Shown in pieces: positions 1-64,000 of a DNA stretch of 64,000 nt. Positions within the stretch are counted from its first letter, which is position 1. Every line of letters begins with the position of its first letter. Below the pieces are notes generated by a model that was not told the DNA's origin, searched no databases, and worked only from the letters and a program-made list of their open reading frames with translations. The position numbers were made by a program, and so were the translations under genes. This DNA comes from Owenia fusiformis (lineage: Eukaryota; Annelida; Polychaeta; Sabellida; Oweniidae). The stretch covers positions 22,631,985 through 22,695,984 of the forward strand of contig CAIIXF020000004.1 of NCBI GenBank assembly GCA_903813345.2, given 5' to 3'.

Positions 1-520
1 GTAGTGGAGCGATTTTGTTCATATTTGGTATGGCACACCGTCTAATAACACTTTTGGTGAAAGGCGGCCATTTTGAAAAATGGCCACCATTTCTACTTTT
101 TTTTACTATAACTTGAAAGGTAGTGGAGCGTTTTTGTTCGTATTTGGTATGTGAATACTCTAAGCATGGCACACTATCAAATGACACTTTTGGTGAAAGG
201 CGACCATTTTAAAAAATGGCCACCATTTTTCCTTTTTTACTATAACTTGAAAAGTAGTGGAGCAATTTTGTTCATATTTTGTATGTGAATACTATAAGCA
301 TGACACACTGTCTAATAACACTTTTGGTGGAAGGCGACCATTTTGAAAAATGGCCACCATTTTTTCTTTTTTTACTATAACTTGAAAAGTAGTGGAGCGA
401 TTTTGTTCATAATTGGTATGTGAATACTATAAGCATGGCACACTGTCTAATCTAATAACACTTTTGGTGGAAGGCGACCATTTTGAAAAATGGCCACCAT
501 TGAACTTTTTTAACTATAGA
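1..520. repeat. Tandem repeat, about 120-135 bp unit
   Basis: Four clear units begin at about 1, 120, 254 and 389. Each starts with a gtagtggagc-like block, carries a 'ggccattttgaaaaatggcc' palindromic core and ends in a T-rich stretch. Unit 1 lacks about 15 bp present in the others. A decayed fifth unit runs on to about 700. No gene is supported here. Confidence 0.9.
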
Positions 521-1179
521 GGTAGAGGTAGAAGGTGGCCATTTTGAAAAAAGGCTGCTATTTTTACATTATTTACCATAACTCAAAAAAAGTTTGTTCA
601 TATTTGGTATGTGAATACTTTAAGCAAGACAAATTGTCGAATGAGACTTTTGGTAGAAGACACCCATTTTTAAAAATGGACACCATTTGTATCATATCAT
701 ACAACCAGCCCTATCTGGGCTTATGAGACACATTTGAACATTTTAAAATAACTAGTTATTGTTTAAAAATAAAGTCTTTCCTGATCTGCATTATGTCAAT
801 TAAATACTGACCAAACATCTTAGTGTATCTTTTACTTTTAAAAATGTCACTTAAAGTCAGACTCTCTATTTCCAATTTTTCAAAGAATTATAATGCATTG
901 CTTTGGTTTGAAAACCCAGATTGTAATCATGGTTGAAAAAATGTCCATCTTGCTGATATTCAATTGAAAACAAAAACAAGTCAAAATATTGTATCTCTTA
1001 ACCATTAATTAAAATTAACATCATTTATAGATGTGCTGCTACAATGAAAGGAATTTTCTTCAAATACATACATGAAAGCAAGTAAAAATAGATATGGTAT
1101 GGTACCATATTTAAGTAGCTAATACTACTTCTAAGTTCTGGAGCCAAGAATCTTCAAAAATGCCTAAGTTAACAAGTCA
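521..1179. other. Repeat decay zone and unique AT-rich DNA
   Basis: The first part is a degenerate copy of the preceding repeat. From about 720 the sequence is AT-rich and I see no coding exon, RNA gene or repeat in it. The short open frame at 535-726 lies inside the repeat and is not credible. Confidence 0.6.
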
Positions 1180-2665
1180 TATCATGGAACATACCATGTC
1201 ACTTACTGTCATATCTAGTAACATATAATGTCACTTACTGTCAGATCTAGTTACATATAATGTCACTTACTGTCTGATCTAGTAACATATAATGTCACTT
1301 ACTGTCATATCTAGTAACATATAATGTCACTTACTGTCTGATCTAGTTACATATAATGTCACTTACTGTCTGATCTCGTAACATATGTCACTCACTGTCA
1401 GATGTGGTATCATACCATATTACTCAATGTTGTAACTTGTAACATTTCATGTGACTCACTTTCATATGTTACATACAATGTTGTACTGTCATACCTCATA
1501 ATATACCATATCACTAACTGTCAGATCTTTTAACACCTTGTCACTCATTGCCATATTTTGTATCATCACCGCATCACTCACTTTCATATCTTGTAACATA
1601 CCATGTCACTCACTGTTATATGTTGTAACATACCGTGTCACTCAATGTCTAAGTCATAACATATGATACCCTGTCAGTCACTGTCATACGTTGTAGCATA
1701 CCATGTCACTTACTGTCATAGCTTGTAACATACCTTGTAACTCACTGTTATATGTTGTAACATACCGTGTCACTCAATGTCATATGTTATAACATACCCT
1801 GTCAGTCACTGTCATACGTTGTAGCATACCATGACACTCACTGTCATAGCTTGTAACATACCCTGCCACTCACTCTTATATGTTGTAACATACCATGTCA
1901 CTCAATGTCATATGTTATAACATATCCTGTCAGTCACTGTCATATGTTGTAGCATACCATGACACTTACTGTCATAGCTTGTAACATACCCTGTCACTCA
2001 CTCTTATATGTGGTAACATACCATGTCACTCAATGTCATATGTCATAACATACCCTGTCAGTCACTGTCATACGTTGTAGCATACCATGTCACTTACTGT
2101 CATAGCTTGTATCATACCCTGTCACTCAATGTTATATGTTGTAACATACCGTGTCACTCAATGTCATATGTTGTAATATACCCTGTCAGTCACTGTCATA
2201 CGTTGTAGCATACCATGTCACTTACTGTCATAGCTTGTAACATACCCTGTCACTCACTGTTATGTCTACTAACATACCGTGTCACTCAATGTCATATGTT
2301 GTAACATACCCTCTCAGTCACTGTCATACGTTGTAGCATACCATGTCACTTAGTCAAAACTTGTAAAATACCCTGTCACTCGCTGTTATATCTTGTAACA
2401 TACCATGTCACTCAATGTTATATGTTGTAACATATCCTGTCAGTCACTGTCATATGTTGTAACATACCCTGTCAGTCACTGTCATACGTTGTAGCATACC
2501 ATGTCACTTACTGTCATAGCTTGTAACATACCCTGTCACTCACTGTTATATCTACTAACATACCGTGTCACTCAATGTCATATGTTGTAACATACCCTGT
2601 CAGTCACTGTCATACGTGGTAGCATACCATGTTACTTACTGTCATATCCTGTCACACACTGTTAT
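1180..2665. repeat. 32-bp minisatellite with higher-order period
   Basis: The monomer is about 32 bp (cataccatgtcacttactg, then tcatagcttgtaa). In the first 200 bp neighbouring monomers are much alike. From about 1600 variants alternate in blocks of four (gtcacttac, gtcactcac, gtcactcaa, gtcagtcac), giving a secondary period near 128 bp. That is a small higher-order satellite. Open frames through it are artefacts. Confidence 0.92.
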
Positions 2666-3870
2666 ATGGCGGCCATTTTGAATTTTTCAACAAATCTTGT
2701 CATCAAAATTGCAGGAAAACCACTTATCCGTTCAACTTGAAATTTTTACAGATGCAAGAGCAGACTATTGCCAAGATCTGATTAGGTTTTGGGTATGCTG
2801 GCTGAATTACATGGTGGCCATTTTGAATTTTTCAATTTGGCGGCCATTTTGAATTTTTCAACTTGCTCCAAATCGACCAAATTTTTTTTTAAAACATCTA
2901 CAAGTTCTCAGAAGTTCAAATCTGACCTTAGATTTCAGATTTGACCTTTCATTCACCTTCAGTGACCTTGAAAAGGTCAAAAAAGTTGATTTTCTAAATT
3001 GATATTTTGGATTTAAATTTAGGTCAGCTTAATTACAAAACACCTACTGAGGTCTGAAAAAGTTAAATTTTCAAGGTCGAATGTCAAGGTCATTAAACTA
3101 GGTCACAAATGATGTTATCCAAGTTTCTCAAAGTTTGAGACTACAAATCAATTCTTGTCATCAAAATTCCAAGAAAACCGCTAACCTGTTCAACTTGAAA
3201 TTTTTACACATGCAATAGCAGACTAGTGCCAAGATCTGATTAGGTTTAGGGCATGCTGGGTAAACTACGTGGTGGCCATTTTGAATTTTTCAACAAATCT
3301 TGTCATCAAATTTCCAGGAAAACCACTTATCCGTTCAACTTGAAATTTTTACAGATGCAAGAGCAGACTATTGCCAAGATCTGATTAGGTTTTGGGTATG
3401 CTGGCTGAATTACATGGTGGCCATTTTGAATTTTTCAATTTGGCGGCCATTTTGAATTTTTCAACTTGCTCCAAATTTACCAAATTTTTTTTTAAAACAT
3501 CTACAAGTTCTCAGAAGTTCAAATCTGACCTTAGATTTCAGATTTGACCTTTCATTCACCTTCAGTGACCTTGAAAAGGTCAAAAAAGTTGATTTTCTAA
3601 ATTGATATTTTGGATTTAAATTTAGGTCAGCTTAATTACAAAACACCTACTGAGGTCTGAAAAAGTTAAATTTTCAAGGTCGAAGGTCATCAAATTAGGT
3701 CACAAACGATGTTATCTAAATTTTCCCAAAGTTCCACACTACAAATAAATTCTTGTCATCAAAATTGCAGGAAAACCGCTAACCTTGTCAACTTGAAATG
3801 TTTACAGATGCAAGAGCAGACTAGTGCCAAGGTCTGATTAGGTTTTGGCCATGCTGGATAAATTGCATGG
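2666..3870. repeat. Direct repeat of about 600 bp, two copies, plus partial third
   Basis: The block starting at about 2690 recurs at about 3294, an offset near 603 bp, with only scattered changes. The start of the block appears again at about 3150 and 3745. Each copy contains ggccattttgaatttttcaa motifs and a cluster of TGACCT/AGGTCA half-sites. A diverged fragment of the same family is at 47518-47596, so this is an interspersed repeat family. Confidence 0.88.
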
Positions 3871-5421
3871 TGGCCAGTTTGCTCTTCAAAGTGCGATATT
3901 TATCACTGTGTGTCTTGTTAATAAATGTTTTTATTATTGATTTATTCAGGTCCTCAGAAATGTACAGCAAACAATTAGGATGACAAAGAAAACCAGATAG
4001 ACACGAGGAAATTGCCACAATACTTCACCAGTATTTATCGTGAAAAACAACTTTTCTTTAATTCACTGCAAGGAGCTGTTGAATATGAACAATTAGGATG
4101 ATAAATGATATGAGACGGCTTAAGGAATGACCACATTACTTCACCAGGATTTATATACATATGTATTCGCTGATTAAAAAATAGAAAGACATATGCAGCA
4201 ATAGGCATAATAAATCATACAGGATGTCACACAAGGATTTATGTACATACTGCATATTATATTCAAGGCTATTTAAATGATACCAGATGGATGGAATGAG
4301 GAATTGTGACAGTTGTGATTCTTCTAGACCATGGTGTGAGTGAAGTGTGAAGATGCCCCCCCCCCAACATAACAGATAGCACTTTGAATCAAGTGTGTAG
4401 GTGCCACCCCTCCCAATAAACTTTAGCAACATTTTTAAAATAAAAGACAGATGTTGATATAATACAGTACAAAAAGGTCATGAAAATTTTTGCAAGGGTA
4501 ATATACATGTAGTATTGTAATAACATAGATGTGTGATGGCTTCATAGCATATACTTTGATCTACAAAGAGGTCATGAAAAATGGAATTTTTTGCAAGGGT
4601 AATATAGTATGGTAATTACATAGAGATGTGTGATGGCTTGATAGCATATACTTTGATCAGCATTAGTCAAGTTCTGAAATCACTTTATCCCGCAGCAAAT
4701 TTTTTTACCCAGCGCCGGGATATGTCAGGTCTCAATTAATTATATCCCGTCGTTTGCAAAAAAAAAATTACGGGACAGTGAGTTTGAGAAACTGACTGTC
4801 CCGAGGCTCAGTGCTACAAAGTGCTCATACGGGATAAAGGTGTTTGCAATTGCGACTATCCCGCGAGCCCTATAAAATTACGTGACAGTGTAACTGTGAT
4901 TTATTATATCCCGCTCTGTGAAAAACATTTGTCGGGCTCGGGACTAATAATCAGATCTTTAAATATTTAGTCTTTAAGAGACGTTATACCATTGGCAGGA
5001 GTATATCGTTACGATATCCTCCGGTTATTCATTTTGCCAGTAAATGTCAAATTTATTTTTTAATGTTATTATACATTTAGTGCACTAAGTGTAGGATAAT
5101 GTGACCATTATTCTCCGCTTGTTGATTTCTCGCCAAATTGACTCTATTTGGCATGAAATTAATTTTGCAATGATATTATACATCTAGTACACTCCTTGTA
5201 AGTGTAGGATAATAAGAACATCCTATAATTTTTCCGTGTAACTATATTGTGAGTACATTTAAAATTTTAAAATTAACATATTTACAATATATATTACATT
5301 TGCACAAGCAAATTATACTTTGCGTACATTAGAAATACAGTCTTTGGCTTTCAAAACCATTGCTTCATCATTTGCTGATTTGAAAGTAAAAAAAATACTC
5401 ATTGTATGAATAACAAGATCT
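3871..5421. other. Non-coding, with small local duplications
   Basis: No coding exon seen. Visible structure: imperfect repeats starting acaattaggatga at about 3972 and 4089; a tandem duplication of about 95 bp (about 4470-4565 and 4566-4662) containing gcaagggtaatat and gatggctt; a stretch at 4685-4960 with repeated tatcccg/cgggata motifs in both orientations; and two related blocks with 'gtgtaggataat' near 5090 and 5201. Confidence 0.6.
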
Positions 5422-5435
5422 AAGGACCTCATTTT
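5422..5435. repeat. LINE target-site duplication, left copy
   Basis: AAGGACCTCATTTT here is identical to 7963-7976. The pair brackets the LINE fragment, and this copy directly precedes the T-rich (minus-strand A-rich) 3' tail, as target-primed reverse transcription produces. Confidence 0.85.
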
Positions 5436-6369
5436 TTATTTTTTATTTTTTTTTTTATTTCTCTATTCAAACAGTACAAGTACAAAAATTAGAACAGTTC
5501 AGATATTTTTCACACCACCTACATTCATTCAGACATTTGCAACAGTCATGCTTTTAAGTTCAGGTACATAATAAAACATATTTTTTTTCAAATTGCACCT
5601 CATACAAATTGGGATTCATTCGTCGAACTCTTTAATAAAAATATAGTACTTAATTGCAAGGGTAAGTCTATTTGGTAAGATATTTTTATTATTAGCTTGC
5701 CTTCCAAAAACCATGTCATGGGCGTTAAAATCGAAATCAACTTTAAATAAACGCTTTAAATTCCCTTTGATTGCTTTCAGAAATATTTGAATCCTTATGC
5801 ACTCCCAGAATTTGTGTTTTAACGTATCTCGAAAGGCACAATAGTTACATTTAGAGTCATTTTTAATGCCTATCTGCGCTAAAAAGGCATTTGTAGTGCA
5901 GATACCATGAGGAATTTTAAACTGAAGTTGTCGCGTTTTATTCTGTTTCGTACACATATAAGGCATTTTAAAATAATCGGTTCTCTTTAATTCACGATCA
6001 TGTTTGTCTTTATATAACGGTTCCAAGAACTTGTTTCCATTTAATATTGCTTGAATTGATTTAACCGTTATACTAGAGATTGTCACCTGTTTTTCACCAA
6101 GTTTCAAATACACGAGTTCTTCCTGTATGCTGGGTTCAAAGGTCGAATTTAAATCTGATTTCAATAGAAATTTCCAATCATTTGGTATAGCCGATATGAT
6201 TGAAAAATACTCAAGAAAGTTGATATTAATATTATACAGGGTGTCCAATAAATAAGGTGAAAGATATTGTAACTTTCTTAATATTGCACCAATCTTGATG
6301 AAATTTTCAGAGTTTGTAGTCCAAACCTTTTTACCTTTATTCCGTGAATTTAATGCGTCTTCTATTTGA

Positions 6370-7140
6370 TTGGCCAGAGTTGTGGTTGCTATAGCAACTG
6401 AAACAACAAAAAGGCGGGGCAAGTTTGTTTACGTCACAACTTTCCAAAACATATTTATTCTTTCTGATCGATAGCTTTATTCATACTCCCAGGTCTATTA
6501 CTACCACAAATACAATATAAAAACAGTCCTAAAGTTCCATTGTTTTGAAAATGAGCTATTCACCATAATGTCCATCTCTAGCTATACACTTTTTATGCCA
6601 TCAACCACTCTCTAAACACACTTTAAAACCCATTCTTGCTCATTTCCCGAAGTCTTGCTAAGACATGTAATCTGAGTTCACACACAGCTATGCTTACTAG
6701 TGAAACTATTAGGGCACTGGGACTACCCTTACTTGCACACCCTCCATATTCCCAAGACCTTGCACCCAATGACTTTTACTTATATACAGAACTCAAGCGT
6801 GACTTGAGAGGAAATAAATTTGGAAGCACTGATGAACTCAGATCACATGTCTTAGCAAGACTTCGGGAATGAGCAAGAATGTGTTTGAAAGTGTGTTTAG
6901 AGAGTGGGTGAATAGGCATAAGAATTGTATAGCTAGAGATGGACATTCTGTTGAATAGCTTATTTTCATAACAATGGGGCTTTAGAACTGTTTTTATATT
7001 ATATTTGTGGTAGTTATAGACCTGGGAGTATGAATAAAGCTATCAGAAAGAAGAAATATGTTTTGGAAAGTTGTGACGTAAATAAACTTGCCCCGCCTTT
7101 TTGTTGTTTTGGTTGCTATAGCAACCACAACTCTGGCCAA
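6370..7140. mobile_element. Mariner-derived foldback element with ~300-bp inverted ends
   Basis: Arms of about 300 bp (6370-6675 and 6835-7140) are inverted copies of each other. They begin ttggccagagttgtggttgc and include ggttgctatagcaac and a caagacttcgggaatgagc block. The arms are nearly identical apart from small indels. The element sits inside the LINE and separates its thumb and C-terminal regions. I see no clean TA duplication at the ends. The right arm overlaps transposase-like coding sequence, so the left arm seems to be an inverted copy of the original 3' end. Confidence 0.87.
6636..6872 (+). pseudogene. Mariner/Tc1 transposase C-terminal fragment
   Basis: The open frame encodes HPPYSQDLAPNDFYLYTELK followed by RDLRGNKFGSTDELRSHV. 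This matches the conserved region around the last catalytic aspartate of mariner-type transposases (HPPYSPDLAPxD). Only about 50 residues look like transposase. The catalytic DD part and the DNA-binding domain are missing, so it is a relic within the foldback element. Confidence 0.85.
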
Positions 7141-7962
7141 CTTAGTCTTAAACTCATTGTACTGTAAAAAAAACCATTCTCGTTAAGAAGGTCATTAATA
7201 TAAATGACTCCCTTTTCCATGACATGTTTGTACATCACCTCCTTATCATTAATTAGAATTGATTTGTTGTTCCAAATTATTTCACCTTTAACCCCTGAAC
7301 TGGTTCTAGGCGGCGACATATTTCTTAATTCTGAATAGTTTCGAAGCAAATTCATATAAAAGGTAGGAACATTGTGTGCCAGTGTTTTAATATCATAATT
7401 ACACTGCAACAAAAAATAAACTTGAGGAATAAGCTTCCAGTGACTAGTTCGTGTGTCAAGTAAACGTCTTAACCACATTAATTTCAAGGCTTTCTCCATT
7501 GTGAACATATTAATCATTCTTAGACCCCCATCCTCAAAATCCCCTATAAAAGTATTTCGCTTAATTTTCTCACCCTTTCCTCCCCATAAAAAAGAATAGA
7601 CTAGTCGTTGAGCCTTCGTCAAGATATCATCAGGCGTATTGGTCATTGTCATCGAGTATATTAGCTTCGACACTGCCTGTGACTTAATCATGAGTACCTT
7701 TCCATAAAAAGTAAGATCTCGCTTTGACCACAATATAAGACCTTTTCAAGCATATTTAACTTTCTCTCAAAATTATCCGTGTTATTTGCATTTGTGTCAT
7801 ATGATATTTTTATCCTGGTATCTTTACCCATTTCAGACCAAAAAGGTTTATTTCATTATTATGACGATCACTTCCAATATACATACACTCTGTTTTTTCT
7901 CTATTAATACATAAACCTGATATTAGTCTGAAATCTTCAAAGATGTCCAATGCTTTTTGTAA

Positions 7963-7976
7963 AAGGACCTCATTTT
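7963..7976. repeat. LINE target-site duplication, right copy
   Basis: AAGGACCTCATTTT, identical to 5422-5435, lies at the truncated 5' boundary of the LINE. Confidence 0.85.
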
Positions 7977-8312
7977 GGATCTTTGCAATTTTTAAAAGTA
8001 GACAACTGGATATGCTAGGTGTTTATACGTTCTAAAGAATTATCAACCCTCAATTAATAAGCTTAATCTAGGTACAACTTCATCTTAGGGTACACCAATA
8101 CACCTTTTGTACAAAAATAAAAGGTGTAGACCATTATTTATGGAATGAGTTATGTTTATCTGAAAATAGCACATGGTCATGGAATTTCATCAAATTACAG
8201 GCTGCCTTTTAGATATTTTGCTCTCCTCTTGAAGAATCCTAATTTACTGAGCTTTGAATGAATTTTTTTCTTTCCAGGATTATGTAAACATCCTTTTGTT
8301 TAATTAATATAT

Positions 8313-8563
8313 GAGCCTGGCCATAGGAAAACCGGTCTTATCACAAAAATTAAAATTGTGCTACAGAGCCAAAAATGTGCCCACGATTTAGAGGAAAATG
8401 TGCTAAATTCGGATCCGACTTTTTGGTCTATATATGCAAGGAAAAATTGTTATGACATAAGCAATGGCTCATTTGAAAGGTTTCTTTGTGCTTTTTAAGA
8501 TAAACAAAAAATCAGAATATTGAAAAAATCTGTGATAAAACCCCTTTTCCTGTGACCGTGCTC
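8313..8563. mobile_element. MITE, copy 1 (GAGCCTGGCC family)
   Basis: It starts gagcctggccataggaaaac and ends with the near-complement ccttttcctgtgaccgtgctc. A second copy is at 24659-24891 with the same interior (gtgctacagagccaaaaatg). The repeated inverted termini mark it as a non-autonomous DNA transposon. Confidence 0.85.
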
Positions 8564-9693
8564 AATTATAAAGGATAAAGCTACGTAAAGCTTTGAAAGG
8601 ATGCAGCTGTATAATCCGTTGGGAGTTTTTACATAGAGCATAACAATTCTCGACTCTAATTAGTGTTTCTTTATGTGCCATTTTTGTTGATTGTCGGGAA
8701 TTCAAAATTGACAAATTCCATTCATGCTGCATTTTCAGACGTTTTATTTTCATCCTTTCTACTTTTTTGATGTAGATGATATGATTACTTTCACATATGC
8801 AGGCTTTAGTAAATTAAAATATAGTTGTAGTAGTGTTTGGGGAAATATCTCTGACATTTCTCCCCGCCAGGCCCGTACCCAGGATTTGCCAGGGGGTTTA
8901 CGTTTTAAAATTTCAAGGGGGGATTTATGTTTGACAACTTTGGCCCAAAAATGGCAAAAATCACTTAAAAAGTGCTCAGAATGGTGAAAAACTGCATAAT
9001 TTTGAAAGAAATTTGGCCAGGGGGGGGGGGGTTATAATAAACAACTTCATACTTGCTTTAAAAAATCTTATTTTATTGAATTATGATATCCAGTGACAGT
9101 GTAGTCATGCTTAGCCTAGAAGGGAGGGTGTGTTTTTAGCGTGCCCTTGTCACGAACCATGAAGCATACGGGATATGAAGCATATGGTAGAGGTGAGTGG
9201 ACATGTTTTCCTGAAAATATTAACATTACTTTACGAGTCTATGAAGAAATGTTGATCTTTTTTTTACGCAAAAAATAATCAATTAAGGCATAACGTGGAC
9301 TTCAATTAGGACTGACGTGGACTTCATACGTGGAGATTATATTGTAAAATTGTGTTCATATTTTCGAAACACGTCAAATCCCGTCGTGCCCCTTAGATAG
9401 TTAGAAGTTACTTAAGGTAATTAAAAGGATCAGTTGTTTTATTTCAATATATGTACGAGTATCTTTACAAGGTCATACGTGGTATACGGTACATACGGAG
9501 CAAAATTTAATCACTTTCATCAGATGGTGATTACAGAAACCAAATTATGACGTTTAGGAAAATGGCTTTAATTTAATACTGTTAAAGTATTTTTCTTGTG
9601 AAAAGAATTGCTGATAAATATTCTCAACATTAGAAAATATAGTTCGAGAGGGGTACACAAACGCCCTTATTTATGGAAGCGAGTGAATCCCAT
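8564..9693. other. Non-coding DNA with one transposon end
   Basis: No coding exon seen. At about 8870-9030 a block starting caggcccgtacccaggattt and ending in a long G run resembles the element at 29262-29402, but lacks a matching inverted right end. The rest is AT-rich and unremarkable. Confidence 0.5.
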
Positions 9694-10115
9694 ACTATCA
9701 CGCGATCCCAACTTCGACCGTTAATTTGAATTTTTGACCTACCGGATGTTTGTAATTCAAGGATTACGAGTCTCATACTGCACCATTTTTCTTCAAACTT
9801 GTTCCATTCAAAGCATAACGAAAATCCCTTTCTGATGGTACATTATTCTCTTAAACAGAGTCCCTACTTCCAGCTGTATTTTGGTCCCCAGCTGTAAGAA
9901 GGGCTTCTAACAGCTGGGGACCAAACCGCTGCTAGAACGAGGGACTCTTTACAATAAAGTAATGCACCGAAAGAAAGGTAATTTTGTTTTGCTTTTAATG
10001 GTATAAGTTTGAAGAAAAACGGTGCAGTGTGAGACTCGCAATCCTTGATTTTCAAGCACCTGGAAGGTCAAAAATTCAAATTAACGGTCGAAGTTAGGAC
10101 CGCGTGACTATGTAA
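9694..10115. mobile_element. Near-perfect 420-bp palindrome (foldback element)
   Basis: Left arm 9694-9897 and right arm about 9907-10115 are inverted copies, separated by only about 10 bp. The outer ends contain acttcgaccgttaatttgaa and its complement. The centre is tccccagctgt, a short loop, then acagctgggga. It can form a very long hairpin or cruciform. Small mismatches and indels between the arms show it is not brand new. Confidence 0.88.
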
Positions 10116-13100
10116 AACGAGGATAGAGTTTTTAAGTTTAATTCCGCTCCATCAATAACGCATTCGATTATCCTTTGCTTTTTGTCATACCACATAGTAC
10201 CATTCAAGTACGATGAACCTATATGACCTCTTCTGAACCACTCTTTGCTATTTTTATATTTCATATACCAAAAGCAATGGGAACTGTCTATTCCGAATAT
10301 TAAAAGATGACAGAGAGAGAGACTAAAAAGAATAGGTTATCATTGTGGTTGCCAGGACAACCCATCAATCATTATAATTAGTACTTTTTTGTTTTTTCTG
10401 TTTCAAATACTTTATAAATAACAACTGTGAACTTAAAGTGACACCTGAAAATGAGAAGAGAACTTCATCTACATAAATTATTCATTCTATTTTAATCAGA
10501 AAATATAATAAAATTCTATATGTTTGAATGCACATTATTACAAAAATAAAATTATAAATACATCAAAACATTTGTTATTGTATTTTTACATAATATATTC
10601 ATTTTTACATAGTATACAGGGAGACCGAAAAGATGAAACCCGTGAAAATTTCTCTTTTTAGCTTTGCAAATTACGAGTATGTGTATAAGTTTTATACATA
10701 ATGTTTTAGAACGTCTTAGGTGTGACAGAATTTTTTATAAATTAGACGAATTTCGTAATATTATAATAAATAAGAAAATCACTGTTTGCCCATTGTTCAT
10801 ATTTATTCGACTAAATCAATTTTTCAATTGGATTGATATCGACAGTTTTAAAAACAATGGGCTACATCTTTGGTCACCCTGTACGCATTCATCCGGATAA
10901 TTCCTACATGGCTTACATATTTCAAATGATTCTTCCCAGTAAATACTATACATATATATTTGCATATGGAATGTAGAAAATACATGTACAACTATAGAGC
11001 TTACATTAAAAGTAAGTGCTATACACGTTCCCATTGAACATTAATAAAATACACAGGCGAATCACATTTTGTAAACAAGCGATTTAATTGTTGGTGGCTT
11101 TGTCATAAAAACTTGTGAAATACGACTTCCCTTCTACCAGGTCGATGATTACCGGGAAAAAGCATTTTGACTAAAGAGTACATAGTTTTAAACCATTTTA
11201 TTTGAAATGTTCGCAACAACCGAGTTTCATTGAGTGCTCTCTCATTTCAAGAGAAAAAGGGGCTAAATGTGGTGACTACGTCGTGTATTTTTTGATTATG
11301 AAGGAAATAAATAATACAAAGGTCGTTCGAAAAGTCTTGCACGACAGCTTCTCAAGAGAAGAGATTTTATTATTTTTATGTGAAATTTCATACAGATATA
11401 GTATTACCCTTCCTAAAAGTTTATATGAAATTTCAGGATCATAAGCAATATACTTCTTGAGAAACATAGACTTAGAAATTTGAACCAATGGCTCCATGGT
11501 GCATATGACGTCATTAGATGGAATTGATTTTGTGAATGCCTTTATAGACTGAGGTGATTCCGTCGATCTTTGTTCTTTCATCTGTTAATCAGGTTATATT
11601 ATAACTAATTTATATTTAATCTAAATATACAGTACTAAACATATAGTCTTCCTTTTCAGTTATACTTGTTTATACTTGTAGCATTTCGTCCAGTCCATAA
11701 GCAAATGTCTGAACCATCCTATGTATAGGATATCAAGCCCTCTCATAAGTGCAGCTACCCTCAATCCATTTCCCTTCTCTTATTACATCTTGGAATACTT
11801 AGCAGACCCTATTGGAGTCATCATATGCAATATGTTTTAATCATGAATGAATATAACTTGTGTAATACTGTTTCCCCATTCTTTATCATGTATTCTATCA
11901 ATGTTTTCTGCTCCAACTTTATTATTCCGAGCCATATTCTCCAATATTTCCTGAATTCATGAGAACTTTGATAACGTCCCAAAATCAGGTAATTTGTCCA
12001 AGATGTTTGAAGAGTATATTTATGGTCATTCTTTGACATAACCAAAGAAAACAAGCTGGGAAATATTGAGAAAGTTTCACATTTTCCATTGAGAACAATA
12101 CTAGAAATTGTTTACATTTAAATTGACAGTTTATTAAAGTTACATTAGAGTGCTTTGAAACATTGATCTTTATGTGTTACTAGTTATCTTTTACAAAATG
12201 ATATGGACCACAGTGTCATTGCACCGTGGTTACTATAGCAACCGTAAAATGTTAAGTAGTAGGCATACATGAAACGTTGACAGTGTAAGGGAATAAGATA
12301 TTGGCACACACATACCAACTATGAACAATATTTGTCCATTATTCTCACAATTAGACATATTTGTGCAAAGCTTTTTGAACAACCCTTGTATGTTATAAAA
12401 AACTACGTCGTTTTCTATGTTGTCTTGTTAAATGTCAAGCAATCACATAAATTCTTAGGCTCTACGTATTTCTTGCTTCAAACTGTTTCTTTTTGTGTTC
12501 GTTTCATCCTTAAAAAGAATTTTTGGATTTGCATCATGAGGGTTAAACCCCATTGAACTGCAGTCAATTAATTCCCTCCTTTTCACCAATCTAATTCCAG
12601 ACGTTGAAGTTCTTTCTTAAAAACGTCTTCTATTGAAACTATGAAAAGCATTACATCATTGAAAATACATTTTACGTACAATGGGATCTACTACAGACTA
12701 CATGTGTATTTATAAAAACGTGCTTCACAAATGGGCTCGTACGCAATGGACTGCAACGCCCAAACAAATAAAATCATTTACATCTTCAAAATTGATGCAT
12801 CCATTAAAGTCACTTGTTCTTTAAATGGAATCTTTAAAGGAAATCTTTCCTTTCCTTCTTTATGACAATTCAAAGAACACCGGGGTATATTTAAGGACTT
12901 AAGGCCTGGACCCAGTACATTGTAGACTGATTCATTCCTTAAAGGTGTTGTGTCAAACTTTGCACGAGATGTGTAGCATCGAGCGCTAAGTTTAGGAAAC
13001 AACGTCTGCATGGAATAAATTAGCCACGAAGCAATAGTCTTGAGCTTAAATTCTTTTCACACATTGCAAAATAATTTATACAATAATAGCATATAATAAT

Positions 13101-13395
13101 AACTATTAGCTAACTGATCACTGAAGTAGACGCAACCTGAAACTTACATAATCGGCTGATTATGATACAAATCTACAAAGAGATGTGTGTATTTGTAAGT
13201 ATTGTAAGTGGCATATTGACAGGTTCAGAGTTTGAGAAGCCATTTTTATGTTATCATCGTTATTAAGGGAGGAGGGGGTAACCCAGATTTCAAAGAACCT
13301 ATCTACATGTAATACTGAGCATCATGGGATAAGTTCATCTTTGAATTCTGGGTTATTTCACCACTTATCGCCATTTTAGTTTGCTGACTTTGTGC
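10116..13395. other. No supported gene
   Basis: AT-rich DNA downstream of the TNF gene. Minus-strand open frames at 11276-11581 and 12778-13011 were read and not assigned to any family. A fragment ggttactatagcaacc near 12227 resembles the inner end of the mariner foldback element. Part of this stretch could be 3' untranslated sequence of the alternative last exon at 13396-13662. Confidence 0.45.
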
Positions 13396-13662
13396 TTACG
13401 ATAACTGCACTATGCCCCAGAACGTTGCATATTTTTTCCAATTCCATTCTGACCTCATGGTTCTCATATCTTCAATTCTTAATGTGTCTCCTTGTTTCAA
13501 ATACGCAACTGCGAATGAAGAACAGGATCGGTCCCTCGCATTATTTGCTGCAAAGCTACTCGCTGATTCGTCTGAACCTTGCGTACACGCAATATATGGT
13601 TCGCTATTTCCATTTACAAAAATGCCGGCTGTATTCTCAGGGAGCGCCGTATGAAAGGTAAT
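13396..13662 (-). CDS. Second TNF-domain last exon (alternative 3' exon or paralogue)
   Basis: On minus, a TTTTAG acceptor is followed by 88 codons and TAA in phase 0, starting ITFHTALPENTAG and ending KKYATFWGIVQLS. The end matches the last strand of TNF domains (FFG-hydrophobic). LKQGDTLRIED is a TNF-type 'GD' strand. The cysteine pair IAC and RSC-SSFAVAYL lines up with LEC and HSC-FSAGLIHI in the last exon at 16267-16569. Both exons start in phase 0, so the common exon at 18936-19054 could splice to either. No separate upstream TNF exons are visible between 13662 and 16267, which favours an alternative last exon over an independent gene. That choice is inference. Confidence 0.75.
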   Translation of the reverse strand: MTFHTALPENTAGIFVNGNSEPYIACTQGSDESASSFAANNARDRSCSSFAVAYLKQGDTLRIEDMRTMRSEWNWKKYATFWGIVQLS

Positions 13663-15671
13663 CTAAAATATCAAATTATGAACTTTATAAGTAAAAACAT
13701 TTGCGCCAATCCAGTTAATTATTTCTTTGAATAGAGGCAGAGTAAAATCATTTCTCTAATTTAGTCTGTAACTAATTTTAAATTTTGAAATATACCTGTG
13801 TGAAAAAATTATTGATTGTGAAAAAATCATTGATATTATTCAAAATATAATTCCAATTATATCAGGCAAAATAAGTTATTTGCTTCCATTTACATAAAGC
13901 TTGCTGATTATGTGCATCTTTCGTGATTATTGTACTTTTCTCATTTAAAGGAAAAACTTTAAAAGCCTAGTGTTCAAGAAATACTATAGTGCCATCTATA
14001 TTAGTCGAACATCTTGGGACCATTTATCTAAGTAAGCTGGATTGTTTCGATATCTACAAACGAAATAATTAGTCCAAAGAATAACTGGTATTGGGGAATT
14101 GCAGTTGAGATACAATTATATTATAGACAATGTAGGCAATTCAACTCAGATAGTGAAACTTTGAAAGAACTGTCAATACAACAGTTAGAGTCACATTTAT
14201 TTTTACACCTATGCTATTCAGTCCTTAACAGTAGTTAAATGATATTGGGACGAGGTTTTCACTCATTGATCAAATTAGATTTTTTTGTTTTTTGGGTGAA
14301 GTAATTTATTTCAGGTTAAGAATAACTTGCTGGAATTCTTATCCTTAATAAACTTAATATTTTTTAATTCATAACGATTTGTAACTTTGGCAATCAATAG
14401 ACTGGAGTCTTTTTACGTTCTTTTCTGTAATAATAGATTGAAGCTTGACAATTCTTTTTTGAAGCTAATTAATTAATTTTTGTTAAAATTGAAAAATTGC
14501 TAGTATTTTCTCTTCAGTTTCGAACTAGGTTTCGAATATTTTTTCACGCTTTGGTATTTCCTAGAAAATGGTTATGCTCGGGTCATTTTTTAAGCTGATG
14601 TCATATAATAAATAATATTTTGGGGGTTTATTTACGATGAAAAAACAGCTACTAGTCCTTCAAGATAACTCCAAGATATAGGATGAAAAAATGTGGATTC
14701 AAAATTTATTTTATCAGAAAAATATTTATTTCTTATACACATGTATATTGCATTTCACAGACATGAACACTGGCATTCTAGTACATCAAGTTACAAAGAT
14801 CATCCTCACGAGGTTTTATATCTCAAAACAATTGGTGAATCACACCTAGTACATTATATACATTTATATACATGTTTACATTTATATTTATGAACACATA
14901 TCAAAATAATGTACACTAATGGACTGATTATGTACAGTGTACAAAATATGCATTCACAAGAAAAAACATTTACATTGCCAATGAAAACCACCGAGAACCT
15001 ACTGTAATACTATGTTTATTATGTCTGGCATTTATTTTCGCGATTCATTACATTTCAATTTTGACAAAATTGTTTATTACTTCAAAACCGAAAGTATATA
15101 TCAGGGCAAATCAATATACGATAATTATTAATTCCATGAATTCTGCTATTCTACCACATCCTGCGCCATGTGTATTGATATCAACGACATTATATGTGTG
15201 TTATCGTGATGTCAATACAACTGTCTACCATGACCATGCGATATAAATTAAAAATATTGCTAATTATTTCTTATTATTTTTTTTGACAAAAATCAAATTT
15301 TGGTATGGAAATTCGGACAGCATGACAAATTATGCATCAAGTCCGTTGATAATTTCTAACTGGTTAATAAAATATGTTTCCGACCGGGTTTCAAAAGGGG
15401 TTGTTTGATATGACATACTTATTTAAAAATAACACGTTTTATAATGTCCATTTGTTTTGTATCCTCCAACATATGCTCAACATATTCAATTTACTGACAC
15501 ATTAGGTATAATTAAGAATTTAATAAGCTGTTTTTGAGAAATAATAAGCAATATTTTCAGTATACGTCGCATGATTATGATAACCAGCTGTGGTGACTTT
15601 AAAATAGCACACATCAAATGTCGCTGGTATCAACAGACACTACGCAGGCTTTTGATAATATCAATTATCGT
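13663..15671. other. Intron or intergenic DNA, nothing recognised
   Basis: AT-rich sequence between the distal last exon and a MITE. I found no exon with coding character, no RNA gene and no repeat. If the distal exon belongs to the TNF gene this is intron. Confidence 0.5.
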
Positions 15672-16064
15672 AAAGGACGATTCTCGGTTTGGAGAACAGT
15701 CTCCTGGGCTAATAATTTTTTCATGAAAAATATAGAAATATTACCCAAATCAAACTATGAATATCCGAAAGAGGACATTTAAATCTACAAGATGTAAAAA
15801 TAACAAATTGGTCTGAAGCAGGGATAATGCTCAATTAGACCGATTCAATAAAATACAAGTCTCGATTTGGGGAAAGAAGTTCATCAGTGTACTGCGCTAA
15901 TATTTTTTTGCGAAAAATCTAGAAATATTACCCAAATTAAATTATGATTATTCAAAAGAAGACACTCAAATCTATATTATGTAAAAAAATCAAATTTGTC
16001 CGAAGCAGGGATAATGCTCATTTAGATTGATGAACTTCGTTCTCCAAACCGAGAATCGTCCTTT
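15672..16064. mobile_element. MITE with 26-bp perfect ends and internal direct repeats
   Basis: Ends at 15672-15697 and 16039-16064 are perfect inverted 26-mers (start aaaggacgattctcggtttg). Inside are two direct copies of about 150 bp, each holding tagaaatattacccaaat and gaagcagggataatgctca. It lies just downstream of the proximal TNF last exon. Confidence 0.88.
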
Positions 16065-16266
16065 GCCCATCTTTACCTCAATAATTCCTTCGTTTTCAAT
16101 TCTGTTCCAACTAAATAGTTCAACCACATGTAATTCAAGGTAAAAACATTCAGGAATCCTATTTGTTTACCACCCAAAACAGTCACAAAATGTCTGCTTG
16201 AAATTTCGCTCAGCACGCCCATTTTTACTTAAAAAAAACTCAAAGAGCAGGATAATCCAAAATAGC

Positions 16267-19200
16267 CTAATGTATTTGATAAAGTCCAAAAAAGCTTTCC
16301 GACTCATTAAACTTAGCCCTACCAGTTGCATTTAAAAATTTAATGAATAATTCACTGTTTGGCGTATCAATGTGTATAAGCCCAGCTGAAAAACAACTAT
16401 GTCCCGGTCCAAGTGTTGGTCCGTGATCTTTATCTGATCTTGGGATGTTCAAATGTCTTAAGTCTAGCACACATTCCAAATGTACCCTTTGCTTTTGATT
16501 CCCTTTCTCGTCAGGTTCGTTCAAAACCAAAGCTACCCTGTCGTATAACTTTGTGCTTTCTACTGTCACCTGAAACAGAAAATGTTTTCAGGTTTAATTT
16601 TAAAAAAAAAGCAAATGTTTTCAGGTTTAATTTAAAAAAGAAAACAGAAAATGTTTTCAGGTTTAATTTTAAAAAAAAACAGAAAATGTTTTCAGGTTTA
16701 TTTTTTTAAAAAAAAACAGAAAATGTTTTCAGGTTTAAATTTTTAAAAAAAACAGAAAATGTTTTCAGGTTTGATTTTTAAAATAATGAAATTTTGTTTA
16801 ACCTTTTTAGGTATAATATCAACAAAATGTATTTTCAGTAACCGGATGTTACTCTTAACCGGATGTTACTCTTTACACACTGGTAAAATATCTGGATAGA
16901 CATCGACCTCCTTCTTGGTGAAAAAGATGGAAATAAAAAGAAGAATTTCATCCATTTTGTTATAAAGACGTAACAGCAATGAATATGAATAATGTGATTG
17001 CCGAATAACTTTTTCCAGCTTTTTTCTTGGTTTACTTGAAGAAAGTGCAAATAGTTTACAGACAGGGCTAGCTTTGGTTTAGAAATGTGAATATACGTGT
17101 ATACAATCGGGATGTCATTATACTACAGGATGTCATAAATCTTCCGAAACAACCGCTATTTTTTAATTCTCAATTAAATGTTGTTTACACGCATACAGGT
17201 GTCATGACGTCATAATATGAGAAGGATTGGCTTAAGAAATTTTAGAATGCTTGTGGTAATAACCTCATGAACAATAAAATAGACCACTTTTACATGTTTA
17301 TGATAATTAAATTATCTCTAAAATGACAAAAGTTTAAGAATATTCCTTATTACTCGAACTAGAGTAATTCCATGGAAAATGGGCGATGGTACTAAAGCAA
17401 GCCTCTCAATAACTAAACATGGTGAACATGTCTAAACTTTTATGATTTCAAATTGGCTGCAAAGAACACGCTGATTCAAAACAAGCTATTGTATTTTCAA
17501 AGTCCAAAAGGCTTTCCGATTCATTGAACTCTGCTCTTTCCGTTGCATTTATATCTTTAATGAATCAATCGCTGTTTGGCTTATTAACACAAATAAGCCC
17601 AGCTGAAAAACAACCTATATGACTTGGTCTTTTAATTGGGTATAACGTTTTCAGGTATTATATGAACAGAAAGTATTTCCAGGTATAATGTTTCTAATTT
17701 TTGGGCATATGTGTTTGGGCAATATCAACAAAAAGTGTTTTCATGTATAGTATCAACAGAAGATGTATTCAGGTAAAATGTTTTGAAGTGTTGCATCAAC
17801 AGAAAGTGCTTTCAGGTATAGTATTTTAGTATAATATCAAGGGAAAGTGTTTTCAGGTATCATGTTTTCAAGTTTGTCAGGTACAATATCAACAGAAAAT
17901 GTTTTCAGGTATGATGCTGTATAGTATAACATCAACAGAAAGTGAATTCTTGTATGTTTTCAAGCATAATATGAAAAGAAAATGTTTTTAGGTATAATAT
18001 TAATAGAAAATGTTTTCAGGTATAATATCAACATGAAGTGTTTTAGGTACAATGTTTCAGGTATAAAATAAATAAAACGTGTTTTCATAATAACGTTTAC
18101 AATATATTATAAACAGATAATTTTTATGATGTTTTCAAGTATAATATCAACAGAAAGTGTTTTAGGTATAATGTTTCGGGTATAATGTGAATAGAAAGTG
18201 TTTTCATAATAATATTTACAAATATATTATCAACAGGGAGTGTTTTTATGATATTTTCAAGTATAAAATCAACGGAAAGTATTTTTAGGTACATCATCAA
18301 TTGAAATCATTAAGAACATGCTGGTCATGCAGTATATGTTATATTTGAAAGGGTAATCGAGTGGTTGCGGGTAGGAATATTGTTTGGAATTCGGAAAATA
18401 GCCAGAAGAGACGAGAATCCACGAGGACAAATAAATAATATATTACCGAAAGCGCGTGAAACGTGGATCATTTTGCCGTAATTTGTGGAAATAAATGCCA
18501 TTCATAATGATGAAATAATACATTTCAAAATAAGATATATTTTGTCTATTTTTATTGGGGCAACTTCATGGAGAAAATGCTACCGTAAATTCATAATTTT
18601 CCTTAAAAAGAAATCATAAGTAAATATGAATAGTAAGACCTCATTATGACTTTTCCACCTTTGTTGGTTTAGGTTAAGAAAGTGCAACTAGTTTACTTAT
18701 ACCGCTAGCATTGACTAAGAAGTACATGAGTATGCATGTACGGATACCAAAATAAGATTGTCATTACACAATAGGGTGTCATACATCTACCAGAACAACT
18801 GCTAATTTACAATTCTCAATTTAATTGTTGTTACAACACATTCAAGTATCATGACGTCCTGAGAACAATTGCCCAATTAGTTAAATTTTAAGATGTTTCA
18901 TGTAATAACCTCCTGAACAATAAAATGTAATTTACCTGGAAATAAACCATATAAAGACCCTTTTGCTTTACAGTAATGGTCCCCTCACTGTAGGTCAAAT
19001 CATCAGGTTGTGGCCAGCCTTTAAGACCAGTATCCCATTGCTTAATGACGCCATCTATAACACACATTTAACACAAAATGAACATCTACTGGGTTTAACC
19101 AAGGGTGCACTTCTTTAGTTCGTTCAGTGTATGCCAAGTGCTGGTATCGCCATTTTTAGTTCAGTGCCAACTAGGTTAAAAGGAATATGGTTTGGGTTTG

Positions 19201-22200
19201 TTACTATCATACACTGAACGAACCAAATGTAAACATATCATGCTTATGTCACAAGAGAATTTAAACCTGATCGAATTTAAATTACTAAAATTACAAAAAT
19301 ATATTTACAATTAAGTATTATAGTTTATATTGCTCTGTGTTTTGTATTGTTGCTCTTTATGCGTTTCCATGATCAGAAATTAATCTTTTGATGTAAATCT
19401 AAAGATGTTATTACGGATACATGTATTTGCTTATTGTGATAGGGTTGGGATACAGCTAGTCGTTTACAGTCTCAGTCAAAGAAAATCATTCTATTTCAAT
19501 TATTTTATTCCATATAAATAATGCAATACAATGCAAAACATATGGAAGAAATTGAATTAATACGAAAAAGGCATGTTTTAAAATATATTAGAATACTTTA
19601 AATTGGAAGGGAAAAGGCAGCTGAGAGTATACATTTTGCGAAATATTCAAAATAGCTAAGAATATTTCAAGAGATATATACCAAGGGGTTATGAACAGAA
19701 GACAGATAATGTTAAGAATACCTAAAATACATTGTTCTCTTACCATGACGTCATTATATCCATGGTGACAACAATTGATTTGGGAATTGTCAACTTTACG
19801 AAGTGGCCATTATCAGAAACTACATAAAGTTAGGAATTCCTAAAATCCATTGTTCTTTTTACTACAATCTCAACGCTTCTGTTCTTCACCCCTATATGAG
19901 TAATGATTAAATAAGGTTTATATACATGTTCCGTGGCCCACTTCAATGTTGTCGATGTCAGTATTTCCGATGAGATGCATTGCCGACGGCGTCTAAAAGG
20001 ATAAATATTTTAAATAATTGGCTGTTAAGCAGATACAGTACCTGTCTCGCTCACACGTAATTCCTTATTGTTGTCCCCTGTGAGGTGTATGGCCAACGGA
20101 TCCTAAAAGGTAAAAACAAGTTGTTTTGATTTTAATTTTAAATGTAGCTTTGCCATGATTGACATCTGAATAATGCAATCCAGTTAAAAGCATGGCCAAC
20201 GGCTCCTAAAAGGTAAAAATTAGATTTACCATTTTAACACGGAAAGTGTATTATCCAATGGTTTTTCCATTTGGTTCGCGGCTACCGTTGAACCTTCTAA
20301 AAAGCAAATGTTTGATTTATTCGAGGAACATAAGAATCATTGAATACTGTACCTTTGCCAGTAGTGACATATCCGATGCGTCTATGCCCAGTGAGATGAA
20401 AAGCCACTTGTTTCTAAAAGGCAAGAGTAAGTATGAGACGGACATGTGATGGATAATCTCTATCCACGGGTCTCTATCCCCTTCTTTTTCTTTACCTAAT
20501 TAGGGCTAACTCACAAGGAATAAAGAAATGAGCCCTGTGAGTAACACCTCATGGGGACAATTTCTAGTTTATGAATAGTCACTTTATAATCTTTGAATCC
20601 CATGTATAAACATACTGTCCAGTCGATCGCCATCAGCTTCTAAAAAGTAAATTTAAAGATTTTATTAATTCAATTTTGAACTATACTATACCTTTTCCAA
20701 AATGAATAGGCCTAATAGCAATATCCAGTCCAGTAAGATGCATGGCCAAAGGTATCTAAAATGTAAAACAAATTTGTTTTTGTTTAAATTTGGAAATATA
20801 CCATACCTTTGTCGAAATGGATGTCTCCGACAAATTGGTCCCCAGTGAGATGCGTTGCTATGGGAACCTGCAAGGTACAACAAGTGTTTATTAGAACTTT
20901 TCAATAAACTCTGACCTTGGCAAACCAAGGAAACTATAGGGTATGTTGCATGGATTACTTTGTCCAATTGCTGCCCTGAAACTGTAAGAAGCACATCATA
21001 ACCAATAGATGGCATGATTTAGTGAATTAATTGAAATCGAGTACATGGAACACCCCTGTATATGACATCACTATTTGTCATGTTTACTTCATAGATTTTC
21101 TATTTTAAAAGTTTTTAAAAATGTCCAATGGTAGAGCATTTGACCAATAAGTTTTGAATTTGGGCCCTTTTAATTCTACGAACTTTTCAACATTTTTTGT
21201 CTACATCGTCTCAATCTGCATGATGAATTTATTATCTTTGATGGACTACCCCGTTTAAGCAATCATTTGAGCTTGTTATGATGAGATGGTACATATAATT
21301 GACATTATTAGGGGGTTTATATAATATTACTAAAACTTCCATGTCTTATTTTATTAGCTTATTAACCACATCCAATCTAGAATTTGTTTTCCTCATGACT
21401 GGTTACGCTTTTAGATGTTTTACTGTTTCTCGATTGTTTTGCTATGTATGCTCTAAGTCTCACGCTTATATATTTGAGGTATTTGATGTTTCACTCTGGC
21501 TTTATATAAATGGTAAATATGGTCTATTTTGGTTAAGATTGCTTTGCTTTCCAAGGTTTGCCACTTGTGCACACATATGTATACATATTATCCCATTTAT
21601 ACATTAATGCCACCTTTGTTTGTTGAAGGAAACATGATTATTGTGACATCATACACTGAGCTTATACCATACCTTTGCCAATATGGATATCTCCCATAAA
21701 GTTGGCCCCTGTTACATGCATGGCCATTGGCCTCTAAAAAGCAAACCTACATATAACAAACAATAAAAACAAATAAACAAACAAACAAATTATGTTGGTG
21801 AATGCCTACTTCAATTTAAAGTCGATATTACTAAAGCTACATACAACTTACTATGATAAAAGAGAAGTTTTGAACGCTATATATTAATTTAAATGTCAAC
21901 TTACAAACTTAATGGTATACCTACTCCTAATCATTAAAGATGCATGTAGCTTACAGCAAGACTTCAACATGCAAAAATGTGACAACCTGGCAAGTTATTG
22001 AAAATGATTACAAAATGTAACAATTTGTTACAGCTGCTGACCGCAACAATAGTCACAAAAACAACGGTTTATCAATATCCCAATGTTTCTTGTTGGTGAC
22101 AAAATCACTGAATGCTAAATTTAAGGTACTGGGCAAAAGAAATGAAAAATTAAAAAAATCAACCCCACGCAATCTGGCAATGTATAATTATTGAACAGTT

Positions 22201-25200
22201 TTGAGGAATGTACCAAAAGAAAATCAATATGTATAACAACAAAACATAATAATATATTAGTCTAAAATGAGACCACTTGTTGAGTAAGTGTCACGAAGTT
22301 TCAACTATGGTTGAAATTGTCAATATCTGAATATGCAAGACGCATGCATGTAAAATGACAAAATACTTTGATTTCCATTTAACTATATACTCGTACATGT
22401 CAGATGTTTGCAAATTATAGGTGCGTAATAATAAATTAAATTGTGATTTTCTATACCATTTTGTTTTAAATTTTTCTTTGAGTCAAAGCGTCCTTTTGTA
22501 TACATTTATGAATTTTAAGTATAAAAATATTTGTTTTTGATGTCATATATCTTTCTTTTGTTACATAGCAATAATGTACATAAATTGTGTGAAATACTGT
22601 CATTATATAGTCATATTTGTTCTTGTATTTTCATTATTATTCAATATGTATTTTATCTTATTTCTATTCATTCATATGAAAGTATGGTTAATTGTAATTA
22701 AAAATCCCAATATGTAACCCCAACTCGAACCATTACATAATATCTAACAAAAACATTTACTATACAATACTAATATGATAATATAAACTACTTCTTAAAC
22801 GAACTATTATATTTATTGTATGTATTACTTACCTTGGGCGAAGCTACAGTAGGTGTTGGAGTTGTAGAAGTAGTAGAAAATGGACCTGGAATTAAAGTCA
22901 CAAAGTTCAAACTAATTATTATCCAAGACTTGAACGTGTTTGAGTTTGAGGTACATGAAGGTGCATACAGTATATAAAGGTTTGTAAAATGCTGTATTTC
23001 AAGAGGGCGGTGTGTAGCTTCACGGATGCGATGAAGGAGTCATGAATATTAAGATGTTCGTTGAATAATATGAAGAAGCTATCAGAATCTTCAGCTTCAT
23101 TTATTGTCCCCAAGTCGTCCAGCCCTCGAGCAGATATATTTTATTGACCTTGAGATAATTCCAATGTTCTGAACCCCACATTAGATATTCTTTTTATGAC
23201 CTTCAAAACAAGCGATATTTCGAAATGGATAAAGTAAATTGGCACGACTGTTTTGGTATTAGTATTAGTTATTTTATATAAATATTGATGTGTTACCGGG
23301 TGATCAAGGTGACTTGGTACTGAAAATGTAAGACAATGTACATGCAATTGCTTATTCAAATAAAGTTCGTAAAGCAAAACGAATAGGAACATCTAAAATT
23401 TCTAAAATTTCACAGTGTTTAAAAAATAAACTTTTGGACAATATGGAAGCTTTTCCATAACCAAATGAGCATTGAATATTGAATTTCTAAGATTATACAA
23501 TTTCTATGTTGGTCAAAACCTTTTCGAGATAAGAAGGGACAAATTTTATTTTTCACTTTGAACCTAAAGATTTTTAAAATTATTCTTTTATTTTGAAACC
23601 CGAAATGTTCCAAGGAAAATATTTCTTTCCAGATCATCCCTTTAGGCTTATTTGATTGGGGTCTTGAAGGAGAACTATGCAATCGAAGTAATTTCAGTAA
23701 CATACCCATAGTTGTAGAAGCAGGAGCACAACTGGCAACCTTCTTGCAAACAGCACCTAAAAGTTATGCCACATATTAATAGCATTGTGTTAGGAGGGGG
23801 GGGGGTGGGGGGGAGGGGGTAGAGAGAAATTATTATAGCAAACAAGAGGTATAAGTATTATGGCATTAAATCTTTTGACTAGAAAAGTTGATTTTTAGTC
23901 AATTATAAGTCTCAGAGGAATAAACATAGAAACCTTCAATCTTGAGAGGAAATTGACATGGAAAAATGCTCAAAAAGGGGGTCTTTGGGGCGGCACATAG
24001 GAAGTATATTGGAGTGAAACTCTCGGACTTCAGGATAGACTGTACCGTGTTAGAGGAAAGATTCGTTTGACAAATATGGATAAATAAGAGAAGCGGGGTT
24101 AAAGCAGGGAGATGTCCACTCTCTTAGAACCGATATAACAGATTTGTCTGGAACATAGGGATGTCAAAACCCCTACTTAATGGGTTTTACTGAACAATAT
24201 CGCGAGTCAAGTAATACTGTATAGTGTATATAAAATACCTGAGACAGTAGGAGATGTCAAACAGTTGGCGACTGCATTACATCGTTTTGCCTTTCCCCTT
24301 TTCCTGTTTTTCTTCTTCTTGTGCCTTGTTTTACCCTCTTTGCCACTGGTTGGAGTAGAGGTTGGAGATTCCCTTTTTTGAATATGAGATGGAAGTGAAT
24401 CATTTCCAATAACGTGATTGGATAATACTTTGATTCTCTGTTCGGTTGATTGGTTGATATTCTGAAACGAAGGTATTTTAACATTTAAATTTTGCAAAGA
24501 CTTTCGGAAATATGCCAATATGTTTCAACTGAACTTATGTTTCATTCGGGGTAGATCAGTAACTATGATAAAGTAATTGACATGTCATTGCGTATAGATG
24601 GCAAGTCAGAAGTGGACTATTTGTTACTATCTGCTGTATAATTTAACATATCATAAATGAGCCTGGCCATAGGAAAACCGGTCTTATCACAAAAATTAAA
24701 ATTGTGCTACAGAGCCAAAAATGTGCCCAATGAAAATGTGCTAAATTAGGATCCAACTTTTTATTCTATATATGCATGGAAAGACACAAGTCACGGCTCA
24801 TTTGAAAGGTCTTTTTGTGCTTTTTAAGATAAACAAAAAATCAAAATATTGACAAATCTGTGATAAGACCACTTTTCCTGTGGCCTGGCTCAAATATTGA
24901 TGTTATGAAACAAATAAACAAAAATAAAATAAAAAGAATATTTGGTATTTTACTCGTATATTGTTTCAAGTATACCTCTATTTGCACATGAAGGAAGATG
25001 TATTCTGCTATTATTATTTGGTATTGTCACCTCATTTTGAAGCAATATTTCCATCTTAATTTATCACTGCATCTTTTGCCATCTATTGACAGTAGTGAAG
25101 TCCATTAAAATAAATAATTAATATTGAGTTTATTAATCACTAAAATTTAATTTATGTTCGAATAAATCATGTTTTACAATTAAGCAGAGAGTAGCGTTGC

Positions 25201-26060
25201 AAAAGTATTTTGAATCCAATTTTATGGTAACAATCATTGAATAATTTTATTGACATTTGTTTTTTCTGCTTTCTAACATAATGTATTCTAGGTTGAATGT
25301 TGTGTGTTATTGAAAAGTATCACGTGATTACTTTCTTTACACATGCGCAGTGAACAAATATAAAGTGGTCGAAGTCAAAATGCACTTTGTCTCCGATAAA
25401 TAAAATACACTATCAATATTGTAACACGCACATGGGTTAGGGCAATTTCTATAGACCAGTATATCGTGCATATAGGTGAATAAATGACACTAACAGTAAC
25501 TCACAATGCATAGCAATTGCTACTGGCTGTATAAAGTGGGTGACATTGAAATATCTTCTGCCATAAACAACAAGTGGTCGTGAAATAGTATAATGGGTTA
25601 ATTTGCTATGAAACATAAAGCTTAACATGCGTAGTTCTGTGTAACATCCATGCATATAAAATAAAACCACACGATCGAACATTTAAAGACTAACGAAGCC
25701 AACAGACTGCTTATTTTAATCATTGACCAACATTTACTGTACTTAGTATACCTGGTTTTCTAAGAACTCCATTGTTGTTGTTGATACAGGATCCAGGGGC
25801 CTCTCTTGCAATATGTATGATACACTTGGTTTTAGTCTTTGTACCTCCTCTTGAAGAGTATTTACACGTAGGAATAATATAACGAACATAGGGATTGTCA
25901 AACAGATATATAAGCCTCCTAATACTGCCACTGCAGTTGCTAAACTCCTATTGCAAGAGTTACACGTTCCTGGGTGTTTGGTAGGGTGGTCTGGATGGTC
26001 AACATCAACGCTAACGCTCTTGGATAGTTCTGATGGCTTCACGCTTGGATTATCCGACAT
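16267..26060 (-). CDS. TNF-superfamily ligand, EDA/Eiger-like, with variant exon array
   Basis: Predicted secreted or membrane-bound cytokine. Exons on minus: 26060-25752, 24461-24239, 23756-23706, 22885-22833, one of the variants in 21733-19926, 19054-18936, 16569-16267. All phases join, giving about 372 aa. Residues 1-40 are cytosolic; about 41-64 form one hydrophobic segment without a signal peptide (type II); a short coiled coil follows. Residues 147-163 are strongly basic (RHKKKKNRKRGKAKR), a furin-like site. Next is a Ser/Thr/Pro stalk (PFSTTSTTPTPT). The TNF domain begins at about 213 (PxAxHLTG), continues with GLYMVYFQ and ends SFFGLYQIH. The cysteine pair LEC/HSC resembles ectodysplasin. 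No collagen repeats are present. The start ATG is the first in the open exon. Family assignment is firm; the exact orthologue is not. Confidence 0.88.
16570..16795. repeat. 35-bp tandem repeat at the TNF last-exon acceptor
   Basis: Six or so units of gaaaatgttttcaggttta plus an A-rich spacer begin within a few bases of the acceptor of the proximal last exon. On minus they form a repeated pyrimidine-rich tract that may influence acceptor use. Related, more decayed units fill 17640-18300. Confidence 0.85.
17498..17629 (-). pseudogene. Decayed duplicate of the TNF last exon
   Basis: On minus this reads CFSAGLI, then INATERAEFNESES, closely matching the second half of the exon at 16267-16569. 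It contains an in-frame TGA at the position of the glutamate in NSELFIK, and the FFGLYQIH end is altered. The first half of the exon is missing and replaced by minisatellite. Flanking intron also matches: about 17040-17285 resembles 18660-18930, so a block of 1-1.5 kb was duplicated in tandem. Confidence 0.85.
17640..18300. repeat. Degenerate 28-30 bp minisatellite in TNF intron
   Basis: Irregular units of aacagaaagtgttttcaggt plus ataatatc repeat about 18 times with many changes. The unit is related to the repeat beside the last-exon acceptor at 16570-16795. It lies in the intron before the last exon. Confidence 0.8.
19118..19223. repeat. Small MITE or RNA-hairpin element upstream of common TNF exon
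   Basis: gttcgttcagtgtatg (19118-19133) and its perfect complement (19208-19223) are separated by 74 bp. The element begins about 64 bp before the common-exon acceptor (exon top at 19054) on minus. It looks like a MITE, but in the pre-mRNA it would form a stem next to the acceptor that all variant exons must use. Confidence 0.75.
19712..19870. repeat. Dispersed repeat (cattgttct family)
   Basis: Contains two direct copies of a ctaaaatccattgttct-like block, with tatatccatggtgacaacaa between them. A further copy is at about 55485-55600 in an SMC4 intron. It is probably a non-autonomous transposon; its ends are not clear. Confidence 0.7.
19926..21733 (-). CDS. Array of eight tandem variant exons for the TNF-domain start
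   Basis: Copies, in transcript order: 21733-21673, 20877-20817, 20755-20692, relic 20639-20602, 20413-20353, relic 20205-20148, 20102-20042, 19992-19926. Intact copies encode about 20 residues with core P-x-A-x-H-L-T-G, for example RPMAMHVTG, VPIATHLTG, DPLAIHLTG. Four are exactly 61 nt, one is 64 and one 67 (using a shifted GTATAT donor); all enter in phase 0 and leave in phase 1. The relic at 20639 has lost bases and its donor; the one at 20205 has a CT instead of a GT donor. Introns between neighbours are often only 45-62 bp. The core corresponds to the first strand of the TNF domain. Confidence 0.88.
21734..22832. other. TNF intron, nothing recognised
   Basis: AT-rich intron between the stalk exon (22885-22833) and the first variant exon (21733-21673). 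I saw no further copy of the variant exon and no clear mobile element. Confidence 0.6.
24659..24891. mobile_element. MITE, copy 2 (GAGCCTGGCC family)
   Basis: Matches 8313-8563. Ends gagcctggcc and ggcctggctc are inverted. An AAAT at each side (24655-24658 and 24892-24895) may be the target duplication. It lies in TNF intron 1. Confidence 0.87.
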
Positions 26061-29000
26061 GTTTGATCCATGCGGCTACATCGAACATGTGCGTTGGTAT
26101 CCTTGTTTGAATTTGCCGCTTTTTGCTTTAATGTACCTTTTGGTGAATCATATACCGGGATTCCCCTCTTTCATCGTGTCCATTTCTACATTCTGTTTGT
26201 GTATTGCAGACCCCATTCCTTATTTGAACACATTCTGTCATACTGACTTCTAAGTTGTTATTTATAAATTGTGGTTATCTTTCAAATACACTCACCCTTA
26301 AAAATAATCCAAATACGATGTCCGCGAATAAAATGAAACAGCTCACATTTTCAAATGCAAAGTAACAAGCTTAAATTAGAATCTGTGCAAGAATGATGTA
26401 CTCCATTGATCTTCTAGCTTTATATTCTGTATATTATGTTGGTAAATTCGAGAAATTTAGCTGTCAAGAGAGAAAGGAGTGAAATAAGCCTTAATCTAGC
26501 ATGACATTCTTAGCACGGGTAAAACACAAAATAATATCATTAAAGGTTCTTATGAAGCGTTTTATACAATGCATGTACTTCGAAACGGTATTTGTGGACG
26601 TTAAATAATAATTCAACTAATTTTCTAGCTATGTCACCAGAAACGACTGACCGGATAATGTTTATTTTTCTAAGGGTTACTTAGTTTAAGACCATTCATC
26701 GCAACATAAAACATTCTATTTCAACTTCGCGGAAGTTCTATTTTAAATTTTTGAAACTTGTATTTGAGAGAGAAAGTAAAACCTTTCCTCTTTGAAAGCT
26801 GGTACTTTGTATTTTTACATAACATAACCAAATAATGACCTTGGCAGGTCGAGGGTAAAGTCTGTACCAGTAACGCGTCATGGTCGTAAATTCACAGATA
26901 TCTAGCGTTCTGTTTTGTTTTGTTTTTAGTTTATGAACGAACTGAAGAAGTGATACCATGTATTTTAACGTCCTTGTGCATTGGAATCAACTCGTTTTCG
27001 TCCACTACAATCCAGGGTATTGAAGACTACCCTGTGAACAGGAACAGGCATCCATTACGGGATCACAATCTTGTTGTCATAGTAACACGAATACATTGGT
27101 GCAACCAGTTGTGAGGCAGACGAGGCAATTGCCTCACTGAAATATTCTGAAGTTGACATTGTACTTTTTTCTTTGTAACCTTTCTAACAGAACTTAAATT
27201 CTAATCCAAAATTAAGTAGACTGTACTTAAACACCTTAAATGACCTTGAACTGTAAATATGACATTGAATACCTTTGGATACTAATTATTCTATTTTATC
27301 TTTTATTTGATTAAGTGGCCTTGACCTCACTGTTGCACCTCAAATTAACCCACCTTGACCTTTGGTCATTCATTGACCTAAGATCCAATGGAATATTATA
27401 TGGACATGAGGACATTTTTAATAGTGATAGCTTCAGAAAATCATAGAAACAATTCTAAGACAACTGTTGTTTTAAGCACTCTCCAAATACATTCCACCTC
27501 TGTGGATGCCAAAACGTCGGGCATGCTTATTGTTTTATTTATGTATGCGTCTGGTGCATTGTACACTGATCTTAGAATTTCATAAAAAGTAATTTTCAAA
27601 AAACTGAATGCACACTTCCAAATGGCCTCGATTGGGAGGTGATGTTCAAGAGCAGCCCGCCTCTCTAAACCCGTATAGCAAATATATACTGCAGAAGGAT
27701 TTTACCGCAATAGTACCAAACAAGAGTACCAAACAATACGCAACCGCTACGTTGAAAATAGTGCATGATATTTGTCATCCGCAGATATAAAAATGGAGAA
27801 AAGTGGCTGCGCTTGGAGGATGCAAATTAGCCTCTATCAGTAAAGAACACATGGGGGACACATGTAGGTATTCCACTATCTTGTAAACATGCCAAGTGAT
27901 AACCCTTCACATGTGTCGCACTTGAATATTATATCACAGTGATATTACTATGTAAACTAATGGATATATATTTCTTCACTCAAATTTTGGTTCAAAACGG
28001 CAATTTTTACCGCTATGCAACATTTTCATGATATTGAACAAAATTGACAATTTGTTGAATTTCTAGTTGTTGGCATTCTAGAGTTCCCTAATAAAAGGAG
28101 TTCTGTGAAAATTACCCCTTCCCCCACCCCTGTATAACACGATTGTCACTTCTACAAATCACTAACGGAAGCCCGCAAAATATTAATAACCTGATAAATG
28201 AGAGAGTGTCAGTTTACCGGAAATGCCAGAGCCTAGGCCTAGGAATTCGATATCATAGAGTTGTTTTGTAAAATATATCACTGTCACCGACTAACATCTG
28301 TTGTGAAGTATAATGACCCTTAATAGCTTATTTTGATATTTGACACATCTTGTTAATCTAACATCAAAATTCTGGCTACTCTGCCTGCCTTGAATCACCC
28401 TTGTATTGAAAGTCTGAGAGTCTGTTATTAGTCTAAAGGGAGACGTGGATGGTCCGCGCCGGGGTCCGGATATATTACTGTAAATGATTTAATTCGGCGC
28501 TCGCCATTTCTGCACAATGTAAGATCGGAAGTTTGATATCTTCGACAATTACTGCTACAGGTTGTCTTTTGATAGCCAAAGTGGGTCATTGTTTAAAAAA
28601 AAAGAAAATTCGCCAAAATAAAAACGCGATATTCAACAACTTTAAAGGGGCAACAAGGACTGTAGAGAGAAAATTCAATTTTTAAATTTTTTTCTGAGCT
28701 AACAGGTTAATATTTGACTTAACACCTTCTTTGACATGTCTATTTTCTTCAAATGTGTGTATAAACTATCAATTTCAGCATTAAAAGTGTAAATTCAGTT
28801 CAAAGATTCTATAAAGGGAGTCCCACTCATAGATTTTTAAGATCCACCACGTTTCAAGAGGAATATCAACTGAGATAATGTTCATCCAGGGGGTTTCTTA
28901 ATGAAAATAGATGTTAGTCTTGATGAAATATCCAAACTTAAATATATCTCGACACTGGTCGATGATCGTTGATCATGAATGGCCCTCCTGCACTAATTGT

Positions 29001-29261
29001 TGTACCTTTAAATTAAATGTTGTCATTGTTTTGGAAGATAATTGCTTTAGTATTTCCTTCCCGTTTGCATTGTTTACAAAAATAGTACTTCGCAAACTTG
29101 GAAGAACGGAAAAGGTCTCAGAAGGTCCTAGATGCTAAAGACGTTCCGGAATAAATGTGGAACGTGTTTTGTCGTGTTTGATTGTATGCCAAGACGTTTA
29201 ATTGTTGAAATGTAGACACTTGACGTTGAAGCAATGATTTCCAAAATACAGGGTGTGTCGC
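26061..29261. other. Upstream of the TNF gene; no gene supported
   Basis: This holds the presumed TNF promoter side immediately above 26060. No reliable exon was found. At 27230-27390 there is a cluster of TGACCT-type half-sites. A G/C-rich patch ggtccgcgccggggtccgg is at 28451-28469. The remainder is AT-rich without visible repeats. Confidence 0.5.
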
Positions 29262-29402
29262 AGGCCCGTAGCCAGAATTTTCCAAGGGGGGGGGGGTCAC
29301 TTTTCCAAAAAATTCTTAGGGGGGGTTCACTTCGGCAAATTTGCCCAAAAATCACTCAAAAATAGTCAGAACCCCCCCCCCCTCCTGGCTACGGGCCTGT
29401 GG
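29262..29402. mobile_element. Short MITE with CAGGCCCGTAGCCAG ends
   Basis: caggcccgtagccag at the left and ctggctacgggcctg at the right are perfect inverted 15-mers. Inside are long G and C runs. A one-ended relative is at about 8870. Confidence 0.85.
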
Positions 29403-29440
29403 CGTGTGATGGCCAACAGCAGTGAGCCGGGGTGGGGCTG

Positions 29441-29747
29441 CTCAGGGGCGGATCTGGGAACGAACAAGGGGGGGGGGGCCCAAATTTCAGGTCAGAGAAA
29501 AAAACGTCCACGCTTGCGCGGAAAAAGATTTTGGGCCCCTAAAACCCAAAAGTGGGCCCAAATTTTGAAATTTTGAGGCCCATTTTCTTCAAAACTTGGC
29601 CTGAAATTAAAAAATAAGGCCTTAAAAGGCCCAGTTATGACCAAAAAGGCCCACTTTTTGGGGTCTTAAGGCCTTTTTGGCCCAAAAGCTTTTTGGGCCC
29701 AATTTTTTTTCTGGGCCCAGCCCCCCCCCCCTAATCCGCCAGTGCTG
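29441..29747. mobile_element. MITE with CAGGGGCGGAT-type ends
   Basis: Left end caggggcggatctggga, right end taatccgccagtg; the two are imperfectly inverted. CTGCT occurs on both sides and may be a 5-bp target duplication. The interior is full of gggccc words. A related fragment with ggcggatctgggc and cagatccgcccctgg is at about 30170-30290. Confidence 0.75.
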
Positions 29748-29769
29748 CTAAACTGTAAGATTGTCTTAC

Positions 29770-29938
29770 CTATTGGTACTAAACTCTGCGCTCCTGGGAA
29801 TATTGACACCGGTGATAAAGCAGCGTTCATTTCGTATTCTATTCCTAATGGCATTTTAATAGGAACTAACGGACTTAGAATAATAAAATGAATGCGTGTT
29901 TGTATGACACTACAATGGGCAAGATGGGGGTCACGCAT
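29770..29938 (-). other. Possible orphan coding exon
   Basis: On minus an ATG at 29854 opens MPLGIEYEMNAALSPVS, then IFPGAQSLVPIG, and runs to a strong donor (AG|GTAAGA) at 29769. The open frame extends further upstream to 29938. I recognise no family and find no partner exon. Its donor is phase 1, so it could join TNF exon 3 but not exon 2. It could equally be a chance open frame or old transposon sequence. Confidence 0.25.
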
Positions 29939-30654
29939 ATTTTAATTTCGTAATTGAGAAATCTCATAAATCGGAGCGACTTGCACAATCCAGGCATCCT
30001 ACAAATGCAGAATCAATTAAAATTTCCATTGCCAACTGCTTATACATGTACTATAGTATTGCCGTAGTTATGTTTGGCGCATTGAAGACTTCACACGTGA
30101 TAAAACACGGGCATGATATAGTTTCCTTCATATTGTAAGATGAAAAAACACAGAAAGATGTAACTGGCGGATCTGGGCAGCCTCCATAAGGATGGGCCCA
30201 GAAACTACTTTTGGGCCCAACAATTTTTAAGACCCCATTACCCCGCCCATTACTGAGGCTTATTTTTTAAAGTTTCAGATCCGCCCCTGGTTGTGATATA
30301 GGTATCAGCAGAATGTTATAATAGTCCTGTTACCCACCTGCGTGCACTTATGGATGTAAATCATTTCAAAACCTGTTTTAACTCAACAAGAGCCTTTATA
30401 GACGACCGATTGAATAACATCGACTCAAAATTCGAACCTAAACGGCAAGATATTGACCTTTGTGTATATACTATTTTATTCTATGACAAGATCAAGGAGA
30501 AATGGCAAAGTGCCAGTTCTTAAACCTAGAGATAAAAAGTAATTAAAATGAGACCCCGTGAGGACTCTTAATTAATGTTGGCAGATGATTACCCTTTTGT
30601 TGTTTTTAAGATCTTATCGACCTCAAATGCAGAATTAATGACATGTTGTAGAAG

Positions 30655-30880
30655 CCGATTTGAGTCCCGGTGTAAAAGAAATTATGGTCCCCTGGGGATT
30701 ATGGTCCCCTTTCCTTACGGCCCTTACTGGCCCTGATTGTGTATAAATAATAAGGAAAATAATTGTAATTATGTCACCATATAAATCAATAGAGAGTAGG
30801 ACCAAAATTTGATAGGACCACCTACCCTGTTACACCGGGGTTTGAGGGGCTACAAATGAAGTCGCTATTTTCAAACAAAA
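30655..30880. mobile_element. Dispersed element, copy A
   Basis: Contains aaagaaattatggtcccctg, ggattatggtcccctttcc and accatataaatcaa. The same string of motifs recurs at 31300-31470, so these are two copies of one non-autonomous element about 640 bp apart. The ends are not clear. Confidence 0.75.
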
Positions 30881-31299
30881 TATTCTTATTCCTGGATGAA
30901 GCTAGATCTTGGGCTCTAGAGTGCCCAGGAGATCAAATGATTGATTTTCTGAATCAAAGAGTGTCTGAATGAAGCTGCGATTGAGAAGGGTATCACGCAT
31001 TTAACTTTTGAAGGAAGTGAGTTGGTACACTTGTGACTTCTTTCAACAAGGTCAGAGTACAAATAATCCACTAGAAAAATGAACGTTTGATATAACAACT
31101 ATCCCCATTCTCTTTTCGGTGGACCAAAAACTATCTATGATATGTTCGATATAAAATGATGGAGTAGAATCGTTTGAGAACAAAACGTTAATCGAATATA
31201 TATCTTGACCCTTTTAATTTTGGGTTGTCATACTAGTGAAGTACATGACAGACTACAATTTCAACTAACGTCGAATCACTTTTACATGAAAATGTGCTC

Positions 31300-31470
31300 C
31301 TGTCAAAGAAATTATGGTCCCCTGGGGATTATGGTCCCCTTTCCTTACGGCCCTTGCTGGCCCTGACTATGTATAAATCATAATGAAAATAATTGTAATT
31401 AGGTCACCATATAAATCAAGAGAGTAGGACCAAAATTTAATAATAGGACAACCTACCTTTTACACCCGTA
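31300..31470. mobile_element. Dispersed element, copy B
   Basis: Second copy of the element at 30655-30880 in the same orientation, with a few substitutions and small indels. Confidence 0.75.
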
Positions 31471-31785
31471 TAAAAATTTGAGTGAGAAACATACTTTTAT
31501 GTCACTGCGTCCCGTAATCATAACATTCTTCTCGGAGTCGGTATTGAAAATTAAAGGAAGAAGTCATTTCTCATTTTGCGATCTATCGGACGACGCATAA
31601 TACGAGACATTTCTGATTGTCGTTGCTTTTCGTTGTTAATTGGTCATTAGTCATTCGAATACAAGGTCCAAGTAATTTAGAAAATAGGATTAATACAAGT
31701 ATAAGCATGTTTGTGTTTATCCAAGCAAAATGTTGTAACAACTACTAGTATTACATTTCTGAGCAGTTTGGACACCTAAACAGGG

Positions 31786-32145
31786 TAGCCTCGTGGCGTA
31801 GAGAGACTACTTTGTGGGTTGAACGTCCGGTGGGATATGGAGGTCCTGCGTTCGAGCCCCAGGTACGGAGTTTTTGAGCATTGCACTACAGACATCCGGT
31901 CCGAAGGTCCAACCGTACACCGGCCCTTGGCATGGGTTGGTTCTCTGACCGCTCTTGTCGGAGACAGATTGTGAGACTGTGGTTGGTTCCTCCACTAACG
32001 TGCTTTAGTAGACTCCGGGAGTCATACAGTATGGTAGCGAGCCCCCACCAAGGGCAGTAGTGGAACGACACGAATCGGTCCCAGTATGGTTGCCTTGCAA
32101 CTGAAGCGACTCGAGGAAATCATGCCATTCGCGGTGACCCAGAAA
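31786..32145 (+). mobile_element. tRNA-derived SINE
   Basis: The head has a box-A-like tagcctcgtggcgtagagag and, about 55 bp on, a box-B-like gcgttcgagccccag, the spacing of an internal RNA polymerase III promoter. A non-tRNA body follows (gttggttctctgaccgctc, then tgtggttggttcctcc). The right end is not sharply defined. Short open frames here are chance. Confidence 0.72.
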
Positions 32146-35100
32146 AGACTTTTGCTCATTGATACAACAATTAACTTTCATTTAATTAATTTATTGAAAT
32201 TGATAAGAAATTTCTATTTATTTTAGCGTTTATATTTCACAATCCAGGATTTATCATAGGATTATTAATTGTGTGACATCTATAATAAAACCAAGGCAGT
32301 TAATTGCACAATTCGGACAGTTTTTAAGTTGAAAGGACTGGGGTTGGGCATCGATACACTAATTCTCCGTTCTGTTGTGTCTATCTCACTTATTTTGTTA
32401 CAACACACAAACACAGCTCAAATTTTTGATGTCGTAACATTGTTTTTCTAAATGTAAATTGAGTTTTGGACCAACAAAAAGTGTCCCATAGACTAGATCT
32501 TTTTTACCTTCATCTCCTAAAATTGTTCATCCACCGATTGTAATATTTTCATTTCTTTATTTACTGCATAAACGTTGAATCAGATCACATGCACTCACAT
32601 TGTGTCAAACTGCCAACATTTTACATAATTTTTCCGGGGCACATATTACCTAGTTAGATTTACTTTTCGCCTCTCATTTTTAATCAAAGAGCCCCTCCCA
32701 TTTTTAAATCTAGGATACCCCGGGTAAATTGAAAAACAGCCTAGCTACGCCTCTAGTCAGTACACTCTGATATTCCCCGATAGAATTAATGGCGTATGCG
32801 CCATCTTTACTTAAAACATGAAGTTGATTTGACGTAGCGGTCACATTAATTTTCAGTAGTCAGAATTCTGAATGGGGAGGGGGGGGGGGTCGTGTATAAA
32901 GGCGTATTTCAGCCACCAGTGATCATTACTCTTAGAATTCAGTGATGCTGTAGAAGCCACTCTATGTACCTAAGGAGAACATTTTCCCAGAGATTTTTGA
33001 ATAATTACCTTAAAGACCATCCCCTTATCAGATTTCTGAAATATCATTTGTCCCCCTCGAATGGGTGTTCAAGTCTTCGAATTTATAAGTATGTCTTTTC
33101 AATCATGTCACATAAAGATGTGATTTCAAATATGTATACTTTTTTATTGCATGCACCTAGAAATGCATAAGATAGTTTGTTTGTCTAATTGTATTGTTTA
33201 GTATATTTTTGAAAGTACCTTATTAACATCTAATGCCATCCAATAAACCATTAATAAGGAACAGACAAATAAAAACAAATACATAATCATTACTAATGAG
33301 CCAAATGGGTTGCTCATGCACACCAAATGCAAGGTATAGTAGAGTGTTTTAGTCCAAGAAAGAACTGAATTCCACCAGTTTCTTTACTTTCATTAAAACA
33401 AACTTTGTTTTAAAACGTCAAAATGATCAATAAAGCATATTATACTAAGACTCAACATTTAATTGGCTAGGCTATTCAGATAGAGGCCCATGAGGGGTTG
33501 TATGACAAAGCCAAAGCTGTTATGGAAGTCAGCAAAAATGATAACCTGGAATTTTGACTTTCGAAATACTTTTCTGAATCAATCGAACTACAGAAGGACT
33601 TGTCTAAAATGATAGCATATCCAGATTCTTGTATCTTGTACTCCACCAATCCCAATTAATGGAAATCCATATGACTAACCAGAATGTTAGAGCCTATTAC
33701 ATTACTAGTGAAAAGGGTATCATGCAAATTCTCAAGCTTATCTTGCTGTTTTAGTTAAAAGTTTAACCAACCCCCTAAAGTGTAAATTATACACAGAAGT
33801 TAAACAATCATATAAAGAAACTTAAAATAAGGCAAAATACAACATTAACATTTACCATTCTTTGGTTTAATCTTCCTTATATTTATTGTGCTCAACTTGC
33901 AAAATACGAGGGGTGATCACTTTTTCATGGATGCTTCTCATTTAAAAGGCTCCATTATTTATTGAGCACCCCTAGTACATTTTCCAATCTTTCTAGAGTC
34001 ACCTGGACAAATATGGAATAAATTGGTAAAAGGGGTCTAATACTCGAACCAATCATGATTTGCACACAATTGCTTTGGCTTGCACAAGACTTGTTAAAAG
34101 ACATGTTAAAACCCTCAAAACTTCATATTACACCCCCTTACTCTTGGAAGAATTATGGATAGACTTCACACAAGACTAGATTTAATTGACTTTCATAGAA
34201 AAGCAATTAAACTGCATGTTACACAATAGTAAAGCACAATTTCTCGAGAAATAGCCCCTGTTAGACACTACATTACTTTTTCTTAATTTCCAGGATGAGC
34301 ACAAATTCTTAATGAACAAGAAATATTATATTTACATTTACGTACTTATCTTGCACTTTCACCGACGACTATGGTAGTTACAAGCAAAGTTCAAAAACAA
34401 AATGCAAAACCTTGAAAAATAGAGTCAACCAAAATATAATGATAAAATGTCATGTGAAAAATAATGAAATGTAAGGCGGACCAACAAAATTCTATTGAAC
34501 AGGAATGTTTAAAACTTTTACATCAATTGTGCCCCGATTCACTTAACCTTTATTTTATTTTTTTATATTTTTTTTATTTAGGAATATGATACAAAGCTCA
34601 GAAGTGAACATGACAGGAAACTTTGACAAAAACATCTTGATAATTTTTTGAGTTGAAGAGTATTAAATCAGTACTAAACCCAGATTTAATTGCACTACAC
34701 CTTCTTATATTTGTGAAAAATAGAACTCTTGAATGATAAATACATATTTTGATAAATAGATATATTGATGGCTTTATTTTGTGTATTCATCTCCATGGTG
34801 ATGTTTACAATGATGCTGCTTTTATTTAGGTCCCTTCAGTTTCTAGATCCCCATCTGCTACAAAGACCTTTGTAGCAGACGGAAAAGAAATGACCTTGAT
34901 ATTGAAATATTTAATATTAAGAGATCATATCATTGCTTTCATTCACTTCAAAATATAAGTATATACATGTATAAGTACATCCTTTAAATGTTTTTAAATA
35001 TCATTTGATCCAATTCTTAATCAAGTTTGTCAAATCAAAATCAAGGTCATTCCCTCATGATGCATGGAGACTCAGATGAATTTTGTGTGTTTCAATTGTC

Positions 35101-35185
35101 ATTTACTGCTGCACCCAGAGCCATCTTTTGGTAAAATCTTGCATCTTGAGAATCCTGAGGGGGCCATGGTTGCTTGGTTGTTTCA
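32146..35185. other. Non-coding; probable SERP1 3' untranslated region near its right end
   Basis: No exon recognised between the SINE and the SERP1 stop codon. On minus, AATAAA signals for SERP1 are available at 34826-34821 and further down. Poly-T/A stretches lie at about 34555-34580. A 12-bp perfect hairpin is at 34854-34879. Confidence 0.5.
34854..34879. promoter_or_regulatory. Perfect 12-bp hairpin in presumed SERP1 3' UTR
   Basis: tctgctacaaag, two bases, then ctttgtagcaga: a perfect inverted repeat with a 2-nt spacer, about 310 bp after the SERP1 stop. As RNA the stem would need to open one or two pairs to form a loop. No function is claimed. Confidence 0.45.
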
Positions 35186-41271
<6,086 letters not shown>

Positions 41272-41622
41272 TTTGTAATGTTTAGTTGGTTATCTAACCC
41301 GTATCTGTAAAGTTATTTCCAAAAATATGGCAAGTTGTGAATTTGCGTATCTTCTTCCAACTTTATTTTTCAAAAAGACCGAAGAGCATCTAAATTTTCT
41401 ATCTACGCAAATATATAGTCCGTTAAAATCCGGAATATATCAATGTTATTTGTGGTAAATTTTTTACAAAAAAGAAATCTTTTAGCCTAGATTAGTGATG
41501 AATCGGCCAAATCGGTCCAATTAATGTTCCAAATTCTTCGCAAAATGCAACGCGCAATAATTATACGAACTATTTTGTGCTGACGTGGGCGAGACTTCTC
41601 GTGAATTTCGGCGAGAATCAAG
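41272..41622. promoter_or_regulatory. Bidirectional SERP1/EIF2A promoter region
   Basis: The two start codons are 351 bp apart and diverge, so both promoters must lie here. There is no obvious TATA box close to either ATG. The interval is not CpG-rich overall, but CG dinucleotides cluster towards EIF2A (about 41530-41640). Exact start sites cannot be read from sequence. Confidence 0.75.
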
Positions 41623-44600
41623 ATGTCTGCGCCCATGAGTTTTCTTGCGGGTAAAAATTGATTACATTTTAGTGATTTTTCCAATAGATATACATGATAG
41701 ATAACCATTATTGTGTGTAGATTACTCTATAAACATAATTATTTAGAATTTTAAGTTCAAAAATATCTTACCTATCATTGAGTTTGCCGTTACTGTGAAT
41801 ATGGAGTGGGATCAAAAATTGATGTTCATCATCATATTATTTGTAGAAAAATGGAAAAATGATTTGAACACTTATCCTATATTGAGAACGTACAAATTAT
41901 TTAAAAATGATTTTGGTAAAGAATTGTACTTGAAATTAGACAATAAAAAGTATAGATTGGCTACAAGTAGATTTAGAATGAGTTCTCATCAGTTAGCAAT
42001 TGAGACTGGAAGACATACAAAGCCAAAACCAAAACCTTTAGAGGAAAGATTATGTAATATTTGTAAAGATGTAGAGGATGAATGTCATTTCTTTTTAGCT
42101 TGTACAAAAAATGATGAGAATAGGCAAATATTATATACAAAAGCCCGTGAAATTTTACCTAACTTGGATTTACAAAGTGAAAATTTATTTGTCAATCTTA
42201 TTTCTAATAAAAATGTAACCTTGCAAAGACATATTGGCAAATTCATTTACCATTCATTTAAGAATTTAGCATGGTCATAATGCATTGTGTGTGCACCACA
42301 CTATTATTGTTACCATATATATTTTTATATATTTTTTGTATTTTTTAGTTTAGTTGGTGTTTTGTAGTTTAGATATGTAGTCTACCATAGTTCTGACTAA
42401 TGTAATCATGTTATGATACTATATGTCAATAAAAGTTATATATATATATCATACTGATAGCCTAATGGGAGGGGGGGCACTTCAAACACTTGTCAATTCT
42501 GAAAATTATCATGAAAATTCTTGTTAGAGCTATCTGAGTATTTCTAACATATCAGACTTGTCAGGTGGTGACAAATAGCTAATAGAGAACGGGGAAGCAA
42601 TACTGTCCATGTCTGTCAATAGCACTTGCGCTACACGCTAAATGTTGATATGGTATGATATGTAGGTACACATAATTGTCGGACACTCGGTGCAGGCCTT
42701 CCTTTGTCCGACAATTACCTACATGGGCAACATTGCTTTCCTGTCCTCTTTACTGTCCCCGAATAGTGGGAACTTTGATTATAAGCTGATTATAAAAAAC
42801 AGAAATGTTTGTGACTACTTTGAATTTAAAAAATAACCAATCAAATGACCATATTGAAACAGTTTATGTAAAAATAGAAACATTTATATTTATCCTAACT
42901 TTTGTATATTTTAGTTTGTTTTGTAGTTTAGCTATCATATCTGTGTCCTCTTATATTTTGGTACTTCTCTTCCATGTTATTTTCGGAAAAAATTAACATG
43001 GCTGAAACTCCCTAAATTACAAAAGGCCACAGCTTTGCTGCATATTATACATTACTATCTGAAATATACAAAAGTTAGGATAAATATAAATGTTTCTATT
43101 TTTACATAAACTGTTTCAATATGGTCATTAGATTGCTTATTTTTTAAATTCAAAGTAGTCACAAACATTTCTGTTTTGACTGTACACAGATTATGAAAGT
43201 AAAATTCCCCTTCCATATCTTCAATTGTCAGAGGAGGGTATAGCTAGGTGTTGTTGATTGAGGGTAATTGTAGCATTCACCGTGTGTATTTTCAGTGCGT
43301 GGTTCTGAAGGGGTGTACCTCAAAGATGGCCCACCCTCATATGAAAACAAAGAGGATTTCGTTGGGTAAGGGCATTTCATATTCACTCTATAATACCTAA
43401 CCATAACATATTTTATAGCATAAGCAAGAGTGTTTTACTTTCAAAGGTTTTACTGTATACTGTATTATAAATGTGGTATTGACATGATGATGTTTGACAT
43501 AAGACCTGTCTAATAGAGGTTTATTTAACATTAAGTCAGTTGGTCTTCAAACTCTGAAAAGTGTTCCACTAAAAGAGGTGTTTCACTGAACAGGTTTGCA
43601 TGGAAAAGTAGGAATTCTCTCATATTGTATATTGGGATGATTACTGCTCACTGTGCAACTTGCAATTTTAAAGTTTTCTGTATTTATTTCATATAGTTAA
43701 GAAAACAATTCAATGTTTCCCCTGTTCTTATTGCAGAGACCAGACAAAGGTGTGTAAGGCTTTCACATTCAGCAGAGATGGGACGCTGTTTGCATGGACC
43801 AATGGTAGAAGGTATGTCAATTTCCTTTAAAGTGTCTCACATATTCGATCAAAACTTGCCATGCAAACATGTTAGTCTACTTTACAGGCCCCCCTTGCTG
43901 TAACAAGGAACCCAAAACACATTAAAACGTAAACATAAACCAATTAGCCACTTCACTATGAAAGTGGGGGGTGTTAGCAAATAGCAGAATACGCTGTGTG
44001 CATGGAGTATACAATATCAGTGGTCATTTACTGTGTCAACTTAGTAACCCTTGCATATCGTGCTCACTCAAGTATTGAATAATTTTTTTTATGATCTAAA
44101 TGTTTGTGGTTTATAAAAAAATGTGATATATTTTAGTTAGAAATACATTAATTTATATATTCATTCAAACAGCACTAGAATGCGGGAAGAAAGAGCAATG
44201 GTGACAAAATGCAGACAGAATTTTCCGTTAGGGTTTCAAACATTTCTGGACACAATCATACATGTACTTCATGTGTACTGTTATTTTTAGTGCTGTATTT
44301 ATAGATATAATTTCACGTATTAAAATCATATTTTCCAGCAATGACTTCAAATTCGGAACCACACCCATATCACATTTTCTTCAATATCTCCAAACATATG
44401 TAAACATTGACCATGTGCATATAAATTATAAATTCAGATTTCACGAGCTCTTTCCTATTCGAGTACCTCATACACCCCTGCATGGATTTGAGTTGGATTC
44501 GCCTTTTATACGTGAGCCGATACACATCGCAAACGCTGATTGGATAAAGATTGCGAGAATCTTTAAATGTTATGAGGATTGCATTTAGGGCAATTTGAAG

Positions 44601-47600
44601 TTTGAAATTTGAAACTTGAAATTTCCAAGTCCAATGTCACCCTGTTAAAAATCTCTAGAAAAGGCTGAAATATTTAGAATACATTTTCAGGATTAGATTA
44701 TAATTTTCAGATTTTCAAACAACTTTCAATTAATAGCATCACTACATGACCTAGATTCTCAGTAATCAGGCACAAGATAGGAATTTCTAATTTTGGTTTA
44801 CTCAATTTTGAAAAGTTATGATGTTATTTTCAGTGAACAGGTTATTCCATTATTACAAGATTATCTTTTTTGGTTACCCTTAAAACTTTTTCCAAAAATG
44901 GAGAGTTACATTTGGTTAGCCTGTGTGACAATCATGATATTAATTTTTATTGTACATGTAGCCTACATGTTATATCCAAATCCATGTGTTACAATTCCTA
45001 TGGGTCACCGACTCACCGTGTATCAGTGTATAACAATTGTAACACTATTTTTCAGTGTACAGGTCATCTCATTGCCAGGAGTACAGTTAGTACAGGATAT
45101 TGAGAAACCACGGACGACAGGTGTAGAAATTTCCCCGCATAAAAACCTCATTGCATTATGGGAAAGCTATAAAGGTAAGTCTGCTTGCGATGCGAAATAC
45201 ATCAAGGTTATATCCATATAAAGTTTTGCGTGCTAAGAAGGGATGATCTCTAGAGGTTCATCTTTATATGAAGATGTGTTCATCTATGAATTCTGGTATA
45301 TTTCCTCATGTTTATCTATGAATTCTGGGATATTTCCTCATCTATGAATTCTGGGATATTTCCTCATCTATGAATTCTGGGATATTTCCTCATGTTCATC
45401 TATGAATTCTGGAATATTTCCTCATGTTCATCTATGAATTCTTTGATATTTCCTCATGTTCATCTATGAATTCTGGGATATTTCCTCATGTTCATCTATG
45501 AATTCTTTGATATTTCCTCATGTTCATCTATGAATTCTGGGATATTTCCTCATGTTCATCTATGAATTCTGGGATATTTCCTCATGTTAATCTCTGAATT
45601 CTTGGATATTTCCTCATGTTCATCTATGAATTCTGGGATATTTCCTCATGTTAATCTCTGAATACTGGGATATTTCCTCATGTTAATCTCTTAATTCTGG
45701 GATATTTCCTCATGTTCATCTATGAATTCTTTGATATTTCCTCATGTTCATCTATGAATTCTGGGATATTTCCTCATGTTCATCTATGAATTCTGGGATA
45801 TTTCCTCATGTTTATCTATCCTCCTCTGCTTTTAGGTGAAGGAGAGCCCAATTTGAGTTTGTATGATCTCAAATCAGGAACTTTAGTGAAGAGTTTTATC
45901 CAGAAGAAGCAGCAAGGATGGTAAGGAAAATAAACAACTCATGATGTAATACCTCCTAATGAACTCCCTGGTGAACTGGCCCCTGGTGAACTGGCCCCCT
46001 GGTGAACTGGCCCTTGGTGAAATCATCTCATTATCCTTGGATACATTTTTAGCTTTAGTATAAAAGAAGCAAAAGAAAAGGTTAATATAATATGTGCTTT
46101 TTTGCTCACAAGGTGCCCCTAGTTTTATATATGACTGTTTTTACTCACCAGGTGTCCCCAGTGGAGTGCAGATGAAGAGATCTGTTCACGCCTCGTGAAT
46201 AATGAATTGCAGTTTTACGAGAAGAATAATTTCTGTAAGTATGTGTTCAAGAGGCACAAATTCTAAACTCTTTTATTTTGCTTTTATCTGAACAATTTTT
46301 ATTCAATGTCTGATTGTAATAAGACATTATTCAATTGGATTGATTAAATGGTTATTGATCCCTGACAGACCCCTGCATTAAATGTTGAATCTGTTTTATA
46401 TTTGCAGCCACAATTGCCAATAAACTTCACTTACAAAAGGTGCAAGAGTTTGCATTGAGCAGGGGTCCTCCACCTTACCATATCGCAGTATACGTCCTAG
46501 GTTCTAAGGTAAATATGGTTATGTTTTTTGATTCAAAATAGAGTGGAAAAGAGTGGAATAAGCAAGGAATAAAGTAAACAGGCATGTAGCCAACATTCTA
46601 AATTGTATAGAAATGCAAGAAAATCAGACACTTCATTCAAATTTTATAGAGAAATTGAGTGGAATAAGCATGACCTTGGCAAAATATAGGCAGACGGAAT
46701 ACAAATTGAGCAAGGAATAAAGTAAACAGGCATTTATCTGACACTTTGAATTGTATAGAAATACAAGAAAATAAAGCAGGTTATATATAATTATCTATTT
46801 ATTTTTTATTCATACCCACATTTAGATTTTCCAAAAAGTATTTTTGTTTACATGGACCCGGATTTTTGTAGGGTCAGCCATCATTTGTGAGAATCTACAA
46901 ATATCCTGCCCTTGGTGGACTAAACTCAGCCCTGGCTAATAAAAGTTTCTTCCAAGCTGATAAGGTACAGATGCTGTGGAACAGTAATGGTGAGTGGTTT
47001 TACATTTCAAACATTTTTGGGCATTCTAGGAAAATGTTAAGGTGGCCATTTGGAACAGTCATGGTGAGTGGTTTTACATTTCAAACATTTTTGGGCATTC
47101 TTGGAAAATGTTAAGGTGGCCATTTGGAACAGTAATGGTGAGTGGTTTTACACTTCAAACATTTTTGGGCATTCTGGGTAAATGTTAAGGTGGCCATTTG
47201 GAACAGAAATGGTGAGTGGTTTTACATTTCAAACATATTTGGGCATTCTGGGAAAATGTTAAGGTGGCCATTTGGAACAGTCATGGTGAGTGGTTTTACA
47301 CTTCAAACATTTTTGGGCATTCTGGGAAAATGTTAAGGTGGCCATTTGGAACAGTAATGGTGAGTGGTTTTACACTTCAAACATTTTTGGGCATTCTGGG
47401 AAAATGTTAAGGTGGCCATTTGGAACAGTAATGGTGAGTGGTTTTACATTTCAAACATGTATTGTAGTCCTCTTGGGCTTATGGATGTACGTCTTTGTGT
47501 GTATTTTTAAAATTTTAAAGATGCAAGTGCAGACTAATGCCAAGATCTTGTTAGGTTTTGGGCATGGTGGGTAAATTACTTGGTGGCCATTTTGAATACA

Positions 47601-50600
47601 TGTATTTCAATAAAAAAAGTATGATATAAATTATTTATCACTTTGTGTCTGGTTTGAATTCAATGTTTGGGTGCTAATAGTAGGCTAACTATGAAACTTT
47701 AGATTTGTGATAAATCAATTCAATAAATATGTTCTCCTTTTACAAAAGATTTAATATGTGTGTTCTTATCCAGCAACAAATTTAGTGTTTGTGTTCTATT
47801 TCAGCGACGGGTGTTCTAGTACTAACTACCAATGAAACTGCTGATACTTCATACTATGGTGACCAGAAACTTCATTTTGTTGGCAGCAATGGAGAAAGCT
47901 GCATGGTGTCCTTTGGTGAGTAGAAATATTTTGGAAAACATTTTTGTAAAACTTGTAAACATAAAATTAATAAAAATATTATCGTTAAATTGTGTTTGTT
48001 TAATGGTTAATATCCTTTACTTTCCCTTTGACAAAATAAACATTATGATGCTTATCTCGCTGTTTTTAATAAAATTCAAACACCCGTTGCTGAAATAGAA
48101 CAGCTTGATCTCATCGCAGATAAATCAGTTGAATCAACCATGACAGATCATTAAATCAGTTTTAATCTTGAGACATTCCGACCAAATCAGTTCAAATCCT
48201 TTTTTTGTTTTAGCTAAAAATTGGCTTATATATCACATAGAATGAAACCCAAAGGACCTGATTCAATACTGTGTAGTGTACAGGTTTATACCCTTTTGTT
48301 ATTCCAACTAAAATGGGCCTATTATATATCACATACAATATGACCCAAAGGACCCAATGCAATTCTGTGTAGTGAATGGGTTCTTACCCTTTTGTTTTTT
48401 CAGCTAAAAATGGACCCATATATCACATAGAATGGAACCCAAAGGACCCGACGCAGTTCTGTGTACTGTACGGATTTATGCCAGCCAAGGCAACATTGTT
48501 TAACTTAAAGTGTGAGCCAATCTTTGACTTTGGGACAGGACCAAGGAATGCTTGTTACTACAACCCACAGGGAACAAATATCCTTTAAAATATTTTTATT
48601 TCTTGAACTAAATCACACATTTTAAAACATGATTTGTGTAAATTGAATACTTAAGTTAACATTGTTTAAGTTAATTAGAGACGTTTTGATGAAATATTCT
48701 AGGAAAAGATTTCTTGTGCTTTGCGGTATGAAAGAGAACCTTATCTAGGGAACAAAATATTACAAGCAAGTTGCCACGGAAATAATTGTTGTTTGTTTTT
48801 TTAATTTCCTTGACTAACCCACTTCTGTGCTTGGCTGGTTTCGGCAACTTACGAGGCCTTATGGAATTCTGGGATGTAAAACAGAAGAAATTAATTAGCA
48901 ATCCAACTGCTGCAGATACGACGCAACTTTACTGGTGTCCAGATGGGGAACACATTACCACGGCAACTACATCTCCTAGACTACGAGTTGGCAATGGGTA
49001 AGGATTTTTAAACTAAATGTGCAAAAATTTGGTTTCTATCGTTTTTTGATAGTTCAAAACCTTTTGTTTGTCCCATTCTCTCCTGATGTACCTTTTAGAA
49101 AGTGAATTGAATTCTTTGGCCGTTTCAAATTTTTAACCTCAGTATGTCACTCATTGAAATTTACATTTGAATGATACATAATACAGTAGTAGAGGTTGGA
49201 ATTTCTAGTGGTAGAGTTAGATCAGAGCTTACATTTAATGAGAGACTCATTGGCTAACCAATAAGGTGTCATATATAATACAAAAATCTGAATGTTTAAA
49301 ATGTTGTACAATTTCAAAGAGGCCGATGTTCCCCTCAAAATGACAGATTTTGCCAATATATGTCCATTTGCCAATATTCTATGGAAACCCCTACATGGGA
49401 CATAATTATAAAATAATCTTTAAAAATGTTTCTTTTTCATAATTAGCAGCTACAAGACTTGGCACTACACAGGTGTTCTCCTGCATGAAACCAAAACACC
49501 ATCGAGGGCAAAAATCTGAATTTTTAAAAATGTTTCTTTTTCATTATTAGCTACAAGACTTGACACTCTCTCAGGTGTTTTTCTGCATGAAACCAAAACA
49601 CCATCAGGGGCAAAAATCTGAATTTTTAAAAATGTTTCTTTTTCATAATAAGCAGCTACAAGACTTGGCACTTTCACAAGCATTTTTCTGCATGAAACCA
49701 AAACACCATCAGGGGCAAAAATCTGAATTTTTAAAAATGTTTCCTTTTCATTATCAGCTACAAGACTTGCCACTTTCACAAGTGTTTTTCTGCATGAAAC
49801 CAGAACACCATCAGGGGCAAAATTCTGAATTATTAAAAATGTTCCTTTTTCATAATTAGCTACAAGACGTGGCACTACACAGGAGTTCTTCTGCATGAAA
49901 CCAAAACACCATCAGGGGCAAAACTCTGAATTATTAAAAATGTTTCTTTTTCATAATTAGCTACAAGACGTGGCACTACACTGGTGTTCTCCTGCATAAA
50001 ACCAAAACATCATCCAATTTTTAAAAATGTTTTTTTTCAAAATTAGCTACAAGACTTGGCACTACACTGGTGTTCTCCTGCATGAAACCAAAACATCATC
50101 CAATTTTTAAAAATGTTTTTTTTCAAAATTAGCTACAAGACGTGGCACTACACGGGTGTTCTTCTGCATGAAACCAAAACATCATCCAATTTAAAAATTT
50201 TTTTTTTTCATAATTAGCTACAAGACGTGGCACTACACGGGTGTTCTCCTGCATGAAACAAATACACCTGCAGGCCTTGAATTGTGGGATGTACGATGGC
50301 AGCCAGTCCCAGAGGGAACCTTCCCGCCAAAACCGTTGTCTTATAAACCAGTGCAATCTACAGTGGCGCCACCTCCTTCAAATGGTAAGAAAGAAGAACC
50401 AAGTCAAAGATGTGTTTTGTATTTTCATTTCAAAATGTTTTTTTCAAACAGCTTTTTAAAATTTTCATATCAAGTCATAAATAAAGGTACAAGTTAATTT
50501 CTTTTTTCAGATATAATTTTAAATATTTGTTTACAGTAATTATTTACATTTTGAATATTTTAAAGAAAATGTTTTTGTTTTCTTAACCTTATTTTATTGC

Positions 50601-52195
50601 ATTTAAACCATTGGAGCCTGAGTAAATTCTCAATATTCACATAAAAATGTGAAAAATATTACCCATTCCAATAATGATTTATTAAAGTTCTAAGAATTCT
50701 CATCATGTGGAATGAGGGTGTACCAAATGTATTTTCTTTTTTTTCCAGTGAAAGCTGGAGTCTACAGACCTCCAGGGGCAAAGGGAGTGCCATCAACATT
50801 CAAACTACATGATATTGAACCCCCTTCCAATGCCAAGCCAGCAAGTGCAGGTAAATTTTGAAAAAAAAAATAGAATATGATGAAAAATTGTGTGACTCCT
50901 ATGATATTATGTACATGTACATGTATATCGTATATGTTAATGTAACTGCTTTCTAATGTTTTTTCTATGAATAAAAAAAGGAATAAAAAAAGTCCTAGTA
51001 GGTGCGACAACTGGCAAAAGAAATCTTGCCATCATGATAGCAAAAAAACATTCATTGGCTTATTTTAGAAAAATTGAAATATATTACATGGATCTATAGA
51101 ATATCAGAAATATCACTGGCTGATAATTTACTGTAAACAAATAACTTGATAGTTGTTAGGTAAAGTTTTAAGGAAACTTTCTTTTCTGTAAATATCAAAA
51201 CATTGGCCTGAATGATAAACATGTGTGTGCCAGATTGAAAGATTGAATTCTGCTCTTTATATTTGTATTGCACCAACTTGAGGTATGTTACCATTGGAAA
51301 GGTGATTAAAATAGAAAAGTAGTAAGCATATGTATCCAAACAACAGGTTTACAAGATTCGTGTTTTTTTAGAATTGTCAAAAGCTGCGCTGAAGAATAAG
51401 AAAAAGCGTGAAGCGAAAGCAAGAGCTAAAGAAGAGGTAAGAGTTGTCTTGAAAAACCTTAAAAAGATGTTCATATTGGTTAAATATGTGAATATAGCTT
51501 CACAACCATCCAAAACCATTTTTTATTTATTATTTATTGGAATTTTTATTGTTTTGGTCAGAGGTCATTTAAACAATTTGACATTCAGTATTAGCCATTT
51601 TTTCAGATATGTTTACCAAATCCTTCATGTAGTGTTTCAAAAATGCCTTGTTTACCATTTCAGCATCCAGAGGAGTTTAGTCCCGCCCCGACACCAGTAC
51701 CTCAAGCAGCGCCATCTAGTGGTGATCCCGAGACTGACAAGAAAGTACGAAATCTCAGAAAGGTAAGGCAAGCTTGAAGTGAGCCTTGTAATCAATTTGC
51801 CATTTATTTTTGGAATATATTCTGTTAATATCAACTTACAAGTGTTCATGCTCATATCCATTTGAAGGGGCCCATACTGTCAATTTATACAGTTGGTCGC
51901 AGTCTCGATATTTGGATCATTTAAAGATCTTGGCTTTTTTACAATGTGAGTCCAGCAAAAGGTGCAATTTTGAAATATCAGGCCCATTTAATGTCTGAAA
52001 TATTAGGCCCATTTTATGCCAGAAATGAAATCAACTTTTCTAATAAATGTATTTGTATATTTTCAGAAACTGCAAGCTATAGAAAAGTTGAAGCAGCAAC
52101 AGAAAGAAGGGAAAACGCTGGAGAAAAACCAACTAGACAAACTAAAGACTGAAAGTGCTTTATTAGAAGAAATGAAAGCTTTGCAAATTCGATGA
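41623..52195 (+). CDS. EIF2A: Eukaryotic translation initiation factor 2A
   Basis: Binds initiator tRNA and supports non-canonical initiation, in the cytosol. Sixteen exons: 41623-41650, 43296-43365, 43737-43811, 45056-45174, 45836-45920, 46152-46234, 46408-46508, 46872-46989, 47805-47915, 48404-48577, 48823-48997, 50218-50384, 50749-50850, 51372-51436, 51664-51762, 52067-52195. The sum is 1701 nt: 566 aa plus stop, against 585 in human. The N-terminus MSAPMSFLAVRGSEGVYL, propeller motifs such as LANKSFFQADKVQMLWN, GFMPAKATLFNLKCEPIFDF and AGFGNLRGLMEFWDVK, and the lysine-rich helical tail from about residue 470 (SKAALKNKKKREAKARAKEE) match the family. All introns are GT-AG except intron 10, which is AT-AC. 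Confidence 0.96.
41795..42450 (+). mobile_element. LINE 3' end in EIF2A intron 1
   Basis: The open frame 41795-42280 encodes a LINE C-terminal domain: RFRMSSHQLAIETGRH, then a zinc-knuckle-like CNICKDVEDECHFFLAC. A short 3' UTR with AATAAA at about 42429 and a (TA)n tail follows, as in many invertebrate LINEs. The reverse transcriptase itself is absent (5' truncation). It is a different lineage from the one at 5436-7962. Confidence 0.85.
42655..42735. repeat. Small inverted repeat (hairpin)
   Basis: taattgtcggaca and tgtccgacaatta are complementary and about 25 bp apart, with tgtaggta/tacctaca extending the stem imperfectly. It may be a short MITE in EIF2A intron 1. Confidence 0.7.
42799..43176. 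mobile_element. Foldback element with 113-bp nearly identical arms
   Basis: Arms 42799-42911 and about 43064-43176 are inverted copies with only about three differences; they start aacagaaatgtttgtgacta. The spacer is about 150 bp. High arm identity suggests recent movement or arm conversion. It ends about 120 bp before EIF2A exon 2. Confidence 0.88.
45240..45825. repeat. 33-bp minisatellite before EIF2A exon 5
   Basis: About 17 units of tcatctatgaattctgggat plus atttcctcatgt. The last unit ends about 15 bp before the exon 5 acceptor, so the array forms a long pyrimidine-rich approach to that acceptor, but exon bases are not copied. Confidence 0.92.
46970..47460. repeat. 74-bp repeat that multiplies the EIF2A exon 8 donor
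   Basis: The real donor (AACAGTAATG then GTGAGT, intron from 46990) recurs with exact 74-bp spacing at 47064, 47138, 47212, 47286, 47360 and 47434. Each unit copies roughly the last 15-20 exon bases (ggccatttggaacagtaatg) and about 50 bp of intron. Seven consensus donors therefore stand in a row. 74 is not a multiple of 3, so using the next donor shifts the frame. Confidence 0.93.
47518..47596. repeat. Dispersed copy of the 600-bp repeat family
   Basis: agatgcaagtgcagacta, atgccaagatct and ttggtggccattttgaat match the block at about 2745-2835 and 3350-3440. It directly follows the donor array, whose units contain the similar word ggtggccattt. Confidence 0.82.
48197..48400 (+). pseudogene. 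Two decayed copies of the start of EIF2A exon 10
   Basis: Copies at about 48205-48290 and 48300-48385 match the first 80 bases of exon 10 and its acceptor region (ttatatatcacatagaatg, aacccaaaggacc). Copy 1 keeps an AG acceptor but has an in-frame TGA where exon 10 reads TGG. Copy 2 has lost the AG. The period is about 95-100 bp. These are upstream decoys produced by tandem duplication of the acceptor side. Confidence 0.88.
48578..48822 (+). other. U12-type AT-AC intron (EIF2A intron 10)
   Basis: The 5' site is ATATCCTT (48578-48585), the exact minor-spliceosome AT-AC consensus. TTCCTTGAC (48806-48814) matches the U12 branch-point consensus TTCCTTRAC. The intron ends ...CCCAC at 48822, with the branch A 9 nt before the end. 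Splicing there joins GGA ACA A to TT CTG and restores GTILCLAGFGNLRG, as the family requires. No GT-AG alternative gives this protein. Confidence 0.95.
49440..50217. repeat. Eight decoy copies of the EIF2A exon 12 acceptor
   Basis: Each unit (spacing about 100 bp, later about 85 bp) contains cataattag followed by gctacaagacgtggcact and about 25 more exon-like bases (gtgttctcctgcatgaaac). Units start near 49446, 49551, 49652, 49756, 49858, 49961, 50045 and 50132; the real exon follows at 50218. The units closest to the real exon are the most alike, which suggests stepwise growth from the exon outwards. Confidence 0.92.
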
Positions 52196-52430
52196 CAATA
52201 ACGAGTCATGAACTTTAGCTTGAAGTGTAAATACAAAACTTTTGTTATGCTGAAATATACAGTGAAGTATATTAGACATCAAGAGAAACTCTAGTTGTTT
52301 GATGATAAACTGAAAGTGAAGATGGAAGCCTGAATAACGCTTTATTGAACTTCAAATGAATCCCCAGAATGCATGCATGTGGGACTCCAGTATGTAAATT
52401 AAAATGCTTTCTGTTAATCATCGAAAGAAA

Positions 52431-52436
52431 AATAAA
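52431..52436 (+). terminator. EIF2A polyadenylation signal (likely)
   Basis: AATAAA lies about 236 bp after the stop codon; it is the first canonical signal downstream. Another possible site is near 53648. Confidence 0.55.
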
Positions 52437-53879
52437 CTGTTCATCTGATGTTAAGAAATATTATTACTGCGATTGCTACGTTGCAATTATGTAAAATGCA
52501 TATGGAGATGTGTAGCCATGAAAATTATCCACTCTGTTCTAATCTTGAAGAGAGGATGGCATCTGGAGTCCTGCATTCGGAGATTTCTTCAACTGTAGAC
52601 ACATATAATTGAAATTTGTTTTCATAATATAAGCCATCATGCTTTTGTAACAGGGATCATAAAATTATGAAAGTATTGTGTGATGATGTTCAATTGTTGG
52701 CATTTGTAAAAATTTGATTTTATCATGGTTTAATCTCCATATCATAAAAATTTTGATTTGTTAAGTCATTTCCGAAAAATCAATGCCATCTTTTGATTCA
52801 TCGGGGAAACTATAATACTTGGCTGGCTTGATGGCAGCAATCTGTCTCGGCAGCAATCTGTTTCGGCAGCAATCTGTCTCTTAACATGTTGCTGATTTTG
52901 CCTATGATATCTAGCAAATATATTGTAGTTTCTCCGGTTCAAAAGATGGCACAATTTATCGGAAACATCTATTGCACCATTTTTTGTCAGCTCTGCATAC
53001 AACTAGATATATGACTGTTACCCTGATTATTTTGGTGCCTGATTTATTGTGACAATTTTGTTGATTTTGTTCATCTTCAGTGAAATTTAAGATCAATCCT
53101 CTAGAACTTTGCAAATGATTTAGCTTGTTCTTCTGTGAAATAATTTGAGGAAATCATATTACAGAAATTGTCTGAAAAAAAAAACGGTGCCTAAAACTCA
53201 TTGCACAAAATGAAAGCCAAAATCAGCCAGATCAATTATTGCCGTATTAAATAATCATCAAAATATCGAAAATTGGAAAATTTGCCAAATGTATACTAGA
53301 ATTTGAAAGTGGGAAAATTCAAGTATTAAACGAAAAGACAAGTTTATTACGTTTTTGTTTATATATCTATATTTTATATACACATTTGTTGTTTCTACAT
53401 GATTAAAAAGTAATTACATGTATCATTAATTTAACATGTAAATCCATACATATTATGTTTTCTAATGGTGAATAAATCCATATGTTATCATGAATTAATT
53501 ACAATGGATTACCTGACATATCTGATGATGGAAGATAGGTAGATCCCATAATACTTTGATATTCTTTTAATATGCATCTGAGGAATCATGGGAACTGACC
53601 TCCTTGGAGTTGGTATTATCCATGTGTTAACACTAATATTTTGAGAAATAAAATATATCAAAACTTGAATCTATTTCTTCATTCTAATTCAGTATTTATA
53701 ATTTATCATTTTCAATAATGAATCTGTTAGAGGGAACTACATGTATTTCACAAAAATATTTACAATTCTATCTCATACATCATGAGATCTCATTAAAATC
53801 AAGAAATTGTGTTCAAGAAATGGCCTTACCACAACCTGAGAGAATATTTTTGAAAACCATGAAAAATATTTGAATGCTA
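52437..53879. other. Convergent intergenic DNA, no gene
   Basis: Lies between the 3' ends of EIF2A and SMC4. It contains a triple 17-bp repeat ggcagcaatctgtctc at about 52831-52880. Otherwise AT-rich with no recognised exon or RNA gene. Confidence 0.55.
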
Positions 53880-53884
53880 TAGAA

Positions 53885-54530
53885 TGAATTGTCTGTAATG
53901 AGTGAAGAGTCTGTATTGTAATGAGTGAAGAGTCTGTATTGTAATGAGTGAAGTGTCTGTATTGTAATGAGTGAAGTGTCTGTATTGTAATGAGTGAAGT
54001 GTCCGTATTGTAATGAGTGAAGTGTCCGTATTGTAGGGGTGAGACGAGTCGAAAAAATCCGATTCGAGTCGAATCCGATTCGAGTCAGAAAATGACGATT
54101 CGAGTTTCGAATCCGTTTCGAGTCAGATAAAGTGCGAACACCATCGCTTTTGACCGTTCGTATTTTTAATGCGTCAATGGTGGAAAGCCGGAAATATAAA
54201 CAAACACAATTCGTCGTAAGTTTATTCTGATTTTATTACATATATTCTTTCATTTATGTGTACATACAATATAATAATTTAATACAAGCATATCCAAGTC
54301 ATTGAAACTTATATATTCAACGCAATATCGAGTAAAAACATGCATATTGACAGTATTTTTCTGAATTTTTTTATTTTTTCGAATTTTTTTCTCAACTCGA
54401 AAATGATTCGATTCATCAACTTCGACTCGATTCGACTCGACTCGAAGCCCCAAACCCGCGAGTCCTCGACTCATCGGGTTGTCGTCTCACCCCTACCGTA
54501 TTGTAATGAGTGAATGGCATAATGTAATGT
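53885..54530. repeat. 23-bp minisatellite, interrupted by a hAT-like element
   Basis: About six units of gtattgtaatgagtgaagtg plus tct/tcc run up to 54033; the array resumes at 54496 after the inserted element. It lies between EIF2A and SMC4. Confidence 0.9.
54034..54495. mobile_element. hAT-like non-autonomous element with 8-bp target duplication
   Basis: The ends are taggggtgagacga and tcgtctcaccccta, inverted. The flanks CCGTATTG (54026-54033 and 54496-54503) are identical 8-mers, the size hAT transposases make. Length 462 bp. The interior has many TCGAGTC/GACTCGA words near both ends. No transposase. The insertion falls inside a minisatellite unit, but the next units upstream show that one CCGTATTG is normal there, which supports a true duplication. 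Confidence 0.92.
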
Positions 54531-54946
54531 GTTTTTACTATTTTATTCTTTAGTCCATGTCTTTTTATAAATGTGTGACGTTCCCTCCCTGTTGTCTTTC
54601 TTCTGCTCCATATGGGGTGCTGGTTCTACATTCCTATACAGTTAGCGCTAGCTAGTAGTTACTTGCTATTATTTGTAGCATTTTACTCATGTACACTGTA
54701 TAGCTCAATAAAGTTCACTCTTAATCACATTCTGAATCTTGAGCAGGATCATATCCAAAGTATTGTTTTATAGTCCCTGGTCTTGCTAGACTCCTAAAGT
54801 TGTATCATTTTCTTTAAAACAGTAGTTTAACGCCAATTTTATTTATCAAATTCCAGTGACAGGGGTGAAGGCTGGTGTTGAATCCTGGAGTGGTATACTA
54901 GCTTTTTTTAATCAGTAATAAAATCCTCTGAGGGAGTGTTCCATTC

Positions 54947-57900
54947 CTATGCAGTAACAGGCCCAGGGGCTGACTGGGCATTCGTGGAATCCTGGAGTGG
55001 TATACTCATTTTCTTTGGGTTGATTGTAACAGACTTTGTAGCGTTATCTGTTTTATAGATTCCAATAAGTCTGTCTGCCAACTCGAACATATTGTTCCTC
55101 AGTGAGATTATGATGAATTGTGCATTCTTCGTCCTCTCCTGGAACACAAAGAATAAACATGAAGTGAAGAGAATTTACAAGACAAGAAAAGAAAAATACA
55201 GCAATTATCAAGAGTTTTTGGAGGATAATTCTTTGTTTTCACAATATTTATTTGTCTATTGCAATTTTTCCATCTGATACATTAGATACAGTTTAGAGGA
55301 TATTATTCACATGTCGGCTAAACTTTTGCTGGATATTCATTTATTTCATAAGGAAAATCATAGAGCAAAACCATTCAATAAGTTTAGTGGTCCGTCATTT
55401 CAAGAGTTCCTTACATTTTTCCATGGATGGATTTTAACACAACATTCACAAGTTATCTGGGGCCCATTAACAGACCCTTCTTAAAGTTAAGAATTCGTAA
55501 AATCCATTGTTCTCTTACTGTGACATCATTATATCCATGGTTACAACAATTGATTTACAAATTTGTAACTTTACCGTTATCAATTTTGGGTTAGCATGGC
55601 ACTTACATGATTCCTAAAACAGAATATTGTCAAGTCAGAGACTAGCACCACAGTTTTTGAATAATAATTACCTTGATATAATTCGCAACAATTGAGACGT
55701 TCTTGAAATCGAGGGCAGCATCGATCTCATCCATGACGTACAGCGGAGTAGGTTTATAATGATGCAACGCAAACACCAACGCAAGGGAACTCAGTGTTTT
55801 TTCTCCTCCAGAAAGATTTGAGATATTCTTCCAGGATTTCTTGGGTGGTCGTACACTGTAATCATAAATCATCCAAAAATTATAAACAAGGCATAAACAT
55901 GCAATACGTCACCATCTGCCATATAGACGCCGACTGCCCAATGCTGAACACCAACTACCATCCACAAAACAGTTGGAGACTATAACATTATATGACACCT
56001 CTTGTGTTGGTAACATAATATATATAAGTGAAGCATCCTGAATAATTTCATACATGCTAACTTACTGAAAATATATATACAAACAAAAGGATGAAATATT
56101 GGGAAACTATGACACAAAAGCGAAAACAAGGGTTTACAGCACCAGTCGCCAATATCTCAACAAAATAAATATAAAGCATAAATATGAATTCACCTAAATA
56201 CAATGCCCATAGAAATGTGCTCAACTGAACACAAAGCCCTCAGATAAAATGAGTTCATCTTAACAAAAAGCTCTCAAAAATGAATTCAACTGACCTCAGA
56301 AAAGTACTCATTTGAACACAATGCCCTTAGAAATGTACTAATCTGAACACAATGCCCTCAGAAAATGAACTCACATGACCACAATGCCCTCAGAAAATAA
56401 ACTCCCCAAATAGAATTCCCACAGATAATGAACACTTTACGCTCAGAAAATGAACTCACCTGAACACAATGCCCTCAGAAAATGAACTCACCTGAACACA
56501 ATACCCTCAGAAAATGAACTCACCTGAATACAATACCCTCAGAAAATGAACTCACCTGAACACAATACCCTCATAAAATGAACTCACCTGAACACAATAC
56601 CCTCAGTAAATGAACTCACCTGAACACAATACCCTCAGGAAATGAACTCACCTGAACACAATACCCTCAGAAAATGAACTCACCTGAACACAATACCCTC
56701 AGAAAATGAACGCACCTGAACACAATACCCTCAGAAAATGAACTCACCTGAACACAATACCTTCAGAAAATGAACTCACCTGAACACTATACCCTCAGAA
56801 AATGAACTCACCTGAACACAATACCCTCAGAAAATGAACTCACCTGAACACAATACCCTCAGAAAATGAACTCACATGACCACAATGCCCTCAGAAAATA
56901 AACTCACTGACCACAATGCCCTCAGAAAATGAACTCACTGACCACAATGCCCTCAGAAAATGAACGCACTGACCACAATGCCCTCAGAAAATGAACTCAC
57001 CTGAACACAATACCCTCAGAAAATGAACTTACTGACCACAATGCCCTCAGAAAATGAACTCACCTAAACACAATGCCCTCAGAAAATGGATCCAGTGAGT
57101 CGACTAGTTCCAGCTCTGCATCTCCTCCCAATGTTATCATCTGGTACATCTCTTTAAGTTTATTCGTGATGATACTAAAACCCGCCATAAACTCATCCAA
57201 TCGTGTTTTCCGCATATCCTCGTGATTTTTTCGTTGGTTGTCTCGTATTTCAGTGATTTTATCTAATTCTGAGACTCTTTTTAAATACATTTCCTCCTGT
57301 AAAAATGAGATTTTTCAATTATATTTCAATATTTTCATTCACCCTATTTTATATGTCTGACTTTTCAAGTAGTAGGTAAAGTTTTGGTAAAATAATTTGG
57401 ATATCTGTAAGAATTTGGCCACTGGACAACTCGGACCGACCTGGGTCCAAATTGTCTGGAAACCAAAAAATTCAGCACAGACAATTTATTTGAGTCTAGA
57501 AACTTCTAAATCATGAACATTAGAAATGTACCAATAAAACTTTCGAAATATATTTAATGCCCACAAAACAATATTCATAGAAATCCTAATTAACGGACCT
57601 TTTTTCTGTATTCTTCAATGGCGGCCATATTTGGCTTCATCTGTGCTAATTTTTCCTCCAAGACAGTAATTTCGTATTGAGTATCCTCCTTGTTGATCTC
57701 AGAGAGCTCTTCAATAGGGAGGGTAGGAAGTTCCTCCATTTCCATTTGGTCTATTTGGTGTAAACTTAACTTTCCACGCTACAAGAAAATTGAAGAATGG
57801 CAAATCAATGTAACGTTGGATAAGCTTTAAAATGATATATGACACATACTATGGAAACATTGGTATATGTCTGCCTGGGGTTCCATACTTTCTGGACACC

Positions 57901-60900
57901 CTTTATATTACATTACTTTGATATTTCTTTCATCCATTTTCTTGACATTTCATCTAAAATGTGGTCTATCAATTCTATCTGATCATTCATGGCGTTTATT
58001 TACATTAGACCAAGATGCAAGTATAATTGATATTGATTTTCATCATTGAATATTCATAATTTAACATTTTGCAAGATGTTTCCTCACCTCCTTTTTCCAA
58101 TGTTTTACTTTCATGGTATTATCTTTAACGATGGTTTCATATTTTTCTAATTCGTGTTTAATTTCAATATTATCTTTTTTCAGGTTATTTTCCTCTTCTT
58201 CAAGTTGGGCTATCTGTTGGTTTATTTCTCCGACAACTTCCTCAACTTCTCTCATCTCCGTCTGCAAAAACATTGCATTATGGGTAAAAATAGTATTGAT
58301 TGAATCCTGTAGACTTTTACATATATAACCTTTGAATATTGAATATAGTATATACCAGGGCTTACATTACAAAGAAACAGTAATCAAAATACTTTTTCAA
58401 TCACAGATTTGCAATCTCTCTCATTCCCATCTGCAAATGAAGTTGCATTATGGGTAAAAACTGTGTAACTGAATTCCAAGAATCTGATACAAACTTAACA
58501 ATATATCACATTTCAATTACATATTGTATCCCTGGGTACATATAAAAGGCAATTTAAACAGAAATAAAGATGCTTATTCCATAATACTACTGTTTTCCCA
58601 GGGAAATATGAAGGAATAAAAATCGTATTGAATCGTATTACATGAAAAAATGGTATTGTCCCCGGGAAAAAAATCGTATTGGAGCGTATTACATGAAAAA
58701 ATCGTATTGTCCCCGGGAAAAAAGCGTATTGGAACGTATACTAACCTATTTTTGGTTTCCCGGTTATTTTAACCTAAGCATTATCCAAATGTAACATTTT
58801 ACAGGAATGTATTATGGAATAAATAGGTTATTTCTGGTCGGGATTGAATATGGGTTTTATTCCTCGGAAAATATGATATTGACTTTGGGAAATATGATAT
58901 TGACACTCGGTCACTGCGCTCCCTCGGTCAATATCATATTACCCTTCGGTCAATATCATATTGTTCCACGGAATAAAACCCATATTCAATCCCTCCCAGT
59001 GAACAACCTATATGTATCCACTCTACAAATTCATGATTCTGAAACAAGATTGTAAATATTTTACTGAAGTTAACGAACCTGGGCTTGCTGATAGGCCTCT
59101 AAGACTTTAGTTGCATCAACTTCAAGTTGTTTAAACTGAACCTCAAGCTGTGAGATGTGCTCTAAATTCTCCGTAATCTCTTGCTGTACATCTTCCACTT
59201 TCTTCTCACTCTTCTTGGTATTCCTGGAATTGTCAATTGTTACCCATAATGCACCTGTACTTGCAGACGGGTAAGGAACATTTTGTATTCAATAATTAAC
59301 TAAGTAAAGGTAAATTGTATTATCTAGAAATGTTAACATTGAGCCAAATAATTGAAAGTACAAAGTTTGTTTGCTTTCATTCTCTTTTGTTCTGAATTCC
59401 CAAACTCATTGATAATGCCAAAATTAATTCGTTTTGTATCCACATTTATCTCACCTTTCAGATGTCTTGATCGCGACATTGGCTTTTGTAATTTGTCCGA
59501 CAACTTGGTCAATCTGGTTTCCAATTGTGTCGACACGTGACTGGACAGCTGCTAGTTTAGCGCCACCTATATCCATGATCTCTTTGTGGAACCTAAAATC
59601 ATATATTATTAAATATTGAATAAAGTATATATATCGGTCGTTCAGGGTACAGAAAACATTTCTGCCTAGCCCTAAGTGGTGTATTCGTCAATATTACCTC
59701 TGCTCTGAGGTCTATATTACGATTCGAACATGAAAACTCACCAAAATGTTTCGAATATTCATTATGGTCCGCCATTACTATGACCCGCCATTATGACGTC
59801 ACACATTACACATATTACCAGGGGTATTCTTCGCAAATATACCCCAGGGTTAAATGTTGACTTTGTTTACAGTTTATAGAAGGCGTGAATAAAGTCATGT
59901 TCGAATAAATATTAAGCACATGCATTTGATAATATTTATGATCAAACAGGGTATCTAAAAAATCTCATTACACTTTACAAAGATTTTTTGTAACAAGACT
60001 TTATGAAAACATAACTTTTACAGAAGATACAATATATTTATTCTTTTAATGATATATCTATTTTTTTATTGTGGAAATGGAAAACTGAGGAATAAATAAA
60101 ATTCTTACTTGTGAACTTGACTTTCTATTTCTGCAGCAATAGAGTGAACCTTTTCATAATCTGGAAATATTTAACAATCAGTTATTCATAAATAAATAAA
60201 ATAAATAAATACAAGTAATTAATAATCATATTCCATTATAATCAAAAATAATAAGACAACTTGATTTGGGAAATGAAAATGATATTTCTTTAAGAGAAGG
60301 AATTTTAACAATTATATGTGATAAAATTTAAACAAAATAAAAATTGTATGCATAATAGTTAGCTGCTTTTACGCAATATATATTTTATCTCATTTGTATT
60401 TAATATGATGCATTGGATGCACTGATTGAGTGCCGCTGTTCTAAAAGCATATTTAAGATTTAATTTCCATTACCTTTCCTATATCCAGCAACAGTTTCTT
60501 TTAATTTCTCAAGTTCCTTCTTATCCGGGGCAGCAGCCTTGACACGTTCCTCACATTCTTTCTTCTGGTTCTCGAGTGAGATTTCTTGCTCAATCAAAGA
60601 CTGCAATAAATAGATAGAAGTCATTAACAAACAAAATGTCACTACCTGCCATTTGTTACAGACACCATCTGCCACCATCCACAAAAAGTGAAGACTATAA
60701 TTCATGTCACAACTTCTGGTCCTGATATAAAAATAAAAATAAATGTTTTTTACAGATTTTCAGGGATCTTTTCATTAAATATTTCAGCTGGAGATGGATT
60801 ATGAGGAAGAGATTTTAAACATTGTGATGTTATAAGATTCAGGCATTACAACAAACCTTAATCTCCATGTTAAACTTGTTGAGAGAATGTTTCAGGTCTC

Positions 60901-63642
60901 TGGTAGATCTCTCTAGTTTATCAACTGTATCTTCTAACTTTGCCTTGTTGTCTCTACAGTGCTGGGCTTCTTGTTGTTCCTGAAAGAGATTAACATATGG
61001 TTTTGAGGGTTTTAGTTGTTTTCTAGTAATTGCATCGCTTCCATTTTGTTGTTTTTTCCATTTTGAACATTTTGCTTGTTGATTTTATGACTGGCTTTTG
61101 GGGATTATTTATAAGGATTATGTCTTTAAAGCTTTTAATTTGTTAGTACATATTTATCAATAAATACTCCACTCAATTTTTAAATTCAAATCTTATAGAT
61201 TCTGTATTATATACACATTACATTATCTCTTTAGTTTTTTAGGTCTTTCCTGATATTTCAAATAATTTTGAAGTTGTATTATAATTAATATCTTTTATGG
61301 ATAAATTGCTCTAACGTTGTCTTGTGTATGATAATTTGTCGATGTACCTGTTCGAGCATTCTTTCCATATTCTCAAGTTCTTTTGGGTTCATCTCCTCAC
61401 CAACCACACTAGAGCACATTCTACCTCTACTGACTCTACCCCCTCCCCCACTCATTGTACCTGTGAAAAAAAACAATGTTCAAAATTTAGTGAATATCAC
61501 CAACCACACTGGAGCACATTCTACCTCTACTGACTCTGCCCCCTCCCCCACTCATTGTACCTGTGAAAAAAAAACAATGTTCAAAATTTAGTGAATATCA
61601 CCAACCACACTGGAGCACATTCTACCTCTACTGACTCTGCCCCCTCCCCCACTCATTGTACCTGTGAAAAAAACAATGTTCAAAATCTAGTGGATCTCAC
61701 CAACCACGCTGGAGCACATTCTACCTCTACTGACTCTTCCCCCTCCCCCACTCATTGTACCTGGGAAATAAAACAATGTTCAAAATTTAGTGAATATCAC
61801 CAACCATACTGGAGCACATTCTACCTCTACTGACTCTGCCCCCTCCCCCACTCATTGTACCTGTGAAATAAAACAATGTTCAAAATTTAGTGAATATCAC
61901 CAACCACACTGGAGCACATTCTACCTCTACTGACTCTACTCCTTACTCATTGTACCTGTGAAATAAAATAAAACAATGTTCAAAACTGGACCTAACCAAC
62001 CACACGAGAAAACATTCTACCTCTTCTGACTCTGCCTCCTCCCCCACTCATTGTACCTGAAAAGTATAGCAATGTTCCAATTCTGGAAGCCTTAAGCTGG
62101 CATTCATGAATTCGACTGTAAACTGATGCCTGATGATTTGATTCCTAATTATCTGCCAACTCATTCAAATATGAATAATACTCAATGTGCATCTCGATAG
62201 CTGTTACAGTGGCATAAAAAGTCATGTGATCACTTTCAGTTAACTAGCGGTTTGATTGATATTTAACCTTTGATACCAGCGATCGCTGAATTTACACCAA
62301 ATTGGTCAATTAAAGCTGGACATCGCTCCAAAACGCAATATGTTGACATATATTGTTTTTACATTTTTAAGCTCTAATATAAAGTTTATGTAAATAAAAA
62401 TTGTTTTTTTCTGCGTTATATCAAAGAACAATCATTTAGTTAAAAAAAATAAAAAGGCGAATGCGGGATTCGAACCCGGGCCTCCCGCGTGCTAAGCGAG
62501 AATTGTACCCCTAGACCACCGTCTTCTAATGAATGTTGGAAGTAATTAAACGCTACTTATTTTGAATGCTATGATTCGGAAGTGACGTCACGTTCTTCAT
62601 TTAGAAACTTTTCCAAAATCATATCGTCGGCGCCGATCGAAGCAATTCAATGAATAATCTTTGAAATGACACATTTATCGTAAGTATTTCTACACAAGAT
62701 TTGCCCCATTTGTTCATCATTCTATAATCTTTCATTAGGCTCAAAATGATAAAGTTCACCCCCGAAGCCAACCCAAGATTGCGTTTCGGAGCGTAGTCCA
62801 GCTTTAATTGTCCTTTAATAATAACAATTTGCTTGAAGTTTTAATTTGAATTGATCAATCAAGGTGACAAATCAGCTTTAAAGATTAAAACTTACCTGAT
62901 TGGTCAATCAGTTGACCTTCAAGGGTCACGACCCTGTACCTAGTCTTTCCATAGGCCACTCTGGTTGCCTGGTCCAAGTTGTTAGCAACCAAGGTGTCAC
63001 GCAGAGCAAAATAAAAAGCTGGTAATATTGTGTCATCCTTCACTTTAACAAGATCGAACAGTCTTGGGACACTTTCAGGACTGAAAAATAAATATTTTCG
63101 GTTCTCAAAGGGGCTCAGTTCTGAGTTCATATTATTTCTGATTCTAAAATATGCCAAAATTTAAAATAATCAGAATAATCTTTAATCTGCACTATCGACA
63201 GACTTTGTTATACAAGCTTTCCTTTCTGAATTAGAGCTTGAAAATATTGCACAGATTGTGAATCTATTGTCTTTCAGAAAGTGTGACTTTCACAGGTCAC
63301 TTACTCAGTGATCAGTTTTCTGAATTTTAAGAAAAGAAACTTGGATCGAAACCTGGTGAACGAGATCACCCTATAAGTGTGAAGTCCCCTTGCACATTTT
63401 AAAACATTTATTTTGAAAAATAAATCCTCAATGACTTACGTGTTTATTTTCCTTCTAGTATGTTCAACCCAGCGTTGCATTTTATCAAGGCCGATAAAAG
63501 TTGCTGACCCAATGTTTTCTCGCTTCAAGTATTCCACACATTTCTGTGCAGTGTTGATGCTATCAACTACAATGTTGTCAAGGGCGCCACAAGCTGTTGA
63601 TATGGCAACATCATATTTATCATCAATGGCACCAAGATCACC
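54947..63642 (-). CDS. SMC4: Condensin subunit SMC4, C-terminal half (5' end outside)
   Basis: ATPase subunit of condensin, for chromosome compaction. Thirteen exons on minus: 63642-63440, 63080-62896, 61460-61348, 60979-60857, 60600-60474, 60160-60109, 59592-59455, 59223-59079, 58261-58088, 57778-57599, 57296-57064, 55855-55672, 55138-54947. Total 2049 nt, 682 aa plus stop. Starts in the hinge (GDLGAIDDKYDVAIS, IVVDSINTAQKCVEYLKREN); hinge end QSGTMSGGGGRVSRGRM. A long returning coiled coil follows, then FMAGFSIITNKLKEMYQM relatives, the ABC signature NLSGGEKTLSSLAL, Walker B PLYVMDEIDAALD and RNNMFELADRLIGIYKT. All sites are GT-AG, with a few weak donors such as GTCCGT and GTTCGT. Two junctions are buried in minisatellites. 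Confidence 0.96.
56200..57063. repeat. 32-bp array multiplying an SMC4 donor site
   Basis: The unit is gaactcacctgaacacaata plus ccctcagaaaat. On minus each unit reads TTTTCTGAGGGTATTGTG, then TTCAG and GTGAGT, a copy of the last ~20 bases of the exon 57296-57064 and its donor. About 25 units follow the real donor in intron direction, many with a perfect CAG|GTGAGT. Units nearest the real exon resemble it most (ccctcagaaaatg with gccctc). Reading past the real donor meets a stop at once (TTT AGG TGA). Confidence 0.93.
58250..58495. repeat. Old single duplication of an SMC4 acceptor
   Basis: The acceptor region of exon 58261-58088 (tctcatctccgtctgcaaaa, then gcattatgggtaaaaa) recurs in decayed form at about 58425-58495 (tctcattcccatctgcaaat). 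The copy keeps an AG-equivalent ctgcaaa but has lost coding sense. Confidence 0.7.
58610..58740. repeat. Triple repeat of about 55 bp
   Basis: Three units of cgtattacatgaaaaaatcg plus tattgtccccgggaaaa in an SMC4 intron, directly before an inverted-repeat element. Confidence 0.8.
58840..58993. mobile_element. MITE with 24-bp perfect inverted ends
   Basis: gggattgaatatgggttttat(tcc) and its exact complement at 58970-58993. Inside, aatatgatattgac occurs in both orientations around ctcggtcactgcgctccctcg. It lies in an SMC4 intron. Confidence 0.87.
61461..62060. repeat. 100-bp array copying an SMC4 acceptor and a 60-nt exon segment
   Basis: Six units (spacing 95-101 bp, starting near 61461, 61561, 61662, 61761, 61861 and 61956) repeat the acceptor of exon 61460-61348. 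On minus each reads a T-rich tract, CACAG, then GTACAATGAGTGGGGGAGGG and on to AGTGTGGTTG, followed by GTGATA instead of the exon's GTGAGGAG. The copied exon part is 60 nt, and the GTGATA could serve as a donor, so each unit looks like a frame-neutral 20-codon cassette in the hinge (TMSGGGGRVSRGRMCSSVVG). Confidence 0.9.
62304..62813. mobile_element. Inverted-repeat element enclosing a tRNA-like sequence
   Basis: About 36-bp ends at 62304-62339 and 62778-62813 are inverted with 4-5 mismatches (left includes aattaaagctggacatcgct). The 510-bp element lies in the SMC4 intron before exon 61460-61348 and contains the tRNA-like region 62456-62525. Confidence 0.8.
62456..62525 (-). pseudogene. tRNA-like sequence, anticodon AGC, broken acceptor stem
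   Basis: On minus the D-arm/box A part (GGTGGTCTAGGGGTACAA), the anticodon arm CTCGC-TTAGCAC-GCGGG with anticodon AGC (alanine), and the T arm with GGGTTCGAATCCC are all recognisable. The body looks like a proline-type tRNA with an alanine anticodon. The outer seven bases do not pair (AAGACGG against ATTCGCC), and one T-stem pair is mismatched. It is therefore probably a tRNA pseudogene or SINE head, although boxes A and B are intact. Confidence 0.7.
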
Positions 63643-64000
63643 CTAGCAACAAGAGATGATATATACAATAGAAAAACGTTTCCACGGATTCCACAATTGG
63701 TTCATATAGCAACACCATACTTCCCAACAACCCAAATTAGAATCACATTTTTGAGAAAATCCAGAAAATCTAACAGAATCTTTAAATATCATCCTCCTAA
63801 GCAGGTGTCCAGAATCCGTACCTACTTCTTCCCCCTGCTATAATCAATTTGGAAGCGCCCGATTTAACTGAATCACATGCTCTAATTATGCGCAATGACT
63901 TATACAGTGATTTCTGTCGCAGTGTTGGGACAGCCAATCAGATTGCAACTTCTTAATCTGAGAAATGTTAACTACTTATCGCAGGGGGTAAAAAGAAAAG

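Follow-up and report, generated by a model that had tools for sequence, protein, structure and literature searches.

The window, the whole stretch of 64,000 nt of Owenia fusiformis DNA that we analysed, has a GC content of 32–40% per 4 kb. Its minus strand carries a gene predicted to encode a TNF-type ligand, with four exons 5′ and two exons 3′ of an array of small, related exons; both gene and array are given in window coordinates. The gene model was derived from the DNA alone. Exon 1 (25752..26060), whose open frame was taken to start at the first in-frame ATG that follows a stop and to run to the donor CAG/gtatac, supplies the start codon, the cytoplasmic part and a hydrophobic, transmembrane-like stretch, and ends in phase 0. 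Exon 2 (24239..24461; phase 0 to 1), an open frame between acceptor tttcag and donor cag/gtattt, encodes part of the stalk with a very basic run that looks furin-like. Both the hydrophobic stretch and the basic run were read by eye, and a DUF6011 match in exon 1 falls below the Pfam cut-off. A small Cys-containing stalk exon follows (exon 3, 23706..23756; phase 1 to 1; open frame, acceptor ttttag, donor gtatgt), and then a Thr/Pro-rich stalk exon (exon 4, 22833..22885; phase 1 to 0; acceptor ttccag) whose donor, gtaagt, faces the array. Exons 2 and 3 are required because exon 1 ends in phase 0 and exon 4 starts in phase 1.

On the other side of the array, the common exon (18936..19054; phase 1 to 0) encodes a conserved part of the TNF domain with W and GLYMVYFQ. 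It begins just ahead of the W and gave a single match when the genome was searched. The terminal exon (16267..16569) encodes the remainder of the TNF domain and the stop codon, and gave one intact and one broken match, 1.2 kb apart. Minisatellite-like arrays are seen in the last intron (17639–18306 and 16571–16786). The terminal exon takes its acceptor from sequence similar to the minisatellite unit, so this splice site seems to border on the repeat.

Between 22833 and 19054 one small exon recurs nine times, as copies or relics, within 1.8 kb. Six are intact, each with an acceptor, a donor and an open frame that runs from phase 0 to phase 1: c1 (21673..21733, 61 nt; RPMAMHVTGANFMGDIHIGK), c2 (20807..20867, 61 nt; VPIATHLTGDQFVGDIHFDK), c3 (20692..20755, 64 nt; IPLAMHLTGLDIAIRPIHFGK), c5 (20353..20413, 61 nt; KQVAFHLTGHRRIGYVTTGK), c8 (20042..20102, 61 nt; DPLAIHLTGDNNKELRVSET) and c9 (19926..19992, 67 nt; TPSAMHLIGNTDIDNIEVGHGT). 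Relic c4 (20591..20639, 49 nt) has an acceptor and is shortened, with GT absent at the matching place. In relic c6 (20230..20296), the acceptor region alone is recognisable; there are two in-frame stops, and the 3′ end given is arbitrary. Copy c7 (20148..20205, 58 nt) has an open frame and CT in place of the donor GT, and is probably dead. An earlier, sequence-only reading of this DNA had placed the array at 19926–21733, which agrees with the start of the first intact copy and the end of the last. It had described eight copies, six of them with splice sites and an open frame, and lengths of 61, 64 or 67 nt. The six are those listed above and the lengths are true of them (four of 61 nt, one of 64 and one of 67), but our total, relics included, is nine.

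A profile built from seven copies, applied to the window, returned its own seven at E values of 1.5e-16 or better, as it must by construction, and two further hits at E values of 5.7 and 9. Relic c4 matches the same profile with an E value of 0.025, over its 5′ end. Relic c6 was not recovered by the seven-copy profile and was recognised by a 16-nt acceptor repeat that it has in common with c4 and c1. Allowing up to three mismatches, a pattern for the core of the exon has six matches in the window, compared to a mean of 0.02 in shuffled sequence. A longer core pattern, again with up to three mismatches, has six matches in the 498-Mb genome, all of them in the array (c1, c3, c5, c7, c8 and c9, with c2 beyond the mismatch limit), and its reversed control has none. 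Any two intact copies differ at 9–15 of the 20–21 aligned amino acids, which argues that the array is not one exon assembled repeatedly; misassembly is thus unsupported. In the intron between the array and the common exon there is also a direct repeat of 63 nt (19679–19741 and 19797–19859, 76% identical). The motif ATTTTAG adjoins each unit of this repeat, and the profile does not recognise the units as exon copies.

When the exons of the model are joined with any single intact copy, phases are consistent at all junctions and the frame is uninterrupted from ATG to stop. The predicted ligand would have 372–374 aa, i.e. 372 with each of the four 61-nt copies, 373 with c3 and 374 with c9. Its identification as a TNF ligand is borne out by Pfam: the spliced 160-aa domain containing c1 scores 34.2 bits against PF00229, for which the cut-off is 23. 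The scan was made with the c1 form only. The match covers residues 26–158, which the other five forms have in common, and the variable exon supplies residues 1–20, ahead of the match. Best matches of the c1 domain to solved structures, by sequence, are Eiger, the arthropod TNF (6zt0, E value 0.0025), TRAIL (8slr, E value 0.0047) and LIGHT (E value 0.18). The Eiger match, best but weak, consists of two weak stretches, and for this reason we leave the gene unassigned between Eiger and EDA. Where the c1 exon aligns with TRAIL and LIGHT, it spans an AxHxTG core together with the residues that follow, a region that in those ligands forms strand A and the following loop. With the variable exon lying ahead of the Pfam match, its position in the fold depends on these weak alignments. 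They suggest that it encodes strand A and the start of the following loop. The earlier reading of the gene as encoding a TNF domain is upheld, while its assignment of the exon to the first strand is only as strong as the TRAIL and LIGHT alignments.

According to the accessible part of PMC3912159, mutually exclusive exons are neighbours of similar length and sequence that share frame and splice-site pattern. The six intact copies show the features of such a cluster: they are neighbours, 61–67 nt long, all run from phase 0 to phase 1, and share a core. To see what the frame allows, we enumerated all 64 possible inclusions of the six. Single inclusions are open in 6/6 cases. A premature stop arises in the product without any copy (1/1), in all pairs (15/15), triples (20/20) and fivefold products (6/6), and in the product with all six (1/1); these stops lie at least 59 nt ahead of the last junction, i.e. 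beyond 55 nt. Fourfold inclusions are open in 5/15 cases and not in the other 10/15. The argument of the sequence-only reading, that two copies together shift the frame, holds for all pairs (0/15 open), but four copies together preserve the frame in a third of cases. Overall, frame arithmetic supports the use of single copies.

The best explanation of the locus is, in our view, mutually exclusive use of the copies, with exclusive splicing in vivo predicted from these features of the DNA. Tandem duplication of an exon for strand A and the start of the loop would have given rise to six functional alternatives, alongside three copies now dead, and each transcript would take in one copy. An mRNA that skips the array, or that contains two, three, five or six copies, would be out of frame, and nonsense-mediated decay of such wrong products would be expected. 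The isoforms would be full ligands with a constant stalk and a constant remainder of the domain, differing in the loop after a conserved PxAxHLTG strand. We put the probability that the array consists of coding exons used alternatively at about 0.74.

What the isoforms would be for is a separate matter. The differing loop would most likely tune the binding of a receptor or other partner, and a switch of receptor by loop exchange is plausible. At least seven matches to the receptor domain PF00020 occur, at five places in the genome. Residues L29 and R32 of TNF presumably align just after the variable exon. The TNF muteins L29S and R32W are TNFR1-specific, and the AA″ loop of RANKL (residues 170–193) was thought to be related to binding, as stated in the accessible text of PMC8781899; both implicate this neighbourhood in receptor interaction. 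For Eiger, by contrast, partial texts of two papers name contacts elsewhere. In the model of SfEiger, the receptor is contacted through strand D and through the CD and GH loops; the A′A* loop is flexible (PMC6684607). Residues key for Grindelwald are Asp337, His388–Arg391 and Arg396–Arg401 (PMC8024323). Because the Eiger contacts named lie elsewhere, a change of binding between isoforms is plausible rather than assured. The copies might instead be used one at a time in the service of trimer assembly, stability or shedding, an idea favoured by the Eiger data and by the fact that the conserved part of the exon is the strand itself, and disfavoured by the RANKL and TNF examples. This alternative concerns purpose only, its probability overlaps with those of the other readings, and we regard it as a serious possibility that falls short of an even chance. 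Much the same can be said of isoforms acting specifically as a binding switch. A bolder form of the binding-switch reading is a six-way ligand switch, in which regulated choice among the six strand-A/loop exons would yield trimers, and mixed trimers in cells using two forms, each engaging a different receptor or set of receptors, with receptor choice set by ligand splicing and not by gene duplication; we offer this tentatively.

We also compared the copies codon by codon. Over the first nine codons, pairs of copies differ at 0.21 of first, 0.24 of second and 0.61 of third codon positions; over the remaining codons, the values are 0.49, 0.61 and 0.60. Codon models were fitted with two base compositions on two topologies, the most parsimonious among 105. 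With both parts free, omega is 0.20–0.25 for the core and 0.59–0.72 for the rest, and with the rest fixed at 1, core omega is 0.30–0.31. The rest is not clearly different from an omega of 1 (lnL loss 0.6–1.3), whereas neutrality throughout costs 9.8–11.7 lnL. In neutral simulations on one topology, 0/100 reached the observed gain of 10.6 (the largest was 4.9) or an omega as low. The first nine codons of the copies are thus under purifying selection as a set, and the codons behind the core are nearly unconstrained. The view of the copies as exon-like units agrees with these data, in that coding ability has been kept under selection across the set (core omega 0.20–0.31). Setting a single terminal branch neutral changes lnL by −2.2 for c3, −1.4 for c8 and −1.1 for c9, and yields a gain of 0.3–0.6 for c1, c2 and c5. 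Because neutral single branches cost so little, constraint is established for the set and not copy by copy.

We also asked how often six or more of nine copies would stay intact under neutral decay. With indels, the probability is 1.2e-3 at 0.2 substitutions per site, 2.9e-5 at 0.3 and 1.1e-6 at 0.4; the corresponding values without indels are 0.047, 3.8e-3 and 3.2e-4. The model treats copies as independent, starts from the present intact copies and assumes an indel rate. A rival idea is that one copy is in use and the others are duplicates in decay, as c4, c6 and c7 are. Three of the nine copies are indeed dead, the terminal-branch tests leave constraint on c1, c2 and c5 unsettled, and the 3′ end of the gene likewise contains a dead tandem duplicate. 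But the other six retain both splice sites, an open frame and their length class despite differences at 9–15 of 20–21 amino acids, and the core they share is constrained across copies. We consider use of a single copy unlikely.

Exclusive use of single copies would call for some means of choice. One candidate, raised in the sequence-only reading, is that gaps between several neighbours, given there as 45–62 bp, are too short for easy splicing. Short gaps in the array measure 51, 52, 56, 24, 45 and 49 nt, and 4/6 of these have a dead copy on one side or both. Intact neighbours are separated by 805, 51, 278, 250 and 49 nt. The argument accordingly applies to c2–c3 (51 nt) and c8–c9 (49 nt), where so short a gap would hinder direct joining, and does not extend to the other three of the five intact pairs. 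For those, frame loss followed by decay would clear joined products once splicing had occurred. As far as the accessible part of PMC6071210 goes, frame loss with decay is described there as a route to exclusion, with limits, as is a docking-site mechanism. Three gaps long enough to splice, together with premature stops, over 55 nt ahead of the last junction, in all wrong products but 5/15 of the fourfold ones, would suit a looser alternative use in which frequent wrong products control expression level in the manner of poison exons rather than strictly one of six being chosen, but such a role has no need of a conserved strand core, the amino-acid core is conserved nonetheless, and we think this very improbable.

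Returning to strict one-of-six choice, we looked for a docking site of the Dscam type by pairing the 55-nt flanks of seven copies with the two outer introns, using shuffled flanks as control. Of 28 duplex tests, one gave a z of −2.9 and the others ranged from −1.6 to 1.6, so no pairing was significant. In the tests with intron 4, the best partner overlaps 22700–22740 in 10/14 cases, compared to 38/120 for pieces of other introns; this interval was chosen after the duplex results had been seen. It is a G-rich stretch (minus strand) in the intron before the array. Mean pairing energy is −21.6 kcal/mol for array flanks and −23.8 kcal/mol for control pieces, i.e. the flanks do not pair more strongly. 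Because the controls pair more strongly on average and the flanks overlap and are homologous, we regard 22700–22740 as an unspecific candidate docking site and a weak lead. Nothing complementary to the shared acceptor TTTTACCTTTTAG was found, with up to two mismatches allowed, in the two introns flanking the array.

A comparison of raw mean pairing energies between donors and acceptors of the array gave no clear signal either. Array donors (AAAGGTA) against array acceptors average −6.06 kcal/mol (36 pairs), and pairs of a donor with a downstream acceptor in the array −6.92 kcal/mol (n = 15). The same donors give −5.80 kcal/mol with four other constitutive acceptors and −3.32 kcal/mol with the acceptor of the common exon, and the donor of exon 4 gives −7.18 kcal/mol with array acceptors. 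A sliding fold scan of 52 stretches found one with z below −3 and six below −2, and no Rfam family was detected within 15000–27000. An inverted repeat of 20 nt, 95% complementary with arms 74 nt apart (19114–19133 and 19208–19227), sits 60–173 nt upstream of the common exon. Its fold beats 199/200 shuffles in a chosen stretch (z −3.1) and has a z of −2.2 in the fixed scan. A mobile-element origin of this hairpin (19114–19227) was rejected, as no second copy was found in a genome search that skips very common words; because such words are skipped, there is still room for a high-copy element.

Duplication at this locus extends beyond the array. On the minus strand, the terminal exon has a dead counterpart at 17614–17460, which matches 16397–16241 at 78% over 157 nt and contains one TGA, and the intron behind the common exon is duplicated as well (18926–18651 with 17280–17011, 72%). 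These dead duplicates (17460–17614 and 17011–17280) lie between the two working 3′ exons, and comparison of the stretches indicates a past tandem duplication that took in part of the gene. Elsewhere in the window, a long open frame at 5616–6428 (minus strand) has a weak zf-RVT match below cut-off and is probably a retroelement remnant.

At least 14 PF00229 matches occur in the genome, in clusters, with further TNF ligand genes on contigs C2, C92 and C483. In the four of 14 frames that we read by eye, the domain after the first strand is contained in one long exon, in contrast to the gene described here. A search for the strand-A motif in six stretches around paralogous TNF genes returned 18 scattered rows, none array-like by eye; its reach is limited in that paralogues may have a different strand-A sequence. 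Across the 498-Mb genome, the core pattern is confined to the present locus, and these searches gave no sign of similar arrays elsewhere. Two TNF-domain matches on one contig (G000:C92:10297-10650 and 17034-17387) have identical scores, lie 6.7 kb apart and are perhaps a recent duplicate. At another locus (L009, on G000:C2, around 20176463, plus strand), a Cys-rich frame resembling TNF-receptor repeats by eye is located between TNF ligand matches.

If transcripts agree with our reading, a single gene would encode a signal molecule in six or more forms. The usual description of TNF families is that they expand by gene duplication. An exon array within the domain would be another route to cytokine diversity, one in which stalk, expression and most of the fold stay fixed. 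The array would amount to a natural swap experiment on the role of the loop behind strand A in receptor binding, and would allow a direct test of whether ligand splicing, besides receptor number, sets the specificity of invertebrate TNF signalling.

Mutually exclusive exon clusters are already known, and what seems to be new here is an array inside a TNF ligand domain. Among the matches listed in our literature search on exon arrays and splicing in TNF ligands, molluscs and annelids, which covers few subscription journals, none describes an exon array in a TNF ligand in its title or the opening of its abstract. The main text of a 2026 paper on tunicate TNF ligands contains no word starting with 'splic', the phrase 'alternative splic' is absent from a study of the vertebrate TNF superfamily published in 2020, and the accessible portions of the Eiger literature that we consulted mention no alternative exons. 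Neighbouring similar exons of the same kind are described for Mhc in arthropods, molluscs and annelids, with mutually exclusive clusters also in lophotrochozoan Mhc genes, and for insect Dscam (accessible parts of PMC3912159 and PMC6071210). In a mollusc, the oyster alternative oxidase gene has a duplicated exon that is alternatively spliced (PMC5589949, in part). Mhc is a motor protein, Dscam a cell-surface Ig protein and alternative oxidase an enzyme, whereas the present array lies in a TNF cytokine fold. Vertebrate EDA-A1 and EDA-A2 offer an analogy, in that splicing alters the domain of a TNF ligand. The EDA variant consists of two residues at another place in the domain, whereas in the present gene six whole exons would be exchanged for the first strand and its loop. 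Manduca Serpin-1 has an array of alternative exons for the reactive centre that swaps the specificity part of one fold. It differs from the array described here in fold and in place: the Serpin-1 exons encode the C-terminal end of the protein, and those of the TNF-type ligand would encode strand A.
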